Below are positions 1 through 64,000 of a DNA stretch of 64,000 nucleotides, piece by piece (positions within the stretch are counted from its first letter, which is position 1; the number at the start of each line of letters is the position of its first letter). The notes under the pieces were generated by a model. The model was not told the DNA's origin. It was given only the letters and a program-made list of their open reading frames with translations, and ran no database searches. A program made the position numbers and the translations under genes. Source of the stretch: Herbiconiux sp. (GTDB lineage Bacteria > Actinomycetota > Actinomycetes > Actinomycetales > Microbacteriaceae); NCBI RefSeq assembly GCF_023264895.1, contig NZ_JAHFUY010000023.1, positions 1 through 64,000 of the forward strand, given 5' to 3'.

Positions 1-1169
1 GCTTCGTCAGCGGGTCGGCGGTGCTGCACGAACAGGGTCAGCGATCCGTCGTCGGCGTAGCGGATGCCCTCGGTGCGGTCGCCGATGGAGTACCGGTCGA
101 TCTCGTTGGCGCTGAGCAGCCGCTGAGGCAGCGTGTAGAGCGTGGCCGACCAGAAGAAGCGGGCCTTCGGCAGCTGCTCGGCGGTGAAGGTGATCGTGTA
201 GTCGGTCGTGCCGACGATGCGGTCACCGGCGGAGTCGACGAGCCAGCCGCCGTACCAGGCGACCTCCGGCGACAGGCCGTACAGTCCTTTCTTGGCGCCC
301 TTGTTGCGGTTGTCGTAGGCGCCCGCCATCTCGTCGCGGAATCCGAAGAGCCCGATCGATGTGGTGGCGGCCGCCGAAATCTCGTCGAGGTGGGCGATGC
401 CGTCGGCGAGCCCCTGCTCGAGGTCCTCCCGCGCATCCGCCTCGAGCCCGCTGGTGGCGAAGGTGCCGCTGCCGTCGAGGCCTATGCTCGCGAGCCGCTC
501 GCGCACGGCCCGATCCTCCTCGAGCACCGGGGCGTGCCCGAGCAGGAAGTCGAGCACGTCGAAGAAACGGATGTCCGTGGCCGCCGCCTCGTCCCAGACC
601 GGCCAGTCGACGCCCGGAGCGGCCTCCGGCGCCGCCGATCCGGTCACCTCGTGCAAGGGCGCGACGGTGTAGGAGTGCTGGATGCGCGTGAGCTCGTCGA
701 TGTCGCCGTCGGTGAACGCCGTGCGGCCGAGGCAGCCCACGAAGTCGGTCGACGCGGTGATGACGCCGTCCAGGCCCTCGGGGGTGCCGCCGGTCCACGA
801 GGGCCCGGCGAGCAGGTAGCGCCCGGGCCCGGTGCCGGTGGTCGCCGCACTGACGTAGCCGGCGTAGACGGTGTAGAGGTCGTGGAACGGCAGGATGTAG
901 AAGCGGTCGATCGCGGGCACGGTCACCACCAAGGGCTCGGCCCGCAGGTCGAACCAGCCCCACGAGTACGGGGTGTCGTTGTTGGGCGTGACGATGTCGG
1001 TGTTGTCGGGCGTGAAGGGCTCGGAGTAGTGCCGGAACCCCCCGAAGCCGCCCGTGTAGCGGGGGTCGGCGCTGTCGACGGCCTGCTCGTAGAGGGTGCG
1101 GTAGTTCTCGACCATCGCATACCCGAAGGTGTACGCGTCGCGGGCGATCGATCGTCGTTCGTCGTTCAT
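1..1169 (-). CDS. DUF1254/DUF1214-type protein, truncated at left window edge
   Basis: Minus-strand frame from ATG at 1169 reads MNDERRSIARDAYTFGYAMVENYRTLYEQAVD...FGGFRHYSEPFTPDNTDIVTPNNDTPYSWGWFDLRAEPLVVTVP, typical of DUF1254; open to the window edge, so absent from the ORF track. Confidence 0.85.
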   Translation of the reverse strand, partial: MNDERRSIARDAYTFGYAMVENYRTLYEQAVDSADPRYTGGFGGFRHYSEPFTPDNTDIVTPNNDTPYSWGWFDLRAEPLVVTVPAIDRFYILPFHDLYTVYAGYVSAATTGTGPGRYLLAGPSWTGGTPEGLDGVITASTDFVGCLGRTAFTDGDIDELTRIQHSYTVAPLHEVTGSAAPEAAPGVDWPVWDEAAATDIRFFDVLDFLLGHAPVLEEDRAVRERLASIGLDGSGTFATSGLEADAREDLEQGLADGIAHLDEISAAATTSIGLFGFRDEMAGAYDNRNKGAKKGLYGLSPEVAWYGGWLVDSAGDRIVGTTDYTITFTAEQLPKARFFWSATLYTLPQRLLSANEIDRYSIGDRTEGIRYADDGSLTLFVQHRRPADE

Positions 1170-1840
1170 CAGAAACTCCCCATTCCCTTGCCGATCAGCA
1201 CGACGCCGATCACGAGCAGCAGCACGGCCATCACCGTGGCGTTGTTGTGCACGAGCCACTTCCTGAGCGACTCGAGCGGTCCCGTCATCCGCGAGGTGGC
1301 GACGAGGTACGCGATCACCGGCACGGCCACGGTCGAGGCCGCGATCACGGTGAACACGACGATCGAGACCACGATCCCGCCGACGTCGAGCGACTCGGAG
1401 CCGATGGCGAGACCGGCCGCCACCCCCATCAGGAGGTTCTTCGGGTTCAGCCCCGAGAGCAGGAAGCCGAGCACGAGGCCGCGGCCGGGAGTCATGGTGT
1501 CGATGGCCGACATCCACTTCGGCATCGCCGGCTCGGCGCCGTCTTTCGGGCGGCCGCGCCACTGCTTCACGGCGAGCAGCAGGAGGCCCGCGCCGAGCAC
1601 GATCTTGATCACGCCCGCGATCGGCTTCGGGTCGTCGGCGTCGCCCTGCGGGAGGATCGACGAGAGCAGCGTGAACACGACGACCGCCACCACGATGCCG
1701 AGCACCCAGCCGAGCAGGAACCCGACGCTCGTGCCGCGCGCCTTGGGCGAGAGCAGCATGAGGATGGCCGCGATGACGGGGATCGGGCTGATGGCGATGC
1801 CGAGCGCGAGAGGGAGTATCTCGCCGATCACTGAACCCAT
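1169..1840 (-). CDS. GAP-family (Sap) multi-pass membrane protein
   Basis: MGSVIGEILPLALGIAISPIPVIAAILMLLSPKARGTSVGFLLGW...; stop overlaps the ATG of the downstream DUF1254 gene (ATGA). Confidence 0.8.
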   Translation of the reverse strand: MGSVIGEILPLALGIAISPIPVIAAILMLLSPKARGTSVGFLLGWVLGIVVAVVVFTLLSSILPQGDADDPKPIAGVIKIVLGAGLLLLAVKQWRGRPKDGAEPAMPKWMSAIDTMTPGRGLVLGFLLSGLNPKNLLMGVAAGLAIGSESLDVGGIVVSIVVFTVIAASTVAVPVIAYLVATSRMTGPLESLRKWLVHNNATVMAVLLLVIGVVLIGKGMGSF

Positions 1841-1862
1841 GGTGGCCTGCTTTCTCGCCCGA

Positions 1863-3533
1863 CTACTCGGGTGGGGGGCTGCTGAGGGCCTGGAGGGCGG
1901 CCCGGTTGGTGGGGTAGAGCGTCTCGTCGTCGAGAAGGCCGAGAGCGCGCATCCGCTCGACGATCGACGCCCGGGGCCGGCTGAACGACAGCGCGACGTG
2001 CTGGTCGCGCAACCACGCCTTGAGCGCCTCGAAGGTCTCGGCCCCCGTGACGTCGACATCCGACACCGCCTCGAGGTCGAGCACGACGTGCCGGATGCCG
2101 GGGGCCGCGGTGACCGCGCGCTTGACGGCGTCGGCGAACACCGAGCCGTTGGCGAAGAACAGGGGCGCGGCGAGCCGGATGACGAGCACGCCGGGGGCCG
2201 TCGGAGCACCGGGGGGAGCGGGGTCGAGCAGCGACGAGCCCGGGTCGTCGTCGGCGGCGAGCACGTCGATCGCGGGCGTCGAGGCGCGGCGCGCGAGGTT
2301 GATGAGGGCCAGCACGAAGGCCACCACGATGCCCGGGATCGCGCCCACGAACAGCGTCACGACGAAGCAGACGGCACCTATCGCGAACTCGAACCTGTCC
2401 TGGCGCCAGAGCAGCCGGAAGTCGCGGATGCCGAGCAGCGGCAGGATCGCGACGCCCACGATCGCGCCGATCGCGGGCGACGGGATGTGCTCGAGCAGTC
2501 CGGTGCCGAACAGCAGCAGCAGGAGCGTGCCGACGGCGGCGACGAGGCTCGGCAGCTGGGTGCGGGAGCCGGCCTGGTCCATGGCCGCCGTGCGCGAGGT
2601 CGAGGAGCCCACCGCGAAGCCTCCCGACGCGCCGGAGGCGATGTTCGCGGCGCCGAAGGCGAGGAGGTCGCGGTTCGGCCTGGTCTCGTAGTGGCGCTTC
2701 TCGCCGTAGCTCCGCGCCACCAGCAGCCCCTCGGCCATCGTGACCATCGTGAGCGCGATGGCGGAGGGCACGAGGGCGAGCCAGGTGCCCCACTCGAGCA
2801 CGGGCCAGGTGAGCGCGGGAGGGCCGGCGTCGACCGGGCCCAGCACGGCCACGCCCTGGGTCTCCAGTCCGGTGACGACCACGACCACGGTCGCTGCGAC
2901 GAGCACGACAAGGGCCCACGGCACAGCTCGTGCGAGCCGGCGCCCGACCAGCAGCACCGCCACGGCGAGGGCGGCGATGAGCACCGACCAGGCGTTCAGG
3001 GTGGGCAGCCCGGTGACGAGACCGGCGACCTTATCGGTGAACTCACCGCCGGAGTCGATCTTCACGCCGAGCATCTTGGCGAGCTGGCTGACCAGGATGT
3101 CGAGGGCGAGGCCTCCGACGAAGCCGATGAGGATGGGCTTGGAGAGGAAGTTGGCGAGGAACCCGAGCTTGAACACGGCGGCGAGCACGAACAGCACGCC
3201 GCTGATGATCGCCTGCGCGAGCGCCATCGTGAGGTAGTCGGCGCTCCCCGCCACCGCGAGCCCGCCGATCGACGAGGCGACCAGGGCGGCCGCCGCGGCA
3301 TCCGGAGACGCGACCACCTGACGCGACGAGACGACCAGGGCGTAGACGATCGCGGGCAGCACGAGCGCGTAGAGCCCGGCGGTGGGCGGCAGACCGGCGA
3401 TCTGGGCGTAGCCGATGTTGAGCGGCACCGCGATCGCGAGCAACGTGACGCCCGCGACGACCTCGCGGGCGGCGTTCCGCGGGCTCAGACCGGCAAGCAG
3501 GCGAGGCCGCTGCGACACGATCCGGTTCCCCAC
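1863..3533 (-). CDS. SulP-family inorganic anion transporter with C-terminal STAS domain
   Basis: 556 aa; AREVVAGVTLLAIAVPLNIGYAQIAGLPPTAGLYALVLPAIVYAL and C-terminal STAS-like VVLDLEAVSDVDVTGAETFEAL. Confidence 0.95.
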   Translation of the reverse strand: MGNRIVSQRPRLLAGLSPRNAAREVVAGVTLLAIAVPLNIGYAQIAGLPPTAGLYALVLPAIVYALVVSSRQVVASPDAAAAALVASSIGGLAVAGSADYLTMALAQAIISGVLFVLAAVFKLGFLANFLSKPILIGFVGGLALDILVSQLAKMLGVKIDSGGEFTDKVAGLVTGLPTLNAWSVLIAALAVAVLLVGRRLARAVPWALVVLVAATVVVVVTGLETQGVAVLGPVDAGPPALTWPVLEWGTWLALVPSAIALTMVTMAEGLLVARSYGEKRHYETRPNRDLLAFGAANIASGASGGFAVGSSTSRTAAMDQAGSRTQLPSLVAAVGTLLLLLFGTGLLEHIPSPAIGAIVGVAILPLLGIRDFRLLWRQDRFEFAIGAVCFVVTLFVGAIPGIVVAFVLALINLARRASTPAIDVLAADDDPGSSLLDPAPPGAPTAPGVLVIRLAAPLFFANGSVFADAVKRAVTAAPGIRHVVLDLEAVSDVDVTGAETFEALKAWLRDQHVALSFSRPRASIVERMRALGLLDDETLYPTNRAALQALSSPPPE

Positions 3534-3572
3534 TCACGCCCCCTCCGCTCGTTCCTTCATCATGGTCGACAG

Positions 3573-3589
3573 TCGTGCAACTTGCACGA
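3573..3589. promoter_or_regulatory. Perfect 17-bp palindrome TCGTGCAA-C-TTGCACGA in divergent intergenic region
   Basis: 8+1+8 perfect dyad, 40 bp upstream of the SulP start and 122 bp upstream of the DUF1269 start. Confidence 0.6.
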
Positions 3590-3710
3590 AGAATTTGCTG
3601 GCCGTCCTGGGAGGTCGCGCTTAGAGTCAGGACAGATGGGGTCCAGGCGGCCGCATCCGTGGAGATGGTGGTCGACCGGATCCCACCCACGCTCACAGGG
3701 GAGTGCCGGC

Positions 3711-4205
3711 ATGGCCGATCTGATCGTCATCGCGTTCGATTCCGAGACCCAGGCCGAGGCGGCCTACAACGAGATCCAGTCGCTCCAGGGCGACCTCGTC
3801 GTCGAGCTCGCGGGCCTGGCCCTCGTGAAGGTCGACGGCGAGGGCAAGACCCACGTCGAGTACCCGGGCACAACGGGCAAGATCGGCATCGGCGCGGCCG
3901 GCGGAGCGCTCTTCGGCGCGCTGATCGGCATCCTGTTCTTCATCCCCTTCGCCGGGCTCGTCTTCGGCGGCCTCTTCGGGGCGCTGTTCGCCGGAATCGA
4001 CAAGACCGGCCTCGACCGGGAGTTCCGCGACCGCGTGAAGAGCACGGTCACGGCGGGCAAATCCGCTGTCGTGCTCTACGCGGTGAAGCTCACCGCCGAC
4101 AAGTTCGCCGCCGCCCTCGCCCCCTACCAGGGCACCGTGGTGCAGACCTCGCTCTCGGAGGAGGACGAGAAGGAGCTCATCCACGACCTCGCCGACAGCA
4201 AGTAG
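3711..4205 (+). CDS. DUF1269 membrane-associated protein
   Basis: MADLIVIAFDSETQAEAAYNEIQSLQGD... with glycine-rich hydrophobic hairpin GIGAAGGALFGALIGILFFIPFAG; the 1394-aa ORF 21..4205 is this gene plus antisense read-through. Confidence 0.85.
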   Translation: MADLIVIAFDSETQAEAAYNEIQSLQGDLVVELAGLALVKVDGEGKTHVEYPGTTGKIGIGAAGGALFGALIGILFFIPFAGLVFGGLFGALFAGIDKTGLDREFRDRVKSTVTAGKSAVVLYAVKLTADKFAAALAPYQGTVVQTSLSEEDEKELIHDLADSK

Positions 4206-4214
4206 GCGAGCGCG

Positions 4215-5627
4215 GTGAGCACCCAGAACCCCGCCCTCTCCGGCCGACTCGCCGACATCGAGATGGACGGGGAGCTGCCGGCCCGCTCGTCCATCCCGGT
4301 CATCTTCGACGAGCTCGACTACCAGATGGCCTGTCAGGTGTATCTCTGGGCGCTTCCCCTGGTGTCGTATGCGCAGTGGAAGACGCAGCACTACGAGGTC
4401 TTCGGTGCCACCAGCAGCGACCTGGTGCGGTACCTGAGCTACCGCGACCGACTGGGCCTAATCACGGCGAACGCGACCACGCCCTACATCCTGAACTTCT
4501 TCGACCTCGCCGAGACGGGGCCGCTCGTGATCGAGCTGCCGGCCGGGCCGACCGCGGGGGGCGTCTCCGACTTCTGGCAGCGCGAGACCGGTTCGATGGG
4601 AGAGATGGGACCCGATCACGGGGAGGGCGGCACGTACCTCGTGCTCCCGCCCGGCACAGACGCACCGGCGGATCTGCCGGCCGGCCACCGTACGATGCAG
4701 GCGACCGGGATGAACATCATGTTCGGCTTCCGAACCCTCGATCCCGACCCCGAGCGATCCGCGGCCCTCGTCGATGCCGTGCGGGTGTATCCGTTCAGCG
4801 AGCGGGATGAACCGCCCGAGACGCGCATCATCTCGCCCGACGGCCGTCCCTGGTCGGGCGACCAGCCGCGTGGGCTGGCGTTCTGGGAACGTCTCCACGA
4901 CATCTACCAGTCCGAGGTCGTCGACGAGCGCGACCGGTTCTACCTCGCCATGCTCAAGCAGCTCGGCATCCGGAAGGGTGAACCCTTCGCACCGGATGCG
5001 CGACTGACGCGCATCCTGGAGCAGGGTGCGGCCGCCGGCGAGCTGATGGCGCAGGCCAACACCTTCGCGAAGCGGTTCGAGCAGGGCTCGTACTGGTCGG
5101 ACCGGGCATGGGAGCTGGCGATCGTCCTCGACAACACCCAGCAGCGCGGCGACGGCTACGATGAGCTTCTCGAGCGCGCCTCCTGGTTCTACGAGGCGGT
5201 CAGCTTCTCCGTCGCCATGAAGTCCCAGACCCCTGGGGTCGGGCAGGCGTATCTCGGTTCGTACACCGACGGCGCCGGCGAATGGCTCGACGGCGGCCGA
5301 ACCTACACGCTGCACGTTCCGGCGGAGGTGCCCGCGAAGCTGTTCTGGTCGGCCACCGTCTACGACGCCGGCACCCGCTGCCTGATCGACAACGAGCAGC
5401 AGCGCGGCGATCGCGGCTCCCGCGACCCGGAGCTGGTCGTGAACGACGACGGGTCGGTCGACCTGCACTTCGGGCCGTCGGCACCGGCGGCGGGGGAGTC
5501 GAACTGGGTGCAGACCATCCCCGGTCGGCACTGGTTCTCGTACTTCCGCTTCTACGGCCCGCTCGAGCCCTACTTCGACCGCAACTGGAAGCTCGGCGAC
5601 ATCACTCCGGCCGGGGAGCCCTCGTGA
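4215..5627 (+). CDS. DUF1254/DUF1214 domain-containing protein
   Basis: 470 aa, GTG start; YQMACQVYLWALPLVSYAQWKTQH...TPYILNFFDLAETGPLVIELPAGPTAGGVSDFWQ. Confidence 0.85.
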   Translation: MSTQNPALSGRLADIEMDGELPARSSIPVIFDELDYQMACQVYLWALPLVSYAQWKTQHYEVFGATSSDLVRYLSYRDRLGLITANATTPYILNFFDLAETGPLVIELPAGPTAGGVSDFWQRETGSMGEMGPDHGEGGTYLVLPPGTDAPADLPAGHRTMQATGMNIMFGFRTLDPDPERSAALVDAVRVYPFSERDEPPETRIISPDGRPWSGDQPRGLAFWERLHDIYQSEVVDERDRFYLAMLKQLGIRKGEPFAPDARLTRILEQGAAAGELMAQANTFAKRFEQGSYWSDRAWELAIVLDNTQQRGDGYDELLERASWFYEAVSFSVAMKSQTPGVGQAYLGSYTDGAGEWLDGGRTYTLHVPAEVPAKLFWSATVYDAGTRCLIDNEQQRGDRGSRDPELVVNDDGSVDLHFGPSAPAAGESNWVQTIPGRHWFSYFRFYGPLEPYFDRNWKLGDITPAGEPS

Positions 5628-5956
5628 GCGACCGGCCCCTCGTGCGGGAGCGCGGCTGGTGGGGGCTCTTCGCGGGCATCATCCTCGCGGTCGTGATCGC
5701 CTACCCGCTTTCGGCCGCAGTCGCGTTTGCGACGCATCCGCGCACCCAGAGGCTGTTCGGCGACGCCCTCGACGACGCCAGCCGCACCGGCTTCCAGGCC
5801 TTCCGGTGGATCATCGCGATCCTGCTGGCAGCCCTCCCGGTGGCTGCCGGGTTCGCCATCGCCAAGCTCGACCGCCGTGGTCTGCAGATCGTGGCCGCGG
5901 TCGTGGCGCTGCTCGTGATCGCGGTCGTCGTGCTGGCGCAGTTGTTCGTGTACTAG
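5624..5956 (+). CDS. Small membrane protein of unknown function
   Basis: GTG overlaps stop of previous gene; VSDRPLVRERGWWGLFAGIILAVVIAYPLSAAVAF..., about three hydrophobic segments. Confidence 0.6.
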   Translation: MSDRPLVRERGWWGLFAGIILAVVIAYPLSAAVAFATHPRTQRLFGDALDDASRTGFQAFRWIIAILLAALPVAAGFAIAKLDRRGLQIVAAVVALLVIAVVVLAQLFVY

Positions 5957-6663
5957 ACCTGCCGAGTGGCCGCCTGCCAGCGGTCGAGCCAGGCGTGCAC
6001 GTGGTCCCAGTGCGGCGCATCCGGGGCGATGTCGGCCAGGTGGGAGAGCTCGGCGAGCTCGAGGAGCTCGGTCGTCGCGCCCGCCGCCGTGGCCGCGTCC
6101 ACGTAGGCGCGGGTGTGCTCGATGGGGACCCGGGCGTCGTCGGCCCCGTGCACCACGAGGACCTCGGCGGGGGAGGGCAGCTGGGCGAGGGGCGACGCCG
6201 CGGCGTAGGTCTCGGGGATCGCGTCGGGGGCGGCGCGGAGGAACTCCGCGACCGCCCCGTCTCCGATGCCCTCGTGGTAGCCGCGCACGAGGTCGGTCAC
6301 GGGGGCGAGCGCCACGACCGCGTCGCCCGCCTCCCCGCCGAGCAGGGCGAGCTGCCCGCCCACCGAGTGCCCCACGATCGCCAGGGGCGATCCGCCGGTC
6401 GACGACCTCACCGCAGCGAGTGCCGTCGTGAGGTCGTCGCGGAGGTCAGGCCAGCCTGCCGCGCCCCGCCGGTACTCGATGTTCGCCACGGCCCACCCGC
6501 GCGCGGTGAACTCCGGCACGAGCGGATGCATGAGCGCCGCCGTGAAGGGCGCGCGCCAGTAGCCGCCGTGGATGAGGACCACCGTGCCCCGCGGGGTCGT
6601 GTCCGGGTACGAGAGCTCGATCCGCTGGTCGTCGTGCGAGCCGTAGCGGAGCGTCTCGGTCAT
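5953..6663 (-). CDS. Alpha/beta hydrolase
   Basis: HGGYWR oxyanion motif, GHSVGGQL nucleophile elbow, GADDARVP and late His. Confidence 0.9.
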   Translation of the reverse strand: MTETLRYGSHDDQRIELSYPDTTPRGTVVLIHGGYWRAPFTAALMHPLVPEFTARGWAVANIEYRRGAAGWPDLRDDLTTALAAVRSSTGGSPLAIVGHSVGGQLALLGGEAGDAVVALAPVTDLVRGYHEGIGDGAVAEFLRAAPDAIPETYAAASPLAQLPSPAEVLVVHGADDARVPIEHTRAYVDAATAAGATTELLELAELSHLADIAPDAPHWDHVHAWLDRWQAATRQV

Positions 6664-7136
6664 GCTCCTTCGACGGAGCCGGGGGCCAGGAAGTCGACGC
6701 CGTTGGCGGCCGAGAGGCGCACGACCTCCTCGGGGTCGGTGACGTTGTGGAGCAGGCTGAAGAGGTTGGCCAGCTTGCCGCCGGGGCTCACCCAGAACAG
6801 CGACTTCGCGTCGGACTCCTGCTTGTTGTAGTAGGCGTGCGGCAGGTTGCGGGGCATCTGCACGAGGTCGCCGGGGCCGGCGGTGGTCCACTGGCCATCC
6901 AGGTAGAGCGTGTAGACGCCCTCGAAGACGTAGATGAACTCGTCCTGCGTGGGGTGCACGTGCGGCGGCACGCCGGTGCCGGCGGGGTCGAACGAGAGCC
7001 AGGAGTAGGTCGACGCGCTCTCGATCTTCGTGGTGTACGTGTGGCCCAGGACGTTCCAGACGCGGTCGCCGTAGGCCTCGTCGGCTCTGACGATGCCCGC
7101 GGGCAGGTCGCCCAGGATGATTTCCTCGGTGCTCAT
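6660..7136 (-). CDS. Cupin domain protein
   Basis: MSTEEIILGDLPAG...GVPPHVHPTQDEFIYVFEGVYTLYLDG (cupin motif 1); overlaps start of hydrolase gene. Confidence 0.85.
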   Translation of the reverse strand: MSTEEIILGDLPAGIVRADEAYGDRVWNVLGHTYTTKIESASTYSWLSFDPAGTGVPPHVHPTQDEFIYVFEGVYTLYLDGQWTTAGPGDLVQMPRNLPHAYYNKQESDAKSLFWVSPGGKLANLFSLLHNVTDPEEVVRLSAANGVDFLAPGSVEGA

Positions 7137-7264
7137 CGGCGTTCTCCTCGCTCGAAGGGATGTGGTTGCACCAGTGTGGCCGAGGCGCTCGCCGAATGCA
7201 CGCATTTCTATCAGTCGTCACGAATCGGTAACACGGCGCGACGGTGTCGGTGTCCACCCGGACG

Positions 7265-8299
7265 TCAGCGGGAGGCGATCGTGCTGCCCCGGATGACGAG
7301 CTTGGGCTGGAAGAGCTCGGTGCCACCCGAGACGGGGGCGCCGTCGAGCGCCTCGAAGATGCGCTTCGCCGCCTGGCGGCCGAGGCCCTGCAGCGTGCAG
7401 TCGATGCTCGTGAGCTCCGGCCGGGAATTGGTGGCGAGCACCTCCCAGTTGTCGTAGCCGATCACGGCCACGTCCTCCGGAACCGACCGGCCGAAGTCGC
7501 GGAGGGTCTCGAGCGCACCGCGCGCGATCTGGTCCGAGCCGCAGACGAAGCCGTCGATGTCCGGATGCCGCTGCAGGAGCACGGCGGTGGCATCGCGCCC
7601 CCACCCCTCCGTCCAGCTGCCGAACATCACCTCGTCGACCGGGGTGAGGCCCGCAGCTGCCATGCCCTCGTGGAACCCCTCGGCGCGATCCTGCGCGGCG
7701 GCGTAGCCGGGATCACCCGTGATGTGCACGATCCGGCGCCGGCCGACCGAGATCAGGTGCTCGACGGCGAGCCGGCCGCCGGCGCGGTTGTCGGGCGCGA
7801 GCGACTGGTCGCGCGGGTCGTCGGAGGGCGCATAGGCGTACACCACGGGCACGGGGAGCTGCTGGCCGAGGGAGTTGCGCGGGTCGGTGCTCCGGCCCAC
7901 CACGATGATGCCGTCGACCCTGCGGTTCAGGAGCGCCTTGAGGTGGTAGTTCTCGCGGATCCGGTCGCCTCGGGCGTCGCAGAGCAGCACGCTGATCTCG
8001 CCCGATCCGAAGGCGTCCTCCGCCCCCATCAGGATGGGGAGCACGAACCGGCCCTCGAGGTCGCTCGTGAGCAGCCCCACCGTCTTGGTGCGCCCGGTGA
8101 CGAGACTCTGCGCCAGGCCGTTCGGGGTGAAGCCGATCTCGGAGGCGGCGGCCAGCACGCGCCGCCTGGTCTTCTCGGCTACCTCGGCGCGACCGTTGAC
8201 CGCCTTGGAGGCGGTGGCCATCGACACCCCGGCCAGCTGGGCGACGTCATTGAGGGTGGGCGCGCGGGACGCATGGACGCGTGGTGACGTGTCGGCCAT
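7265..8299 (-). CDS. LacI-family transcriptional regulator
   Basis: TLNDVAQLAGVSMATASKAVNGRAEVAEKTRRRVLAAASEIGFTPNGLAQSL HTH plus periplasmic-binding-like domain. Confidence 0.95.
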   Translation of the reverse strand: MADTSPRVHASRAPTLNDVAQLAGVSMATASKAVNGRAEVAEKTRRRVLAAASEIGFTPNGLAQSLVTGRTKTVGLLTSDLEGRFVLPILMGAEDAFGSGEISVLLCDARGDRIRENYHLKALLNRRVDGIIVVGRSTDPRNSLGQQLPVPVVYAYAPSDDPRDQSLAPDNRAGGRLAVEHLISVGRRRIVHITGDPGYAAAQDRAEGFHEGMAAAGLTPVDEVMFGSWTEGWGRDATAVLLQRHPDIDGFVCGSDQIARGALETLRDFGRSVPEDVAVIGYDNWEVLATNSRPELTSIDCTLQGLGRQAAKRIFEALDGAPVSGGTELFQPKLVIRGSTIASR

Positions 8300-8311
8300 G
8301 ATCCCCCAATC

Positions 8312-8390
8312 GGTTTCGAAACTGTTATCACTCTAACGCTTGACATTGCACCGCGGTTGGCGATTAGCTGTCCGAAAGGCGTTTCGAAAG
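8312..8390. promoter_or_regulatory. Divergent promoter with two TTTCGAAA dyads (8313-8322 GTTTCGAAAC, 8381-8390 GTTTCGAAAG) and a TTGACA -35 (8340-8345)
   Basis: Dyads between the LacI gene and the divergent ABC operon. Confidence 0.6.
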
Positions 8391-8462
8391 TTTTGACGAG
8401 ACGCCTACATGGCAGAAGCCGGGCATCCCGGCTCAATGACGAGCCCCACGAGGAGAACTTAC

Positions 8463-9755
8463 ATGGCACGGATCAAGGGCCACTTCGCCCGCTTCACGGC
8501 GACGGCGGTCGCAGGCGCTCTGGCGCTCACGCTCGCCGCCTGTGCTGGTGGCGGAGGCTCCACCACCACGAGCGCCGACATCCCCGCAGGGGGCACCGAC
8601 GACGGCAGCACCCTCACCCTCTGGACCAGGGCGCCGCTCGAAAAGCAGGCCAAGCTGCTCGTGGAGGCCTACAACGCCTCGCACGAGAACCAGGTCGACC
8701 TCACCGTCGTTCCCAACGACGACTACGTGGCCAAGGTGGGCGCCGCGGCCGGAGCGGGCGGGCTCCCCGACCTCTTCGCCGCCGACATCGTCTACGCCCC
8801 CAACTGGGCCTCGCAGGGCCTCTTCCAGGACATCACCCCGCAGATCGACGGCCTCGAGTACAAGGACACCCTGAACGCGGGCCACCTGGCCGCCGGGACC
8901 GTCGACGGCAAGGAGCACGTGCTCCCGTTCGTGCTCGACCTCTCGATGCTGTTCTGGAACAAGGAGCTCTTCAAGGAGGCAGGCCTCGACCCTGAGAAGG
9001 CCCCCGCGAACCTCCAGGAGTTCGCCGACGCCGCGAAGGCCATCCAGGCCCTCGACAAGCCCGACACCTACGGCACCGCGACGGGCCTCAACTGCGGCGG
9101 CTGCCTCGTGTTCACCTGGTTCCCGAGCGTGTGGGCCGACGGCGAGGAGGTTCTGAGCGAGGACGGCGCCGAGTCGCTGCTCGCCAGCGACACCGCCAAG
9201 GAGGTCTACTCCACCTGGAAGGACCTCTACGACTCCGGAGCGGTGCTGCCCTCCTCGGTCGACGAGGCCGGCCCCACCTGGACCGCCGGGTTCACCGAGG
9301 GCAAGGTGGGCCTGCAGTTCTACCCCGCCACCCTGCTGAGCTCCACCCCGTTCGAGGCCGGCGTCTCCGGCATCCCCGGCCCCGAGGGCGGACAGTCGAC
9401 CTTCGTGGGCGGCGACGGCATCGGCATCTCGAAGGACTCCGAGAAGTCGGCCCAGGCCTGGAACTTCCTCGAGTGGCTCACGAGTGAGGACGCCCAGGTG
9501 GGGGTGCTCGCCAAGAACGGCGACGCTGTCTCCCGCAGCGACCTCGCCTCGAACGAGTACTCGGATGCCGACCCGCGCCTGGTGACGATCAACGAGGTCG
9601 CCGCCGAGGGCAAGACCCCGCTGGCGCTCAACTTCCAGCAGGCCTTCAACGCCCCGTCGAGCCCCTGGCTCACCCTCGTGCGCGACGCGGTGCTGAACGA
9701 CGGCGCGAAGATCGACGCCGACAACGACGAGATCACCTCGGTGCTCTCGCAGTAG
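8463..9755 (+). CDS. Sugar ABC transporter substrate-binding lipoprotein (family 1)
   Basis: Signal peptide with LAAC lipobox; LTLWTRAPLEKQAKLLVEAYNASHENQVDLTVVPNDDY... Confidence 0.95.
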   Translation: MARIKGHFARFTATAVAGALALTLAACAGGGGSTTTSADIPAGGTDDGSTLTLWTRAPLEKQAKLLVEAYNASHENQVDLTVVPNDDYVAKVGAAAGAGGLPDLFAADIVYAPNWASQGLFQDITPQIDGLEYKDTLNAGHLAAGTVDGKEHVLPFVLDLSMLFWNKELFKEAGLDPEKAPANLQEFADAAKAIQALDKPDTYGTATGLNCGGCLVFTWFPSVWADGEEVLSEDGAESLLASDTAKEVYSTWKDLYDSGAVLPSSVDEAGPTWTAGFTEGKVGLQFYPATLLSSTPFEAGVSGIPGPEGGQSTFVGGDGIGISKDSEKSAQAWNFLEWLTSEDAQVGVLAKNGDAVSRSDLASNEYSDADPRLVTINEVAAEGKTPLALNFQQAFNAPSSPWLTLVRDAVLNDGAKIDADNDEITSVLSQ

Positions 9756-9829
9756 TCAGCCCTGACCGGGCGGCCCGCCGCACCTCCTCTCCGCGAGCGG
9801 GCCGCCCTCCTTCGACCGAAAGGCGCTCC

Positions 9830-10747
9830 ATGTCGAGCAATGCCCTCAAGACCAGGACTCCACCGGTCCGCCGGCGGATGACGCAGCAGCGTGCCGAAGG
9901 CTGGCGGGGCTGGCTGTTCGCCTCGCCCACCGCCCTCATCGTGGTGGTGCTCTTCATCGTGCCGCTCGTGCTCGTGTTCCAGATGTCGGCCTCGGACTGG
10001 CCGCTGCTCGGCGGCAACCAGGGCGTCAACGTGCCCGAGAACTTCGTCGACGCGGTGAACAACCGCTTCTTCTGGAACGCCGTGGGCTTCACCCTGCTCT
10101 ACACGGTCGTCACGACCGTCATCCTGCTCGTGCTGGCCCTCGGCCTCGCGCTCCTGGTGCAGGAGTCCACGCGGTGGAAGGGGTTCCTCCGCACGGCGAT
10201 CCTCATCCCGAGCGCTCTCGGCCTCGCCTCGGCCTCGCTGCTGTTCTACGTGCTCTACTCGCCCATCGCGGGCCCCTTCTCCGACCTCATGGCCGACTGG
10301 GGCTTCACCTTCCTCGGCACACCCGAAGGCGCCCTCTGGTCGACGGTCTTCCTGATCGTCTGGCGCTACGCGGGCTTCTACATGCTGCTCATGATGGTGG
10401 GCCTCCAGGCCGTTCCCGAAGAGGTCTACGAGGCCGCCAGGATCGACGGCGCGAGCCGGTGGCAGACCTTCCGCTCGGTCACCATCCCGCTGCTGAAGCC
10501 CACGCTCGCGATGACCATGGTGCTCTGCATCACGGGCTCGCTGCTCGCGTTCGAGCAGTTCTACATCCTCACCAAGGGCGGGCCGGACAACAGCACCATC
10601 ACGGTGGTGCAGCTGATCTACAGCGTCGCCTTCCAGGGCCCCAACAACCTCGGCGTGGCCGCCGCCCTCTCGGTGATCGTGCTCGTCGCGCTCGTCGTGA
10701 TCAACATCTTCCAGATCCGCGTGTTCAACGACAAGGAGCCGACATGA
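9830..10747 (+). CDS. Sugar ABC transporter permease (MalF-like)
   Basis: 305 aa; EAARIDGASRWQTFRSVTIPLLKPTL EAA loop. Confidence 0.95.
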   Translation: MSSNALKTRTPPVRRRMTQQRAEGWRGWLFASPTALIVVVLFIVPLVLVFQMSASDWPLLGGNQGVNVPENFVDAVNNRFFWNAVGFTLLYTVVTTVILLVLALGLALLVQESTRWKGFLRTAILIPSALGLASASLLFYVLYSPIAGPFSDLMADWGFTFLGTPEGALWSTVFLIVWRYAGFYMLLMMVGLQAVPEEVYEAARIDGASRWQTFRSVTIPLLKPTLAMTMVLCITGSLLAFEQFYILTKGGPDNSTITVVQLIYSVAFQGPNNLGVAAALSVIVLVALVVINIFQIRVFNDKEPT

Positions 10748-11667
10748 GCACGATCACCCGACCGGCGCCGGCGGAGCCCGCCTCCGAGCCCGCCCCCGGT
10801 GCGGCCCTGCACCGCCCGGCCCCGCCTCGCCGCCGACGCCGCAGCCGAATCGGCGTGGCGGCCGCCCGCACCCCGTTCTGGGTGCTCACCGGCGGGCTCG
10901 CCATCGTCTTCCTCTACCCGCTGATCTGGGCCGGGGTCTCGTCGTTCGCACCCCTCGCCGGCACCAACCAGACCGACGGCTGGGGCTTCGGCAACTACAT
11001 CACCCTCGCCAACTACCAAGCCGGCATCTGGACCTACATCGGCAACTCGCTCTTCGTCTCGATCCTGACCGTGACGCTCACGCTGGTGACGAGCCTCCTC
11101 GGCGGCTACGCCTTCGCGCGCTTCCGGTTCCCGGGCAAGAACATCCTGTTCCTGGCGACACTGGCCATCCTCATGGTGCCCTACGCGTCACTGCTCATCC
11201 CGATGTACGTGCTGCTGAACCTGGTGGGGCTGTCGAACTCGCTCGTGGGCGTGGCGCTCGTGCTCACGATGCTGCAGCTGCCCTTCTCGACCTTCCTCAT
11301 GCGGGTCTCGTTCGAAGCCGTGCCCAAGGAGCTCGACGAGGCCGCGATGGTCGACGGCTGCTCGCGCTTCAGCGCGCTCAGGCGGGTGCTGCTCCCGGCG
11401 GTCAAGCCGGGCCTCATCACCGTGGGGCTGTTCGCCTTCCTCGCCTCGTGGAACGACTTCCTCGCCCCCCTGATCCTCATCAACGACTCCGACAAGATGA
11501 CGCTCCCGCTCGCGATCTCGAACCTCCGCGGCCAGGTGCAGGGCGTCGTCGACTACGGGGCCACCGAGGCGGGAGTCGTGGTGCTGGCGCTGCCGTGCAT
11601 CCTCCTGTTCCTCGTCCTCCAACGCCACTACGTGCGCGGATTCCTCTCCGGCGCCTTCAAAGGATGA
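10744..11667 (+). CDS. Carbohydrate ABC transporter permease (MalG-like)
   Basis: ATG overlaps previous stop; DEAAMVDGCSRFSALRRVLLPAVKPGL EAA loop. Confidence 0.95.
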   Translation: MSTITRPAPAEPASEPAPGAALHRPAPPRRRRRSRIGVAAARTPFWVLTGGLAIVFLYPLIWAGVSSFAPLAGTNQTDGWGFGNYITLANYQAGIWTYIGNSLFVSILTVTLTLVTSLLGGYAFARFRFPGKNILFLATLAILMVPYASLLIPMYVLLNLVGLSNSLVGVALVLTMLQLPFSTFLMRVSFEAVPKELDEAAMVDGCSRFSALRRVLLPAVKPGLITVGLFAFLASWNDFLAPLILINDSDKMTLPLAISNLRGQVQGVVDYGATEAGVVVLALPCILLFLVLQRHYVRGFLSGAFKG

Positions 11668-13631
11668 TCATGACCCTCACCGACCACTCGGGCCGCACGT
11701 CGGCCCCGCACGACCGACGCCTCATCGTGGCGCCCGTCGTGCCCACCGAATCGGCGCTCGTGCCCCTCGGCGTAGGAGAGCTCCGCCTGGAGGGCGGGTT
11801 CTGGGCCGACCTGCAGCGGGTCAACGCCGCCGGCACCATCCCGCACATCGAGCACTGGCTCGAGCGCGAGGGCTGGCTCGGCAACTTCGACCGTGCCGCC
11901 GCCGGAACCCTCCCCGAGGGCCGCCGGGGGCGCGAGTTCAGCGACTCCGAGGTCTACAAGTACCTCGAGGCGGTGGCCTGGGAGCTCGGTCGCCGCCCCG
12001 ACGAGGCGCTCGAAGCCCGGTTCCGTGCCGTCGTCGACCGCATCGCCGCCGCGCAGGAGCCCGACGGCTACCTCAACACCCGCTTCGGCCGCCCCGGTCA
12101 GGAGCCGCGCTGGTCGCAGCTCGAGTGGGGCCACGAGCTCTACTGCGCCGGGCACCTCTTCCAGGCCGCCGTGGCACGCGAGCGCTCGCATCCCGGAGCC
12201 GACGACGGGCTGCTGGAGATCGCGGTGCGGGTGGCCGATCTCGTCTGCGACACCTTCGGAGACGACGGCATCCGCTCGGTCTGCGGCCACGCCGAGGTCG
12301 AGACGGCACTGGTGGAGCTCGCCAGGGTCACGGGGGAGCAGCGCTACCTCGAGCAGGCGCGCCTGTTCGTGGAGCGCCGCGGCCACGGTGTGCTCGAGGA
12401 CATCGAGTGGGGCCGCTCCTACTTCCAGGACGACATGCCCATCCGTGAGGCCGACGTGATGCGCGGCCACGCCGTGCGCGCCAACTACCTCGCGAGCGGC
12501 GCCGCCGACGTGGCGAGCGAGCGCGGAGACGCCGAGCTGCAGTCGGTGCTGCGCCGGCAGTGGCAGAACACGATCGCCCGTCGCACCTACGTGACCGGGG
12601 GCCAGGGCTCCCACCACCAGGACGAGGGCTTCGGCGAGGACTTCGAGCTGCCCTCGGACCGCGCCTACTCCGAGACCTGTGCCGGCATCGCGTCGATCCA
12701 GTTCTCGTGGCGCCTGCTCCTCGCCGAGCCGGATTCCGCGTACGCCGATCTGATCGAGCGCACCCTCTACAACGTGGTCGCGACCTCGCCCTCACCGGAC
12801 GGCCGCGCGTTCTACTACGCCAACACCCTGCACCAGCGGGTGCCGGGTGCCGCGGCCGATCCGGATGAGGCGTCGCCGCGGGCATCCGCCTCCCTGAGGG
12901 CCCCCTGGTTCGAGGTGTCGTGCTGCCCGCCGAACATCGCCCGCACCCTCGCGAGCCTCGAGAGCTACTTCGCCACCCGGAGTGACAGCGGCGTGCAGCT
13001 GCACCAGTACGCCCCCGCCTCCCTCCGCACGCGTCTGGCCGGCGGAGAGGAGGTCGCGCTCTCGGTGCAGACCGCCTTCCCGGCCGAGGGCACGGTCACC
13101 GTGGTGATCGACTCCGACGCCGAGAAGGAGTGGACCCTCGGGCTGCGGGTGCCCTCCTGGGCCGACGAGGCCCGGCTGACGGTGACGCCGGCCGACGGCG
13201 GCCCCGTCGAGGAGCGCACGGTGCGGCCCGGATCCACGGGCGTGACCCGGGCGTTCCGGCGCGGTGACACCATCACGCTCGAGTTCCCGCTCGCACCCCG
13301 GTTCCTGCACCCCGACCCCCGCATCGACGGCATCCGCGGCTCGCTCGCCGTGAGCCGCGGCGCCGAGGTGTTCGCGCTGGAGTCCATCGACCTGCCCGAG
13401 GGGATCGACGACGTCGCCGACGTCATCCTCGACCCCAGCGTCTCGCCCTCGGAGGAGGGCGGCGAGGTGTTCGTGACGGTGCGCCGGCGCACCGTCGACG
13501 ACGCGGCCTTCCCCTACACGTCGGAGTCCGGTGCCCGCACCGGCGAACCCCTCCGCGTGCGCCTCGTGCGCTACCACGACTGGGCCGAGCGCGGCCCGTC
13601 GACGATGCGCATCTGGCTCCCGACCCTCTGA
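11664..13631 (+). CDS. GH127-type glycoside hydrolase (beta-L-arabinofuranosidase family)
   Basis: GGFWADLQRVN...LEAVAWELGRRPDEAL...VTGGQGSHHQDEGFGEDFELPSDRAYSETCAGIASIQFSWRLL...WFEVSCCPPNIARTLASL, matching GH127 hallmark motifs incl. the Cys-Cys segment. Confidence 0.9.
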   Translation: MIMTLTDHSGRTSAPHDRRLIVAPVVPTESALVPLGVGELRLEGGFWADLQRVNAAGTIPHIEHWLEREGWLGNFDRAAAGTLPEGRRGREFSDSEVYKYLEAVAWELGRRPDEALEARFRAVVDRIAAAQEPDGYLNTRFGRPGQEPRWSQLEWGHELYCAGHLFQAAVARERSHPGADDGLLEIAVRVADLVCDTFGDDGIRSVCGHAEVETALVELARVTGEQRYLEQARLFVERRGHGVLEDIEWGRSYFQDDMPIREADVMRGHAVRANYLASGAADVASERGDAELQSVLRRQWQNTIARRTYVTGGQGSHHQDEGFGEDFELPSDRAYSETCAGIASIQFSWRLLLAEPDSAYADLIERTLYNVVATSPSPDGRAFYYANTLHQRVPGAAADPDEASPRASASLRAPWFEVSCCPPNIARTLASLESYFATRSDSGVQLHQYAPASLRTRLAGGEEVALSVQTAFPAEGTVTVVIDSDAEKEWTLGLRVPSWADEARLTVTPADGGPVEERTVRPGSTGVTRAFRRGDTITLEFPLAPRFLHPDPRIDGIRGSLAVSRGAEVFALESIDLPEGIDDVADVILDPSVSPSEEGGEVFVTVRRRTVDDAAFPYTSESGARTGEPLRVRLVRYHDWAERGPSTMRIWLPTL

Positions 13632-13686
13632 TCAGCCTTTTTTCACCTTTCACGCACACCGGACACTCGACGAGGAGATCATCCGC

Positions 13687-16600
13687 ATGACACCCCCACG
13701 CCATCGCCCGAAGGCGGTGCTCGGCAAGACGGCCGCCGGCATCGTCACGGCAGCACTGCTCACGGCAGGGCTCGCCTCCCCGGCATTCGCCGCCCCCAAC
13801 GCCGATCTCGGCTATCCCGTCTTCACCGGTTCGGACACCCCGGTGCCGGCCACCGGCGTGGAGTACGACACCCGGAGCGAGCTCGGCGCGATCTTCGACG
13901 CCGACGTCGCAGCCGGTGCGGGCGCCTCGCCGGACAACGACTTCTGGTTCGACGAGATGCTCGCCCGCACCGGCACCGCCGGCAGCTTCGGCGACGAGAA
14001 CCAGTGGCTGTTCTCCCGCGGCAAGGCCGTCTTCATGAAGGTCCACGACCCGGCGGTGCTGGGCTTCGGCGGCGACGTGGCCTACTGGGAGTCGATCAGC
14101 GGCCGCGGTGCCTACGCCATCACGCTCACCGTCGACGGCGCACCCGTGACCCTCACCGAGGTGACGGCGGAGCGCAAGCAGACCCCCAGCTACTGGCGGA
14201 GCACCTTCACGACCTCGGACGCCGAGCTCACGGTGGTGCAGACGAAGTACATCACCGACGGAAACGTGGCGGTCACGAACGTCGAGCTGCGCTCGGCCGG
14301 CGGCGCGAAGAGCGTGGGGGTGAGCGCGAGCTCGCCCTACGCCGCCACCGCGGAGGGCGACGAGCTCACGGGCGTCACGAAGGCGCTCAACAACGTCACG
14401 ACCGTCTACCCGAGGTTCTCCGGCGACGGCATGACCCCGGCCGACGGCGCCCTCACCGGCACGGTCGAGGTCCCGGCCGGCGGCAGCGCCGGCACGAAGG
14501 TGCAGCTCGGCTTCGTCACGCCCGAGATCCCGAGCTCGCGCACCGAGTACGACGCCTACCGCGCCGCCGAGCCCGGTGCCGCCTACACGACGCACGTCAC
14601 CGACTACAACCGGTGGTGGGCCGACAACGTGCCCTACCTCGACACCCCCGAGGACAACATCGACAAGTCGCTCTACTACCGCTGGTGGCTGATGCGCTTC
14701 AACTTCCTCGACGCCGACGCCCCCGGCAACACGTTCCAGTTCCCCACCGCGGTGGAGGGCGTGCTCGGCTACAACAACGCCATCGTGCTCACCTCGGGCA
14801 TGTTCATCGACGACCTCAAGTACTTCCGCGACCCGGCCTACTCCTACGGCACCTGGGTGTCGGCGGGTGAGGCGGCCAAGAGCTACAAGTTCGTCGACAA
14901 CCCGGGCGACCCCGCTAACTGGAGCAACAGCTACACCCAGTACATCTCGGATGCGGCCTGGCGCTCCTACCAGCTGCACGGCGGGCCGACCCCCATCGCC
15001 GAGAGCCTCGGCACCTACGCGGCCAACGACGTCGAGGGCCTCATCGACGCCTACGACACCGACGACAGCGGCCTGATCGACTACAACTGGGGCGCGATGA
15101 CGGGCAACGACGCCGACGCGGTCTCCTTCGACGTGCGGCCCGGCGCCTCGATGGACCGCGCCGAGAACGCCTACCTCTACGCCAACGCGCTCGCCGGGGC
15201 ATCCGCGTTCGACGCCGCGGGCGAGACCGCCAAGGCCGACGAGATGCGCGCCTTCGCGGCGAACATCAAGGCGAAGGTGCTCGACCTGCTCTGGGACGAC
15301 GAGGACAACCTCTTCAAGCACCGCTTCACGAGCGACGGAGAGCTGGTGAAGTGGAAGGAGACCAACAACTACTATCCGTTCTCGGTCGGGCTCGTGCCGA
15401 AGCCGGGCGACGCCGACTACGCCGATGACTACGTCGATGCGCTCCGCCTGTTCGGCGACGACGACCAGTACCCGATCTTCCCGTTCTTCACGGCGAACCA
15501 GGCCGACAAGGCCGAGGCGGCGGCGGAGGGCGCACCGGGCAGCAACAACTTCTCGGTGATCAACTCGACGGTGCTGTTCCGCCTGTACTCGGCGGCGCTC
15601 CGTGAATACGACACGGATGCGATCACCGCCGAGTCCTACAAGAAGCTCCTCTACTGGAACGCCTGGGCGCACTACCAGAACGGCGGCGACAACCGCCTGC
15701 CCGACCAGAACGAGTTCTGGGCCAACGGCTCGGCCGATCCGGCGAAGATCGACTACCGCTCGTGGATCCACCACACCATCCTCGGAGCGACGAACTTCAC
15801 GATGATCGAGGACACCATGGGCCTCCGCTCGCGGGACGACGCGAAGATCGAGCTCGACCCGATCGACATCGGCTGGGACCACTTCACGGCCAACAACATC
15901 CGGTTCCGCGACAACGACCTCACCATCACCTGGGACAAGCCCGGCGGTGAGCGCCACTACGGCGACTCCGTGCCCGAGGGCTACTCCGTCTTCCTCGACG
16001 GCACCCTCGCCTTCACCGTCGACTCGCTGGCCCACGTGGTCTACGACCCCGCCACGGGCACCGTGACGTCGGAGGACGGCGCCGAGGTGCTGAGCTCCGC
16101 CGCCGCGACGGTCAAGCAGGCCAACGAGGTGCAGTTCACCTCGGCCGACCGCGTGACCGACGTCTTCGCCAAGGCCGGCCGCAACATCGACTCCGCGAGC
16201 GCATCGTCGGCGAACGTCGCCGAGGGAGCCGCGGTCTCCGCCACCTTCGAGGCCGACGGGCGACCGGCCTCGGCCGCCGTGAACGGCACCACCATCAACG
16301 AGCCCTTCTGGGGCACGGCCGGTTCGCCGAACGCCGAGGACTCGCTCACGGTCGACCTCGGGTCGGCTCAGGCGATCGACGACGTGCGGCTGTACTTCTA
16401 CCAGAGCTCGAGCACGGCGACCGTCGCCGGCTACTCGGAGCCGCAGGAGTACCGGGTGGAGTACCTCGACGGCGACGAGTGGAAGCGCGTGCCCGACCAG
16501 GCCCGCACACCGCTCTACCCGCAGGCGAACTACAACCGCATCCAGTTCCCCGAGATCACGACCTCGCAGCTGCGCGTGACGGTCTCGCACGCTCCCGGTC

Positions 16601-19104
16601 TCAAGACGGGTCTGAAGGAGATCGAGGCGTTCGCCACCGGCATCGCCGCCCCGGCCGCCGGCAACAGCGCACCGTTCGTCGACGCCTACGTCGATCAGAC
16701 CGGTGCGGTGCCCGGCCAGGTCAAGCTGGCCGGCGTGGTGAAGGACGACGGGCTCCCCGGCGACTCGCTCAGCTCGACCTGGAGCGTCGTGAGCGCCCCC
16801 GAGGGCGGCACCGCCGTCTTCGCCGACGCCTCGGCGGCCACGACCACCGCGCAGTTCACGGTGGAGGGTGAGTACGTGCTGCGGCTCGCGGCCTCGGACG
16901 GCGAGCTCGACGCCTCGAAGGAGCTGACCGTGCAGGGCGGTCTCCCGGAGGGCGGCGTGAACGTGGCCCCCGGAGCCACCCCCAGCGCCTCCTACACCGC
17001 GCCGTGGACCAACATCGACGCGGTGAACGACGGGGTCGAGGTCTTCTCCGGCGGCGCCAACAACACCGTGTGGGCGACATGGTCGGGCAACCGGCCGGCC
17101 AGCCAGTGGCTGCAGTACGACTGGGCGGAGCCCCAGCGCCTCGACAAGGTGGAGCTCTCGTTCTGGCGCGACCAGAACGGTGAGAACATCGGCGACGGCG
17201 TGGCCATCCCGAAGAGCTGGAAGCTCGAGGCGTGGGACGGCTCGGCCTGGGTCGAGGTCGGCAACCCCTCCGGCTACGGCCGTGAGGGCGACTCGCCCAA
17301 CGTCGTGACCTTCGACCAGGTCACCACCACGAAGCTCCGGGCGACGTTCCAGGCCTCGAGCAACGGCAGCACGTTCGCCGCCGTGGGCGTGAGCGAGTTC
17401 GAGGCGTTCGTCGAGGCCCCGGTCTCGGTCGACCCGGTGGCGGTGCGCACCGCCGTCGGCACCGTGCCGACCCTCCCGGAGACGGTCACCGGCGTCTACG
17501 CCGACGGCTCGCGCGCCGAGCTCGCCGTGGCGTGGCCCGCCATCGACCCGGCCCAGGTGGCCGCCGAGGGCAGCTTCACCGTCACCGGTGTGGCCACCGG
17601 CGCTTCGCTCCCGGCTCTTGCCACCGTGTGGGTGCGGGCGACTCCTCCCGGCCAGATCAACACCGTCGACCCTGTGACGGTCTCCACCCCGGCCGGCCGC
17701 GCGCCGAGCCTTCCGGGGACGGTGACCGTGCAGTACAACGACGGATCGCGTCAGAGCGGCATCGCGGTCGAGTGGGCGGCGATCGATCCGTCGGCCTACG
17801 CCGCTCCCGGCACCTTCACGGTGCAGGGCACGGTCGCCGGCTCTCCGCAGCAGGCCGTCGCCACCGTCACGGTGACGGGCGGTGCCGGAGCCACGGCTCC
17901 GGCAGCCCCGGCCGCTCCGACGGCCACGGTCGACGGATCGACGGCGACGGTGGCGTGGAGCGCTCCCGCCGACGGCGGTTCGGCGATCACCTCCTACACG
18001 GTCACGATCCACGACGCCCTCGATGCCGCGGTGCGGACCATCGAGGTCACCGAGGGGATCGGCGCCTCGATGAGCACGCTCGTCGAGGGCCTCACCCCGG
18101 GCGACTACACGGCGACGGTCACCGCGACCAACGCCGTGGGCACCTCGGCGGCCTCAGCCGCCTCGGCACCGTTCACCATCACGGGCACCGACCCCGAGCC
18201 GGAGCCGACCACGGTCGACCGGATCGCTGGGGCGGACCGCTACGAGGTCGCGGTGAACACGTCCAAGGCCGGGTTCGCCGACGGGTCCGACACCGTGTAT
18301 GTGGCTTCGGGTGCTGTGTTCCCGGATGCGCTGTCGGCGGCTCCGGCTGCGACGGTTGCTGGCGCGCCGATCCTGCTGACGACGACCGCTGACCTGCCTG
18401 CAGGTGTGGCGGCTGAGATCAAGCGACTCGGGGCTACCAAGATCGTGATCGTGGGCGGGACCGCGACGGTGTCGGCCAACGTCGAGGCGTCGCTCGCGAA
18501 GCTCGGCACGGTGACCCGCATCGGTGGTGCTGACCGGTACGAGGCGTCGCGGAACATCGCGAAGGCGGCGTTCCCTGACGGCGCACCGACCGCGGTCCTG
18601 TCGGCGGGCACGACGTTCGCAGATGCCCTGTCGGCGGGTGCGGCGATCGATGGTGAGGGTCCGGTGATCCTGGTGAAGGGCTCGTCCGGTTCGCTGGATG
18701 CGGCGACGAAGAAGCTGCTTGCCGATCTCGATGTGAAGAGCATCGCGATCGCCGGTGGCGAGGCCTCGGTCTCGGCGGGCATCCAGACGGATGCCGCGGC
18801 GATCGCCGACACCGTCCGCCTGGGTGGTGCTGACCGGTACGAGGCGTCGCGCAGCATCAACGCGCACTTCTTCGACACCGCCGATCACGTGCTGCTCGCG
18901 ACGGGCCTGAAGTTCTCCGACGCCCTGTCGGGCTCGGCATACGGGCCCCGGATCGACGCGCCTCTCTTCACGGTGAAGGCGGACTGCATCCCCGCAGCCA
19001 CCCTCGCCCAGATCGAGGAGCTCGGGGCGACGAAGGTCACCCTCCTGGGCGGCCCCGCGTCGCTCTCCGCAGCGGTCGAGAACCTCACCGCCTGCACCCC
19101 CTGA
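13687..19104 (+). CDS. Very large secreted (alpha/alpha)6-type glycoside hydrolase with discoidin, Ig-like, Fn3 and C-terminal CWB2 repeats
   Basis: 1805 aa from ATG 13687; signal peptide ending ASPAFA; MGH1-like YYRWWLMRFNFLDADAPGNTFQFPTAVEGVLGYNNAIV; F5/8C-like NDGVEVFSGGANNTVWATWSGNRPASQWLQYDW; three RIxGADRYE CWB2 repeats. Confidence 0.85.
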   Translation: MTPPRHRPKAVLGKTAAGIVTAALLTAGLASPAFAAPNADLGYPVFTGSDTPVPATGVEYDTRSELGAIFDADVAAGAGASPDNDFWFDEMLARTGTAGSFGDENQWLFSRGKAVFMKVHDPAVLGFGGDVAYWESISGRGAYAITLTVDGAPVTLTEVTAERKQTPSYWRSTFTTSDAELTVVQTKYITDGNVAVTNVELRSAGGAKSVGVSASSPYAATAEGDELTGVTKALNNVTTVYPRFSGDGMTPADGALTGTVEVPAGGSAGTKVQLGFVTPEIPSSRTEYDAYRAAEPGAAYTTHVTDYNRWWADNVPYLDTPEDNIDKSLYYRWWLMRFNFLDADAPGNTFQFPTAVEGVLGYNNAIVLTSGMFIDDLKYFRDPAYSYGTWVSAGEAAKSYKFVDNPGDPANWSNSYTQYISDAAWRSYQLHGGPTPIAESLGTYAANDVEGLIDAYDTDDSGLIDYNWGAMTGNDADAVSFDVRPGASMDRAENAYLYANALAGASAFDAAGETAKADEMRAFAANIKAKVLDLLWDDEDNLFKHRFTSDGELVKWKETNNYYPFSVGLVPKPGDADYADDYVDALRLFGDDDQYPIFPFFTANQADKAEAAAEGAPGSNNFSVINSTVLFRLYSAALREYDTDAITAESYKKLLYWNAWAHYQNGGDNRLPDQNEFWANGSADPAKIDYRSWIHHTILGATNFTMIEDTMGLRSRDDAKIELDPIDIGWDHFTANNIRFRDNDLTITWDKPGGERHYGDSVPEGYSVFLDGTLAFTVDSLAHVVYDPATGTVTSEDGAEVLSSAAATVKQANEVQFTSADRVTDVFAKAGRNIDSASASSANVAEGAAVSATFEADGRPASAAVNGTTINEPFWGTAGSPNAEDSLTVDLGSAQAIDDVRLYFYQSSSTATVAGYSEPQEYRVEYLDGDEWKRVPDQARTPLYPQANYNRIQFPEITTSQLRVTVSHAPGLKTGLKEIEAFATGIAAPAAGNSAPFVDAYVDQTGAVPGQVKLAGVVKDDGLPGDSLSSTWSVVSAPEGGTAVFADASAATTTAQFTVEGEYVLRLAASDGELDASKELTVQGGLPEGGVNVAPGATPSASYTAPWTNIDAVNDGVEVFSGGANNTVWATWSGNRPASQWLQYDWAEPQRLDKVELSFWRDQNGENIGDGVAIPKSWKLEAWDGSAWVEVGNPSGYGREGDSPNVVTFDQVTTTKLRATFQASSNGSTFAAVGVSEFEAFVEAPVSVDPVAVRTAVGTVPTLPETVTGVYADGSRAELAVAWPAIDPAQVAAEGSFTVTGVATGASLPALATVWVRATPPGQINTVDPVTVSTPAGRAPSLPGTVTVQYNDGSRQSGIAVEWAAIDPSAYAAPGTFTVQGTVAGSPQQAVATVTVTGGAGATAPAAPAAPTATVDGSTATVAWSAPADGGSAITSYTVTIHDALDAAVRTIEVTEGIGASMSTLVEGLTPGDYTATVTATNAVGTSAASAASAPFTITGTDPEPEPTTVDRIAGADRYEVAVNTSKAGFADGSDTVYVASGAVFPDALSAAPAATVAGAPILLTTTADLPAGVAAEIKRLGATKIVIVGGTATVSANVEASLAKLGTVTRIGGADRYEASRNIAKAAFPDGAPTAVLSAGTTFADALSAGAAIDGEGPVILVKGSSGSLDAATKKLLADLDVKSIAIAGGEASVSAGIQTDAAAIADTVRLGGADRYEASRSINAHFFDTADHVLLATGLKFSDALSGSAYGPRIDAPLFTVKADCIPAATLAQIEELGATKVTLLGGPASLSAAVENLTACTP
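18214..19104 (+). repeat. CWB2 (cell wall binding repeat 2) cassette, copy 1
   Basis: VDRIAGADRYEVAVNTSKAGF...; 891 bp, about 95% protein identity by eye to 21945-22835. Confidence 0.9.
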
Positions 19105-22100
19105 TGACGACCCTCGACCAGCAGGAGATCGATATGACCGGCAGTTCCCCCGCCCGCCCCGGAGCACGCAGCGCCGTGCGCCGGGGCGGGGCCCTCCTCC
19201 TCGGCGGCGTGCTCGCCGCCTCGGCGGTGCTCGCGGGGGCCTCGGCCGCCGTGGCCCAGACCGTCAACCCCATCCTCTCCGACGGCAGCTACTACTCCGC
19301 CGATCCGGCCACCCTCGTGGCCGACGACACGCTCTACATCTTCGCCGGGCGTGACGAGGCGGGGCCCACTCAGAATGACTTCATCATGAACGAGTGGCAG
19401 ACGTTCTCCACGACCGACGTCGAGTCGGGGCAGTGGGAGCACGAGCCCGCCGCGATGCGCCCCGAGGAGGCGTTCGACTGGGCGACCCCCGGCCGGGCCT
19501 ACGCGGGCCAGGCCGTGGAGGGCACCGACGGGCGCTACTACTGGTACGTGCCGGTCGCGCAGCGCGACCCCCAGTCGGAGAACGCCTTCGCCATCGGTGT
19601 GGCGGTGGCCGACAGCCCCACCGGGCCCTGGACCGACGCGATCGGCGGCCCCCTGCTCTCGCAGCGCATCCTGGGCAACGACATCGAGAACATCGACCCG
19701 ACGGTGCTCGTCGACGACGACGGCCGGGTGTACCTCTACTGGGGCACCTTCGGTCAGCTGCGCGCCATCGAACTCGACCCGAGCATGACCTCGCTGATCG
19801 GCGAGCCCATCTCCGTGACGGGGGCTCGGGGCTTCTTCGAGGCTCCCTGGCTCTTCAAGCGCGGCGAGACGTACTATCTGGCCTATGCCGGCAACGAGGT
19901 GAGCCCGAGCTGCACCGAGGCGGTGTATCACGCGTGCATCTCGTACGCCACGAGCCCCGGGCCGATGGGGCCGTGGACCTACACGGGCCGCGTGCTCGCT
20001 CCGGTCTCGTCGACCACGAGCCATCCCGCCATCACCGAGTTCGACGGCTCCTGGTACATCGCGTACCACACGGCCGACGCCGAGGGCGGCAACCACTTCC
20101 GGCGCTCGGTCGCGATCGACGAGGTGCTGTGGGACGACTCCGTGAGCCCGGCCAGGATGCTCGAGGTCGTGCAGACCCCGGAGAAGACCGTGGACCGGAC
20201 CCCGCGGGCGAACGTGGCGCCCTGGGCGACGGCCTCGTCGTCGAACCAGCCGGTGCCGGCCCAGTACTGGATCCGGGCCCTCAACGACGAGCTCGTGCGG
20301 CCCAACCCGCTGCCCCCGGACATGTGGGGCAACTACTCCGGCAACCGGCCGGCCTCGGAGTGGGTGCAGTACGACTGGGAGGAGCCCGTGCGGATCGACT
20401 CGACCACGGTCGACTTCTGGCGTGACGCCGCTCCCGGTCTCGGCGACGGGGTCTCGAACCCGGCCTCCTGGGTGCTGCAGTACCGCGACGCGAACGGGGA
20501 GTGGGCCGACGTCGCCGACCCCACGGGGTACGGCACGAGCACCGACGAGCCCGTCACGGTGGGCTTCGCACCGGTGACGACCACGGCCGTGCGCCTCACC
20601 ATGCAGGCAGCGCCCGGCACGGCAGACCCGAGCCGGTACTCCGCCGTCGCGATCGAGGAGTGGCAGGTGGATGCCCAGCAGCCGGCGTCGGTCTCCGAGC
20701 CGCTGATCGAGACCGCGAGCGGCACCGCCCCGGTGCTCCCGGCCACCGTCGACCTGACCATGCCGGACGGCGAGGTCGTGCCGGCTCCCGTGATCTGGGA
20801 TGAGGTCGATCCGGTCGACTGGTCTCGCCCCGGCACCTTCGAGGTCGCGGGCTTCGTGGAGGGCTACGCCGCCGGAACCGTCGCGGCGACCGTCACGGTG
20901 ACGGGCGACCCGGATCCGGGAACCGACACCACGGCGCCCACGGTCGCGCTCAGCACCACGCCGGTGGAGCCCGCCTCGGGCTGGTTCCGCACCGCTCCGG
21001 TGGTGCGGGCCGCGGCGACGGACGAACGCGACCTGCGGCTCACGATCGAGCTGCGGGTGAACGGCGGGGAGTGGCAGGCCACGCCCAACGCGCGGTTCGC
21101 CGACCTGCCGGTGCCGACGGAGGGCGAGACCACGGTCGAGGCCCGAGCCGTCGACGCGGCCGGGAACGTCTCGACCGTGGCGAGCACGACCGTGCGGTTC
21201 GACCGCACGGCACCCGTGGTCACCTCGGCCGTCTCCCTCGCGGACCGCACGGTGTCGCTCGCGGCGACGGATGCGACCTCCGGTGTGGCGGGGCTGGAGT
21301 ACTCGATCGGCGACCGTGCCTCGTGGCAGCCCTATGAGGCTCCCGTCGAGGCCGGTCCCGAGAGCGTGTGGGTCTTCCACCGGGCGACCGACACGGCAGG
21401 CAACGTCTCGATGGTCGGCTCGGTCACCGTGCCGGCCGACGATGACTCGCCCCTCGAGGGCAACGTCGCGCCGCTGGCCACCGCCTCCGCCTCGTACACC
21501 TCACCGTGGACCCAGGTCGCCTGGGTCAACGACGGCGACGCCACGGCGGAGGCCCCGGGCTGGGGCACCTGGCCTGAGGTGGGCGAGCAGTGGGTAGAGC
21601 TGCAGTGGCCGCGCGTCGTGAGCGTGGACCGTGCCGCGGTGAGCTTCTTCACCGACCAGGACGAGTCGGCGAACGCCGGCGTGATCGTGCCGGAGTCGTG
21701 GCGCATCCAGTACTTCGACTTCACAGTGGGCGACTGGCGCGACGTGGTGGCTCAGGGCGAGTACGGCCGCGACCGGGTGGCGGCCAACGCGGTCGCCTTC
21801 GAGAAGGTCACGACCGATCGCCTGCGCGTCACGATGCAGGCCTGGGGCGAGACGCCCACCACAGGCTCGTCGGGCCTCCGCGAGATCGAGGTCTTCGCGG
21901 CTGCGCCGGACCCCGACCCCGAGCCGGAGCCGGAGCCGACCGTGGTGGACCGCATCGCGGGTGCGGACCGGTACGAGGTCGCGGTGAACACGTCGAAGGC
22001 GGGGTTCCCCTCCGGGGCGTCGACCGTGTACGTGGCATCAGGGGCTGTGTTCCCGGATGCGCTCTCCGCATCTCCCGCGGCCACGGTCGCCGGTGCGCCG

Positions 22101-22835
22101 ATCCTGCTGACGACGACCGCTGACCTGCCTGCAGGTGTGGCGGCCGAGATCAAGCGACTCGGGGCTACGAAGATCGTGATCGTGGGTGGCACCGCGACGG
22201 TGTCGGCCAATGTCGAGGCGTCGCTTGCGAAGCTGGGCACGGTCACTCGGATCGGTGGTGCTGACCGGTACGAGGCGTCGCGGAACATCGCGAAGGCCGC
22301 GTTCCCTTCGGGTGCTCCGACGGCTGTGCTGTCTGCGGGCACGACGTTCGCCGATGCGCTGTCGGCGGGTGCGGCGATCGATGGTGAGGGTCCGGTGATC
22401 CTGGTGAAGGGCTCGTCCGGGTCGCTGGATGCGGCGACGAAGAAGCTGCTGACCGATCTCGATGTGAAGAGCATCGCGATCGCCGGCGGCGAGGCGTCGG
22501 TCTCGGCAGGCATCCAGACGGATGCGGCTGCGATCGCGACCACGGTGCGACTCGGTGGTGCTGACCGGTACGAGGCGTCTCGCAGCATCAACGATCACTT
22601 CTTCACCGAAGCCGATCACGTGCTGCTGGCCACGGGCCTGAAGTTCTCCGATGCCCTCGCGGGCTCGGCGTACGGGCCCCGGATCGACGCGCCCCTGTTC
22701 ACGGTGAAGGCCGACTGCATCCCCGCAGCGACCCTCGCCCAGATCGAGGAGCTCGGCGCCACCAAGGTCACCCTGCTCGGAGGCCCGGCCTCGCTGTCGG
22801 CGGCGGTGGAGGACCTGGTGGCCTGCACCCCCTGA
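19104..22835 (+). CDS. Secreted GH43-like glycosidase with discoidin and Ig-like domains and C-terminal CWB2 repeats
   Basis: Signal peptide; five-bladed propeller motifs NPILSDGSYYSADPATLVADDTLYIFAGRDE..., DPTVLVDDDGRVYLYWGTFG, FFEAPWLFKRGETYYLAYAGN; alternative ATG at 19134. Confidence 0.9.
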   Translation: MTTLDQQEIDMTGSSPARPGARSAVRRGGALLLGGVLAASAVLAGASAAVAQTVNPILSDGSYYSADPATLVADDTLYIFAGRDEAGPTQNDFIMNEWQTFSTTDVESGQWEHEPAAMRPEEAFDWATPGRAYAGQAVEGTDGRYYWYVPVAQRDPQSENAFAIGVAVADSPTGPWTDAIGGPLLSQRILGNDIENIDPTVLVDDDGRVYLYWGTFGQLRAIELDPSMTSLIGEPISVTGARGFFEAPWLFKRGETYYLAYAGNEVSPSCTEAVYHACISYATSPGPMGPWTYTGRVLAPVSSTTSHPAITEFDGSWYIAYHTADAEGGNHFRRSVAIDEVLWDDSVSPARMLEVVQTPEKTVDRTPRANVAPWATASSSNQPVPAQYWIRALNDELVRPNPLPPDMWGNYSGNRPASEWVQYDWEEPVRIDSTTVDFWRDAAPGLGDGVSNPASWVLQYRDANGEWADVADPTGYGTSTDEPVTVGFAPVTTTAVRLTMQAAPGTADPSRYSAVAIEEWQVDAQQPASVSEPLIETASGTAPVLPATVDLTMPDGEVVPAPVIWDEVDPVDWSRPGTFEVAGFVEGYAAGTVAATVTVTGDPDPGTDTTAPTVALSTTPVEPASGWFRTAPVVRAAATDERDLRLTIELRVNGGEWQATPNARFADLPVPTEGETTVEARAVDAAGNVSTVASTTVRFDRTAPVVTSAVSLADRTVSLAATDATSGVAGLEYSIGDRASWQPYEAPVEAGPESVWVFHRATDTAGNVSMVGSVTVPADDDSPLEGNVAPLATASASYTSPWTQVAWVNDGDATAEAPGWGTWPEVGEQWVELQWPRVVSVDRAAVSFFTDQDESANAGVIVPESWRIQYFDFTVGDWRDVVAQGEYGRDRVAANAVAFEKVTTDRLRVTMQAWGETPTTGSSGLREIEVFAAAPDPDPEPEPEPTVVDRIAGADRYEVAVNTSKAGFPSGASTVYVASGAVFPDALSASPAATVAGAPILLTTTADLPAGVAAEIKRLGATKIVIVGGTATVSANVEASLAKLGTVTRIGGADRYEASRNIAKAAFPSGAPTAVLSAGTTFADALSAGAAIDGEGPVILVKGSSGSLDAATKKLLTDLDVKSIAIAGGEASVSAGIQTDAAAIATTVRLGGADRYEASRSINDHFFTEADHVLLATGLKFSDALAGSAYGPRIDAPLFTVKADCIPAATLAQIEELGATKVTLLGGPASLSAAVEDLVACTP
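21945..22835 (+). repeat. CWB2 cassette, copy 2
   Basis: Same 891-bp length and near-identical sequence to copy 1. Confidence 0.9.
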
Positions 22836-22847
22836 GGCTCACCTGAT

Positions 22848-22896
22848 CCGGCAGAAAGTGCCCTCATCCATTGCGGATGGGGGCACTTTCTGCCGG
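22848..22896. terminator. 22-bp inverted repeat between convergent genes, candidate bidirectional terminator
   Basis: CCGGCAGAAAGTGCCCTCATCC-ATTGC-GGATGGGGGCACTTTCTGCCGG, one G-U wobble, no T-tract. Confidence 0.7.
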
Positions 22897-22956
22897 TTCG
22901 CGTCCGGTGACGCGGCTCGGTGTCGGTCACACCTGGGCATCGCGGGGAGGCGGGGG

Positions 22957-23937
22957 TCAGCGGATGGCGATCGCGTTGGGCGGGGAGCCGACGCCTCCCG
23001 GGAGGTTGAGCGGCTTGCAGGTGAGCAGGAAGTCGTAGACGCCGTCGGCGGCGCACGCGTCGGCGAGCTCGTCGAGGCGCCAGAGCTCGCCGAGCGCCAT
23101 GCCGAGCAGGGCGATGAGGGGCCGGTGCAGCATGCCGCTGTGGTCGACCCCGCGCGGCGGCGGAGCATCGGCCGCCGAGCGGAAGTCGCTGTCGATGACC
23201 GGATCGGCCTCCACCGCGAGGTTGTCGGCGGCGACCAGCGCGATCTCGTGGTCCCAGAGCCAGCGCAGGATCTCCTCGCGCTGCGCCAGCCCCGGCGAGC
23301 GGCGCCAGGGCGTGGCCGCGCGCTCGGCGGGCGACTTGGCGAGGTACTGCTCGGCCCATCCGGTGCGGAGCAGCAGCATGTCGCCGCCCCGGAACGCGAC
23401 CTGCTGGGCCTCGGCGATCTCGTCGAGCATCCGGGCGTCGAGGGGGATGGTCGCCGACGCGTCGTAGGGGAGCCCCTGCCGGGCGAAGTGACGCGGCACG
23501 TCGAGCAGCACCCCTCGTCCCGCGATGCCGACCTCGGCCCACGCGTGCACGCCCAGCGTGGTCGACGACTCGTCGTTGTCGGCCGACGCGAGACCGTTGT
23601 AGAAGCCGTGCTCCGGGTGCCCGATGTGCCGCAGGGCGTCGATCTGCGAGGAGGCCTGTAGGTAGAACGAGTCGACGTGGTCGTCGCGGTGCCACTCGTT
23701 GTTGGCGAAGACCGTGTGGGCGAGCGGATGCCGGGTGCCGGTGGGGTAGGGCTCGAACGCGGTGATGGGGTGGTCGAGGCCGAAACGCCGGCCGGTGCGC
23801 ACGAGCGCCGCCGCGGCGGCGACCCGCTCGGGGGTCAGGAAGTTGACGGTGCCGAGCTGGTCGTTGCGGCCGAAGTGCTCCCAGCTGGAGTGCGGGGGCG
23901 TGGCCGAGGCGAGCTCGTCATAGGTCGGGGTTCTCAC
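22957..23937 (-). CDS. Cyclase-family protein (kynurenine formamidase-like)
   Basis: 326 aa; DHVDSFYLQASSQIDALRHIGHPEHGFYNG, metal-binding region of the cyclase family. Confidence 0.85.
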   Translation of the reverse strand: MRTPTYDELASATPPHSSWEHFGRNDQLGTVNFLTPERVAAAAALVRTGRRFGLDHPITAFEPYPTGTRHPLAHTVFANNEWHRDDHVDSFYLQASSQIDALRHIGHPEHGFYNGLASADNDESSTTLGVHAWAEVGIAGRGVLLDVPRHFARQGLPYDASATIPLDARMLDEIAEAQQVAFRGGDMLLLRTGWAEQYLAKSPAERAATPWRRSPGLAQREEILRWLWDHEIALVAADNLAVEADPVIDSDFRSAADAPPPRGVDHSGMLHRPLIALLGMALGELWRLDELADACAADGVYDFLLTCKPLNLPGGVGSPPNAIAIR

Positions 23938-24709
23938 GGGGTCGTCCGTCCGGGGAGCCGCTGAGCTCGGCGGTGAGGGCCGCGGTCGTGGTCAGCAGGT
24001 GCGAGATGATGGGGGAGTCGCGGGTCAGGTCCGCGTTCGGGTCGGCGCCGAGCAGGCCGATCGTGGCCGCGATGCCGAACTCGTCGAAGACGGGCGCGGC
24101 GGCCGAGAAGACGCCTCCGGATTGGGAGGCGATGCAGTATCCGGAGCGCCTCGCCGTGTACACGGCCGCCTCGAGCTCGGCGCGCTCCGCGGAGGTCGCG
24201 CCCTCGGTCATCCAGTCGAAGGCCCGGTCGTCGGTGAGATGGGCGAGGAAGATCCGCGTCTGCGCCGCTGTGGCGTCGAGCTGCGAGCCCGCTCGCACCG
24301 TCACCACCGCGGTGCGGCTCCGGTCGTCCTCCACGAGGGCGACCACGGGCCCGCGGGCGCCCCACAGGCTGAGCACGGCCGTCATGCGCACGGCCGCGCT
24401 CAGCTCGGCGAGGTGGGGCGGGGCGATCTCGGTGACCCGACGCCGGCTGAGGGCGTGGATGCCCAGCTGGAGCATGAGGCCGCCGAGCACGAAGGTGCCG
24501 CGGCGGGGTCCGCGCTCGAGGATGCCGGCGGCCACGAGCGACGCGCAGTAGCGGTACGCCGTGGTGCGGTTCAGGCCCAGCCGTTCGGCCACCTCCGCCG
24601 CGCTCAGCTCCGCGGTGTGCGGGCCGAACAGCGAGCAGATCTGACCGACCCTGGCCACGGCCTGGATGTCGGATCCCGATGTCTCCTGGCCGCCTTCGAT
24701 GTTCGCCAT
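23918..24709 (-). CDS. IclR-family transcriptional regulator
   Basis: LSAAEVAERLGLNRTTAYRYCASLVAAGILERGPRRGTFVLG. Confidence 0.9.
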   Translation of the reverse strand: MANIEGGQETSGSDIQAVARVGQICSLFGPHTAELSAAEVAERLGLNRTTAYRYCASLVAAGILERGPRRGTFVLGGLMLQLGIHALSRRRVTEIAPPHLAELSAAVRMTAVLSLWGARGPVVALVEDDRSRTAVVTVRAGSQLDATAAQTRIFLAHLTDDRAFDWMTEGATSAERAELEAAVYTARRSGYCIASQSGGVFSAAAPVFDEFGIAATIGLLGADPNADLTRDSPIISHLLTTTAALTAELSGSPDGRPRENPDL

Positions 24710-24774
24710 GCCTGAATCGTAGTTCAGGGTGAGAACAGGGCCGGGGCGGCCGGGCGCGAGCGCGGACCCGCTCG

Positions 24775-25860
24775 TCATCCGGCGAGCCAGGTGGTGAGTT
24801 TGTTCGAGACGTCGTTGAAGTTCTCGGCGTACCAGTCGATGTCCTGCAGCACGGTGCCTCCGGTGTTGGCGGGGCCGTAGACCTCGACCTTCTCGGTGAA
24901 CTCGTCGAGCTCGGGCTTCGCGGCCGTGTTGACGGGGGCCACACCGAGCAGCTCCGAGATCTTCGCCACCTGCTCGGGCTCGACGACGCTCGAGATGAAC
25001 TCGACCGCGGCATCCTTGTGGGGGGCGCCCTTGGGGATGGCGAAGGCGTTGAGCGAGGCGACCGTCTCGTCCCACACGACGGTGATGTCGAGCCCGTTCT
25101 GCATGAGCGGGACCAGCCGCGAGTCCGGCAGCAGGAACGTGTCGACCTGGCCCGCCTCGACGGCCTGCTGCAATGCACCGACGTTGGGGGCGAAGGTGGT
25201 GTCGTCGCGGATCTCGCCGAGCTTCTCGAGGGCGCGGTCGACGTCGAGCGGGTACAGGTCGTCGGCCGCGACGCCGTCGGCCAGCAGCGGGTACTCCAGG
25301 ATGCCGTTCTGGAGGTTGTTCACGATGCCGCGCTGGCCCGGGAACTTCTCGGTGTCGAAGAAGTCCTCGACCGTCTTCGGCCCCTCGCCCTCGGGGAACG
25401 CGTCGGTGCGGTAGGCGATCGGTGTCGCGTTGATCCAGTTGCCGAGGTAGCACTCGCCCACGGTGCCCTCCACCAGATCGGTCTGGTCGATGGCGCTGAG
25501 GTCGAGCGGCTCGAAGAGGGTGTCGCAGTTCTGCTGGGCGGCGTACGGGGCCGTGGCCACCACGTCCCACTGCACCGATCCGCTGTCGACCTGGGCCTTC
25601 ACCTGCGCCACGTCGGGCGGGGAGGTGTTGACGAAGGTCACGTTCGGGTGGGCCTCGGTGTAGGGGGTCTGCCAGGCCTCGATCTGGGCGTCCTGGCCGC
25701 CTCCGCCGTAGCCGACGAAGGTGATGGTGGTCGCCGCATCGGCGGCGGGCTCGGAGCTCGAGCCACCGCCGGCGGCCGGGGTGGAGGAGCACGCGGCGAG
25801 GAGGCCGGCGACCGCCACGAGGCTGAGAGCGGTGCTGATGGTTCTGGATCTGGACACCAT
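24775..25860 (-). CDS. ABC transporter substrate-binding lipoprotein, spermidine/putrescine (PotD)-like
   Basis: Signal peptide with LAAC lipobox; TTITFVGYGGGGQDAQIEAWQTPY..., adjacent to PotA/B/C-like genes. Confidence 0.9.
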   Translation of the reverse strand: MVSRSRTISTALSLVAVAGLLAACSSTPAAGGGSSSEPAADAATTITFVGYGGGGQDAQIEAWQTPYTEAHPNVTFVNTSPPDVAQVKAQVDSGSVQWDVVATAPYAAQQNCDTLFEPLDLSAIDQTDLVEGTVGECYLGNWINATPIAYRTDAFPEGEGPKTVEDFFDTEKFPGQRGIVNNLQNGILEYPLLADGVAADDLYPLDVDRALEKLGEIRDDTTFAPNVGALQQAVEAGQVDTFLLPDSRLVPLMQNGLDITVVWDETVASLNAFAIPKGAPHKDAAVEFISSVVEPEQVAKISELLGVAPVNTAAKPELDEFTEKVEVYGPANTGGTVLQDIDWYAENFNDVSNKLTTWLAG

Positions 25861-25928
25861 TGTCGTTTCCTTCTGGTTGCTGGGTGTGGTGGGTGGGGAT
25901 GGGGGGAGGTGCAGGGCGTTCGGCGCGG

Positions 25929-27089
<1,161 letters not shown>

Positions 27090-27098
27090 GGCGATCTC

Positions 27099-27968
27099 CT
27101 AACGCTTCTTCGTGCGACGGCTGCCGATCAGCAGCGGCACCAGGAAGATGATGGTCACCGCGACGACGACGAGACTCGACGACGCGGAGATGGTGGGGTC
27201 GAGCTCGAACGTCACGCTGTTGTACATCTGCACCGGAAGTGTCTGGAACGTGGGCGAGCGGAGGAACAGGGCGATGACGACCTCGTCGAACGAGGTGACG
27301 AAGGCGAAGATGGCGCCCGTGAGCACGCCGCGGCTGATCAGCGGCATGGTGACCGTGATGAAGGAGCGAATCGGCGACGCACCGAGCGAGGCCGAGGCGC
27401 GCAGGAGCTTGGGGTCGAACCCGCCGAGCGCGGCGGTGACCGAGACCAGCACGAACGGCACGCCGAGCGCGGCGTGCGCGATGACGTAGCCGAAGACGCT
27501 GCCGGTGAGGTGCCACTGCAGGAACGCGATGTAGACGGCGACGGCGACCACGATGGCGGGGGTCACGAGTGAGATCATGAGCAGGGTGCGCGCGAACGCC
27601 GCGAGCCGCCCGGTGAGGCGGTCGAGCCCCACGGCCGCCGCGGTGCCCACGACCGTCGCGATGATCGCCGCGAGCGTCGCCACGAGGAACGAGTTGCCGA
27701 GCGACGAGAGCCAGATGGGGTCGGTGAAGAAGTTCTCGTACCAGCGCAGCGAGAAGTCCTGCGGCGGGAACTGGAACGCCGAGGCCGAGCTGAAGCTCAG
27801 CGGGATGACGATGAGCGTGGGGAGGATGAAGTAGAGGGCCACCACGGCGCCGATGACGATCAGCCACCAGGGGATGGGATCGATCCCGCGGTCGCGACGG
27901 CTCGGCCGACGCGGGGCCGGGGCCGGAGTGGCCGGGTTCGCGGTCTCGTGCTCGTCGAGCGCGGTCAT
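27099..27968 (-). CDS. ABC transporter permease (PotC-like)
   Basis: 289 aa polytopic; ASASLGASPIRSFITVTMPLISRGVLTGAIFAFVTSFDEVVIA. Confidence 0.92.
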   Translation of the reverse strand: MTALDEHETANPATPAPAPRRPSRRDRGIDPIPWWLIVIGAVVALYFILPTLIVIPLSFSSASAFQFPPQDFSLRWYENFFTDPIWLSSLGNSFLVATLAAIIATVVGTAAAVGLDRLTGRLAAFARTLLMISLVTPAIVVAVAVYIAFLQWHLTGSVFGYVIAHAALGVPFVLVSVTAALGGFDPKLLRASASLGASPIRSFITVTMPLISRGVLTGAIFAFVTSFDEVVIALFLRSPTFQTLPVQMYNSVTFELDPTISASSSLVVVAVTIIFLVPLLIGSRRTKKR

Positions 27969-28837
27969 CGCTGCTCCTTCCGATCGGTGGTGGCGGCGGC
28001 GCCGATGGCCGAGATGGTGCCGCCGAAGCGGTTGGCCCAGGCCACGAGCGTGAGCGTGATGACGAGCACGAGGATGCCGAGGGCGCCTGCGCCGGCGAAG
28101 TCGAGCAGCTGCGTGGTGCGCTGGGCGAGCAGCTGCGCGATGAGCGACTGCTGGGGCGAGCCGAGCAGTGCGGGCGTCACGTAGAAGCCGAGGCTGAGCG
28201 TGAAGACGAGGATGAGGCCGGAGACCACGCCGCCGCGGGAGAGCGGCCAGTAGATCTTCCAGAACGCCACGAGCGGCGAGGAGCCGAGCCCGCGGGCGGC
28301 CAGCAGCAGCCGCCGGTCGATGCCGCCGAGGGAGCTGAACAGCGGCAGCACCATGAACGGGAGCAGCACCTGGCTCATCGCCACGGTCACGCCCACCACG
28401 CTGCCCTGGAAGGCGATGTCGTCGGCTCCGAAGAACTCGAAGACGCTCTGCACGGGGCCGCCGCGCTGCAGGAGCACGATCCAGGCGTAGTTGCGCGCCA
28501 TCACCGAGGTCCAGAACGGGATGAGCACGATCACGAGCAGCACACCGCGAAGGCGCGGCCCCACCCGGGTCATGAGGTAGGCGTAGGGGTAGCCGAGGAG
28601 GAACGCGACCGCGGTGACGATCGCCGCCGTCGCGACCGTGCGGCCGAGCACCGTGAGGGTGACACCGTCGGTGAAGAGCGACGCGTAGTGCTCGAGGGTG
28701 AAGCCCGGGGCTCCGACGCTCGTGAGCAGGCTCTGCCCGAGGGGCACGAGGAGCACCGCGGCGAGCAGTCCGAGTGCCGGTATCAGCAGCAGCCAGCTGG
28801 GGCGCGGGGCGCGGCGCTGTCGTGTGGTCGTGGTCAT
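27965..28837 (-). CDS. ABC transporter permease (PotB-like)
   Basis: ATG at 28837; RVGPRLRGVLLVIVLIPFWTSVMARNYAW...AARGLGSSPLVAFWKIYWPLSRGGVVSGL. Confidence 0.92.
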   Translation of the reverse strand: MTTTTRQRRAPRPSWLLLIPALGLLAAVLLVPLGQSLLTSVGAPGFTLEHYASLFTDGVTLTVLGRTVATAAIVTAVAFLLGYPYAYLMTRVGPRLRGVLLVIVLIPFWTSVMARNYAWIVLLQRGGPVQSVFEFFGADDIAFQGSVVGVTVAMSQVLLPFMVLPLFSSLGGIDRRLLLAARGLGSSPLVAFWKIYWPLSRGGVVSGLILVFTLSLGFYVTPALLGSPQQSLIAQLLAQRTTQLLDFAGAGALGILVLVITLTLVAWANRFGGTISAIGAAATTDRKEQR

Positions 28838-28839
28838 CG

Positions 28840-29616
28840 CTATCCGTTCACCATTGCGCTGAGCTGCTCGGCAGACTCTCTCAGCATTATCACTCTGTCC
28901 TCCGACTCGGCGGAGGAGGGAAGCATCGTCGTGGTCCCGAGCACGGCCATGGCGGCCTGGATCTCGTGGCTGCCGAACACGGGAGCGGCCACCGAGGCGA
29001 GGCCCACCCGGCCGAGATCGGCCCAGGCGATGCGGTCGCGCCTGGCCAGGGCCAGCTCGGCGTTCTCCCGCCTGGCCTCCTCGGGCCCGAGTCCCGCGTG
29101 CAGCCGGGCGACCACGGCGGGGTCGGACTGGAAGGCGAGGAGCACTCGGGACTGGGCGGCCTTCACCTCGAGCACGGTGCCGACGCGCACGGTGAGCACG
29201 ATCGTGCCGGCGTTCGCCTCCTCCACGTGGCCCACGACGGCGCCGGAGCGGCCGAGGAAGCTCAGCACGGCGGTGAGGCCCGTGCGATCCGACAGCCGGC
29301 GGAGCATCGTGGGGGCCAGGGCGAGGATCTGCTGGCGGCTCGAGACGAGACCCGAGAGCTGGTCGACGAGAGGGCCGGGGCCGTTGGAGGCGTTGAGGAA
29401 GCCCGACGACTGCAGCGACAGCAGGTAGCGGTGGGCCGTGCTGCGGTTGAGGCCGAGCCGCTCGGAGACGAGGGTCGGCGAGAGCGTGCGGGTGTTCTGG
29501 TCGAACAGGGCGAGCACCATGGCCGCCCGTTCGATCGACTGGATGGAACCGCGGTCGGTGTCGGCGATCGGCACGACGGTCTCCGGTGCGTTCGCCTCGG
29601 GTGCGGGATCGGTCAT
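28840..29616 (-). CDS. IclR-family transcriptional regulator
   Basis: SPTLVSERLGLNRSTAHRYLLSLQSSGFL HTH plus IclR effector domain. Confidence 0.9.
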   Translation of the reverse strand: MTDPAPEANAPETVVPIADTDRGSIQSIERAAMVLALFDQNTRTLSPTLVSERLGLNRSTAHRYLLSLQSSGFLNASNGPGPLVDQLSGLVSSRQQILALAPTMLRRLSDRTGLTAVLSFLGRSGAVVGHVEEANAGTIVLTVRVGTVLEVKAAQSRVLLAFQSDPAVVARLHAGLGPEEARRENAELALARRDRIAWADLGRVGLASVAAPVFGSHEIQAAMAVLGTTTMLPSSAESEDRVIMLRESAEQLSAMVNG

Positions 29617-29694
29617 GGCTCACCTCCTCATCGAGGGTCTGGTCGGGTACGTCGATCAGTAAAGCAAGCAATTGTTCATAATGCAATCCCAGAT

Positions 29695-29784
29695 TTCGTA
29701 TCTTGAACACATCTCCCGCTCTGCCATGAGCCTGAATCGCAGGCTTCCAAGTAGACAGATGCGGCATCCGTCCGTATTCTGAAC
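29695..29784. promoter_or_regulatory. AT-rich divergent control region with imperfect direct repeats TTCGTATCTTGAAC (29695-29708) and TCCGTATTCTGAAC (29771-29784)
   Basis: 11/14 identical, between IclR and the divergent catabolic operon. Confidence 0.45.
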
Positions 29785-29820
29785 CAAAAGCTCGCAATCC
29801 GAACACAAGGAGGTTCTCGG

Positions 29821-30753
29821 ATGACCGTCACCCCCGACGCACCCGTCCCCACGCCCGCCCCCTCTCCTGCACTGCTGAAGGTGCTGCACGGCGCCGTCGA
29901 TCTGCACGTGCACTCCGGCCCCAGCCCGTTCCCGCGCCGGCTCAACCACGTCGAGGCCTCCTACGACGCCGCGCGGATCGGGCTCCGCGCCCTGCTGATC
30001 AAGTCGCACCACCACAACACCGTGATGGACCTGCTCGCGATGCAGGACCAGCTGAAGGATGCGCCGACTCCCGTCTACGGGGGAGTGGCGCTCAACTCCG
30101 AGGTCGGTGGCATCAACCCCTCGGCCGTCGCCGTCGCCATCCAGATGGGCGGCCGTGCCGTCTGGGGGCCCACCGTCTCGGCCGGTCAGCACATCCGTGC
30201 GCACAGCCACGACGACGGCTTCCCCACCGCCGGCTCGAACCTCGAGGAGAAGGAGGAGTCGGTGTGGGCCGCCGACGGGACCATCTCGGCGGAGACCGTG
30301 AGGGTGACCCAGCTCGTGGCGGAGGCCGGCATCATGCTCTCGGGCGGCCACCTCGACGCCGAGTCGATGAAGGCGCTCTTCGCCACCGCGCAGGAGAACG
30401 GAGTGCGCCGGCTGCTGCTGCACCACCCCGACTTCATCGTGAACGCCTCGGAGGGCGACGTGGAGGCGATGCTCGGCTACGGCGCCTTCGTGGAGCACGA
30501 GATGTCGATGTACCACCCCGACGTGCCCGCTCCCGGATTCCCCATCTCGCAGCTGGTCGACTGGATCGAGAAGGTGGGCCCCGAGCGCACCGTGATCGAC
30601 TCCGACCTCGGCCAGAAGACCAACCCGCTGCCCGTCGACGGCTACATCTACGTCATCCAGCAGCTTCTCGACCACGGCGTGAAGGAGAAGGACGTCCGCC
30701 AGATGATCTGCCGCAACACCGCCTACCTGCTCGGCCTCGAGGAGACCAACTGA
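29821..30753 (+). CDS. DUF6282-type amidohydrolase-fold protein
   Basis: GAVDLHVHSGPSPFPRRLNHVEASYDAARIGLRALLIKSHHHNT: DxHxHxG metal motif and KSHHH. Confidence 0.75.
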   Translation: MTVTPDAPVPTPAPSPALLKVLHGAVDLHVHSGPSPFPRRLNHVEASYDAARIGLRALLIKSHHHNTVMDLLAMQDQLKDAPTPVYGGVALNSEVGGINPSAVAVAIQMGGRAVWGPTVSAGQHIRAHSHDDGFPTAGSNLEEKEESVWAADGTISAETVRVTQLVAEAGIMLSGGHLDAESMKALFATAQENGVRRLLLHHPDFIVNASEGDVEAMLGYGAFVEHEMSMYHPDVPAPGFPISQLVDWIEKVGPERTVIDSDLGQKTNPLPVDGYIYVIQQLLDHGVKEKDVRQMICRNTAYLLGLEETN

Positions 30754-31709
30754 TGCAGCGCGCCGAACAGGTCATCATCAGCACGGCCGTCACCGGATCG
30801 GTCAACGTGCCCTCGCAGAGCGAGCACCTCCCGCTGAGCGCCGATCAGGTCGTGCAGTCGGCGCTCGAGGCGGTGGAGGCGGGTTCGGCCGTCATCCACC
30901 TGCACGCCAGGCATCCCGACGGCCGGCCGGCGTGGGAGGCCGAGCTCTACGAGCAGATCGTGCCGCGCATCCTCGAGCAGACCGACGTGGTGATCAACAT
31001 CACCACGGGCGGATCGTCGGCCATGACGATGGAGCAGCGTCTCGCCGGCGCCCTGCGGTTCGCGCCGGAGCTCGCCTCGCTCAACATGGGCTCGATGAAC
31101 TTCGTCTACTCCGGCATCGCCGACAAGGTCACGGAGTGGAAGCACGGCTGGGAGGAGCAGTACGTGCGGAACACCTACTCCCATCCGTTCATCAACTCGT
31201 TCGACCGCATCGAGCACACCCTCCGCGAGCTCGGCGAGGGCCTCGGCACCCGCTTCGAGTTCGAGTGCTACGACATCGGGCACCTCTACACGCTCGCCTA
31301 CTTCGTGGAGCGGGGCCTCGTGAAGCCGCCCTTCCTCATCCAGGGCGTCTTCGGCATCCTCGGCGGCATCGGGGCGCACCACGAGAACCTCACCCACATG
31401 GTGGCGATCGCCGACAAGCTCTTCGGCGACGACTACTACTTCTCGGCCTTCGCCGCCGGCCGCGGCCAGATGCAGTTCGGCACGCACAGCGCGTGGCTCG
31501 GCGGCCACGTGCGGGTGGGGCTCGAGGACAGCCTGTGGATCGGCAAGGGCGAGCTCGCCACGAGCAACGCGCAGCAGGTGCGCAAGATCAGGGCCGTCGT
31601 GGAGGATCTCGGTCGCCCCATCGCCACCCCCGCCGACGCCCGGCGCATGCTCGCCCTCAAGGGCTCCGGCGGGGTCACACTCCAGAAGGCAGGAAGCGCG
31701 ACGACATGA
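30753..31709 (+). CDS. BKACE-family beta-keto acid cleavage enzyme (3-keto-5-aminohexanoate cleavage protein-like)
   Basis: VIISTAVTGS...AVIHLHARHPDGRPAW...VINITTGG...LASLNMGSMNF...FECYDIGHLYTLAYF. Confidence 0.9.
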   Translation: MQRAEQVIISTAVTGSVNVPSQSEHLPLSADQVVQSALEAVEAGSAVIHLHARHPDGRPAWEAELYEQIVPRILEQTDVVINITTGGSSAMTMEQRLAGALRFAPELASLNMGSMNFVYSGIADKVTEWKHGWEEQYVRNTYSHPFINSFDRIEHTLRELGEGLGTRFEFECYDIGHLYTLAYFVERGLVKPPFLIQGVFGILGGIGAHHENLTHMVAIADKLFGDDYYFSAFAAGRGQMQFGTHSAWLGGHVRVGLEDSLWIGKGELATSNAQQVRKIRAVVEDLGRPIATPADARRMLALKGSGGVTLQKAGSATT

Positions 31710-32638
31710 CCATGTACGCCAAGGACGACATCCGATCGACGCTCGCCGCGGCACCGCAGGCGCCCCCCAGGGACGTCGACCCCTCGACCCCCGTGAAGCC
31801 CTCGCAGTGGCTCGCGTTCCACGACCTCGCGCCCAGCGAGGTAAGCGCCTCGGGTGGCCGCACCTGGATCGCCCGCGCCGCCAACCTCGTCGTCGTGTAC
31901 TCCGAGGCGCGGGCCGGCGACGTCCTCACCCGCACCGGGCAGCCCGACGAGTACGCGGTGCTGCTCTACTCGGAGAGCGCGCCCCTCCGCATCACCGCCG
32001 AGGGCGCCACGGCCGGCAGTGGCACAGCCGAGGTGGCCGAGGAGGCCTTCGTGGTGGTGCCGCCGGGCGACAGCTCCGTCGAGGTGCTGGCCGACGGCCC
32101 CGTCATCCGGCTGTTCTCCACCCTCGACGAGGAGCTCGCGGCCTCGGCGCTGAACGCCGCGGCCTACGACGAGCCCGACCTCCGCGCCGCGCCGCTCGAG
32201 CCCTGGCCCGACCCCGTCGGGGGTTTCGCACTGCGGGTCTACCGCCTCGCCGACACCCCGATCGCCGAGGGCCGCTTCGGCCGCATCTTCCGCACCACGA
32301 ACCTCATGGTCAACTTCCTGGCCGAGGAGCCGGCGCCGCGCGACGAGCACCGGCTGTCGCCGCACTTCCACGACGACTTCGAGCAGATCTCGTTCGGGGT
32401 GAAGGGCACGTTCGTGCACCACATCCGCTACCCCTGGGGCCCGGATTCCGCCGCGTGGCGGGAGGACGAGCACCGCGAGATCGGCACGCCGTCGATCTGC
32501 ATCATCCCGCCGCCCACGGTGCACACCACCCAGGGGGTCGGCGTGCACCAGCAGCTGCTCGACATCTTCTCGCCCCCGCGTGCGGACTTCTCGGCCTCGG
32601 GCTGGGTGCTGAACGCCGACGACTACCCGGCGCCGTGA
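31706..32638 (+). CDS. Bicupin-like protein
   Basis: RLSPHFHDDFEQISFGVKGTFVHHIRYPWG...HREIGTPSICIIPPPTVHTTQGVG. Confidence 0.65.
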   Translation: MTMYAKDDIRSTLAAAPQAPPRDVDPSTPVKPSQWLAFHDLAPSEVSASGGRTWIARAANLVVVYSEARAGDVLTRTGQPDEYAVLLYSESAPLRITAEGATAGSGTAEVAEEAFVVVPPGDSSVEVLADGPVIRLFSTLDEELAASALNAAAYDEPDLRAAPLEPWPDPVGGFALRVYRLADTPIAEGRFGRIFRTTNLMVNFLAEEPAPRDEHRLSPHFHDDFEQISFGVKGTFVHHIRYPWGPDSAAWREDEHREIGTPSICIIPPPTVHTTQGVGVHQQLLDIFSPPRADFSASGWVLNADDYPAP

Positions 32639-33441
32639 TGGCGACGCGAACGAGCCTGTTCAAGGCCGCACTCGACCGGCCGGGAGGCCCGGCGCTCGGC
32701 ACCTGGGTGAAGCTGCCCGCCCTCGAGAGCGTCGAGCTGATGGCGCTCGCCGGCTTCGACTTCGTGGTGATCGACCTTGAGCACTCGGCGCTGAGCATCG
32801 AGTCGGCCGCGCAGCAGATCGGGGTCGCACTGCTGGCGGGCGTCTCGCCCATCGTGCGCATCCCGGCGCTCGACGGCGGGGTCGTGCAGCGCGTGCTCGA
32901 CGCCGGGGCGGAGGGCATCATGCTGCCGCACGTCGACACCGTCGCCCAGGCACGGGCCGCCGCGGCGGCCGTGCGCTTCCCCCCTCGCGGAACGCGCGGT
33001 GTGGGGAGCACGAGCCGAGCGGGGGCCTGGGGTGCACTGCCGCGCGAGGAGTACCTGCGCTTCGGCCAGGAGGAGGTGGTGCTCATCGCGCAGATCGAGA
33101 GCGCCACGGCCGCGCGCTCGGCCGGGGAGATCGCCGCGGTCGAGGGCGTCGACGCCCTGCTCATCGGGGCAGCCGACCTCTCGACGAGCGAGGGGCGGTC
33201 GGAGTCCGACCCCGAGATCGTCGCCCTCATCGCCGCCGCCGTGCGCGACAGCCTGGCCGCAGGGGTCCCCATCGGCAACGCCGGGGGAGCCACCGCCGCA
33301 GCCGCGCGGGCCTCGGCGGAGGCCGGATACCGTTTCACCTTGATGAGCAACGACGCGAGTCTGCTCGGAGCCGCCGCAGCCGCCGCGGTCTCCGCGGGTC
33401 GCACCGTGCACGACGACGAACCACGGAAGGACACGCCATGA
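32638..33441 (+). CDS. HpcH/HpaI-family aldolase
   Basis: LGTWVKLPALESVELMALAGFDFVVIDLEHSALS...GAEGIMLPHVDTVAQARAAAAAVRFPPRGTRGVG. Confidence 0.92.
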   Translation: MATRTSLFKAALDRPGGPALGTWVKLPALESVELMALAGFDFVVIDLEHSALSIESAAQQIGVALLAGVSPIVRIPALDGGVVQRVLDAGAEGIMLPHVDTVAQARAAAAAVRFPPRGTRGVGSTSRAGAWGALPREEYLRFGQEEVVLIAQIESATAARSAGEIAAVEGVDALLIGAADLSTSEGRSESDPEIVALIAAAVRDSLAAGVPIGNAGGATAAAARASAEAGYRFTLMSNDASLLGAAAAAAVSAGRTVHDDEPRKDTP

Positions 33442-34208
33442 CAGGCACACCGCACGAGGGAATGCTCCACGGCAAGGTCGTTCTCGTGATGGGCGCGAGC
33501 GCCGGGATCGGCGCCGACGCCGCCCGGGTCTTCGCCGGGCACGGCGCATCCGTCATGCTCGTGGCGCGCACGGAGGGGCCGCTCCGAGCGGTGGCGGATG
33601 CGCTCACCGAGGAGGGCTTCTCCGCCCACCACGCCGTGGGCGACATCAGCCGGGGAGCCGATGTGGCGCGGATCGTGGACTCCACGATCGAGCGCTTCGG
33701 CCGCCTCGACGGCGCCTTCAACAACGCGGGCCTCACCCAGGGCGGCCGCCTCGACGAGGTGTCGGAGGAGGACTTCGACCGCATCCTCTCGGTCAACGTG
33801 AAGGGCGTGTGGCTGTGCCTGCGCGAAGAGCTCCGCGTGATGCGCGCGGCCGGCTCCGGGTCGATCGTGAACGTCAGCAGCATCGGCGGGCTCCGCGGCA
33901 GCTCGGGCATGGGCGCCTATCAGGCCACCAAGCACGCGGTCATCGGGCTCACCCGCACGGCGGCGCACGACAACGGGCCGGCCGGCATCCGGGTGAACGT
34001 CATCGCCCCCGGGCCCACCGAGACCCCCATGCTGGAGCAGACCCGCCGGGCGATCCCGGGCGGGGTGGAGGCGCGGATCGCGGCGACCCCGCTCCGCAAG
34101 GTGGGCACGGGCACCGAGGTGGGGGAGGCGGCCGCCTGGCTGCTGAGCGACCTCGCGAGCCACATCAGCGGCGTCGTGCTGCCCGTCGACGGAGGCTTCA
34201 GTGCCTAG
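33438..34208 (+). CDS. SDR-family oxidoreductase
   Basis: VLVMGASAGIGADAARVFA Rossmann motif; YQATKHAV catalytic YxxxK. Confidence 0.95.
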   Translation: MTGTPHEGMLHGKVVLVMGASAGIGADAARVFAGHGASVMLVARTEGPLRAVADALTEEGFSAHHAVGDISRGADVARIVDSTIERFGRLDGAFNNAGLTQGGRLDEVSEEDFDRILSVNVKGVWLCLREELRVMRAAGSGSIVNVSSIGGLRGSSGMGAYQATKHAVIGLTRTAAHDNGPAGIRVNVIAPGPTETPMLEQTRRAIPGGVEARIAATPLRKVGTGTEVGEAAAWLLSDLASHISGVVLPVDGGFSA

Positions 34209-35496
34209 GGCGGGCCGGGCACCCGCCTCCACCGTGCTCCGTGACGGTCGTGCAGCGGCCGCGGCAGGCACCGGAACGCTGCGCCTGCCGACGCGCATCC
34301 ATGTGGGCTACGGCGTGCGATCGCAGATCCCGCCGCTGCTCGCCGAGCACGGTTCGAGGGTCTTCGCCGTCGTCGATCCGTTCCTCGCCGGCTCGCCGCA
34401 CTTCACAGCACTCGTCGACGCCGTGCGGGCACAGGGCGCCGAGGTCGAGATCCACACCGACGTGCTGCCCGAGCTCCCCGTGGGCTCGCTCACCGCGAGC
34501 GGCGACGCGGCGCGGGCGTTCGGGCCCGACGTCGTGCTCGCCTACGGCGGGGGCAGCTCGCTCGACGCCGCCAAGCTCATCGCGCTGCTCGTGACGCACG
34601 GGGGAGCGCTCGCCGACTACTACGGCGAGAACAACGTGCCGGGGCCCGTGCTCCCCATCGTGGCCGTGCCCACCACGGCCGGAACCGGATCGGAGGTCAC
34701 GCCCGTGGCCGTGATCTCGGATCCGGATCAGGAGATGAAGATCGGCATCTCGAGCCCGCACCTGGTGCCGGTGGCCGCGGTGGTCGATCCGGAGCTCACG
34801 CTCGGAGCGCCGCCCGCGGTCACCGCCTACGCCGGCATCGACGCGCTCGTGCACGCCCTCGAGTCGTTCACCGCGACCGAGCTGCCGCTCGAGTGGGGTG
34901 GCAGGCTGCCCGTGTTCACGGGGCAGAACCTCTTCGCCGACCAGCTCGCCCTCGAGGCCGTGCGGCGCATCGCGCCCTCGCTCGCGCGGGCCGTGGCCGA
35001 TGGCTCGGACCGGGAGGCCCGCGCCGAGGTGGCCTACGGGAGCCTCCTCGCCGGCATGTCGTTCGGCCCCACCGGCACGCACCTCTCGCACGCGCTGCAG
35101 TACCCCATCGGCGCCATCACCAAGACGCCGCACGGGCTCGGCACGGGGCTCATGATCCCGTACGTGCTGCAGGCCTGCGTGCCCGTCATCCCCGAGCGGC
35201 TCGCCCGCATCGGGGAGGCGCTCGGCGGGGTCGAGGCGGATCCGTGGGTCGCGGCTCAGGATGCCGTGGACCGGGTGGCCGTGCTCTGCCGGGCCATCGG
35301 CATCCCGCAGAGCCTCGCCGAGATCGGTGTCGAGCACGATCAGCTCGAGCGCATCGCCGACCTCGCCCTGCGCGCCCGCAGACTCGTCGACATCTCGCCG
35401 CTCGGCTCCGACCGGCAGACCCTCCTCACCATCCTCGAGGCCGCCCACGCGGGCGACCGCACGCTCATCGCGGCCACCGGCCGCAGCGGCCGCTGA
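34201..35496 (+). CDS. Iron-containing alcohol dehydrogenase
   Basis: LAYGGGSSLDAAKLIA, PTTAGTGSEVTPVAV, GTHLSHALQYPIGA...THGLG-type metal motif. Confidence 0.92.
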   Translation: MPRAGRAPASTVLRDGRAAAAAGTGTLRLPTRIHVGYGVRSQIPPLLAEHGSRVFAVVDPFLAGSPHFTALVDAVRAQGAEVEIHTDVLPELPVGSLTASGDAARAFGPDVVLAYGGGSSLDAAKLIALLVTHGGALADYYGENNVPGPVLPIVAVPTTAGTGSEVTPVAVISDPDQEMKIGISSPHLVPVAAVVDPELTLGAPPAVTAYAGIDALVHALESFTATELPLEWGGRLPVFTGQNLFADQLALEAVRRIAPSLARAVADGSDREARAEVAYGSLLAGMSFGPTGTHLSHALQYPIGAITKTPHGLGTGLMIPYVLQACVPVIPERLARIGEALGGVEADPWVAAQDAVDRVAVLCRAIGIPQSLAEIGVEHDQLERIADLALRARRLVDISPLGSDRQTLLTILEAAHAGDRTLIAATGRSGR

Positions 35497-35519
35497 CCGC
35501 GGCCGGGAAGGACCCCCGC

Positions 35520-36968
35520 ATGACCACCGCCACCACCACCCTCCCGTTCCGGGCGGAGCTCTTCCTCGACGGCGCCTGGCGACCGGGCGCCGACGGGCGC
35601 ACGTTCCCCGTGATCGATCCCTCCGACGGCTCCACCATCGCCGACTTCGCGATCGCGAGCCGCGAGGACTGCCTGCACGCCGTGGAGTCGGCCGCCGCCG
35701 CCCAGGAGAGCTGGGCGGCCACGTCGCCCCGGCACCGCAGCGAACTGCTGCGTGCGGCCTACGAGGTGCTCACCGACGAGGTCGAGCTGTTCGCCGAGAT
35801 CATGATCCGGGAGAACGGCAAGTCGTACGCCGACGCGATCGGGGAGGCGAACTACGCCAAGGAGTTCTTCCGCTGGTTCGCCGAGGAGGCCGTCCGCATC
35901 CCGGGCGAGTACCGGCTCTCCCCGGGCGGCGACAAGCGGATCGTGGTCGACCGGCAGCCCATCGGGGTGTCGCTGCTCATCACGCCCTGGAACTTCCCGG
36001 CCGCGATGGCCACCCGCAAGCTCGCGCCGGCGCTCGCCGCGGGCTGCACCGTCATCCTGAAGCCGGCCAGGGAGACCCCACTCACCGCCGCGTACGTGGT
36101 CGACGTGCTGCACCGCGTCGGCTTCCCGAGCGGCGTCGTGGGCCTCGTGACCCCCGTGCCGACCGGGCCGATCGTGGCCGAGATGCTCGCGCATCCGGCT
36201 GTGCGGAAGCTCTCGTTCACGGGATCGACCGAGGTCGGCCGGGAGCTGCTGCACGCCTCCGCCGACACCGTGGTGAGCACCTCGATGGAGCTGGGCGGAA
36301 ACGCGCCGGTCATCGTGCTGCCGGGCGCCGACCTCGAGCTGACGGTGCGCGAGTCGCTGCTCGCGAAGATGCGGAACGGCGGATCGGCGTGCACGGCCGC
36401 CAACCGCTTCTACGTGCACTCGTCGGTGCACGACGCCTTCGTGGCGCGCATGGCGGAGGAGCTCGCGGCGGTGCGCGTGGGCCCCGGGCTCGATCGCTCG
36501 AACCAGCTGGGGGCCCTCGTGTCGGTGAGGGAGCGTGACAAGGTCGCCGCCCTCGTGCAGTCGGCGGTGGCCGAGGGGGCTGTCGTCGTGACGGGCGGTG
36601 AGAGCTCGGCGGAGGGCGCCTTCTACGACGCGACGCTCCTCACGAACGTACGGCACGGATCCGCCGTCAACGCCACCGAGATCTTCGGGCCGGTGACGGC
36701 CGTGGTGGTCTACGACGACGTCGACGAGGCCATCCGCATGGCCAACGACACCGTGTTCGGGCTGATGGCGTACGTCTTCGGCGAGGAGCGCGCGGCGATC
36801 GCGGTGGCGGGCCGGCTCGAAGCGGGGATGATCGCGATCAACCGCGGGGTCGTGAGCGATCCGGCGGCACCTTTCGGCGGTGTCAAGCAGAGTGGTCTCG
36901 GCCGCGAGGGCTCGAGCGACGGCATCCTCGAGTTCCTCGAGGAGAAGTACATCGCCCTGACCGCCTGA
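35520..36968 (+). CDS. Aldehyde dehydrogenase (succinate-semialdehyde dehydrogenase-like)
   Basis: LLITPWNFPAAMATRKLAPALAAGCTVILKPA, FTGSTEVGREL, ELGGNAPVIVL, NGGSACTAANRFYV. Confidence 0.95.
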   Translation: MTTATTTLPFRAELFLDGAWRPGADGRTFPVIDPSDGSTIADFAIASREDCLHAVESAAAAQESWAATSPRHRSELLRAAYEVLTDEVELFAEIMIRENGKSYADAIGEANYAKEFFRWFAEEAVRIPGEYRLSPGGDKRIVVDRQPIGVSLLITPWNFPAAMATRKLAPALAAGCTVILKPARETPLTAAYVVDVLHRVGFPSGVVGLVTPVPTGPIVAEMLAHPAVRKLSFTGSTEVGRELLHASADTVVSTSMELGGNAPVIVLPGADLELTVRESLLAKMRNGGSACTAANRFYVHSSVHDAFVARMAEELAAVRVGPGLDRSNQLGALVSVRERDKVAALVQSAVAEGAVVVTGGESSAEGAFYDATLLTNVRHGSAVNATEIFGPVTAVVVYDDVDEAIRMANDTVFGLMAYVFGEERAAIAVAGRLEAGMIAINRGVVSDPAAPFGGVKQSGLGREGSSDGILEFLEEKYIALTA

Positions 36969-36998
36969 GGGCCTGACCGCTCGTGTCCTGGGCGGGCC

Positions 36999-37439
36999 CT
37001 ACGGGGCCGACTGGAACCAGCGGATGAGGGCCCGCACCGCCGGGGTCGTGGAACTCACGTCGTCGGTGTCGTCGGCGAGGTCGTCGAAGGTCTTGCGGTA
37101 ACCGGGGATCGACGCCTCCTCGGCGACGGCGACGGGCTGGAACCCCATCGTCCACTCCGGGAACTGGCGGGAGTCGACGATCTCGTCGATGAGCACCCGC
37201 ACGTCGCGGTGGCCCGTGTCGTCGGCGATCCGCTCCATCAGGTCGTGCACCGGGCGGAAGGGGCCCTCGAGGAGCTGCAGGAACCGTCCGTCGCGGTAGA
37301 GGAGCATGCCGGTGACCCCGTTGCCGGCGTTGTTGCGGCGGCTCACGGTGAGCAGGGCGGCGAGATCGGCGTCGCTGAACGGCGAGGTGGCGGTGCTGGA
37401 GTACACGACGGAGATCACGGGGTAACGCTGCGGGTCCAT
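36999..37439 (-). CDS. BLUF-domain blue-light photoreceptor (short, single-domain)
   Basis: ISVVYSSTATSPFSDADLAALLTVSRRNNAGNGVTGMLLYRDGRFLQLLEGPFRPV...FPEWTMGF: flavin-site Tyr, Asn, Gln and W/M of BLUF. Confidence 0.88.
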   Translation of the reverse strand: MDPQRYPVISVVYSSTATSPFSDADLAALLTVSRRNNAGNGVTGMLLYRDGRFLQLLEGPFRPVHDLMERIADDTGHRDVRVLIDEIVDSRQFPEWTMGFQPVAVAEEASIPGYRKTFDDLADDTDDVSSTTPAVRALIRWFQSAP

Positions 37440-37489
37440 GAGTCGACCCTAGGCGGGCGGTGGCCATTCGGCCGCGGTAAACTCGACGA

Positions 37490-37513
37490 GGCGCGTCGGG
37501 AAGTCTGGTCGAC
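37490..37513 (+). ncRNA. Candidate structured leader RNA motif, copy 1 (nhaA 5' leader)
   Basis: GGCGCGTCGGGAAGTCTGGTCGAC; GTCG/CGAC stem around GGAAGTCTGGT loop; 22/24 identical to copy 2 with a compensatory pair change. Confidence 0.65.
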
Positions 37514-37540
37514 ATCCGTTCTGTCGACCCGAGGAGCTCC

Positions 37541-38893
37541 TTGAACAACTCCACCACGCCCGCCCGCTTCCCGTCCTGGCCCGGCTACCGGGAATCCCGC
37601 CGCATCACGGCGCTCCTCCGCAAGGAGGCCGTGGGCGGCATCCTTCTCGTGGTGGCCGCCGCCATCGCCATCATCTGGGCCAACTCACCTGCGGCTGAAG
37701 CGTACTTCGCGCTCCGCGACTTCCGGATCGGGTACGAGCCGTGGCACCTGAACCTCTCGCTGGGTGCGTGGGCCGCCGATGGCCTGCTCGCCGTGTTCTT
37801 CTTCCTGGTCGGCCTCGAGCTCAAGCGCGAGATCGTGTCAGGGGGCCTCCGCCGATTCCAGACCGCGATCGTGCCCGTCACAGCCGCCTTCGGTGGCGTC
37901 CTGGTGCCCGCGCTGATCTACACGGCCGTCGTGTGGGCCGAACCGAGCCTCCGGCCAGGGTGGGCGATCCCCACCGCCACCGACATCGCGTTCGCGGTGG
38001 CCGTGCTCGCGATCGTCGGCTCCCACCTGCCGAGTCCGCTGCGGATCTTCCTCCTCACCCTCGCCGTCGTCGACGACCTCATCGCGATCCTCATCATCGC
38101 CGTCTTCTACACGTCGGCGATCGAGGTCGTGCCCCTGATCATCTCGGCGGCGATCATCGCGGTGTACGGGTTCATCGCCCAGCGCTACCGGAGCCTGTTC
38201 CACGACAATGCGCTGGCCGCGTGGCTCATCCTGCTGCCGATCGGTTTCGCCGCGTGGGCGTTCCTGCACGCCTCGGGCGTGCACGCCACCATCGCCGGTG
38301 TGGCGCTGGCCTTCACCATCCCCGTGCGGCCACCTCGTCGTCCGACCGGATCCGGCGCAGAGGAGCACGACCTCGCCGAGCAGTTCGAGCACCGGTTCCG
38401 GCCGCTCTCCGCCGGGTTCGCCGTCCCGGTGTTCGCGTTCTTCGCCGCCGGCGTCGCGGTCGGCGGCCTCGAGGGGATCACCCGTGCTCTCACCGATCCC
38501 GTCACCATCGGCATCTTCGTGGGGCTCGTGGTCGGAAAGCCGATCGGCATCGTGGTCTCGGTGCGGCTGCTGACCTGGCTCACGCGGGTGAAGCTCGACC
38601 CCCTGCTGAAGTGGATCGACCTCATCGGCGTGGGCCTGCTCGCCGGAATCGGCTTCACCGTCTCGCTGCTCATCGCCGAGCTCAGCTTCGGCGAGGACAG
38701 TCCGCACGGCGACGACGCCAAGATCGCCATCATGGCGGCCTCGCTCGCCGCGTCGCTGTTCGCCTCCGTCGTCCTGGTGGCCCGCAACCGGCACTACAAG
38801 CGGATCTCGGACGCGGAGGACATCGACGCCGACGGCGACGACGTGCCCGACATCTACCAGACCCCGGCGGACAGACCGCCGAAGAGCTCCTAG
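37541..38893 (+). CDS. nhaA: Na+/H+ antiporter NhaA
   Basis: TTG start; [77 protein letters not shown]. Confidence 0.96.
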
Positions 38894-38905
38894 GGGCCGG
38901 CCGGG

Positions 38906-40303
38906 TCAGCCGATGACGGGCCGCTCGTCGGGGTAGCGGAAGAGCAGGTTGCGGCGACGCACCGCGAGAGCCGAGGCGAGGCCGATGGGGCCGATCCGTC
39001 CCGCGAACATGAGCGCGGTGAGCACGTAGAGCCCCGCGGGATGGAGCTCTTCCGTGAGACCGACGCTGAGGCCGCAGGTGGCGAACGCCGAGATCACCTC
39101 GAACAGGATCCGGTCGAGGGGGGCGTCGCTCACGAGCATGATGAGCCCGGTCGCGACGAGCACGAGGGTGGCGCCGAGGAACGTCACGCTGATGGCGACG
39201 CGGAGCGCGCCCTGCGGGATGGTGCGACCGAAGATCATGACGTTCTTGTCGCCCTTGGCCTCGGCCACGATGGCCAGGAACAGGATCGCGATGGTGGTGA
39301 CCTTGATCCCGCCGGCCGTGGAGGCCGATCCGCCGCCCACGAACATCAGGGCGTCGGTCACGAGCAGGGTCACCGGGCTCGACTCGCCGTAGTCGGTCAG
39401 CGAGAAGCCGCCGGATCGCATCATGGTCGAGGCGAACAGGGCGTGGTAGATCTTCTCGCCGACCGTCATGCCGCCGATCGTGTCCGTGTTCGACCACTCG
39501 AGCACCATCCAGGTCAGAGCACCGAGCACGAGGAAGACGGTGGTGGTGGTGAGGGTGAGCTTGGCGTGCAGCGACCACGTCCTCCAGTGGTGCCGCGACA
39601 TCATGAGCACGAGGAAGACGGGGAAGCCGAGGCTGCCCACGAACACACCGACCATGACCGGGATCGTGATCCAGAGGTCGCCGTCGTAGGCCATGATGCC
39701 GCCCGGGTTCGGCGCGAAGCCGGCGTTGTTGAACGCCGAGACCGCGTAGAAGATGCCGTCCCAGGTGCCCCGGAGGAAGGACCCCTCGACGATGATGAAC
39801 CGGGGGATGAGCACGAGCGCGAGCACGCCCTCGAGGACGAGGGTCGTGAGGATGACGATCCGGAGCAGCGACTGCACCTCGCCGAGCTTGCTCGCGCCGA
39901 TGCCCTGCTGAGCGAAGATGCGCACCTGCACGCCGAAGCTGCGGGTCACCGCCCGCGAGAGCAGGAGGGCGATGGTGATGATCCCGAGGCCGCCGATCTG
40001 GATGCCGAGGAGGATGACCAGCTCGCCGAAGAACGACCAGTGCTCGGCGGTGTCGACCGAGACCAGCCCGGTCACCGTCACGGCGGAGAAGGCCGTGAAC
40101 ATCGCATCGTGCAGCACCGTGGCCCGCCCGTCGGCCGCGGCGATCGGGAGGGTGAGCAGGCCCGTGAACAGCAGGGCCACGAGCAGGAAGATGGCGAGCG
40201 CGAGCAGAGCGGGAGAGATCTTCGCCACACGGCTCGTGGCGATCGCGAGGCGGAACGGATCTCGCGCACGACGCGTGCGGGCCGTGCGCGCGAACGTCAT
40301 CAT
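38906..40303 (-). CDS. TrkH/KtrB-family potassium uptake channel subunit
   Basis: 465 aa; repeated selectivity-filter pattern FSAVTVTGL, NAGFAP, RSGGFS, FATCGLSVGLT. Confidence 0.93.
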   Translation of the reverse strand: MMTFARTARTRRARDPFRLAIATSRVAKISPALLALAIFLLVALLFTGLLTLPIAAADGRATVLHDAMFTAFSAVTVTGLVSVDTAEHWSFFGELVILLGIQIGGLGIITIALLLSRAVTRSFGVQVRIFAQQGIGASKLGEVQSLLRIVILTTLVLEGVLALVLIPRFIIVEGSFLRGTWDGIFYAVSAFNNAGFAPNPGGIMAYDGDLWITIPVMVGVFVGSLGFPVFLVLMMSRHHWRTWSLHAKLTLTTTTVFLVLGALTWMVLEWSNTDTIGGMTVGEKIYHALFASTMMRSGGFSLTDYGESSPVTLLVTDALMFVGGGSASTAGGIKVTTIAILFLAIVAEAKGDKNVMIFGRTIPQGALRVAISVTFLGATLVLVATGLIMLVSDAPLDRILFEVISAFATCGLSVGLTEELHPAGLYVLTALMFAGRIGPIGLASALAVRRRNLLFRYPDERPVIG

Positions 40304-40734
40304 CCCTCCGTGCCGGATCCGGTGCCGCGAAGGCCCGACACCGACCCGCTCGAGTGCGCGAGCTCGATGACGCCCTCGCTCGAGCCGTCGATCGAGGCCT
40401 GCACCTTGCGGGTCAGGCCGTCGAGGTCCGGATCGGGCGGCACGATGATGGCGTCCACCCGAGCCGACTGCGTGCGGCCGCGCCGGGCTCTCCTCCGGCT
40501 TCTGGCCAGCTCGCGCAGCGTGACGTCGGCCATCACATCGCTCGTCCGCGGGTCGGTGGAGCCGTTCAGCGACTCGGGCTCCACCCGCACGAGCAGGGCG
40601 TCGATGTCGGCGACCCGGGGGATGCCCGTGCTCCGGGAGGGATGGACGACGTCGAGGCCTGCCGTGGAGAGCGAGCGGGTGAGGTCGTCGGAAAGCGGAT
40701 CTCCGTAGACCACGGCGAGAAGGGCTGATGTCAT
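40300..40734 (-). CDS. Small conserved-operon protein of unknown function, coupled to TrkH
   Basis: MTSALLAVVYGDPLSDDLTRSLSTAGLDVV...; stop overlaps TrkH ATG; no TrkA-N GxGxxG motif seen. Confidence 0.65.
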   Translation of the reverse strand: MTSALLAVVYGDPLSDDLTRSLSTAGLDVVHPSRSTGIPRVADIDALLVRVEPESLNGSTDPRTSDVMADVTLRELARSRRRARRGRTQSARVDAIIVPPDPDLDGLTRKVQASIDGSSEGVIELAHSSGSVSGLRGTGSGTEG

Positions 40735-40786
40735 GTGCGCGACCGGCTCTCTGCTAGGAGGAAGAGCGGCTCGCTCCGAGCCACCC

Positions 40787-40810
40787 GCCGACCAGACTTC
40801 CCGGCGCGCC
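40787..40810 (-). ncRNA. Candidate structured leader RNA motif, copy 2 (trkH operon 5' leader)
   Basis: Minus strand GGCGCGCCGGGAAGTCTGGTCGGC; CGCCG/CGGCG stem around the same GGAAGTCTGGT loop. Confidence 0.65.
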
Positions 40811-40861
40811 ACCAGCAGACTAGCCGACGTCGTGCGGCCGGTCACTGACATGCTGCAACTG

Positions 40862-41731
40862 TCATCCGGATGCGCGTGGCGAGCCCTGAACTCGGCCCGG
40901 GTCGGTTGCGTCGTGGAGGATGGCGGCGGCCACGACGGTGGGGGCGTTCTCGGGCAGCCAGTGGTTCTCATCGAGCTCGACGAAGCGGTAGGGGGCTGTG
41001 ACGTAGGAGCCGGTGAGCTCCGCCGCGCGACGGCCGAGGGCCTGGTCGCCGTTGCCCCACAGGTAGGTGGTGGGGACCGTCACGCTCCGGCCCCGCGGCT
41101 CCGGCGCGCCGGGCAGGCCGATGCCCCGGTACCAGTTCAGCCCGCCGGTGAGGCGGCCGGGCTCGGCCATGAAGGCGCCGTAGGCGGCCGCCGAGTCGGG
41201 GTCGAGCCCCATCCGCCGCAGCACGGCAGCGAGCCGCGGGCGGAGGAGCCGCTCGGGCAGCCGGGGCAGCTGGAACACCAGCATGTAGAAGGAGCGCAGC
41301 AGCTGCGCCGAGCTCACGAGCGAGCGCACGAGGGCGGCCGGATGCGGCGTCGACAGCACGGTGAGCCCCGTCAGGCGGCCGGGCGCCGACATCGCGAGCA
41401 GCCACGCGATCGCCCCGCCCCAGTCGTGCCCCACGAGGTGCGCGCGCTCAACCCCGGCGGCGTCGAGCAGCGCGAGCACGTCGCGCTGGAGCTCGCCGGC
41501 CCGGTAGTCGCGTCGCCGGCGCGGGCGGGCGCCGTCGGAGTAGCCGCGCTGATCCGGGGCGAGGGTTCTCAGGCCGGCCCCCTGCAGGATCGCCGCGACG
41601 CGGTCGAAGCCGTGGCGGTTGCCGGGGAAGCCGTGCAGGAGCACCACCGTGGGTGCGTCCAGCGGCCCCGCATCCGTCACGTCGAAGGTGAGCCCGGACC
41701 GGGAGAACGACTCGATGCGCTGCGGCTGCAT
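40862..41731 (-). CDS. Alpha/beta hydrolase (epoxide hydrolase/haloalkane dehalogenase-like)
   Basis: VVLLHGFPGNRHGFDRVAAIL, HLVGHDWGGAIAW, late His NHWLPE. Confidence 0.92.
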   Translation of the reverse strand: MQPQRIESFSRSGLTFDVTDAGPLDAPTVVLLHGFPGNRHGFDRVAAILQGAGLRTLAPDQRGYSDGARPRRRRDYRAGELQRDVLALLDAAGVERAHLVGHDWGGAIAWLLAMSAPGRLTGLTVLSTPHPAALVRSLVSSAQLLRSFYMLVFQLPRLPERLLRPRLAAVLRRMGLDPDSAAAYGAFMAEPGRLTGGLNWYRGIGLPGAPEPRGRSVTVPTTYLWGNGDQALGRRAAELTGSYVTAPYRFVELDENHWLPENAPTVVAAAILHDATDPGRVQGSPRASG

Positions 41732-41735
41732 GTCA

Positions 41736-42224
41736 TCAGCCTGCCCCGTCGGAGTCGAGGTGGGAACGGAGGGTCGTGGTCAGCTCGTGGAGATGCTGCA
41801 GCTGCTCCGCGGTGAAGGCGTCGACGAAGATCTCGCGCACGAGGCGGAGATGGGCGGCCGAGGAGCTCCGGAAGGTGCGGGCGCCCGACGCCGTCAGGCT
41901 GACCGAGGCGCCGCGGGCATCGCCGCCGACGCGGCCGCGCAGCACGAGGCCTCGCTCCTCCATGCGCCGGAGGTGATGCGAGAGGCGGCTGCGCTCCCAG
42001 CCCACGACCGCCGCCAGATCGGAGGAGCGGAGGGTCTTCTCGGGGGCCTCGCTCAGGGCGAGCATCACCGAGTAGTCGCCCGGCGAGATCCCGGACGTCT
42101 CCTGGAACGCCGACGCGAGGGTGCGCCGCACCTCCTCGGCGGTCTCGATGTAGGTGCGCCAGACGGCCAGCTCGGCCGCGTTCGGCGATCGCCGCTGCGG
42201 GGCATCCTCGTCCGTCTCGCTCAT
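41736..42224 (-). CDS. MarR-family transcriptional regulator
   Basis: ISPGDYSVMLALSEAPEKTLRSSDLAAVVGWERSRLSHHLRRMEERGLVLR. Confidence 0.9.
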   Translation of the reverse strand: MSETDEDAPQRRSPNAAELAVWRTYIETAEEVRRTLASAFQETSGISPGDYSVMLALSEAPEKTLRSSDLAAVVGWERSRLSHHLRRMEERGLVLRGRVGGDARGASVSLTASGARTFRSSSAAHLRLVREIFVDAFTAEQLQHLHELTTTLRSHLDSDGAG

Positions 42225-42254
42225 CAGGCCTCCTGCACACGAGGGTACCGGTCA

Positions 42255-42266
42255 TTGACGCGTCAA
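42255..42266. promoter_or_regulatory. Perfect dyad TTGACGCGTCAA upstream of marR, candidate autoregulatory operator
   Basis: 12-bp perfect palindrome, 31 bp from the MarR start codon. Confidence 0.5.
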
Positions 42267-42337
42267 CCACGGGCGTGACGACGCAGACTCGGTTGGGGGG
42301 GAGCGGTGGCGGTGATGTCTCTGACACCCTGAAGACC

Positions 42338-45300
42338 ATGCTCCGCACCCACCCGAACACCGCCCGGCACCGACGCGCGATGGCGGTGGGAGCGACGGTC
42401 GCACTGCTGCTGGGGTTCGCGGCGAGCAGTCCCGCCGCGCCGGCGACCGCCGCGGAGGATGACCCGCCCGTCGAGAGCGGGCAGGAGTTCTGCGCCACGG
42501 CGCAGGTGACGGTGCCGGCCGGTGTCGACTACGGGCGAATGACGGTCGTGGGCCAGACCGGCGGCCCCGGCTACTCCCGCACGAGCTCCCCCGCCACCGG
42601 CGGCCGCGGGGGCATCGTCGAGGCGGTCGTGCGACTCGTGCCCGGTCAGCCGCTGTGGCTGGCCGGGGCCTCGACGCTCATGACCTCACCCGGCAACGGG
42701 CCCAACCGCTACGGTGCGGGCGGCCGGGGATCCTTCGTCTCGAACATCGACCCGAACCCGTACTGCCCCGGCGGCACCAAGCGGGCCGAGGACTTCCCGA
42801 CCAATGCGTTCCTGGCGGTCGCCGGTGGCGGCGGGGGTGGCGGTGGCGACGGCGCCTACGGCGGGCACACGAACGGAGGCAACGGCGGCGCGGCCGGCCA
42901 GCCGGGGTACGACGCCGGCGACAACGAACGGCAGGACGGCGCCGGCGGCGCACCCGGCGCGAGCACGCACGGTGGCGCAGGTGGAGCGGGCGGCCACCGG
43001 GCGCTCGGCGAGTCGGGCAAGCCCGGGCAGGGCGGCACGTACCTCACCGGCGGTGCCGGCGGTGTCGCCAACCCCTCGTTCCTGTACGGCGGCCAGGCCG
43101 GATCCGGGTTCTACGGCGGCGGGGGCGGCGGAGGCGGCCAGGACGGCGGCTCCGGGGGAGGAGGCGGCGGCTCGAACTACCTCCCGCCCTACATCCCCAC
43201 CACCCCGCCGACGGCGACGCAGCCGATGGGCACCCTGCAGAACGGGATCGCCCCCTCCTCCGACGTGAACGCGAGCATCGCGTGGATGTACCCGACCACC
43301 ACCACCATCACGGTCACCCCGACCCCGAGCTACCCGGCCGACGAGCACACCGCCGCGATCACGGTGTCGACGCTCAGCGGGGCCGTGCCGATCGGGGGCA
43401 CCGTCGAGCTGCGGGTGGCGGGCCGCGCTGCCGTCAGCGCCCCCGTGGTGGGCGGGGCGGCGACCTTCCCGCTCGGCACACTGCCCGTGGGGGACACCGC
43501 GCTCACGGCCTCCTACAGCGGCATCGACACGCCCGACGTGGTGTTCCAGCCGAGCACCGGATCGGCGACGCCGACCGTCACGGCCTACACCGACGCGTCG
43601 ACGACGACGACGATCCTCCCCCTCAGCGGTGAGATCTACACGGTCGACCCCGTCGCCCTCGCGGCGACCGTCGTGGGGCCGGACGGCGGCAGGATCAACG
43701 GCGGCACGGTGACGTTCTCCACCGGGTCCGGCACGGTCCTGGAGACCGCCCCCGTGGTCGACGGGGCCGCTCGCGCCTCGCATGTCTTCCCCGGCGTGGG
43801 GCTCTACGAGGTGCACGCGCGGTTCAGCGGGCTGACGGACCGCACGACGGTCTTCACACCGAGCTCCAGCGGCACCATCGCCTTCTCCGTGACCCAGGGC
43901 ACGGTGCCGCAGGTGAGCACCCAGCCGCAGTCGGCCTCGATCGTCTACGGTGAGCAGCCGCCGACGCTTCGAGCATCGGCCTGGAGCATCCCGTCGCCGA
44001 CCGTCCAGTGGGAGCGGGCCGCCGACTCCGTCGCGCAGTTCAGCGACATACCTGGCGCCACGTCCGAGAGCTACACGCCGCCGGCCGACACACCCACGGG
44101 CACCGAGTTCCGCGCGCACTTCGAGAACCGCTTCGGCTCGACGGCCTCCGACACCGTGAGCCTCACCGTGGCCAAGGCCGAGCTCCTCGTGATCGCCGAC
44201 GACAAGACCATGGAAGGCGGGACGAGTGCTCCCGGCTACACCGTGAGCTACGGCTCCGGATCCGGCACGGACGGGTTCCGGCTGAACGACGGGCCCGGCT
44301 CGCTGCAGGGCACGCTCACCTGCGTGACCGATCCCGCCGACGTGACGACCGTCGCGCCCGGCCGCTACCCGATCTCGTGCTCGGGGCTGAGCTCGCCGAA
44401 CTACACGATCTCCTACAGGAGCGGCACCTTGACGGTCGCGGCGGCCTCCCAGCGGATCGAGTTCACGACCGATCCGCCCGCGCCCGGTCTGGTGGGGCAG
44501 CAGGGATACCTGGTGCAGGCCGACGGCGGAGCCTCCGGGCAGCCGGTGGTCTTCAGCGCCACCCCGCAGAGCGCGCCGTGGTGCACGGTCTCACCGGAGG
44601 GCGACGTGCAGTTCGTGTCGGACCGGTCGACGCCCTTCGCCGGCACCTGCACGGTCAACGCCGATCAGGCCGGTGGGGGGATCTATCCGCCCGCGCCGCG
44701 GGCCCAGCAGGTGATCGCCGTGCAGAAGGTGGCCCCTCAGCCCGGGCCGCAGTATCCGGACGTACGTCTTGAGGCGGGGAAGCTCTACACGATGTCGGCG
44801 GGCGTCACCGACGACGCGGGCGCGCGCTACCAGTGGTACTCCTCGGTCGACGGGCAGACCTTCACCCCCATCGAGCTGGCGCAGGCGCCGACCCACAGGA
44901 TCTACGGCACGATGACGCATCCCTCGGTCTACTACAAGGTGCTCGCCTACAACTCCACGGGGCCCACGCCCTCGGAGGGGCGCATCTTCTCGCAGGTGAC
45001 CCGGGTCACGGTCGAACCGGTCGAGATCGAGGTGATCGCACCGGACGTGCAGATCACCGTCGGATCGGAGCTGCCCGTGGTGACGCCCGAGTACGCGACC
45101 TTCATCGACGACGAGACACCGGAATCGCTCGGCCTGACGACGACCTGCACCATCGACGCCGAGGCGGCGAAGACGGTCGGCGCCCACCCGGGGGCGGTGA
45201 CGTGCTCGGGGTTCTCGAGCATCGACTACCGGCCCATCTACGAGGCGGGGACACTGACGGTCGTGGTGGCTGCGGGCCCCGAGCCGGTCGACCCGGTCGT

Positions 45301-45505
45301 GCCGGTCGTGCCGGGCGTTCCGGATGGCAGCTCAGGCGGAGCAGTGTCTCACGACGGTGCTCAGCCTGCGGGTGACGGCACGACGGCGCTCGCCGCGACC
45401 GGCGGCCCGGGGTCGGGCTCGGGTGGCACCTGGCTGCTTCTGGTGCTCGCCGTGCTCGCCGCCGCCGCCGGAGCCTCGGTGCGCCGCCTCGCGGTCGGGC
45501 GGTGA
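42338..45505 (+). CDS. Secreted glycine-rich/Ig-like repeat surface protein with C-terminal LAATG sorting signal
   Basis: Signal peptide; AVAGGGGGGGGDGAYGGHTNGGNGGAAG...SGFYGGGGGGGGQDGGSGGGGGGSNYL; Ig-like and MBG-like repeats; LAATG then TM helix and VRRLAVGR tail. Confidence 0.85.
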   Translation: MLRTHPNTARHRRAMAVGATVALLLGFAASSPAAPATAAEDDPPVESGQEFCATAQVTVPAGVDYGRMTVVGQTGGPGYSRTSSPATGGRGGIVEAVVRLVPGQPLWLAGASTLMTSPGNGPNRYGAGGRGSFVSNIDPNPYCPGGTKRAEDFPTNAFLAVAGGGGGGGGDGAYGGHTNGGNGGAAGQPGYDAGDNERQDGAGGAPGASTHGGAGGAGGHRALGESGKPGQGGTYLTGGAGGVANPSFLYGGQAGSGFYGGGGGGGGQDGGSGGGGGGSNYLPPYIPTTPPTATQPMGTLQNGIAPSSDVNASIAWMYPTTTTITVTPTPSYPADEHTAAITVSTLSGAVPIGGTVELRVAGRAAVSAPVVGGAATFPLGTLPVGDTALTASYSGIDTPDVVFQPSTGSATPTVTAYTDASTTTTILPLSGEIYTVDPVALAATVVGPDGGRINGGTVTFSTGSGTVLETAPVVDGAARASHVFPGVGLYEVHARFSGLTDRTTVFTPSSSGTIAFSVTQGTVPQVSTQPQSASIVYGEQPPTLRASAWSIPSPTVQWERAADSVAQFSDIPGATSESYTPPADTPTGTEFRAHFENRFGSTASDTVSLTVAKAELLVIADDKTMEGGTSAPGYTVSYGSGSGTDGFRLNDGPGSLQGTLTCVTDPADVTTVAPGRYPISCSGLSSPNYTISYRSGTLTVAAASQRIEFTTDPPAPGLVGQQGYLVQADGGASGQPVVFSATPQSAPWCTVSPEGDVQFVSDRSTPFAGTCTVNADQAGGGIYPPAPRAQQVIAVQKVAPQPGPQYPDVRLEAGKLYTMSAGVTDDAGARYQWYSSVDGQTFTPIELAQAPTHRIYGTMTHPSVYYKVLAYNSTGPTPSEGRIFSQVTRVTVEPVEIEVIAPDVQITVGSELPVVTPEYATFIDDETPESLGLTTTCTIDAEAAKTVGAHPGAVTCSGFSSIDYRPIYEAGTLTVVVAAGPEPVDPVVPVVPGVPDGSSGGAVSHDGAQPAGDGTTALAATGGPGSGSGGTWLLLVLAVLAAAAGASVRRLAVGR

Positions 45506-45776
45506 CGGGCGCCGTCCGACGGGGCACGAGCGACCGGACTTCACCTGGCCGGACGCGCCGGACCACGTCCCTCGCGGTCTCCGCATCCTCCGATCCCCTC
45601 ACCATCACCCGCTCGGAGACGAGAACGCGGTGACCGCATCACCCACTTGTCGATCGCGATCACGTGAGCCGATCCGGCCCTGCGGTTCGGTCCTGCTCCA
45701 CACTTGTCGTGGAGCCCGGAGTGCGGTTCGCTGAGGGGGAGGCGCGGGGTGTTCCGGTGCCCGGAGGGAGTCGACC

Positions 45777-46115
45777 GTGGAGTCGTGGCTGATCGCGGTG
45801 CTCGTGGTGGTGGCGATCGTCGTCGTGGTGATCCTGGTGGCGCTCGGGATGCGGGGGCGCGGTTCTGGTGGCCGGGGCGCCGCTGACGGCGGATCGGCGG
45901 CCGTCTTCGTGAGCGGGGACTCGGCAAGCACCGGTCGGCATCACCACGACGGCAACGACGGCGGGAACGGTGGCGGCTTCGACGGCGGAGGTTCCCACGG
46001 AGGCGGCTTCGACAGCGGCGGTTCGTCCAGTGGCGGCTTCGACGGCGGCGGCTCCTCGGACGGTGGCGGTTCGTCCGGTGGCGGCGACGGCGGAGGTGGC
46101 GGCGGCGGGGACTGA
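45777..46115 (+). CDS. Small single-pass membrane protein with Gly/Ser/Asp-rich tail
   Basis: GTG start; MESWLIAVLVVVAIVVVVILVALGMRGRG then GGGFDGGGSHGGGFDSGGSSSGG repeats. Confidence 0.6.
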   Translation: MESWLIAVLVVVAIVVVVILVALGMRGRGSGGRGAADGGSAAVFVSGDSASTGRHHHDGNDGGNGGGFDGGGSHGGGFDSGGSSSGGFDGGGSSDGGGSSGGGDGGGGGGGD

Positions 46116-46134
46116 CCTCGTGCCGAGGCGAGCC

Positions 46135-46653
46135 TCAGAGAGCGGCTTGGATCGCCCGGATGTGCGCGCCGAGAACACCCGAGGCCAGGAGGCCCGCTCC
46201 GAGCGGCCCTGAGGAGTCGGTGCCGACCGCAGGCAGGCGGAGGAGTGCCTCGCGCGCGGGCGCGCTCAGCTGCTCGAGCTGCCACGAGATCTCGTCGGGT
46301 CCGTTCCCGTCGGCGGCGAGGGCGGCGGCCTTCGCGGCGTAGGCCGCGGCACCCAGGGCGTGCGCGCCCATGTGGGCGACTCCGGATGCCTGTCCGGCGG
46401 CCCAGGCAGCGGCCTTCGCTGCCGGGCTGTCGACCACCTGTGCCGCACGATTGGCCACGAACCGCCGCCGGATCTCGCCGGCCGCGTCGAGCTCGCCGCG
46501 GGAGAACGCGCGTGCCCGGGCGATCGCCTCCCGAGGCCGTGCGTCATCCGGAGCCTCCCGCTCGAACACGGGCAGCACCCTCTCAGCGCAGTCGGCGGCC
46601 CACGCGGCCACGATCCGCCGGTCGTTCTCGCTGAGCGCCTGCACGGAAGCCAT
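46135..46653 (-). CDS. Imm-5-like putative immunity protein
   Basis: LSENDRRIVAAWAADCAERVLPVFEREAPDDARPREAIARARAFSRGE followed by Ala-rich helices. Confidence 0.7.
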   Translation of the reverse strand: MASVQALSENDRRIVAAWAADCAERVLPVFEREAPDDARPREAIARARAFSRGELDAAGEIRRRFVANRAAQVVDSPAAKAAAWAAGQASGVAHMGAHALGAAAYAAKAAALAADGNGPDEISWQLEQLSAPAREALLRLPAVGTDSSGPLGAGLLASGVLGAHIRAIQAAL

Positions 46654-46789
46654 GCCGCCACTGTCGCAGATCGCGCCCCGCAGCACCAACATTGAAGTGC
46701 CGCTTCACCTTCAGCTAAGAACTAAGCGCTGGACCTTACGGTTCCCGGTTGCCACGGTGGGATCACACCCACCAGACCCGGGAGCCCTC

Positions 46790-47005
46790 ATGACCGTCTT
46801 CCTCATCCTCCTGGCAGCCCTGGCCGTCGTCTCGATCGCGGGTTCCCTCCGCCTCGTGGCAAGAGACGGCTACGCCCGAGTCCCCACCCGCACCCCGCTC
46901 CCCATCCGCACCCCGCGCCCCACCGGCACCCCGCGCCCCACCGGCACCCCGCGCCCCACCCGCACCCCGGGCCCCACCCGGCACCCCACCCCGCCCGCGA
47001 CTTGA
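46790..47005 (+). CDS. Short hypothetical protein with TM helix and tandem (PRPTGT) tail
   Basis: MTVFLILLAALAVVSIAGSLRLVARDGYARVPTRTPLPIRTPRPTGTPRPTGTPRPTRT...; stop codon lies inside the 47000-47082 palindrome. Confidence 0.4.
   Translation: MTVFLILLAALAVVSIAGSLRLVARDGYARVPTRTPLPIRTPRPTGTPRPTGTPRPTRTPGPTRHPTPPAT
46893..46990 (+). repeat. Tandem 18-bp repeat CCCCACCGGCACCCCGCG (about 4-5 degenerate units)
   Basis: Direct reading of repeated units. Confidence 0.8.
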
Positions 47006-47082
47006 CAGTACCTGCGCTCAAAAGGCCCGACTTGACACAAGATGTGCCAAGTCGGGCCTTTTGAGCGCACCTACTGTCAAGT
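47000..47082. repeat. 83-nt palindromic element, 35-nt arms (33/35 pairing), with 27-nt core shared with 50451-50477
   Basis: ACTTGACAGTACCTGCGCTCAAAAGGCCCGACTTG ... CAAGTCGGGCCTTTTGAGCGCACCTACTGTCAAGT. Confidence 0.9.
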
Positions 47083-47151
47083 GGATGCGCCGGGGACGCC
47101 GGAACGGCCCGTCGCGGGGGAGGCGACGGGCCGTTCGGTGGTGGAGGGGGA

Positions 47152-47835
47152 CTACTTCGTGTTGACGGTGATCTTCGCAACACCCACGAGCAGGCCGCGC
47201 TTGACAGCGTCGGTGCCGAAGGTCTCGTTCAGCAGCCCGGCGGCGTCCTCAGACACGTGCACGGTGGTGCCCTCGAGGATGGCGGTGTCGTTCGGGCCCA
47301 TCTCGAGCGGCTTCAGGGTGCCGCCCCAGAGCTCGAACAGGTAGGCCTGCTCGACTGCGACGGTGCCGTTGACGGTCACGTCGCCGTAGAGCTTGGACTC
47401 GCCGGGGTCGACGGTGAAGTTGGTGAGCTCGACGACGGTGTCGCCGGCGGTGAGGGACAGGCCGGAGCCGTCGTGCTCGATGTTGCCCTGGACGTAGGGG
47501 CGGTAGCCGGACTCGGGGTCGTAGTAGTCGACGTTGCCGCCGGTGATCGGGAACGCGAGGACCCCGTCGGTGAGGGTCGCGGTGCCCACGACTCCGGGGG
47601 TCAGGCCAAGGCCCGTGATGGCGTCGAGGAAGCCGGCGTCGACGGCGACCTGGGTGTCGACACCCGACAGTGCGGGGATCGAGGCCAGCGGCTCGGGGGT
47701 CTCGTTGGCCGAGGAGGACGACGACGCGGCCGGGCTCGAGGTGTCGCTCGAGGAGCCCATGGAGCAGGCGGCCATGGAGAAGGAGAGGAGGCCCGCGGTC
47801 GCGATGCCGATGGTGACCTTGGTGATCTTGCGCAT
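47152..47835 (-). CDS. Secreted lipoprotein, possibly HtaA-like
   Basis: MRKITKVTIGIATAGLLSFSMAACSMGSSS lipobox (MAAC); GNIEHDGSGLSLTAGDTVVELTNFTVDPGESKLYGDV. Confidence 0.7.
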   Translation of the reverse strand: MRKITKVTIGIATAGLLSFSMAACSMGSSSDTSSPAASSSSSANETPEPLASIPALSGVDTQVAVDAGFLDAITGLGLTPGVVGTATLTDGVLAFPITGGNVDYYDPESGYRPYVQGNIEHDGSGLSLTAGDTVVELTNFTVDPGESKLYGDVTVNGTVAVEQAYLFELWGGTLKPLEMGPNDTAILEGTTVHVSEDAAGLLNETFGTDAVKRGLLVGVAKITVNTK

Positions 47836-47978
47836 GATGTTCGACCTTTGCTGTGGTGAGCGAGTGGTTCTTGCTGGACACAGAGGGTTCGGCACCCTGT
47901 CCCGAACCGATTGGTCGCCAGCGCGATCCGGTCGAAGATCGCACAGGTTCCGTTCAGGAACCGCTCGCCGAGCGGCCG

Positions 47979-48584
47979 CTATCGAGCCGGAGGAACCGTC
48001 TCGTTCCACTGCCCGAGAGCGACGATGAAGCCCCGGACGAGCCGCTCGAAACTGCGATCCACATCGGCGCTCATGGCGAACGCGCCGGCCGCCTCGAACA
48101 CCACGAACCCGTGCAGCGTCGACCGGAAGGCGCGGATGGCGTCGACCGCGTCGTCGCCCTCGAGCCGGTAGGCGGTGAGCACGTCGGTGATCACCTGGAT
48201 GGCGGTCGCCGACACCGTCTCGTCCTCGACGTCACCGGGGGAGGGCATCAGCATGGAGGCTTCGTAGCGCGCGGGATGCCGCCGCGCCCAGTCGCGGTAC
48301 GCGTGGGACATCGCGGTGATCGCATCCGCCCCGGATCGCCCCACGGAGGCTCGGGCGAGCACGTCGCCGAGCTCCCTCTTGGCCTGCACCGAGATGTCAC
48401 GGCGGAGGGAGGCGACGGAGTCGATGTGCTTGTAGAGGGAGGGCTGCCGCACACCGAGCCGCTCGGCCAGGCCCGCGAGGGTGAGCCGGCCGAGACCGAC
48501 CTCGTCGGCCATGACGGCGGCCTCGCCGGCGACGCGGTCGCGGGTCAGTCCGGCCCTAGGCACGTGGTGCCTCATCACGATCAT
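47979..48584 (-). CDS. TetR-family transcriptional regulator
   Basis: MADEVGLGRLTLAGLAERLGVRQPSLYKHIDSVASLRRDI HTH. Confidence 0.92.
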   Translation of the reverse strand: MIVMRHHVPRAGLTRDRVAGEAAVMADEVGLGRLTLAGLAERLGVRQPSLYKHIDSVASLRRDISVQAKRELGDVLARASVGRSGADAITAMSHAYRDWARRHPARYEASMLMPSPGDVEDETVSATAIQVITDVLTAYRLEGDDAVDAIRAFRSTLHGFVVFEAAGAFAMSADVDRSFERLVRGFIVALGQWNETVPPAR

Positions 48585-48611
48585 TCATGCAGCTATACAA
48601 CAGTCACCCCT

Positions 48612-48628
48612 GGCTAGTGTCAATAGCC
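48612..48628. promoter_or_regulatory. TetR operator candidate 1: GGCTAGTGTCAATAGCC
   Basis: Dyad with one mismatch to GGCTATTGNCAATAGCC. Confidence 0.65.
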
Positions 48629-48661
48629 AATCGCGCCCCAACGGCTCTCGGATTCGTTTAA

Positions 48662-48678
48662 AGCTATTGACAATAGCC
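48662..48678. promoter_or_regulatory. TetR operator candidate 2: AGCTATTGACAATAGCC
   Basis: Same consensus; centres of the two sites are exactly 50 bp apart. Confidence 0.65.
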
Positions 48679-48733
48679 AAAATGGGATGCAGAGTAGCTT
48701 CTACCAGCCGCTCCCCACAGTCAGAAGGACGCC

Positions 48734-49555
48734 ATGACCCACTACCTCACCCTCGCCGAAGGAACCATCGCCTACGACCTCACCGGTGAAGGCCCCTTGG
48801 TCGTGCTCGCCCACGGCATGGGAGACAGCCGCCACTCCTACCGCTTCGTGGTTCCGGCCCTGGTGGCCGCCGGCTACCGGGTCGCCAACGTCGACCTCCG
48901 CGGCTGCGGAGAGTCGAGCACCGGATGGGCGGGCTACAGCCGCACCGACATCGCCGGCGACCTCGTCGCGCTCGTGCAGCACCTCGGTGGCCCCGCCGTG
49001 ATCGTGGGGCAGTCCATCAGCGGTGGTGCCGCGACCATCGCCGCCGCCCTCGCGCCGGAGCTGTTCGCCGGTCTGGTCGAGCTGGCACCCTTCACCCGCG
49101 CGCAGTCCGTCGACCTGGGCGGCCTCCTCCGCAACGCGAGGCACCGCAAGGGCACCGTGCAGCTCGGCAAGGTCATGATGACCGGCAGCCTCAAGGGCTG
49201 GCTCGCCTACCTCGACCTCGCGATCCCCGCGAAGCCCGCCGACTGGGCGGCCGAGCGCGCCCGCATCGAGGCGACCCTGAGCCGTCCGGAGCGCATGCAG
49301 GTGCTCAAGGCGATGACGCGCACGAGCCCCGCGGATGCCGGGGCGCAGCTCGCGAACGTGCGTTGCCCCGTGCTCGTGGTCGAGGGCGGCGTCGACCCCG
49401 ACTGGGCCGATCCGAAGGCCGAGGGCGAGCGCATCCTCGCCGACCTCCCCGCGGGCCTCGGCGAGCTCGCGGTCATCCCGGCCGCCGGCCACTACCCCCA
49501 CGCCGAGACCCCCGGCGAGCTCATGACGCTCGTCCTGCCCTTCCTCGCCCGGTAG
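48734..49555 (+). CDS. Alpha/beta hydrolase
   Basis: VVLAHGMGDSRHSYRFVVPAL, VIVGQSISGGAATIAAAL, late His AAGHYPHAE. Confidence 0.92.
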   Translation: MTHYLTLAEGTIAYDLTGEGPLVVLAHGMGDSRHSYRFVVPALVAAGYRVANVDLRGCGESSTGWAGYSRTDIAGDLVALVQHLGGPAVIVGQSISGGAATIAAALAPELFAGLVELAPFTRAQSVDLGGLLRNARHRKGTVQLGKVMMTGSLKGWLAYLDLAIPAKPADWAAERARIEATLSRPERMQVLKAMTRTSPADAGAQLANVRCPVLVVEGGVDPDWADPKAEGERILADLPAGLGELAVIPAAGHYPHAETPGELMTLVLPFLAR

Positions 49556-49627
49556 CCGGCCGGCCCGGCATCCGCTCGGTCGCCGACCCAGGCATCCGCC
49601 CGCTCACCAGCCGGGGCATCCGCTCGC

Positions 49628-50299
49628 TCACCAGCCCAGGAGCGCGAGAGCGCCGGTGGCGGCGAGGGCGACGAGGGTGGTCCAGACCGCGATCGCGACG
49701 ACCTGCCACAGGATGACCCACTGCTTGGGCACGCCGGAACCCACGAAGAACGCCGCCGTGAGCATGGTCGGCAGGGCGAGGGGAGCGAGCAGGCTCGCGC
49801 CCGGCACGCCGAACTTCACGAGCCATCGCCGGAGCCGCCGCCGGCCCTTCGTGCGCCGGCTGACCTTGCCCGTCTTCTCCGACTCCGTGCCCTCCGGGGC
49901 GTCGGCGACGAGGACGGTCGACTCCTCCTCCGCGCGAGCTGCAGCGGTGTCTGTGCCCACTGTGTCAGTGCCCGCGGTGTCGGTGCCCGCGGTGCCGGTG
50001 CCCGCCGTGGCGGTGCGCTCGGCTTCGCTCTCGCGCCGGGCGGCGGAAGCGGCGCGACGGGCGAGCACGCCCTCGCGCACCCGCGACCCCAGCAGCACCA
50101 CGAGCACGACGCACAGGATGTTGCCGGCCGCGCCAGCGATCGCGGCCACCACCGGAGGGATGCCCGCGAGGATGCCGAAGGCCGTCGCGCCCTCCGCCTC
50201 GATGTAGGGAACGGCGCCGGCGAGCGCGACGATGAGCGGTTGGATGATCTCGGGCACCTGGTCGATCGCATCCTGCAGCCAGCCGTAGGGGTTGTCCAT
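49628..50299 (-). CDS. Small multidrug export-type membrane protein
   Basis: VPYIEAEGATAFGILAGIPPVVAAIAGAAGNILCVVLVVLLG and C-terminal KFGVPGASLLAPLALPTMLTAAFFVGSGVPK. Confidence 0.75.
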   Translation of the reverse strand: MDNPYGWLQDAIDQVPEIIQPLIVALAGAVPYIEAEGATAFGILAGIPPVVAAIAGAAGNILCVVLVVLLGSRVREGVLARRAASAARRESEAERTATAGTGTAGTDTAGTDTVGTDTAAARAEEESTVLVADAPEGTESEKTGKVSRRTKGRRRLRRWLVKFGVPGASLLAPLALPTMLTAAFFVGSGVPKQWVILWQVVAIAVWTTLVALAATGALALLGW

Positions 50300-50323
50300 G
50301 TCTCTTCCTCCTCTTTCGAGAGG

Positions 50324-50355
50324 AGTCAAGACCGTGTTCCCGGCACAGGGTCAAG
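50324..50355 (-). promoter_or_regulatory. MerR-type promoter of the export gene: TTGACC-19-TTGACT
   Basis: Minus strand CTTGACCCTGTGCCGGGAACACGGTCTTGACT, dyad within a 19-bp spacer. Confidence 0.75.
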
Positions 50356-50422
50356 CGGTGGCCCGATCCACCCGACCAGGGCCACGGGCCACAGACTCTC
50401 GTCGATCACTCTCGGTGCATCG

Positions 50423-50477
50423 ACTTGACAGAAGTCGCGCCTAAGAACGGCGACTTGGCACATCTTGTGTCAAGTCG
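50423..50477. repeat. Second palindromic element with the same 27-bp core (50451-50477) in inverted orientation
   Basis: CGACTTGGCACATCTTGTGTCAAGTCG is the exact reverse complement of 47028-47054. Confidence 0.9.
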
Positions 50478-50519
50478 GCGGGGCGGGCGGGTGGCCGGGC
50501 GGCGACGCGGACCTCCACG

Positions 50520-50551
50520 CTTGACCGTGTTCCGGGAACAGGGTCTTGAAT
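50520..50551 (+). promoter_or_regulatory. MerR-type autoregulated promoter: TTGACC-19-TTGAAT
   Basis: CTTGACCGTGTTCCGGGAACAGGGTCTTGAAT, near-identical to the divergent site. Confidence 0.75.
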
Positions 50552-50577
50552 GGGTGCTGACCGACAAGGAGCGCACG

Positions 50578-51339
50578 ATGCCCTGGAGCACACGAGAGGT
50601 GGCGGAGCTCGCCGGCACGACCGTCAACACCGTGCGGCACTACCACCGCGCGGGCCTGCTCGAGGAGCCCGAGCGGCTCTCGAACGGCTACAAGCAGTAC
50701 AGCGCGCGGCACCTCGTGCGGCTGCTGCAGATCCGGCGGCTGCGTGACATCGGCGTTCCGCTCGTGCAGATCGAGGCCGTCGGCTCCTCGGGAGGGGCGA
50801 CCCCCGCGGAGGCGCTGCTCGCAATCGACGCCGACCTCGCCGCGAGCATCGAGCGACTGCAGCGGGCGCGGGCCGAGATCCGGGCCATCCTCGACGGATC
50901 GACAGCGACCGACGTTCCCGCAGGCTTCGAAGACGTCGCCTCCCGGCTCACCCCCTCCGAGCGCTCCCTCATGCTCGTCTACTCCCAGCTCTACGACGAG
51001 TCGGCGATGACCGACCTCAAGCACATGGTCGACGCCGAGCCCGAAGACACCGACGCGGAGTTCGAGGCGCTCACCGCCGACGCCGACGACGCCACCCGGC
51101 AGCGAATCGCGGAGGTCTTCGCGCCGCAGCTCGCGCAGCACCTCGCCGACTACCCCTGGCTGCTCGAGCCCACCGAGCACCTCTCCAAGAGCGCCCCGGT
51201 CACCCAGCAGGCCTTCGTCGAGACCTACCTCGAGCTCTACAACGAGGCCCAACTCGACGTCCTGGCCCGAGCCGCGGCCCTGGCCGTAGCCCTCCCGCCC
51301 GCCCCGACACCCCCTCCCTCCCCGGAGCCCCCCGCCTAA
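50578..51339 (+). CDS. MerR-family transcriptional regulator
   Basis: MPWSTREVAELAGTTVNTVRHYHRAGLLEEPERLSNGYKQYSARHLVRLLQIRRLRDIGVPL. Confidence 0.93.
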   Translation: MPWSTREVAELAGTTVNTVRHYHRAGLLEEPERLSNGYKQYSARHLVRLLQIRRLRDIGVPLVQIEAVGSSGGATPAEALLAIDADLAASIERLQRARAEIRAILDGSTATDVPAGFEDVASRLTPSERSLMLVYSQLYDESAMTDLKHMVDAEPEDTDAEFEALTADADDATRQRIAEVFAPQLAQHLADYPWLLEPTEHLSKSAPVTQQAFVETYLELYNEAQLDVLARAAALAVALPPAPTPPPSPEPPA

Positions 51340-51452
51340 CAAGCGCGGACAACGCCACCCCTCCCCGCCACCAACCCGCATCCGCCGGTGCTCCCCGTCA
51401 CGTTTGGCGAACTCAGCCCCCCACCCACCGCGCCAGCCCCCAAACAGAAGCA

Positions 51453-51558
51453 GGCCGTGGGGTGGGTGTTCGGGTGGAGTCATAGGCATCGGGCCTGGCG
51501 GGAGACCGCGAAGCGGGCGAGGGGACTATGACTCCACCCGAACATCCACCCCACGGCC
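51453..51558. repeat. Large stem-loop: 32-bp inverted repeat (one mismatch, G-U in RNA), 42-nt loop
   Basis: GGCCGTGGGGTGGGTGTTCGGGTGGAGTCATA ... TATGACTCCACCCGAACATCCACCCCACGGCC. Confidence 0.9.
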
Positions 51559-51847
51559 CCACGAGCAACCCCGCTGTCGAAACATCCATAAACCCCCAGC
51601 CGCCACAGCCCAAACCACCAGATCACACCGAACACCACAAGAAGCGAATCAGAGAATCATCCAGGTCATTCCATAAGATCGTCCTCCGCGCCACCCCGCA
51701 GAGCGCCGTACCGTGATGATGCAGCCAGGATGGACGCGCACGGCCTCCGATGAGGGACCGCCGGAACGCAAGACGCCCCGCTGACAGCACCAGGAACGAC
51801 CCCACCGGCTCCGTTGCCGACCGATCGAAGAAGATGAGGACACGCGG

Positions 51848-52894
51848 ATGATCACATTCACAGCCCGAAAGACCTGGAAGCGGGTGGCCGCGGCGAGCGT
51901 CGCCGCCGTCGCTCTCGTGGCGCTCAGCGCCTGCACGTCGGGGATGGAGACGGGCACGTCGTCGTCCGACTCCGCGGCGAGCGGCCCCACCGACGGACCG
52001 CTGACGATCGCGTTCCTGCAGAAGCAGGGCGACCAGCAGTACTTCATCGACGAGGCGAACGGCGCCAAGGAGGCGGCGGAGGCCGCGGGCGACGTCACGA
52101 TCAACGTGGTCGACCTCGGCACCGACTCGAACAAGGCGATCTCCGAGGTCGAGGCCGCCATCGCCCAGCAGGTGGACGGCATCATCATCGTGGTGCCCGA
52201 CCAGCAGATCGGCCCGCAGGTGATCCAGCTCGCCGAGGAGGCGGGCATCCCGATCATGGCCGCCGACGACACGATCGAGAACAGCGCCGGCGAGCCCGCG
52301 CCGTTCTCCGGATTCGACGGCACGTCGATGGGCGAGAAGGTGGGCGCCGAGGCGGCGCGCCTCTACACCGAGGCGGGCTGGACCGCGGCGGACACCCGCA
52401 TCCTGTCGGCCTACAAGGAGGACCTCTCGGTCTGCACGCAGCGGGTCGAGGGTGCGCAGAGCGCCTTCGACGAGGCCGTGAGCGACGGCCCCGAGACGAT
52501 CGACATCGGCACCGACAACTCGGCGACGGATGCGCAGGACAAGGCGGGCGCCGTCATCACGGCGAACGCGGGTGTCAAGCATTGGGTGGTCTGGGGCTGC
52601 AACGACGAGAGCGAGACCGGTGTCGTCACCGCCCTGCAGAACTCGGGTGTCCCCGCCGCCGACATCATCGGTGTCGGCCTCGGCGCGTACCTGACCTGCA
52701 AGGACTGGAAGGCCGGTCAGGAGACGGGCAACAAGGCCGCGCTGTTCATCTCGGGCATCGAGGTGGGCAAGGCCGCCGCGACCTCGATGATCGACCTGCT
52801 GCGGAACGGCACCGAGCTGCCGCCCCAGTCGATCGCGAACACCGAGATCGTCGACGCGAGCAACTGGGAAGCCGAAGGCGTCGTCTGCACCTAG
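51848..52894 (+). CDS. Sugar ABC transporter substrate-binding lipoprotein (RbsB-like)
   Basis: LSAC lipobox; LTIAFLQKQGDQQYFIDEANGAKEAAEAAGDVTINVVDLGTDSNKAISEVEAAIAQQVDGIIIVVPD. Confidence 0.93.
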   Translation: MITFTARKTWKRVAAASVAAVALVALSACTSGMETGTSSSDSAASGPTDGPLTIAFLQKQGDQQYFIDEANGAKEAAEAAGDVTINVVDLGTDSNKAISEVEAAIAQQVDGIIIVVPDQQIGPQVIQLAEEAGIPIMAADDTIENSAGEPAPFSGFDGTSMGEKVGAEAARLYTEAGWTAADTRILSAYKEDLSVCTQRVEGAQSAFDEAVSDGPETIDIGTDNSATDAQDKAGAVITANAGVKHWVVWGCNDESETGVVTALQNSGVPAADIIGVGLGAYLTCKDWKAGQETGNKAALFISGIEVGKAAATSMIDLLRNGTELPPQSIANTEIVDASNWEAEGVVCT

Positions 52895-52992
52895 CGAGAC
52901 CGCGGCGGGGCGGCCCTTCACCGGCCGCCCCGCCGCACCGTCGCCCGTCGCCCATCCGGGGGCGCACTCATCGATCGACACGAGGACTGACC

Positions 52993-54492
52993 ATGTCGCA
53001 GGACGTCGTCGCGCTGCGCGCGACGGGAATCACGAAGAACTTCGGGCCGGTGCGGGCACTCCGCGGCGTCGAGCTCGAGCTGAGGGCCGGCGAGGTCACG
53101 GCGCTGATGGGGGAGAACGGAGCGGGCAAGTCGACGCTGCTGAAGATCCTCAACGGCGACTACCGGCCCGACGGCGGTGAGCTGATCATCGACGGCAAGC
53201 CGGTGACCTTCGGCGATCCGGCCGATGCCCGCGCCGCCGGGCTCCGCGTGATCGCGCAGGAGCCCGAGATCATCGGCGCCGTCTCGGTGGCCGAGAACAT
53301 CTTCGTGGGCGACCTCGGCCGGGTCGGCTACAACCGCCGGGCCCTCCTCCGCCGCACGCGGGAGGAGCTGAAGCGCTGGGGGCTCCACCGGGTCATCCGC
53401 GCCGACGCGCTCGGCTCAGAGCTCTCGCCGGCGCAGCGCCAGATCGTCGAGATCATGCGTGCGGTGGTCAGCCGCCCCCGCATCATCTGCTTCGACGAGC
53501 CGACGTCGTCGCTCGGCGACGAGGAGGTGAGCCTGCTGTTCGCGCTGATCCGCCAGCTGCAGGCGGAGGGCACGGCCATCGCGTACGTGTCGCACCGCAT
53601 GGCAGAGATCTTCCAGCTCGCCGACCGCATCACGGTGCTCCGTGACGGCGGCTACGTGGGCACCGAGCTCGTGGGCGAGACCGACCACGACCGGCTCGTG
53701 CGCATGATGGTGGGCCGCGACCTCAGCCAGTTCTTCCACCGCGAGCCCGCGCCGCTCGGCGAGACCGTGCTCGAGCTGCGCGCCGTGGGCAACCAGTTCG
53801 TCGACTCGATCGACCTCACCGTGCGAGCGGGGGAGGTCGTGGGGGTCGCAGGGCTCGTCGGTGCCGGCCGCAGCGAGCTCATGAAGACCATCGCGGGCGA
53901 CTACCCGGTCACCACCGGTGAGATCGTGATCTCGGGGAAGGTGCGGCGCATCCGGCAGCCCTCCGACAGCATCCGGGCCGGGATCGGCTTCGCCCCCGAG
54001 GAGCGGAAGGCCGAGGCACTGCTGCTGCAGCGGTCGGTGCGCGACAACGCGGCGCTGGTGGTGCTGCGGTCGGTCTCGCGCTGGATCTTCGTGCGCCCGC
54101 GGGCCGAGCGCGCCCTCGCTCAGGACTACATCACGAGGCTCCGCATCCGAACGCCCTCGACCGAGCAGCTGGTGGGCAACCTCTCCGGAGGCAACCAGCA
54201 GAAGGTCGTGCTGGCGCGGTGGCTCGCCACCAAGCCCCGGCTGCTGCTGCTCGACGAGCCCACCCGCGGCATCGACGTGGGGGCCAAGTCCGAGATCTAC
54301 GCCATCATCGACGAGCTCGCCCACCAGGGTGTCGCCGTCGTGGTGGTCTCCAGTGAACTGCCCGAAGTGCTCGGGATCTCCGACCGCATCTACGTGATGG
54401 CCGGCGGACGGATCTCGGGCGAAGTGACCCGCGCCGAGGCCACCGAGGAGCGGATCCTCGCCCTCGCCATGGACGACGAGGTCGTCGCATGA
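52993..54492 (+). CDS. Sugar ABC transporter ATP-binding protein (RbsA-like, two ABC domains)
   Basis: MGENGAGKSTLLKIL; second-domain LSGGNQQKVVLARWLATKPRLLLLDEPTRGIDVGAKSEIY. Confidence 0.95.
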   Translation: MSQDVVALRATGITKNFGPVRALRGVELELRAGEVTALMGENGAGKSTLLKILNGDYRPDGGELIIDGKPVTFGDPADARAAGLRVIAQEPEIIGAVSVAENIFVGDLGRVGYNRRALLRRTREELKRWGLHRVIRADALGSELSPAQRQIVEIMRAVVSRPRIICFDEPTSSLGDEEVSLLFALIRQLQAEGTAIAYVSHRMAEIFQLADRITVLRDGGYVGTELVGETDHDRLVRMMVGRDLSQFFHREPAPLGETVLELRAVGNQFVDSIDLTVRAGEVVGVAGLVGAGRSELMKTIAGDYPVTTGEIVISGKVRRIRQPSDSIRAGIGFAPEERKAEALLLQRSVRDNAALVVLRSVSRWIFVRPRAERALAQDYITRLRIRTPSTEQLVGNLSGGNQQKVVLARWLATKPRLLLLDEPTRGIDVGAKSEIYAIIDELAHQGVAVVVVSSELPEVLGISDRIYVMAGGRISGEVTRAEATEERILALAMDDEVVA

Positions 54493-55555
54493 ACGCCATG
54501 ACCCGAAAGGACACCCCCGTGAGCACCACCGCCACCTCCCCGAAGACCGATCCGCGGGGAGCGCCGGAGGACGACCGCATCCCGCCCCTCAAGCGCTTCG
54601 TCACCGCCATCGGCGTGCAGAACATCTCGCTCATCATCGCGATCGCGATCGTGGTCGCCATCATCGGCATCCAGAACCCGCTGTTCTTCACGGTGCCGAA
54701 CCTCAAGGTCATCGGCACCGCGATCGCCATCGTGGGGCTGCTCGCCGTGGTGCAGACGATCGTCATCATCCTCGGCGCCCTCGACATCTCGGTGGGATCC
54801 ATCGCGGGGCTCACCTCGGTGACCTCCGCGATGATCTTCACCTCCACGAGTTCGGCCGCCCTCGGCGTGCTCGGGGCCGTCGCCATCGGTGTCGCCTGCG
54901 GCCTCGTGAACGGCTGCATCATCGTGTTCGGACGCGTGAACCCCGTGATCGCGACCCTCGCGACGCTCGCGGCCTTCAAGGGCATCGCGCAGCTGATCTC
55001 CGACGGCCGGGCGCAGGGCTACACCGGCGCCGACCCGTTCTTCGTGTTCCTCGCCCGCGGCACCCTGCTCGGCATCCCGACCCTGATCTGGGTGCTCGTG
55101 CTCGTGGCCGTGCTCGCCCATGTCGTGCTCCGCTACACGACCATCGGCCGCAACATCTACGCGGTGGGCGGCAACAACATCGCCTCGCGGCTCGGCGGCA
55201 TCAACATCAACCGCTACATCATCGGCGTCTACATGGTCACGGGTGCGGTCGCGGCCATCGCGGGCATCCTCATCACGGCCCGCACGGGCTCCGGCCAGCC
55301 GATCTCCGGATCGGAGGGGCTCGAGCTGCAGGCCATCACGGCCGCAGCCCTCGGTGGCGCCGCGCTGAAGGGCGGCAAGGGTCCATCGCCGGCACCATCC
55401 TCGCCGTCATCCTGCTCGGGGTGCTCACGAACGGCATGACCCTGCTCGGGGTGAACACGTTCTGGCAGAACATCGCCCAGGGCACGCTCCTCGTGGTCGC
55501 CGTCGTCATCCAGCAGCTGCGCTCCGGTGAGCGCCGCATCGGCATCCCCGGCTGA
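54489..55555 (+). pseudogene. Sugar ABC transporter permease (RbsC-like) with apparent -1 nt frameshift near 55379-55381
   Basis: Frame 1 is RbsC-like to GGAALKGGKG then degenerates (PSPAPSSPSSCSGCSRTA*, ends 55439); the shifted frame from 55382 reads SIAGTILAVILLGVLTNGMTLLGVNTFWQNIAQGTLLVVAVVIQQLRSGERRIGIPG*. Confidence 0.85.
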
Positions 55556-55580
55556 TCCGGCCGGGCGAGGAGAGAACACC

Positions 55581-58556
55581 ATGACCATCGACATCGCCGC
55601 CGACAGGATCGTGCTGCCGGAGGCCCCCGCCGACCTGCGGGCCGAGCTCGAGGCCGGCCACGCGATCGCCTGGAGCGAGCCGCTCTCGATCCGCACCTAC
55701 GAACCGGATGCGCCGAGCGCCTACCCGATGTACCTCGACAAGCGCGTCTACCAGGGCTCGAGCGGCAAGGTCTACCCGATCCCGTTCACCGAGCAGGTCT
55801 CCGACGAGGGGCGGCCGCGCGACTGGCAGGCCGTGCACCTCGAGAACGAGTACCTGAGGCTCGTGGTGCTGCCGGAACTCGGCGGGCGCATCCACATCGG
55901 CTACGACAAGACCACCGACTACGACTTCTTCTACCGCAACAACGTGATCAAGCCGGCGCTCGTGGGCCTCGCGGGGCCCTGGATCAGCGGAGGCGTCGAG
56001 TTCAACTGGCCGCAGCACCACCGGCCGGCCACATTCCTGCCCGTCGAGACCTCGATCGAGCACGGCGACGACGGGTCGGTCACGGTCTGGTGCGCCGACC
56101 ACGATCCGTTCGCGAGGATGGCGGGCCAGCACGGTGTGCGGGTGCGGCCGGGCAGCAGCGTGGTGGAGCTCGTCGTGCGGCTGCACAACCGCACGAGCGA
56201 GCGGCAGACCTTCCTCTGGTGGGCGAACGTGGCGGCTCTCGTGCACGACGACTACCAGTCGTTCTTCCCGGAGGACGTGCGCTACGTGGCCGACCACGCC
56301 CGGCGCGCCATCACGGCCTTCCCGGAGGCCGACCGCCCCTACTACGGGGTCGACTACGCCGAGCGTGCCGCCGCCGATCCTGCAGCCGAGCCCGGTGCCG
56401 ACCGGATCGACTTCTACCGCAACATCCCGGTGCCGACCTCCTACATGATCGTCGACTCGCAGCAGGACTTCTTCGGCGGCTACGACCACGCCGCCGGTGC
56501 GGGCTTCGTGCACTGGGCCGAGCGACGGCTCTCGCCCGGCAAGAAGCAGTGGACCTGGGGCAACGCGCCCTTCGGCCACGCCTGGGATGCGCAGCTCACC
56601 GACGGCGACGGGCCGTACGTCGAGCTCATGGCCGGCGTCTACACCGACAACCAGCCCGACTTCAGCTGGCTGCTGCCGGGCGAGACGAAGGTGTTCAGCC
56701 AGTACTGGTACCCGATCCCCGGGATCGGTGCCGCGCATCAGGCGACTCCGGATGCGGCGGTGCACGTCGAGCGGGCGGGCGCGGCGGGTTCGGCGGGTGC
56801 TGTGGGCGCTGTCTCGAGCGCGTCCTTCGCGGTCACCTCGCCGCGCCCCAACGCGGTGCTGCGGGTGCTCGTCGACGGCACGGTCGTTGCCGAGCGCCGG
56901 GCCGACCTGGTGCCCGGCGTGCCTGCCACGATCGAGATCCCGGAGGGCGCCCTGCCGACCGCCGTCGAGCTGCTCGACGAATCCGGATCGCTGCTCGTGC
57001 GCTGGGAGCCGGACGGCACGGGCGACGAGGAGCCATGGGTGGCCGACGAGCCGAAGCGGCCGGAGGAGATCGAGACCGTCGAGGAGCTGTACCTCACGGG
57101 CCTCCACCTCAGCCAGTTCCGGCACCCCACCCGCTCGCCGCTCGACTACTGGCGGGCGGCTCTCGAGCGCGACCCCGGAGACGTGCGCACCAACCTCGCG
57201 CTCGCCGACCACCACTACCGCGCGGGCTCCTACGAGCGGGCGCTCGCGGGCGTCGAGACGGCCCTCCGGCGGCTCACCCGCCGGAACGCCAACCCGCTCG
57301 ACGCCGAGGCCTACTACCTGGCGGGTCTCGCGCTCCGCCGCCTGGGCCGCGACCTCGAGGCCGAGCCACTGCTCGGCAAAGCCGGCTGGGACGGCACCTG
57401 GGCGTCGGCGGCGGGCTTCGAGCTCGCCGCGTCGCTCGCCCGACGCGGTCGCAACCGCTCGGCGCTGCGCGTGCTCGAGAGCCTCGAGGGCGTGGCGCTG
57501 CACGACAGCCGCCGCGTGGTGCTGCAGGCCATCGTGCTGCGGCGGCTGGGCCGCGAGAGCGAGGCGGAGGCGGCGCTGCGCACGGAGCTCGCGCTCGAGC
57601 CGCTCAACCCGACCGTGCGGGTGCTGCTCGGTGTGGGGGCGCCTGCCGAGGCGGGTCTCCTCCTCGACGTGGCGCTCGACCTGCGGGCGGCCGGTGCCGA
57701 CGAGGCGGCTCTCGCGGTGCTGGCCGGAGTGCGCGATGCTCCCGTCACGGCGGCGGGCAACGTGGTGCCGATCGCGCACTACCTGGCCGCCGGCCTTCTC
57801 GACTCGCTCGGCCGACCGGAGGACGCGTCTCGGGAGCGCAGGCGGGCCGGCGAGGCCGACCTCACCTGGGCGTTCCCGTTCGGGCTCGACGCGCACGACG
57901 CCCTCGTCGCGTCGCTCCAGGTGCAGCCCGACGACGCGACCGCCCGGTTCCTGCTCGGCATGCTGCTCTACGCCCACGGCCGGCGGCGCGCTGCGCTCGC
58001 CGAGTGGGACCGCGCGATCGAGCTGGGGCTCACGCATCCGGTGCTGCTGCGGAACGCTGGACTCGCGGCCTACAACGTGGCGCACGACGACGCCCTCGCG
58101 TGGGCGCGGTACGAGCAGGCGGTGGCTGCGGCTCCGGATGACGCCCGGCTGCGCTACGAGCAGGATCAGCTCGCGGCCCGGCTCGGCCACTCGGCCGGGG
58201 AGCGGCTCGAGCGCATGCGGCCGGTCGAGGAGCTCGTGCTCTCGCGGGACGACTTCACGGTCGAGTACGTGGGCCTGCTCGTGGCCGACGGGGCGGCGGC
58301 GCGGGCGCAGGAGATCCTGCTGTCGCGGTCGTTCCACCCCTGGGAGGGCGGCGAGGGCCGGGTCATCCAGGCCTGGGACGACGTGCACGCCGCGCTCGGG
58401 CTGCCGCTCACGGATCCGCCTGCGAGTCTCGGCGAAGCGCGCCCGGACTACCTGGCCCCGCAGGCGGTGCGCGACGACGGGGTGACGGACTACTTCGCCA
58501 CGAGCCTGCCCGAGCTGCTGCTGTTCTTCCGGGAGGAGCCGGAGCCCTCCGCGTGA
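55581..58556 (+). CDS. DUF5107 protein with TPR-like C-terminal half
   Basis: YLDKRVYQGSSGKVYPIPFTEQV...LENEYLRLVVLPELGGRIHIGYDKTTDYDFFYRNNVIKPALVGLAGPWISGGVEFNWPQHHRP; helical repeats after about 550 aa. Confidence 0.85.
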   Translation: MTIDIAADRIVLPEAPADLRAELEAGHAIAWSEPLSIRTYEPDAPSAYPMYLDKRVYQGSSGKVYPIPFTEQVSDEGRPRDWQAVHLENEYLRLVVLPELGGRIHIGYDKTTDYDFFYRNNVIKPALVGLAGPWISGGVEFNWPQHHRPATFLPVETSIEHGDDGSVTVWCADHDPFARMAGQHGVRVRPGSSVVELVVRLHNRTSERQTFLWWANVAALVHDDYQSFFPEDVRYVADHARRAITAFPEADRPYYGVDYAERAAADPAAEPGADRIDFYRNIPVPTSYMIVDSQQDFFGGYDHAAGAGFVHWAERRLSPGKKQWTWGNAPFGHAWDAQLTDGDGPYVELMAGVYTDNQPDFSWLLPGETKVFSQYWYPIPGIGAAHQATPDAAVHVERAGAAGSAGAVGAVSSASFAVTSPRPNAVLRVLVDGTVVAERRADLVPGVPATIEIPEGALPTAVELLDESGSLLVRWEPDGTGDEEPWVADEPKRPEEIETVEELYLTGLHLSQFRHPTRSPLDYWRAALERDPGDVRTNLALADHHYRAGSYERALAGVETALRRLTRRNANPLDAEAYYLAGLALRRLGRDLEAEPLLGKAGWDGTWASAAGFELAASLARRGRNRSALRVLESLEGVALHDSRRVVLQAIVLRRLGRESEAEAALRTELALEPLNPTVRVLLGVGAPAEAGLLLDVALDLRAAGADEAALAVLAGVRDAPVTAAGNVVPIAHYLAAGLLDSLGRPEDASRERRRAGEADLTWAFPFGLDAHDALVASLQVQPDDATARFLLGMLLYAHGRRRAALAEWDRAIELGLTHPVLLRNAGLAAYNVAHDDALAWARYEQAVAAAPDDARLRYEQDQLAARLGHSAGERLERMRPVEELVLSRDDFTVEYVGLLVADGAAARAQEILLSRSFHPWEGGEGRVIQAWDDVHAALGLPLTDPPASLGEARPDYLAPQAVRDDGVTDYFATSLPELLLFFREEPEPSA

Positions 58557-59500
58557 TCGAGCGGGGTGCCGGCGGGGTCGATCACGCGATCTCGGCGGGG
58601 GAGTACGAGGCCCGGGTGGCCTCGGTAGGGGCGTCGCTGCGCTCGCTGCGGTATCGGGGGCGCGACCTCGTGGCGCCGTTCCCGGCCGGGGAGATGCGGC
58701 CGGCCATGCGAGGGGCCGTGCTCGCGCCGTGGCCCAACCGCCTGGCCGACGGCCGCTACCGCTTCGGCGGCGAGGAGCACCAGCTGCCGCTCTCGGAGCC
58801 CGAGTTCCGCAACGCGGCGCACGGGCTCGTCGCGTGGCAGGACTTCGAGGGCACGGCGTCCGTGGCCGAGCGGCTGGTGTTGACCACGCACACCGTGCCG
58901 CAGCCCGGGTACCCGTGGCGCATCCGCCTCGACGTGGAGTTCACGCTGTCGCCCGAGGCCGGCCTCCGCCAGCGCATCGTGGCCACGAACGAGAGCGATG
59001 CGCCCGCGCCGGTGGGGCTCGGAGCGCACCCCTACCTCGCGGCGGGGCCGCTCGAGCCGTCGGCGGTCGATGGCTGGACCCTGCAGCTGCCGGCGGCGGA
59101 AGTGATGCTGGTCTCGTCCGACCGGCTGCTGCCGGTGGGTGTGGAGCCTGTCGGCACGCACGAGGGGGGTGTGCTCGACTTCCGTTCGGAGCGCCGGATC
59201 GGGGCGACTGAGTTGAACCACGCCTTCACCGCCCTGGAGCGGAACGGCGCGGGCGAGGTGGTGGTGCGCCTCGTCGACGACGACGGGAGCGGGAGCGGGG
59301 TGCAGCTGACGACCGACGCCGGCACGCCCTGGCTGCAGGTGTACTCCGCCGACGGCCTCCCGCCGGAGTCGCGCCGTCACGCGCTCGCGATCGAGCCGAT
59401 GACCTGCCCGCCGGATGCCTTCAACTCGGGGTGCGACCTGCGCATCCTGGTGCCCGGAGAGAGCACCGCGCTCGAGTGGTCGGTGAAGGCGCTCGATTAG
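58553..59500 (+). CDS. Aldose 1-epimerase family protein
   Basis: GTG start; PFPAGEMRPAMRGAVLAPWPNRLADGRYRFGGEEHQLPLSEP, GLGAHPYLA, NHAFTAL. Confidence 0.92.
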   Translation: MIERGAGGVDHAISAGEYEARVASVGASLRSLRYRGRDLVAPFPAGEMRPAMRGAVLAPWPNRLADGRYRFGGEEHQLPLSEPEFRNAAHGLVAWQDFEGTASVAERLVLTTHTVPQPGYPWRIRLDVEFTLSPEAGLRQRIVATNESDAPAPVGLGAHPYLAAGPLEPSAVDGWTLQLPAAEVMLVSSDRLLPVGVEPVGTHEGGVLDFRSERRIGATELNHAFTALERNGAGEVVVRLVDDDGSGSGVQLTTDAGTPWLQVYSADGLPPESRRHALAIEPMTCPPDAFNSGCDLRILVPGESTALEWSVKALD

Positions 59501-59501
59501 G

Positions 59502-60389
59502 ATGGCGCGCGTGCTGATCCGCGACGGCTTCCCGGGGCAGCGGCTGCGCGTGCTGCCCCGCCCGCGGGTGGCGGAGGCGCTCGCCGCCCCGATCACGGAG
59601 CAGCTGCTGGTGACCGATGCCGGGCACTTCCCGCACGCGGCGGCGCACGGGAGGGCGCGGCCGGCGGGGGCGGGGGAGTCGGTCGTCATCCTCTGCACCG
59701 ACGGCGCTGGGCACGTCGAGCTGCGCGGGGTCGAGTACGACGTGGCCCGCGGCGACGTCGTGGTGATCCCGGTGGGCGAGCCGCACCGCTATCGTGCCGA
59801 TCCGCGCGACCCCTGGACGATCTGGTGGATGCATGTCGTCGGCTCCGACAGCGCCTCGTTCGTGGAGGCGATCACCGATCCGGCCGGGGAGTTCTCGCCC
59901 GTCATGACGGTGCACGATCCGTTCGCCGCCCGGGCCTCGCTCGAGCACGTGCTGACCTCGCTCGAGCGCGACGACACGGTGGCGAGCCTCCGCTCGGCCG
60001 CCGGCGCGGCCTGGGGGCTGCTCGCGCAGCTGGCGGCCGACCGGGCGCGCGGGGCCACGGAGGCGGGCGATCCCATCCTCGCGGCCCAGGACTACCTGCG
60101 CGAGAACCTCGACGTCACCGCGAGCGTGCCCGAGCTCGCGAAGATCGCGGGCTTCAGCGTCTCCCACTTCTCGGCCCGCTTCCGGCAGGCGTCGGGCACC
60201 GGGGTCGTGGAGTACCACAAGCGCCTCCGCAGCGCCCGCGCCCGCGAGCTGCTGATCACGACCGACGCCTCGGTGGCCGACATCGCGCGCACCGTGGGCT
60301 ACGACGATCCGCTCTACTTCTCCCGCCACTTCCGGGCGATCAACGGCACGAGCCCCTCGGCCTACCGCGCGGCCTTCCAAGGGCGGTAG
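59502..60389 (+). CDS. AraC-family transcriptional regulator
   Basis: ARAC_BD-type N-terminus; VPELAKIAGFSVSHFSARFRQASGTGVVEYHKRLR...VADIARTVGYDDPLYFSRHFRAINGTSPSAYR. Confidence 0.95.
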   Translation: MARVLIRDGFPGQRLRVLPRPRVAEALAAPITEQLLVTDAGHFPHAAAHGRARPAGAGESVVILCTDGAGHVELRGVEYDVARGDVVVIPVGEPHRYRADPRDPWTIWWMHVVGSDSASFVEAITDPAGEFSPVMTVHDPFAARASLEHVLTSLERDDTVASLRSAAGAAWGLLAQLAADRARGATEAGDPILAAQDYLRENLDVTASVPELAKIAGFSVSHFSARFRQASGTGVVEYHKRLRSARARELLITTDASVADIARTVGYDDPLYFSRHFRAINGTSPSAYRAAFQGR

Positions 60390-60416
60390 GCGGGGGCGCC
60401 TCGCCGCCTGGCTCGC

Positions 60417-61433
60417 CTACGCGGTCAGGCCGGTTCCGTGCACGGCGTGGGGGTCGATGGCGGCGAGCTCGTCGGGTGTGAGCGGGGCGGCGTCGAGGGC
60501 GGCGACGTTCTGTTCGAGCTGGGCCACGCTCGAGGCGCCGATGAGGGCGCTCGTGACCTGGGGGTGGCGGAGCACCCAGGTGAGCGCGAGCTGGGCGAGG
60601 GACTGGCCGCGGGCGGCGGCGATCTCGTTGAGCGCCCGGGCACGGGCGAGGTACTCGTCGTCGATGCCGTTCTCCGAGAGGAACTGCGAGGTCGCGGCCC
60701 GCGAGTCCGACGGCACGCTGCCGTCGAGGTAGCGGTCGGTGAGAAGGCCCTGCGCGAGCGGGGAGAAGACGATGCTGCCCGATCCGACCTCGTCGAGCAC
60801 CGGGAGGAGGCCGTCTTCGATGTGGCGGTCGAACATCGAGAAGCGCGGCTGGTGGATGGTGAGCGGGATGCCGTGGTCGGCCAGCAGGCGTGCGGCCTCG
60901 CGGGTCTGCTTGGGGTCGTAGTTCGAGACGCCCACGTAGAGCGCCTTGCCCGAGGTCACCGCGGTCGCGAGCGCGCCCATGGTCTCTTCGAGCGGGGTGT
61001 CGGGGTCGAAGCGGTGCGAGTAGAAGATGTCGACGTAGTCGAGCCCCAGGCGCCCGAGCGACTGGTCGAGCGAGGCCAGCAGGTGCTTGCGCGATCCCCA
61101 CTCGCCGTAGGGGCCCGGCCACATGAGGTAGCCGGCCTTCGACGAGATGATGAGCTCGTCACGGTAAGGCGCGAGATCCTCGGCGAAGATGCGGCCGAAG
61201 TTCGTCTCGGCCGAGCCGGCCGGCGGGCCGTAGTTGTTGGCGAGGTCGATGTGCGTGACACCGAGGTCGAAGGCGCGACGCAGGATGGCGCGCTGGGTGT
61301 CGAGCGGCCGCTCGTGACCGAAGTTGTGCCAGAGGCCGAGCGAGAGCGCCGGCAGCCTGAGGCCGCTGCGGCCCGAGCGGTTGTAGGTCATCGCGTCGTA
61401 GCGCGTGGGGGCGGCCTGGTAGGTGTCGGTCAT
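60417..61433 (-). CDS. Aldo/keto reductase, L-glyceraldehyde-3-phosphate reductase (YghZ/MgrA)-like
   Basis: RSGLRLPALSLGLWHNFG...DLGVTHIDLANNYGPPAGSAETNFGRI...ISSKAGYLMWPGPYGEWGSRKHLLASLDQSLGRLGLDYVDIFYSHRFDP. Confidence 0.92.
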   Translation of the reverse strand: MTDTYQAAPTRYDAMTYNRSGRSGLRLPALSLGLWHNFGHERPLDTQRAILRRAFDLGVTHIDLANNYGPPAGSAETNFGRIFAEDLAPYRDELIISSKAGYLMWPGPYGEWGSRKHLLASLDQSLGRLGLDYVDIFYSHRFDPDTPLEETMGALATAVTSGKALYVGVSNYDPKQTREAARLLADHGIPLTIHQPRFSMFDRHIEDGLLPVLDEVGSGSIVFSPLAQGLLTDRYLDGSVPSDSRAATSQFLSENGIDDEYLARARALNEIAAARGQSLAQLALTWVLRHPQVTSALIGASSVAQLEQNVAALDAAPLTPDELAAIDPHAVHGTGLTA

Positions 61434-61464
61434 GCGGGGCCTCTCTGCCGGTGTTCTCGTGGTC

Positions 61465-61539
61465 CTGGTGGTGCGTTGCCTCAGGTGGTGCGCATCCCAG
61501 GCGGTGCGTTTTTCGGGTGGAGGGTTGTTCAGGTGGTGC
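61465..61539. repeat. Five degenerate 16-17-bp spaced copies of CAGGTGGTGC between deoR stop and AKR start
   Basis: Copies at 61465, 61482, 61498, 61514 (degenerate), 61530. Confidence 0.55.
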
Positions 61540-61544
61540 ATCTC

Positions 61545-62348
61545 CTACGTAGTACGGGTCGAGAGGCCGGCGAGTTCGAGCCGGGCCAGCTCCTCGAGGT
61601 GGGTGTCGCTGCCGCCGGCGGGGGTGGCGGTGATGAGGAGCTCGAAGCGGTCGAGGCCGCCGATCACGCCGAGGCTCGTGCGACCGAGCTTCGACGCGTC
61701 GGCCACCACCACGGCCCGGTCGGCGGCGGCGAGCATGGCCTGCTTGAGCTCGGTCTCGGGCAGGTTGACGTTGGTGACGCCCGCCACCGCATCCACCCCC
61801 GTGCAGCCGATGAACGCGAGGTCGGCGCGCACGCTGCCGAGCAGGAGTGAGGCGTACGGAGCCACGAGCGAGTGCTGGAGGGGGCGCAGGGTGCCGCCCG
61901 TGACCACGACGGTGAAGCGCGGGATGGCGGGCTCGAGCGCGAGGGCGATGGAGAGGCCGTTGGTGATGATCACCACGTCGTCCAGGTCTTCCCGCTCGAG
62001 GAGGGCATCGGCGACGGCGGCGGGGGTGGTGCCCACGTCGAGCAGCACGCTCGTGCCGCTCTCGACGAGCGCGGCGGCGGCTCGGCCGATGCGCTGCTTC
62101 TCCTCGGCCGAGGTGCTGCGAGCCTGTTCGAAGGGTGTCTCGGCACGGGAGGCCAGACCCCGGATGACGGCGCCGCCGTGCACGCGGTCGACGACCTCGT
62201 GCCGTTCGAGCACCGCGAGGTCGGAGCGCACGGTGACCTCGGAGACACCGAGCTCGCGGCTCAGCTCGGCCACCCGCGCGAATCCGGTGGCGCTCACCAG
62301 CTCGACGATCCGGCGCCGCCGGACGGTGAGCTCGAGGTCGTCCGTCAT
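61545..62348 (-). CDS. DeoR/GlpR-family transcriptional regulator
   Basis: RRRRIVELVSATGFARVAELSRELGVSEVTVRSDLAVLERHEVVDRVHGGAV. Confidence 0.95.
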   Translation of the reverse strand: MTDDLELTVRRRRIVELVSATGFARVAELSRELGVSEVTVRSDLAVLERHEVVDRVHGGAVIRGLASRAETPFEQARSTSAEEKQRIGRAAAALVESGTSVLLDVGTTPAAVADALLEREDLDDVVIITNGLSIALALEPAIPRFTVVVTGGTLRPLQHSLVAPYASLLLGSVRADLAFIGCTGVDAVAGVTNVNLPETELKQAMLAAADRAVVVADASKLGRTSLGVIGGLDRFELLITATPAGGSDTHLEELARLELAGLSTRTT

Positions 62349-62365
62349 GCTCCGATCTTACAGTT

Positions 62366-62408
62366 CCGAAAGCGGATGTCACCCCTTGACTTTCGAAAGC
62401 GAAAGTGG
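62366..62408. promoter_or_regulatory. Candidate DeoR operator region: CCGAAAGCGG and ACTTTCG-AAAG-CGAAAGT (62389-62406) overlapping TTGACT -35
   Basis: Repeated CGAAAG units in the divergent deoR/galT intergenic region. Confidence 0.5.
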
Positions 62409-62420
62409 CGTAATCGTCAG

Positions 62421-64000
<1,580 letters not shown>

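Follow-up and report, generated by a model that had tools for sequence, protein, structure and literature searches.

Two short and nearly identical sequences precede cation-transport genes in the stretch of Herbiconiux sp. DNA analysed here (64,000 nucleotides of contig NZ_JAHFUY010000023.1, referred to as the window), which raises the question of what this motif is and at what level it acts. The first copy, GGCGCGTCGGGAAGTCTGGTCGAC, lies at 37490-37513 on the + strand, and the second, GGCGCGCCGGGAAGTCTGGTCGGC, at 40787-40810 on the - strand. They match at 22 of 24 positions and differ only at motif positions 7 and 23, which pair with each other. A scan of the window at up to three mismatches recovered these two copies only, compared to 0.00 expected from 100 dinucleotide shuffles, and the pair is therefore not expected by chance. 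The motif ends 27 nt before the TTG start of nhaA and 52 nt before the ATG of a small ORF that overlaps trkH. Positions, strands, paired differences and both distances agree with the original prediction made from these letters. That prediction was mistaken in calling the two operons unlinked, since they are adjoining and convergent, with nhaA ending at 38893 and trkH at 38906. Coordinates are collected in Table 1.

Table 1. Features of the nhaA and trkH-operon leaders and of the genes behind them (positions in the window)
Feature	Position	Strand	Basis or remark
-10-like box TAAACT, nhaA promoter	37478..37483	+	Sequence; TAnnnT enrichment upstream of the motif
25-nt core motif, nhaA leader	37490..37514	+	P1 GUCG/CGAC around invariant loop GGAAGUCUGGU; covariance model 41.0 bits
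GUCGACC, position-locked second element (motif positions 34-40)	37523..37529	+	Complementary to GGUCGAC (motif 18-24)
Shine-Dalgarno GAGGAG of nhaA	37531..37536	+	Sequence
nhaA, Na+/H+ antiporter, 450 aa, TTG start	37541..38893	+	Pfam NhaA PF06965, 8e-126
-10-like box TAGTCT, trkH-operon promoter	40817..40822	-	Sequence; spacing as in other copies
25-nt core motif, trkH-operon leader	40786..40810	-	P1 GCCG/CGGC, loop identical to nhaA copy; 43.6 bits
Local hairpin GUGGCUC GGAGC GAGCCGC, immediately 3' of the trkH-leader core	40764..40784	-	Predicted
Small ORF, 144 aa, 3' end overlapping trkH start	40303..40734	-	No Pfam or NCBIfam match
trkH, K+ uptake protein, 465 aa	38906..40303	-	Pfam TrkH PF02386, 1.9e-49

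The small ORF belongs to a group of 144-164 aa proteins, matching neither Pfam nor NCBIfam, that head the trkH operon behind the motif; its relative (L016:1563-2054) stands behind the motif in another genome of the same genus. This protein may be an accessory part of the K+ transporter. A local hairpin of the type listed in Table 1 is also predicted in the trkH-type leader of that relative, and is present in many nhaA leaders of the genus.

The motif is widespread in the phylum. An exact 15-mer was found in 13 of 16 genomes of the same genus, mostly before nhaA. The pattern CGGGAAGNCTGGTCG was matched in 91 of 297 genomes sampled phylum-wide, with almost no matches for a reversed control, and a looser pattern, which lets in some chance matches too, was matched in 191 of the 297 genomes examined in the class. 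The covariance-model search of actinobacterial genomes that had been proposed with the original prediction gave matches in 34 of the 120 genomes searched in the phylum, and these 34 include members of several families that lie outside the class. By eye, NhaA is once more the usual downstream gene in copies from other classes. An exact 21-mer occurs at no fewer than, that is at least, 120 loci among GTDB species, and 119 of the 120 loci listed bear actinobacterial titles. The sole other title among the matches listed is a Dehalococcoides mccartyi MAG contig, where the motif also precedes nhaA (L095:1554-1574); this copy is probably due to mis-binning and possibly to transfer. One genome (G139, genus g9; loci L212, L213 and L214) possesses 8-9 copies, some of them only a few hundred bases apart. 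The genes behind these copies encode CPA antiporters, proteins with a STAS domain and a 122-aa product of no known family.

Na+/H+ antiporters and further cation transporters are strongly over-represented among the genes that follow the motif, as had been predicted. NhaA is the first downstream gene in 136 of the 227 copies with a callable ORF, and cation transporters of one kind or another (CPA, Mrp, TrkH, P-ATPase and others) are found behind approximately three quarters of the 227. Pfam was run on 86 of the 91 first genes other than NhaA. Results showed 17 Na_H_Exchanger proteins, 7 Mrp/Proton_antipo_M antiporter subunits, 2 P-type cation ATPases, 2 CitMHS/NhaD-type transporters, one Na/Ca exchanger and one H+-PPase. 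Four trkH operons lie behind the motif, two with TrkH as the first gene and two of the trkH type headed by a small ORF. A further 8 first genes encode CBS-domain proteins, and at the three CBS loci that could be read further the next gene, by eye, encodes a CitMHS/ArsB-like transporter. Another 17 encode ABC ATPases. Some of the CPA proteins look like K+/H+ antiporters, and the ABC ATPases are similar to DrrA; Na+ export should therefore not be assumed at these loci. The remaining first genes are mixed and include STAS, methyltransferase, glycosyltransferase (UGT) and abhydrolase proteins, for which an ion role is not obvious.

Our analysis has also located the motif relative to the promoter. 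Across 216 non-redundant copies, TAnnnT is most frequent between -13 and -8, counted from the first G of the motif, while the upstream sequence is otherwise little conserved, and both window copies conform to this spacing. Judging from established promoter spacing, transcription should start at or just before the motif. A -10 box directly upstream on the sense strand makes the motif the predicted 5' end of the mRNA, which is in keeping with the earlier expectation that it lies inside the transcript. The median distance from the motif to the start codon is about 35 nt, and intrinsic termination is unlikely as a regulatory step because this gap is so short. At some loci (L069, L077, L094, L108, L111, L152 and L159) another type of upstream sequence, TACGGCATCTTTAC, stands before the motif. 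These copies come from Amycolatopsis, Nocardia, Rhodococcus and relatives and precede CBS, CPA and other genes; the TACGGCATCTTTAC type suggests the use of a different sigma factor or an activator.

A fixed site just past the -10 box could also be a DNA operator, with a salt-stress repressor or activator bound to the inverted repeat GCCG-N11-CGGC at +1 to +25; both the location and the imperfect inverted repeat would fit a repressor. The orientation of the copies argues against this, as 134 of the 136 copies near nhaA lie on the same strand as the gene and 2 on the opposite one, and divergent genes each have their own copy, facing opposite ways. The same location would suit a conserved promoter-proximal or translation-enhancing sequence (an initially transcribed region or a 5'-end stabiliser) that responds to no signal, since the motif begins at the transcript start and folds without a clear expression platform. 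We find this last explanation very improbable: the motif is confined to a narrow functional set of genes instead of accompanying strong promoters in general, and the whole Herbiconiux genome holds exactly three copies, the third lying 66 nt before a second nhaA.

Evidence on whether the motif acts as RNA comes from its pattern of change. Positions 1, 2, 4, 9-14 and 16-21 are near-invariant, positions 3, 5, 15 and 25 are variable, and conservation falls to background level past position 25. Stem P1 (positions 6-9 with 21-24) is paired in 98.9% of cells. Three of its four pairs show double changes, namely 6-24 (G-C to U-A), 7-23 (C-G to U-A) and 8-22 (C-G to U-A), most of which came from a scan that left those positions free, with two of the U7-A23 cases coming from a scan that required A23. 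The compensatory changes occur in several genera, U7-A23 in six of them, so that the single compensated pair of the original prediction extends to three pairs. The covariation score of P1 is 0.244, compared to a shuffled mean of 0.090 (none of 500 shuffles reached the observed value) and no more than 0.053 for slid versions of the stem. A subgroup with a U6-A24 stem is lineage-specific (genus g10; L041, L196-L198 and L200-L202) and stands before DrrA-like ABC ATPase genes. Two other pairings were rejected. A conserved stem CCGG/CUGG (positions 7-10 with 16-19) fits every sequence yet shows no double change, and covariation thus favours P1; a closing helix between the 5'-GG and a downstream CC was, by eye, inconsistent with position 3.

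Positions 5 and 25, which flank P1, are informative as well. C.A and U.G are isosteric wobble pairs, and they make up most copies at these positions (137 and 47 of 227, respectively). In the window, the nhaA leader has C.A and the trkH-operon leader C-G. On the NhaA tree, 7.1 independent pairs change together compared to 0.2 that change apart (median p ~0.016), in an analysis whose largest batch of loci was retrieved with C5 fixed. An alternation between C.A and U.G is a signature of RNA that a DNA operator would not yield. Half-site changes in an operator could be symmetric, but the C/A and T/G covariation at 5/25 breaks the palindromy, and the 11-bp centre is invariant yet asymmetric; we therefore regard an operator as improbable. 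Covariation, gene enrichment and promoter position together support the earlier proposal that cation-transport operons share a selected leader RNA acting in cis. We conclude that the element is genuine, ancient within Actinomycetota, RNA-like and linked to cation homeostasis, and we have little doubt that it is a cis-acting RNA.

Downstream of the core, leaders that are long enough often contain a second element, UUCGUCGACCC or a UGCCC variant, at a set distance. The most frequent position is 36 for CGACC and 38-39 for TGCC, which locks the element to roughly +36 to +41. The element stands out strongly in nhaA leaders and more faintly in others; it also occurs in some leaders from distant families. 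Its GACC is complementary to the GGUC formed by the loop and the 3' strand of P1. Helices of at least 7 bp were found in 38 of 213 leaders compared to 9 expected in shuffles, and the partner of G18 is most often position 40. Such a helix cannot coexist with P1, a hint that the RNA is bistable. The second element is missing from most leaders, with a helix partner in approximately a third, and its partner in the loop is invariant, so that covariation cannot probe this helix. In three leaders from other families of the phylum (L248, L247 and L230), the core abuts the Shine-Dalgarno sequence and leaves no room for a second element; regulation there must rely on the core alone.

Nearest-neighbour folding never prefers P1. 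Computed folds favour an alternative helix, and forcing P1 costs a median of 8.9 kcal/mol. P1 is thus too weak alone and must be held by tertiary contacts, by a ligand or by a protein. The nhaA leader of the window is no more stable than shuffled sequences (z = -0.22), and the trkH leader is somewhat more stable (z = -2.19). When P1 was forced in computed folds, exposure of the Shine-Dalgarno sequence was not raised on average. A simple switch that sequesters this site, with P1 as the open state, is therefore not supported.

A stem that is unstable on its own, in a conserved core of 25 nt that is short for an aptamer, is also what a protein-bound leader would present. An actinobacterial RNA-binding protein would read the GGAAGYCUGGU loop on P1 and control translation or decay of a salt-stress regulon. 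The mixed regulon, with STAS, methyltransferase and UGT genes beside the transporters, agrees with this, and a location right at the transcript's 5' end would suit control of decay. We consider a protein-bound leader to be the main alternative to an ion riboswitch, and a rather unlikely one: the motif has no candidate protein linked to it, the locked second element and the C.A/U.G pair suggest structure beyond that of a protein-bound hairpin, and the regulon resembles that of Na+ riboswitches.

Our preferred reading, held with moderate confidence, is that the motif forms the conserved centre of a leader RNA, acting in cis, at or near the transcript start of operons for Na+ extrusion and other cation transport across Actinomycetota, and that this RNA is bistable with an effector-stabilised P1. 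As we infer the mechanism, the P1 hairpin (here positions 5-9 with 21-25) would present the invariant 11-nt loop GGAAGYCUGGU, and its rival would be a helix in which GGUCGGC (18-24) pairs with a downstream partner, namely GUCGACC or GCCGACC in about one leader in three or else some other sequence. Some factor would stabilise P1, which is too weak to form alone. Because of the regulon, the effector would most likely be an alkali cation, Na+ first, or a linked signal such as Li+ or pH. Once bound, it would alter how well the mRNA is translated or how long it lasts, and under salt stress Na+ efflux and K+ uptake would rise as a result. We lean, if only slightly, towards a riboswitch that senses an ion or small molecule, while the assignment to Na+ in particular is tentative. 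The element probably represents a new class of cis-acting leader RNA and a small ion (Na+-type) riboswitch. More specifically, and as a conjecture only, the motif could be a new and unusually small riboswitch class of ~25-42 nt. It would sense Na+ directly, or else protons through an A+.C pair at 5-25 that can be protonated, and would coordinate Na+ efflux with K+ uptake across the phylum.

To our knowledge, few Na+-sensing regulators have been described in any organism. The authors of work on the Na+-I riboswitch expected many more of them to exist (PMC9337991). If our reading is true, a phylum-wide RNA before nhaA, CPA, Mrp and trkH genes would explain the control of sodium and alkali stress in a major soil phylum, in genera such as Streptomyces, Arthrobacter, Nocardia, Micromonospora and their relatives. 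Genetic tools would also gain a very compact element that responds to ions. Since it corresponds to no catalogued RNA family, the short and nearly invariant element is probably a switch that has yet to be described and that assists these bacteria in responding to sodium or salt.

With the aim of placing the motif among known RNAs, all Rfam families were searched with cmscan in the window and selected loci. The motif had no match at the gathering cut-off or to E = 10, and the supposition that it belonged to no known class has held. A search of the open literature by the letters of the motif and for actinobacterial Na+/nhaA leader RNAs likewise found no description of it. The ydaO (c-di-AMP) riboswitch, a large multi-helix RNA, controls K+ transport and osmotic-stress genes. 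It has a link to K+ transport in common with the motif described here, which in contrast showed no match to the ydaO model in the window or selected loci.

The Li+-I and Li+-II riboswitches are most often found directly upstream of nhaA and of other cation transporters, and the main text of the paper that describes them does not mention actinobacteria (PMC9646797). The gene context is alike, but neither Rfam model matches our motif. Li+-I (nhaA-I, RF03057) gave no score over the gathering cut-off in the window, the selected loci or 59 Actinomycetes genomes, where three matches below the cut-off were spurious, in or at unrelated coding regions; Li+-II (nhaA-II, RF03038) had no match above the gathering cut-off in the all-family scans of the window and selected loci. 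Na+-I (the DUF1646 motif) and Na+-II (nhaA-I variants) sense Na+ in the leaders of genes for Na+ extrusion and allied functions; only 308 DUF1646 representatives are reported, and actinobacteria are absent from the main text (PMC9337991). Our motif likewise stands in the leaders of such genes. In contrast, it is a 25-nt single-hairpin core found almost only in Actinomycetota and without an Rfam match, the Na+-I model included in scans to E = 10.

The dauA motif is a three-stem junction that includes the Shine-Dalgarno sequence and was reported in 2024 from a 50-genome search, with 57 Streptomyces sequences before STAS genes (PMC11109978). A few copies of our motif also precede STAS genes, and those loci (L213, L214 and L125) gave no Rfam match. 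The core described here is one short hairpin, mostly before nhaA; it is set apart from dauA by description, and overlap at STAS loci is possible. Like riboswitches in general, the motif is a conserved, structured 5' UTR RNA before a functionally coherent set of genes, with covariation in its stem. By the tests that were run it is outside the Na+ and Li+ families, yet it would act in the manner of the leader of a Na+/Li+ riboswitch system.
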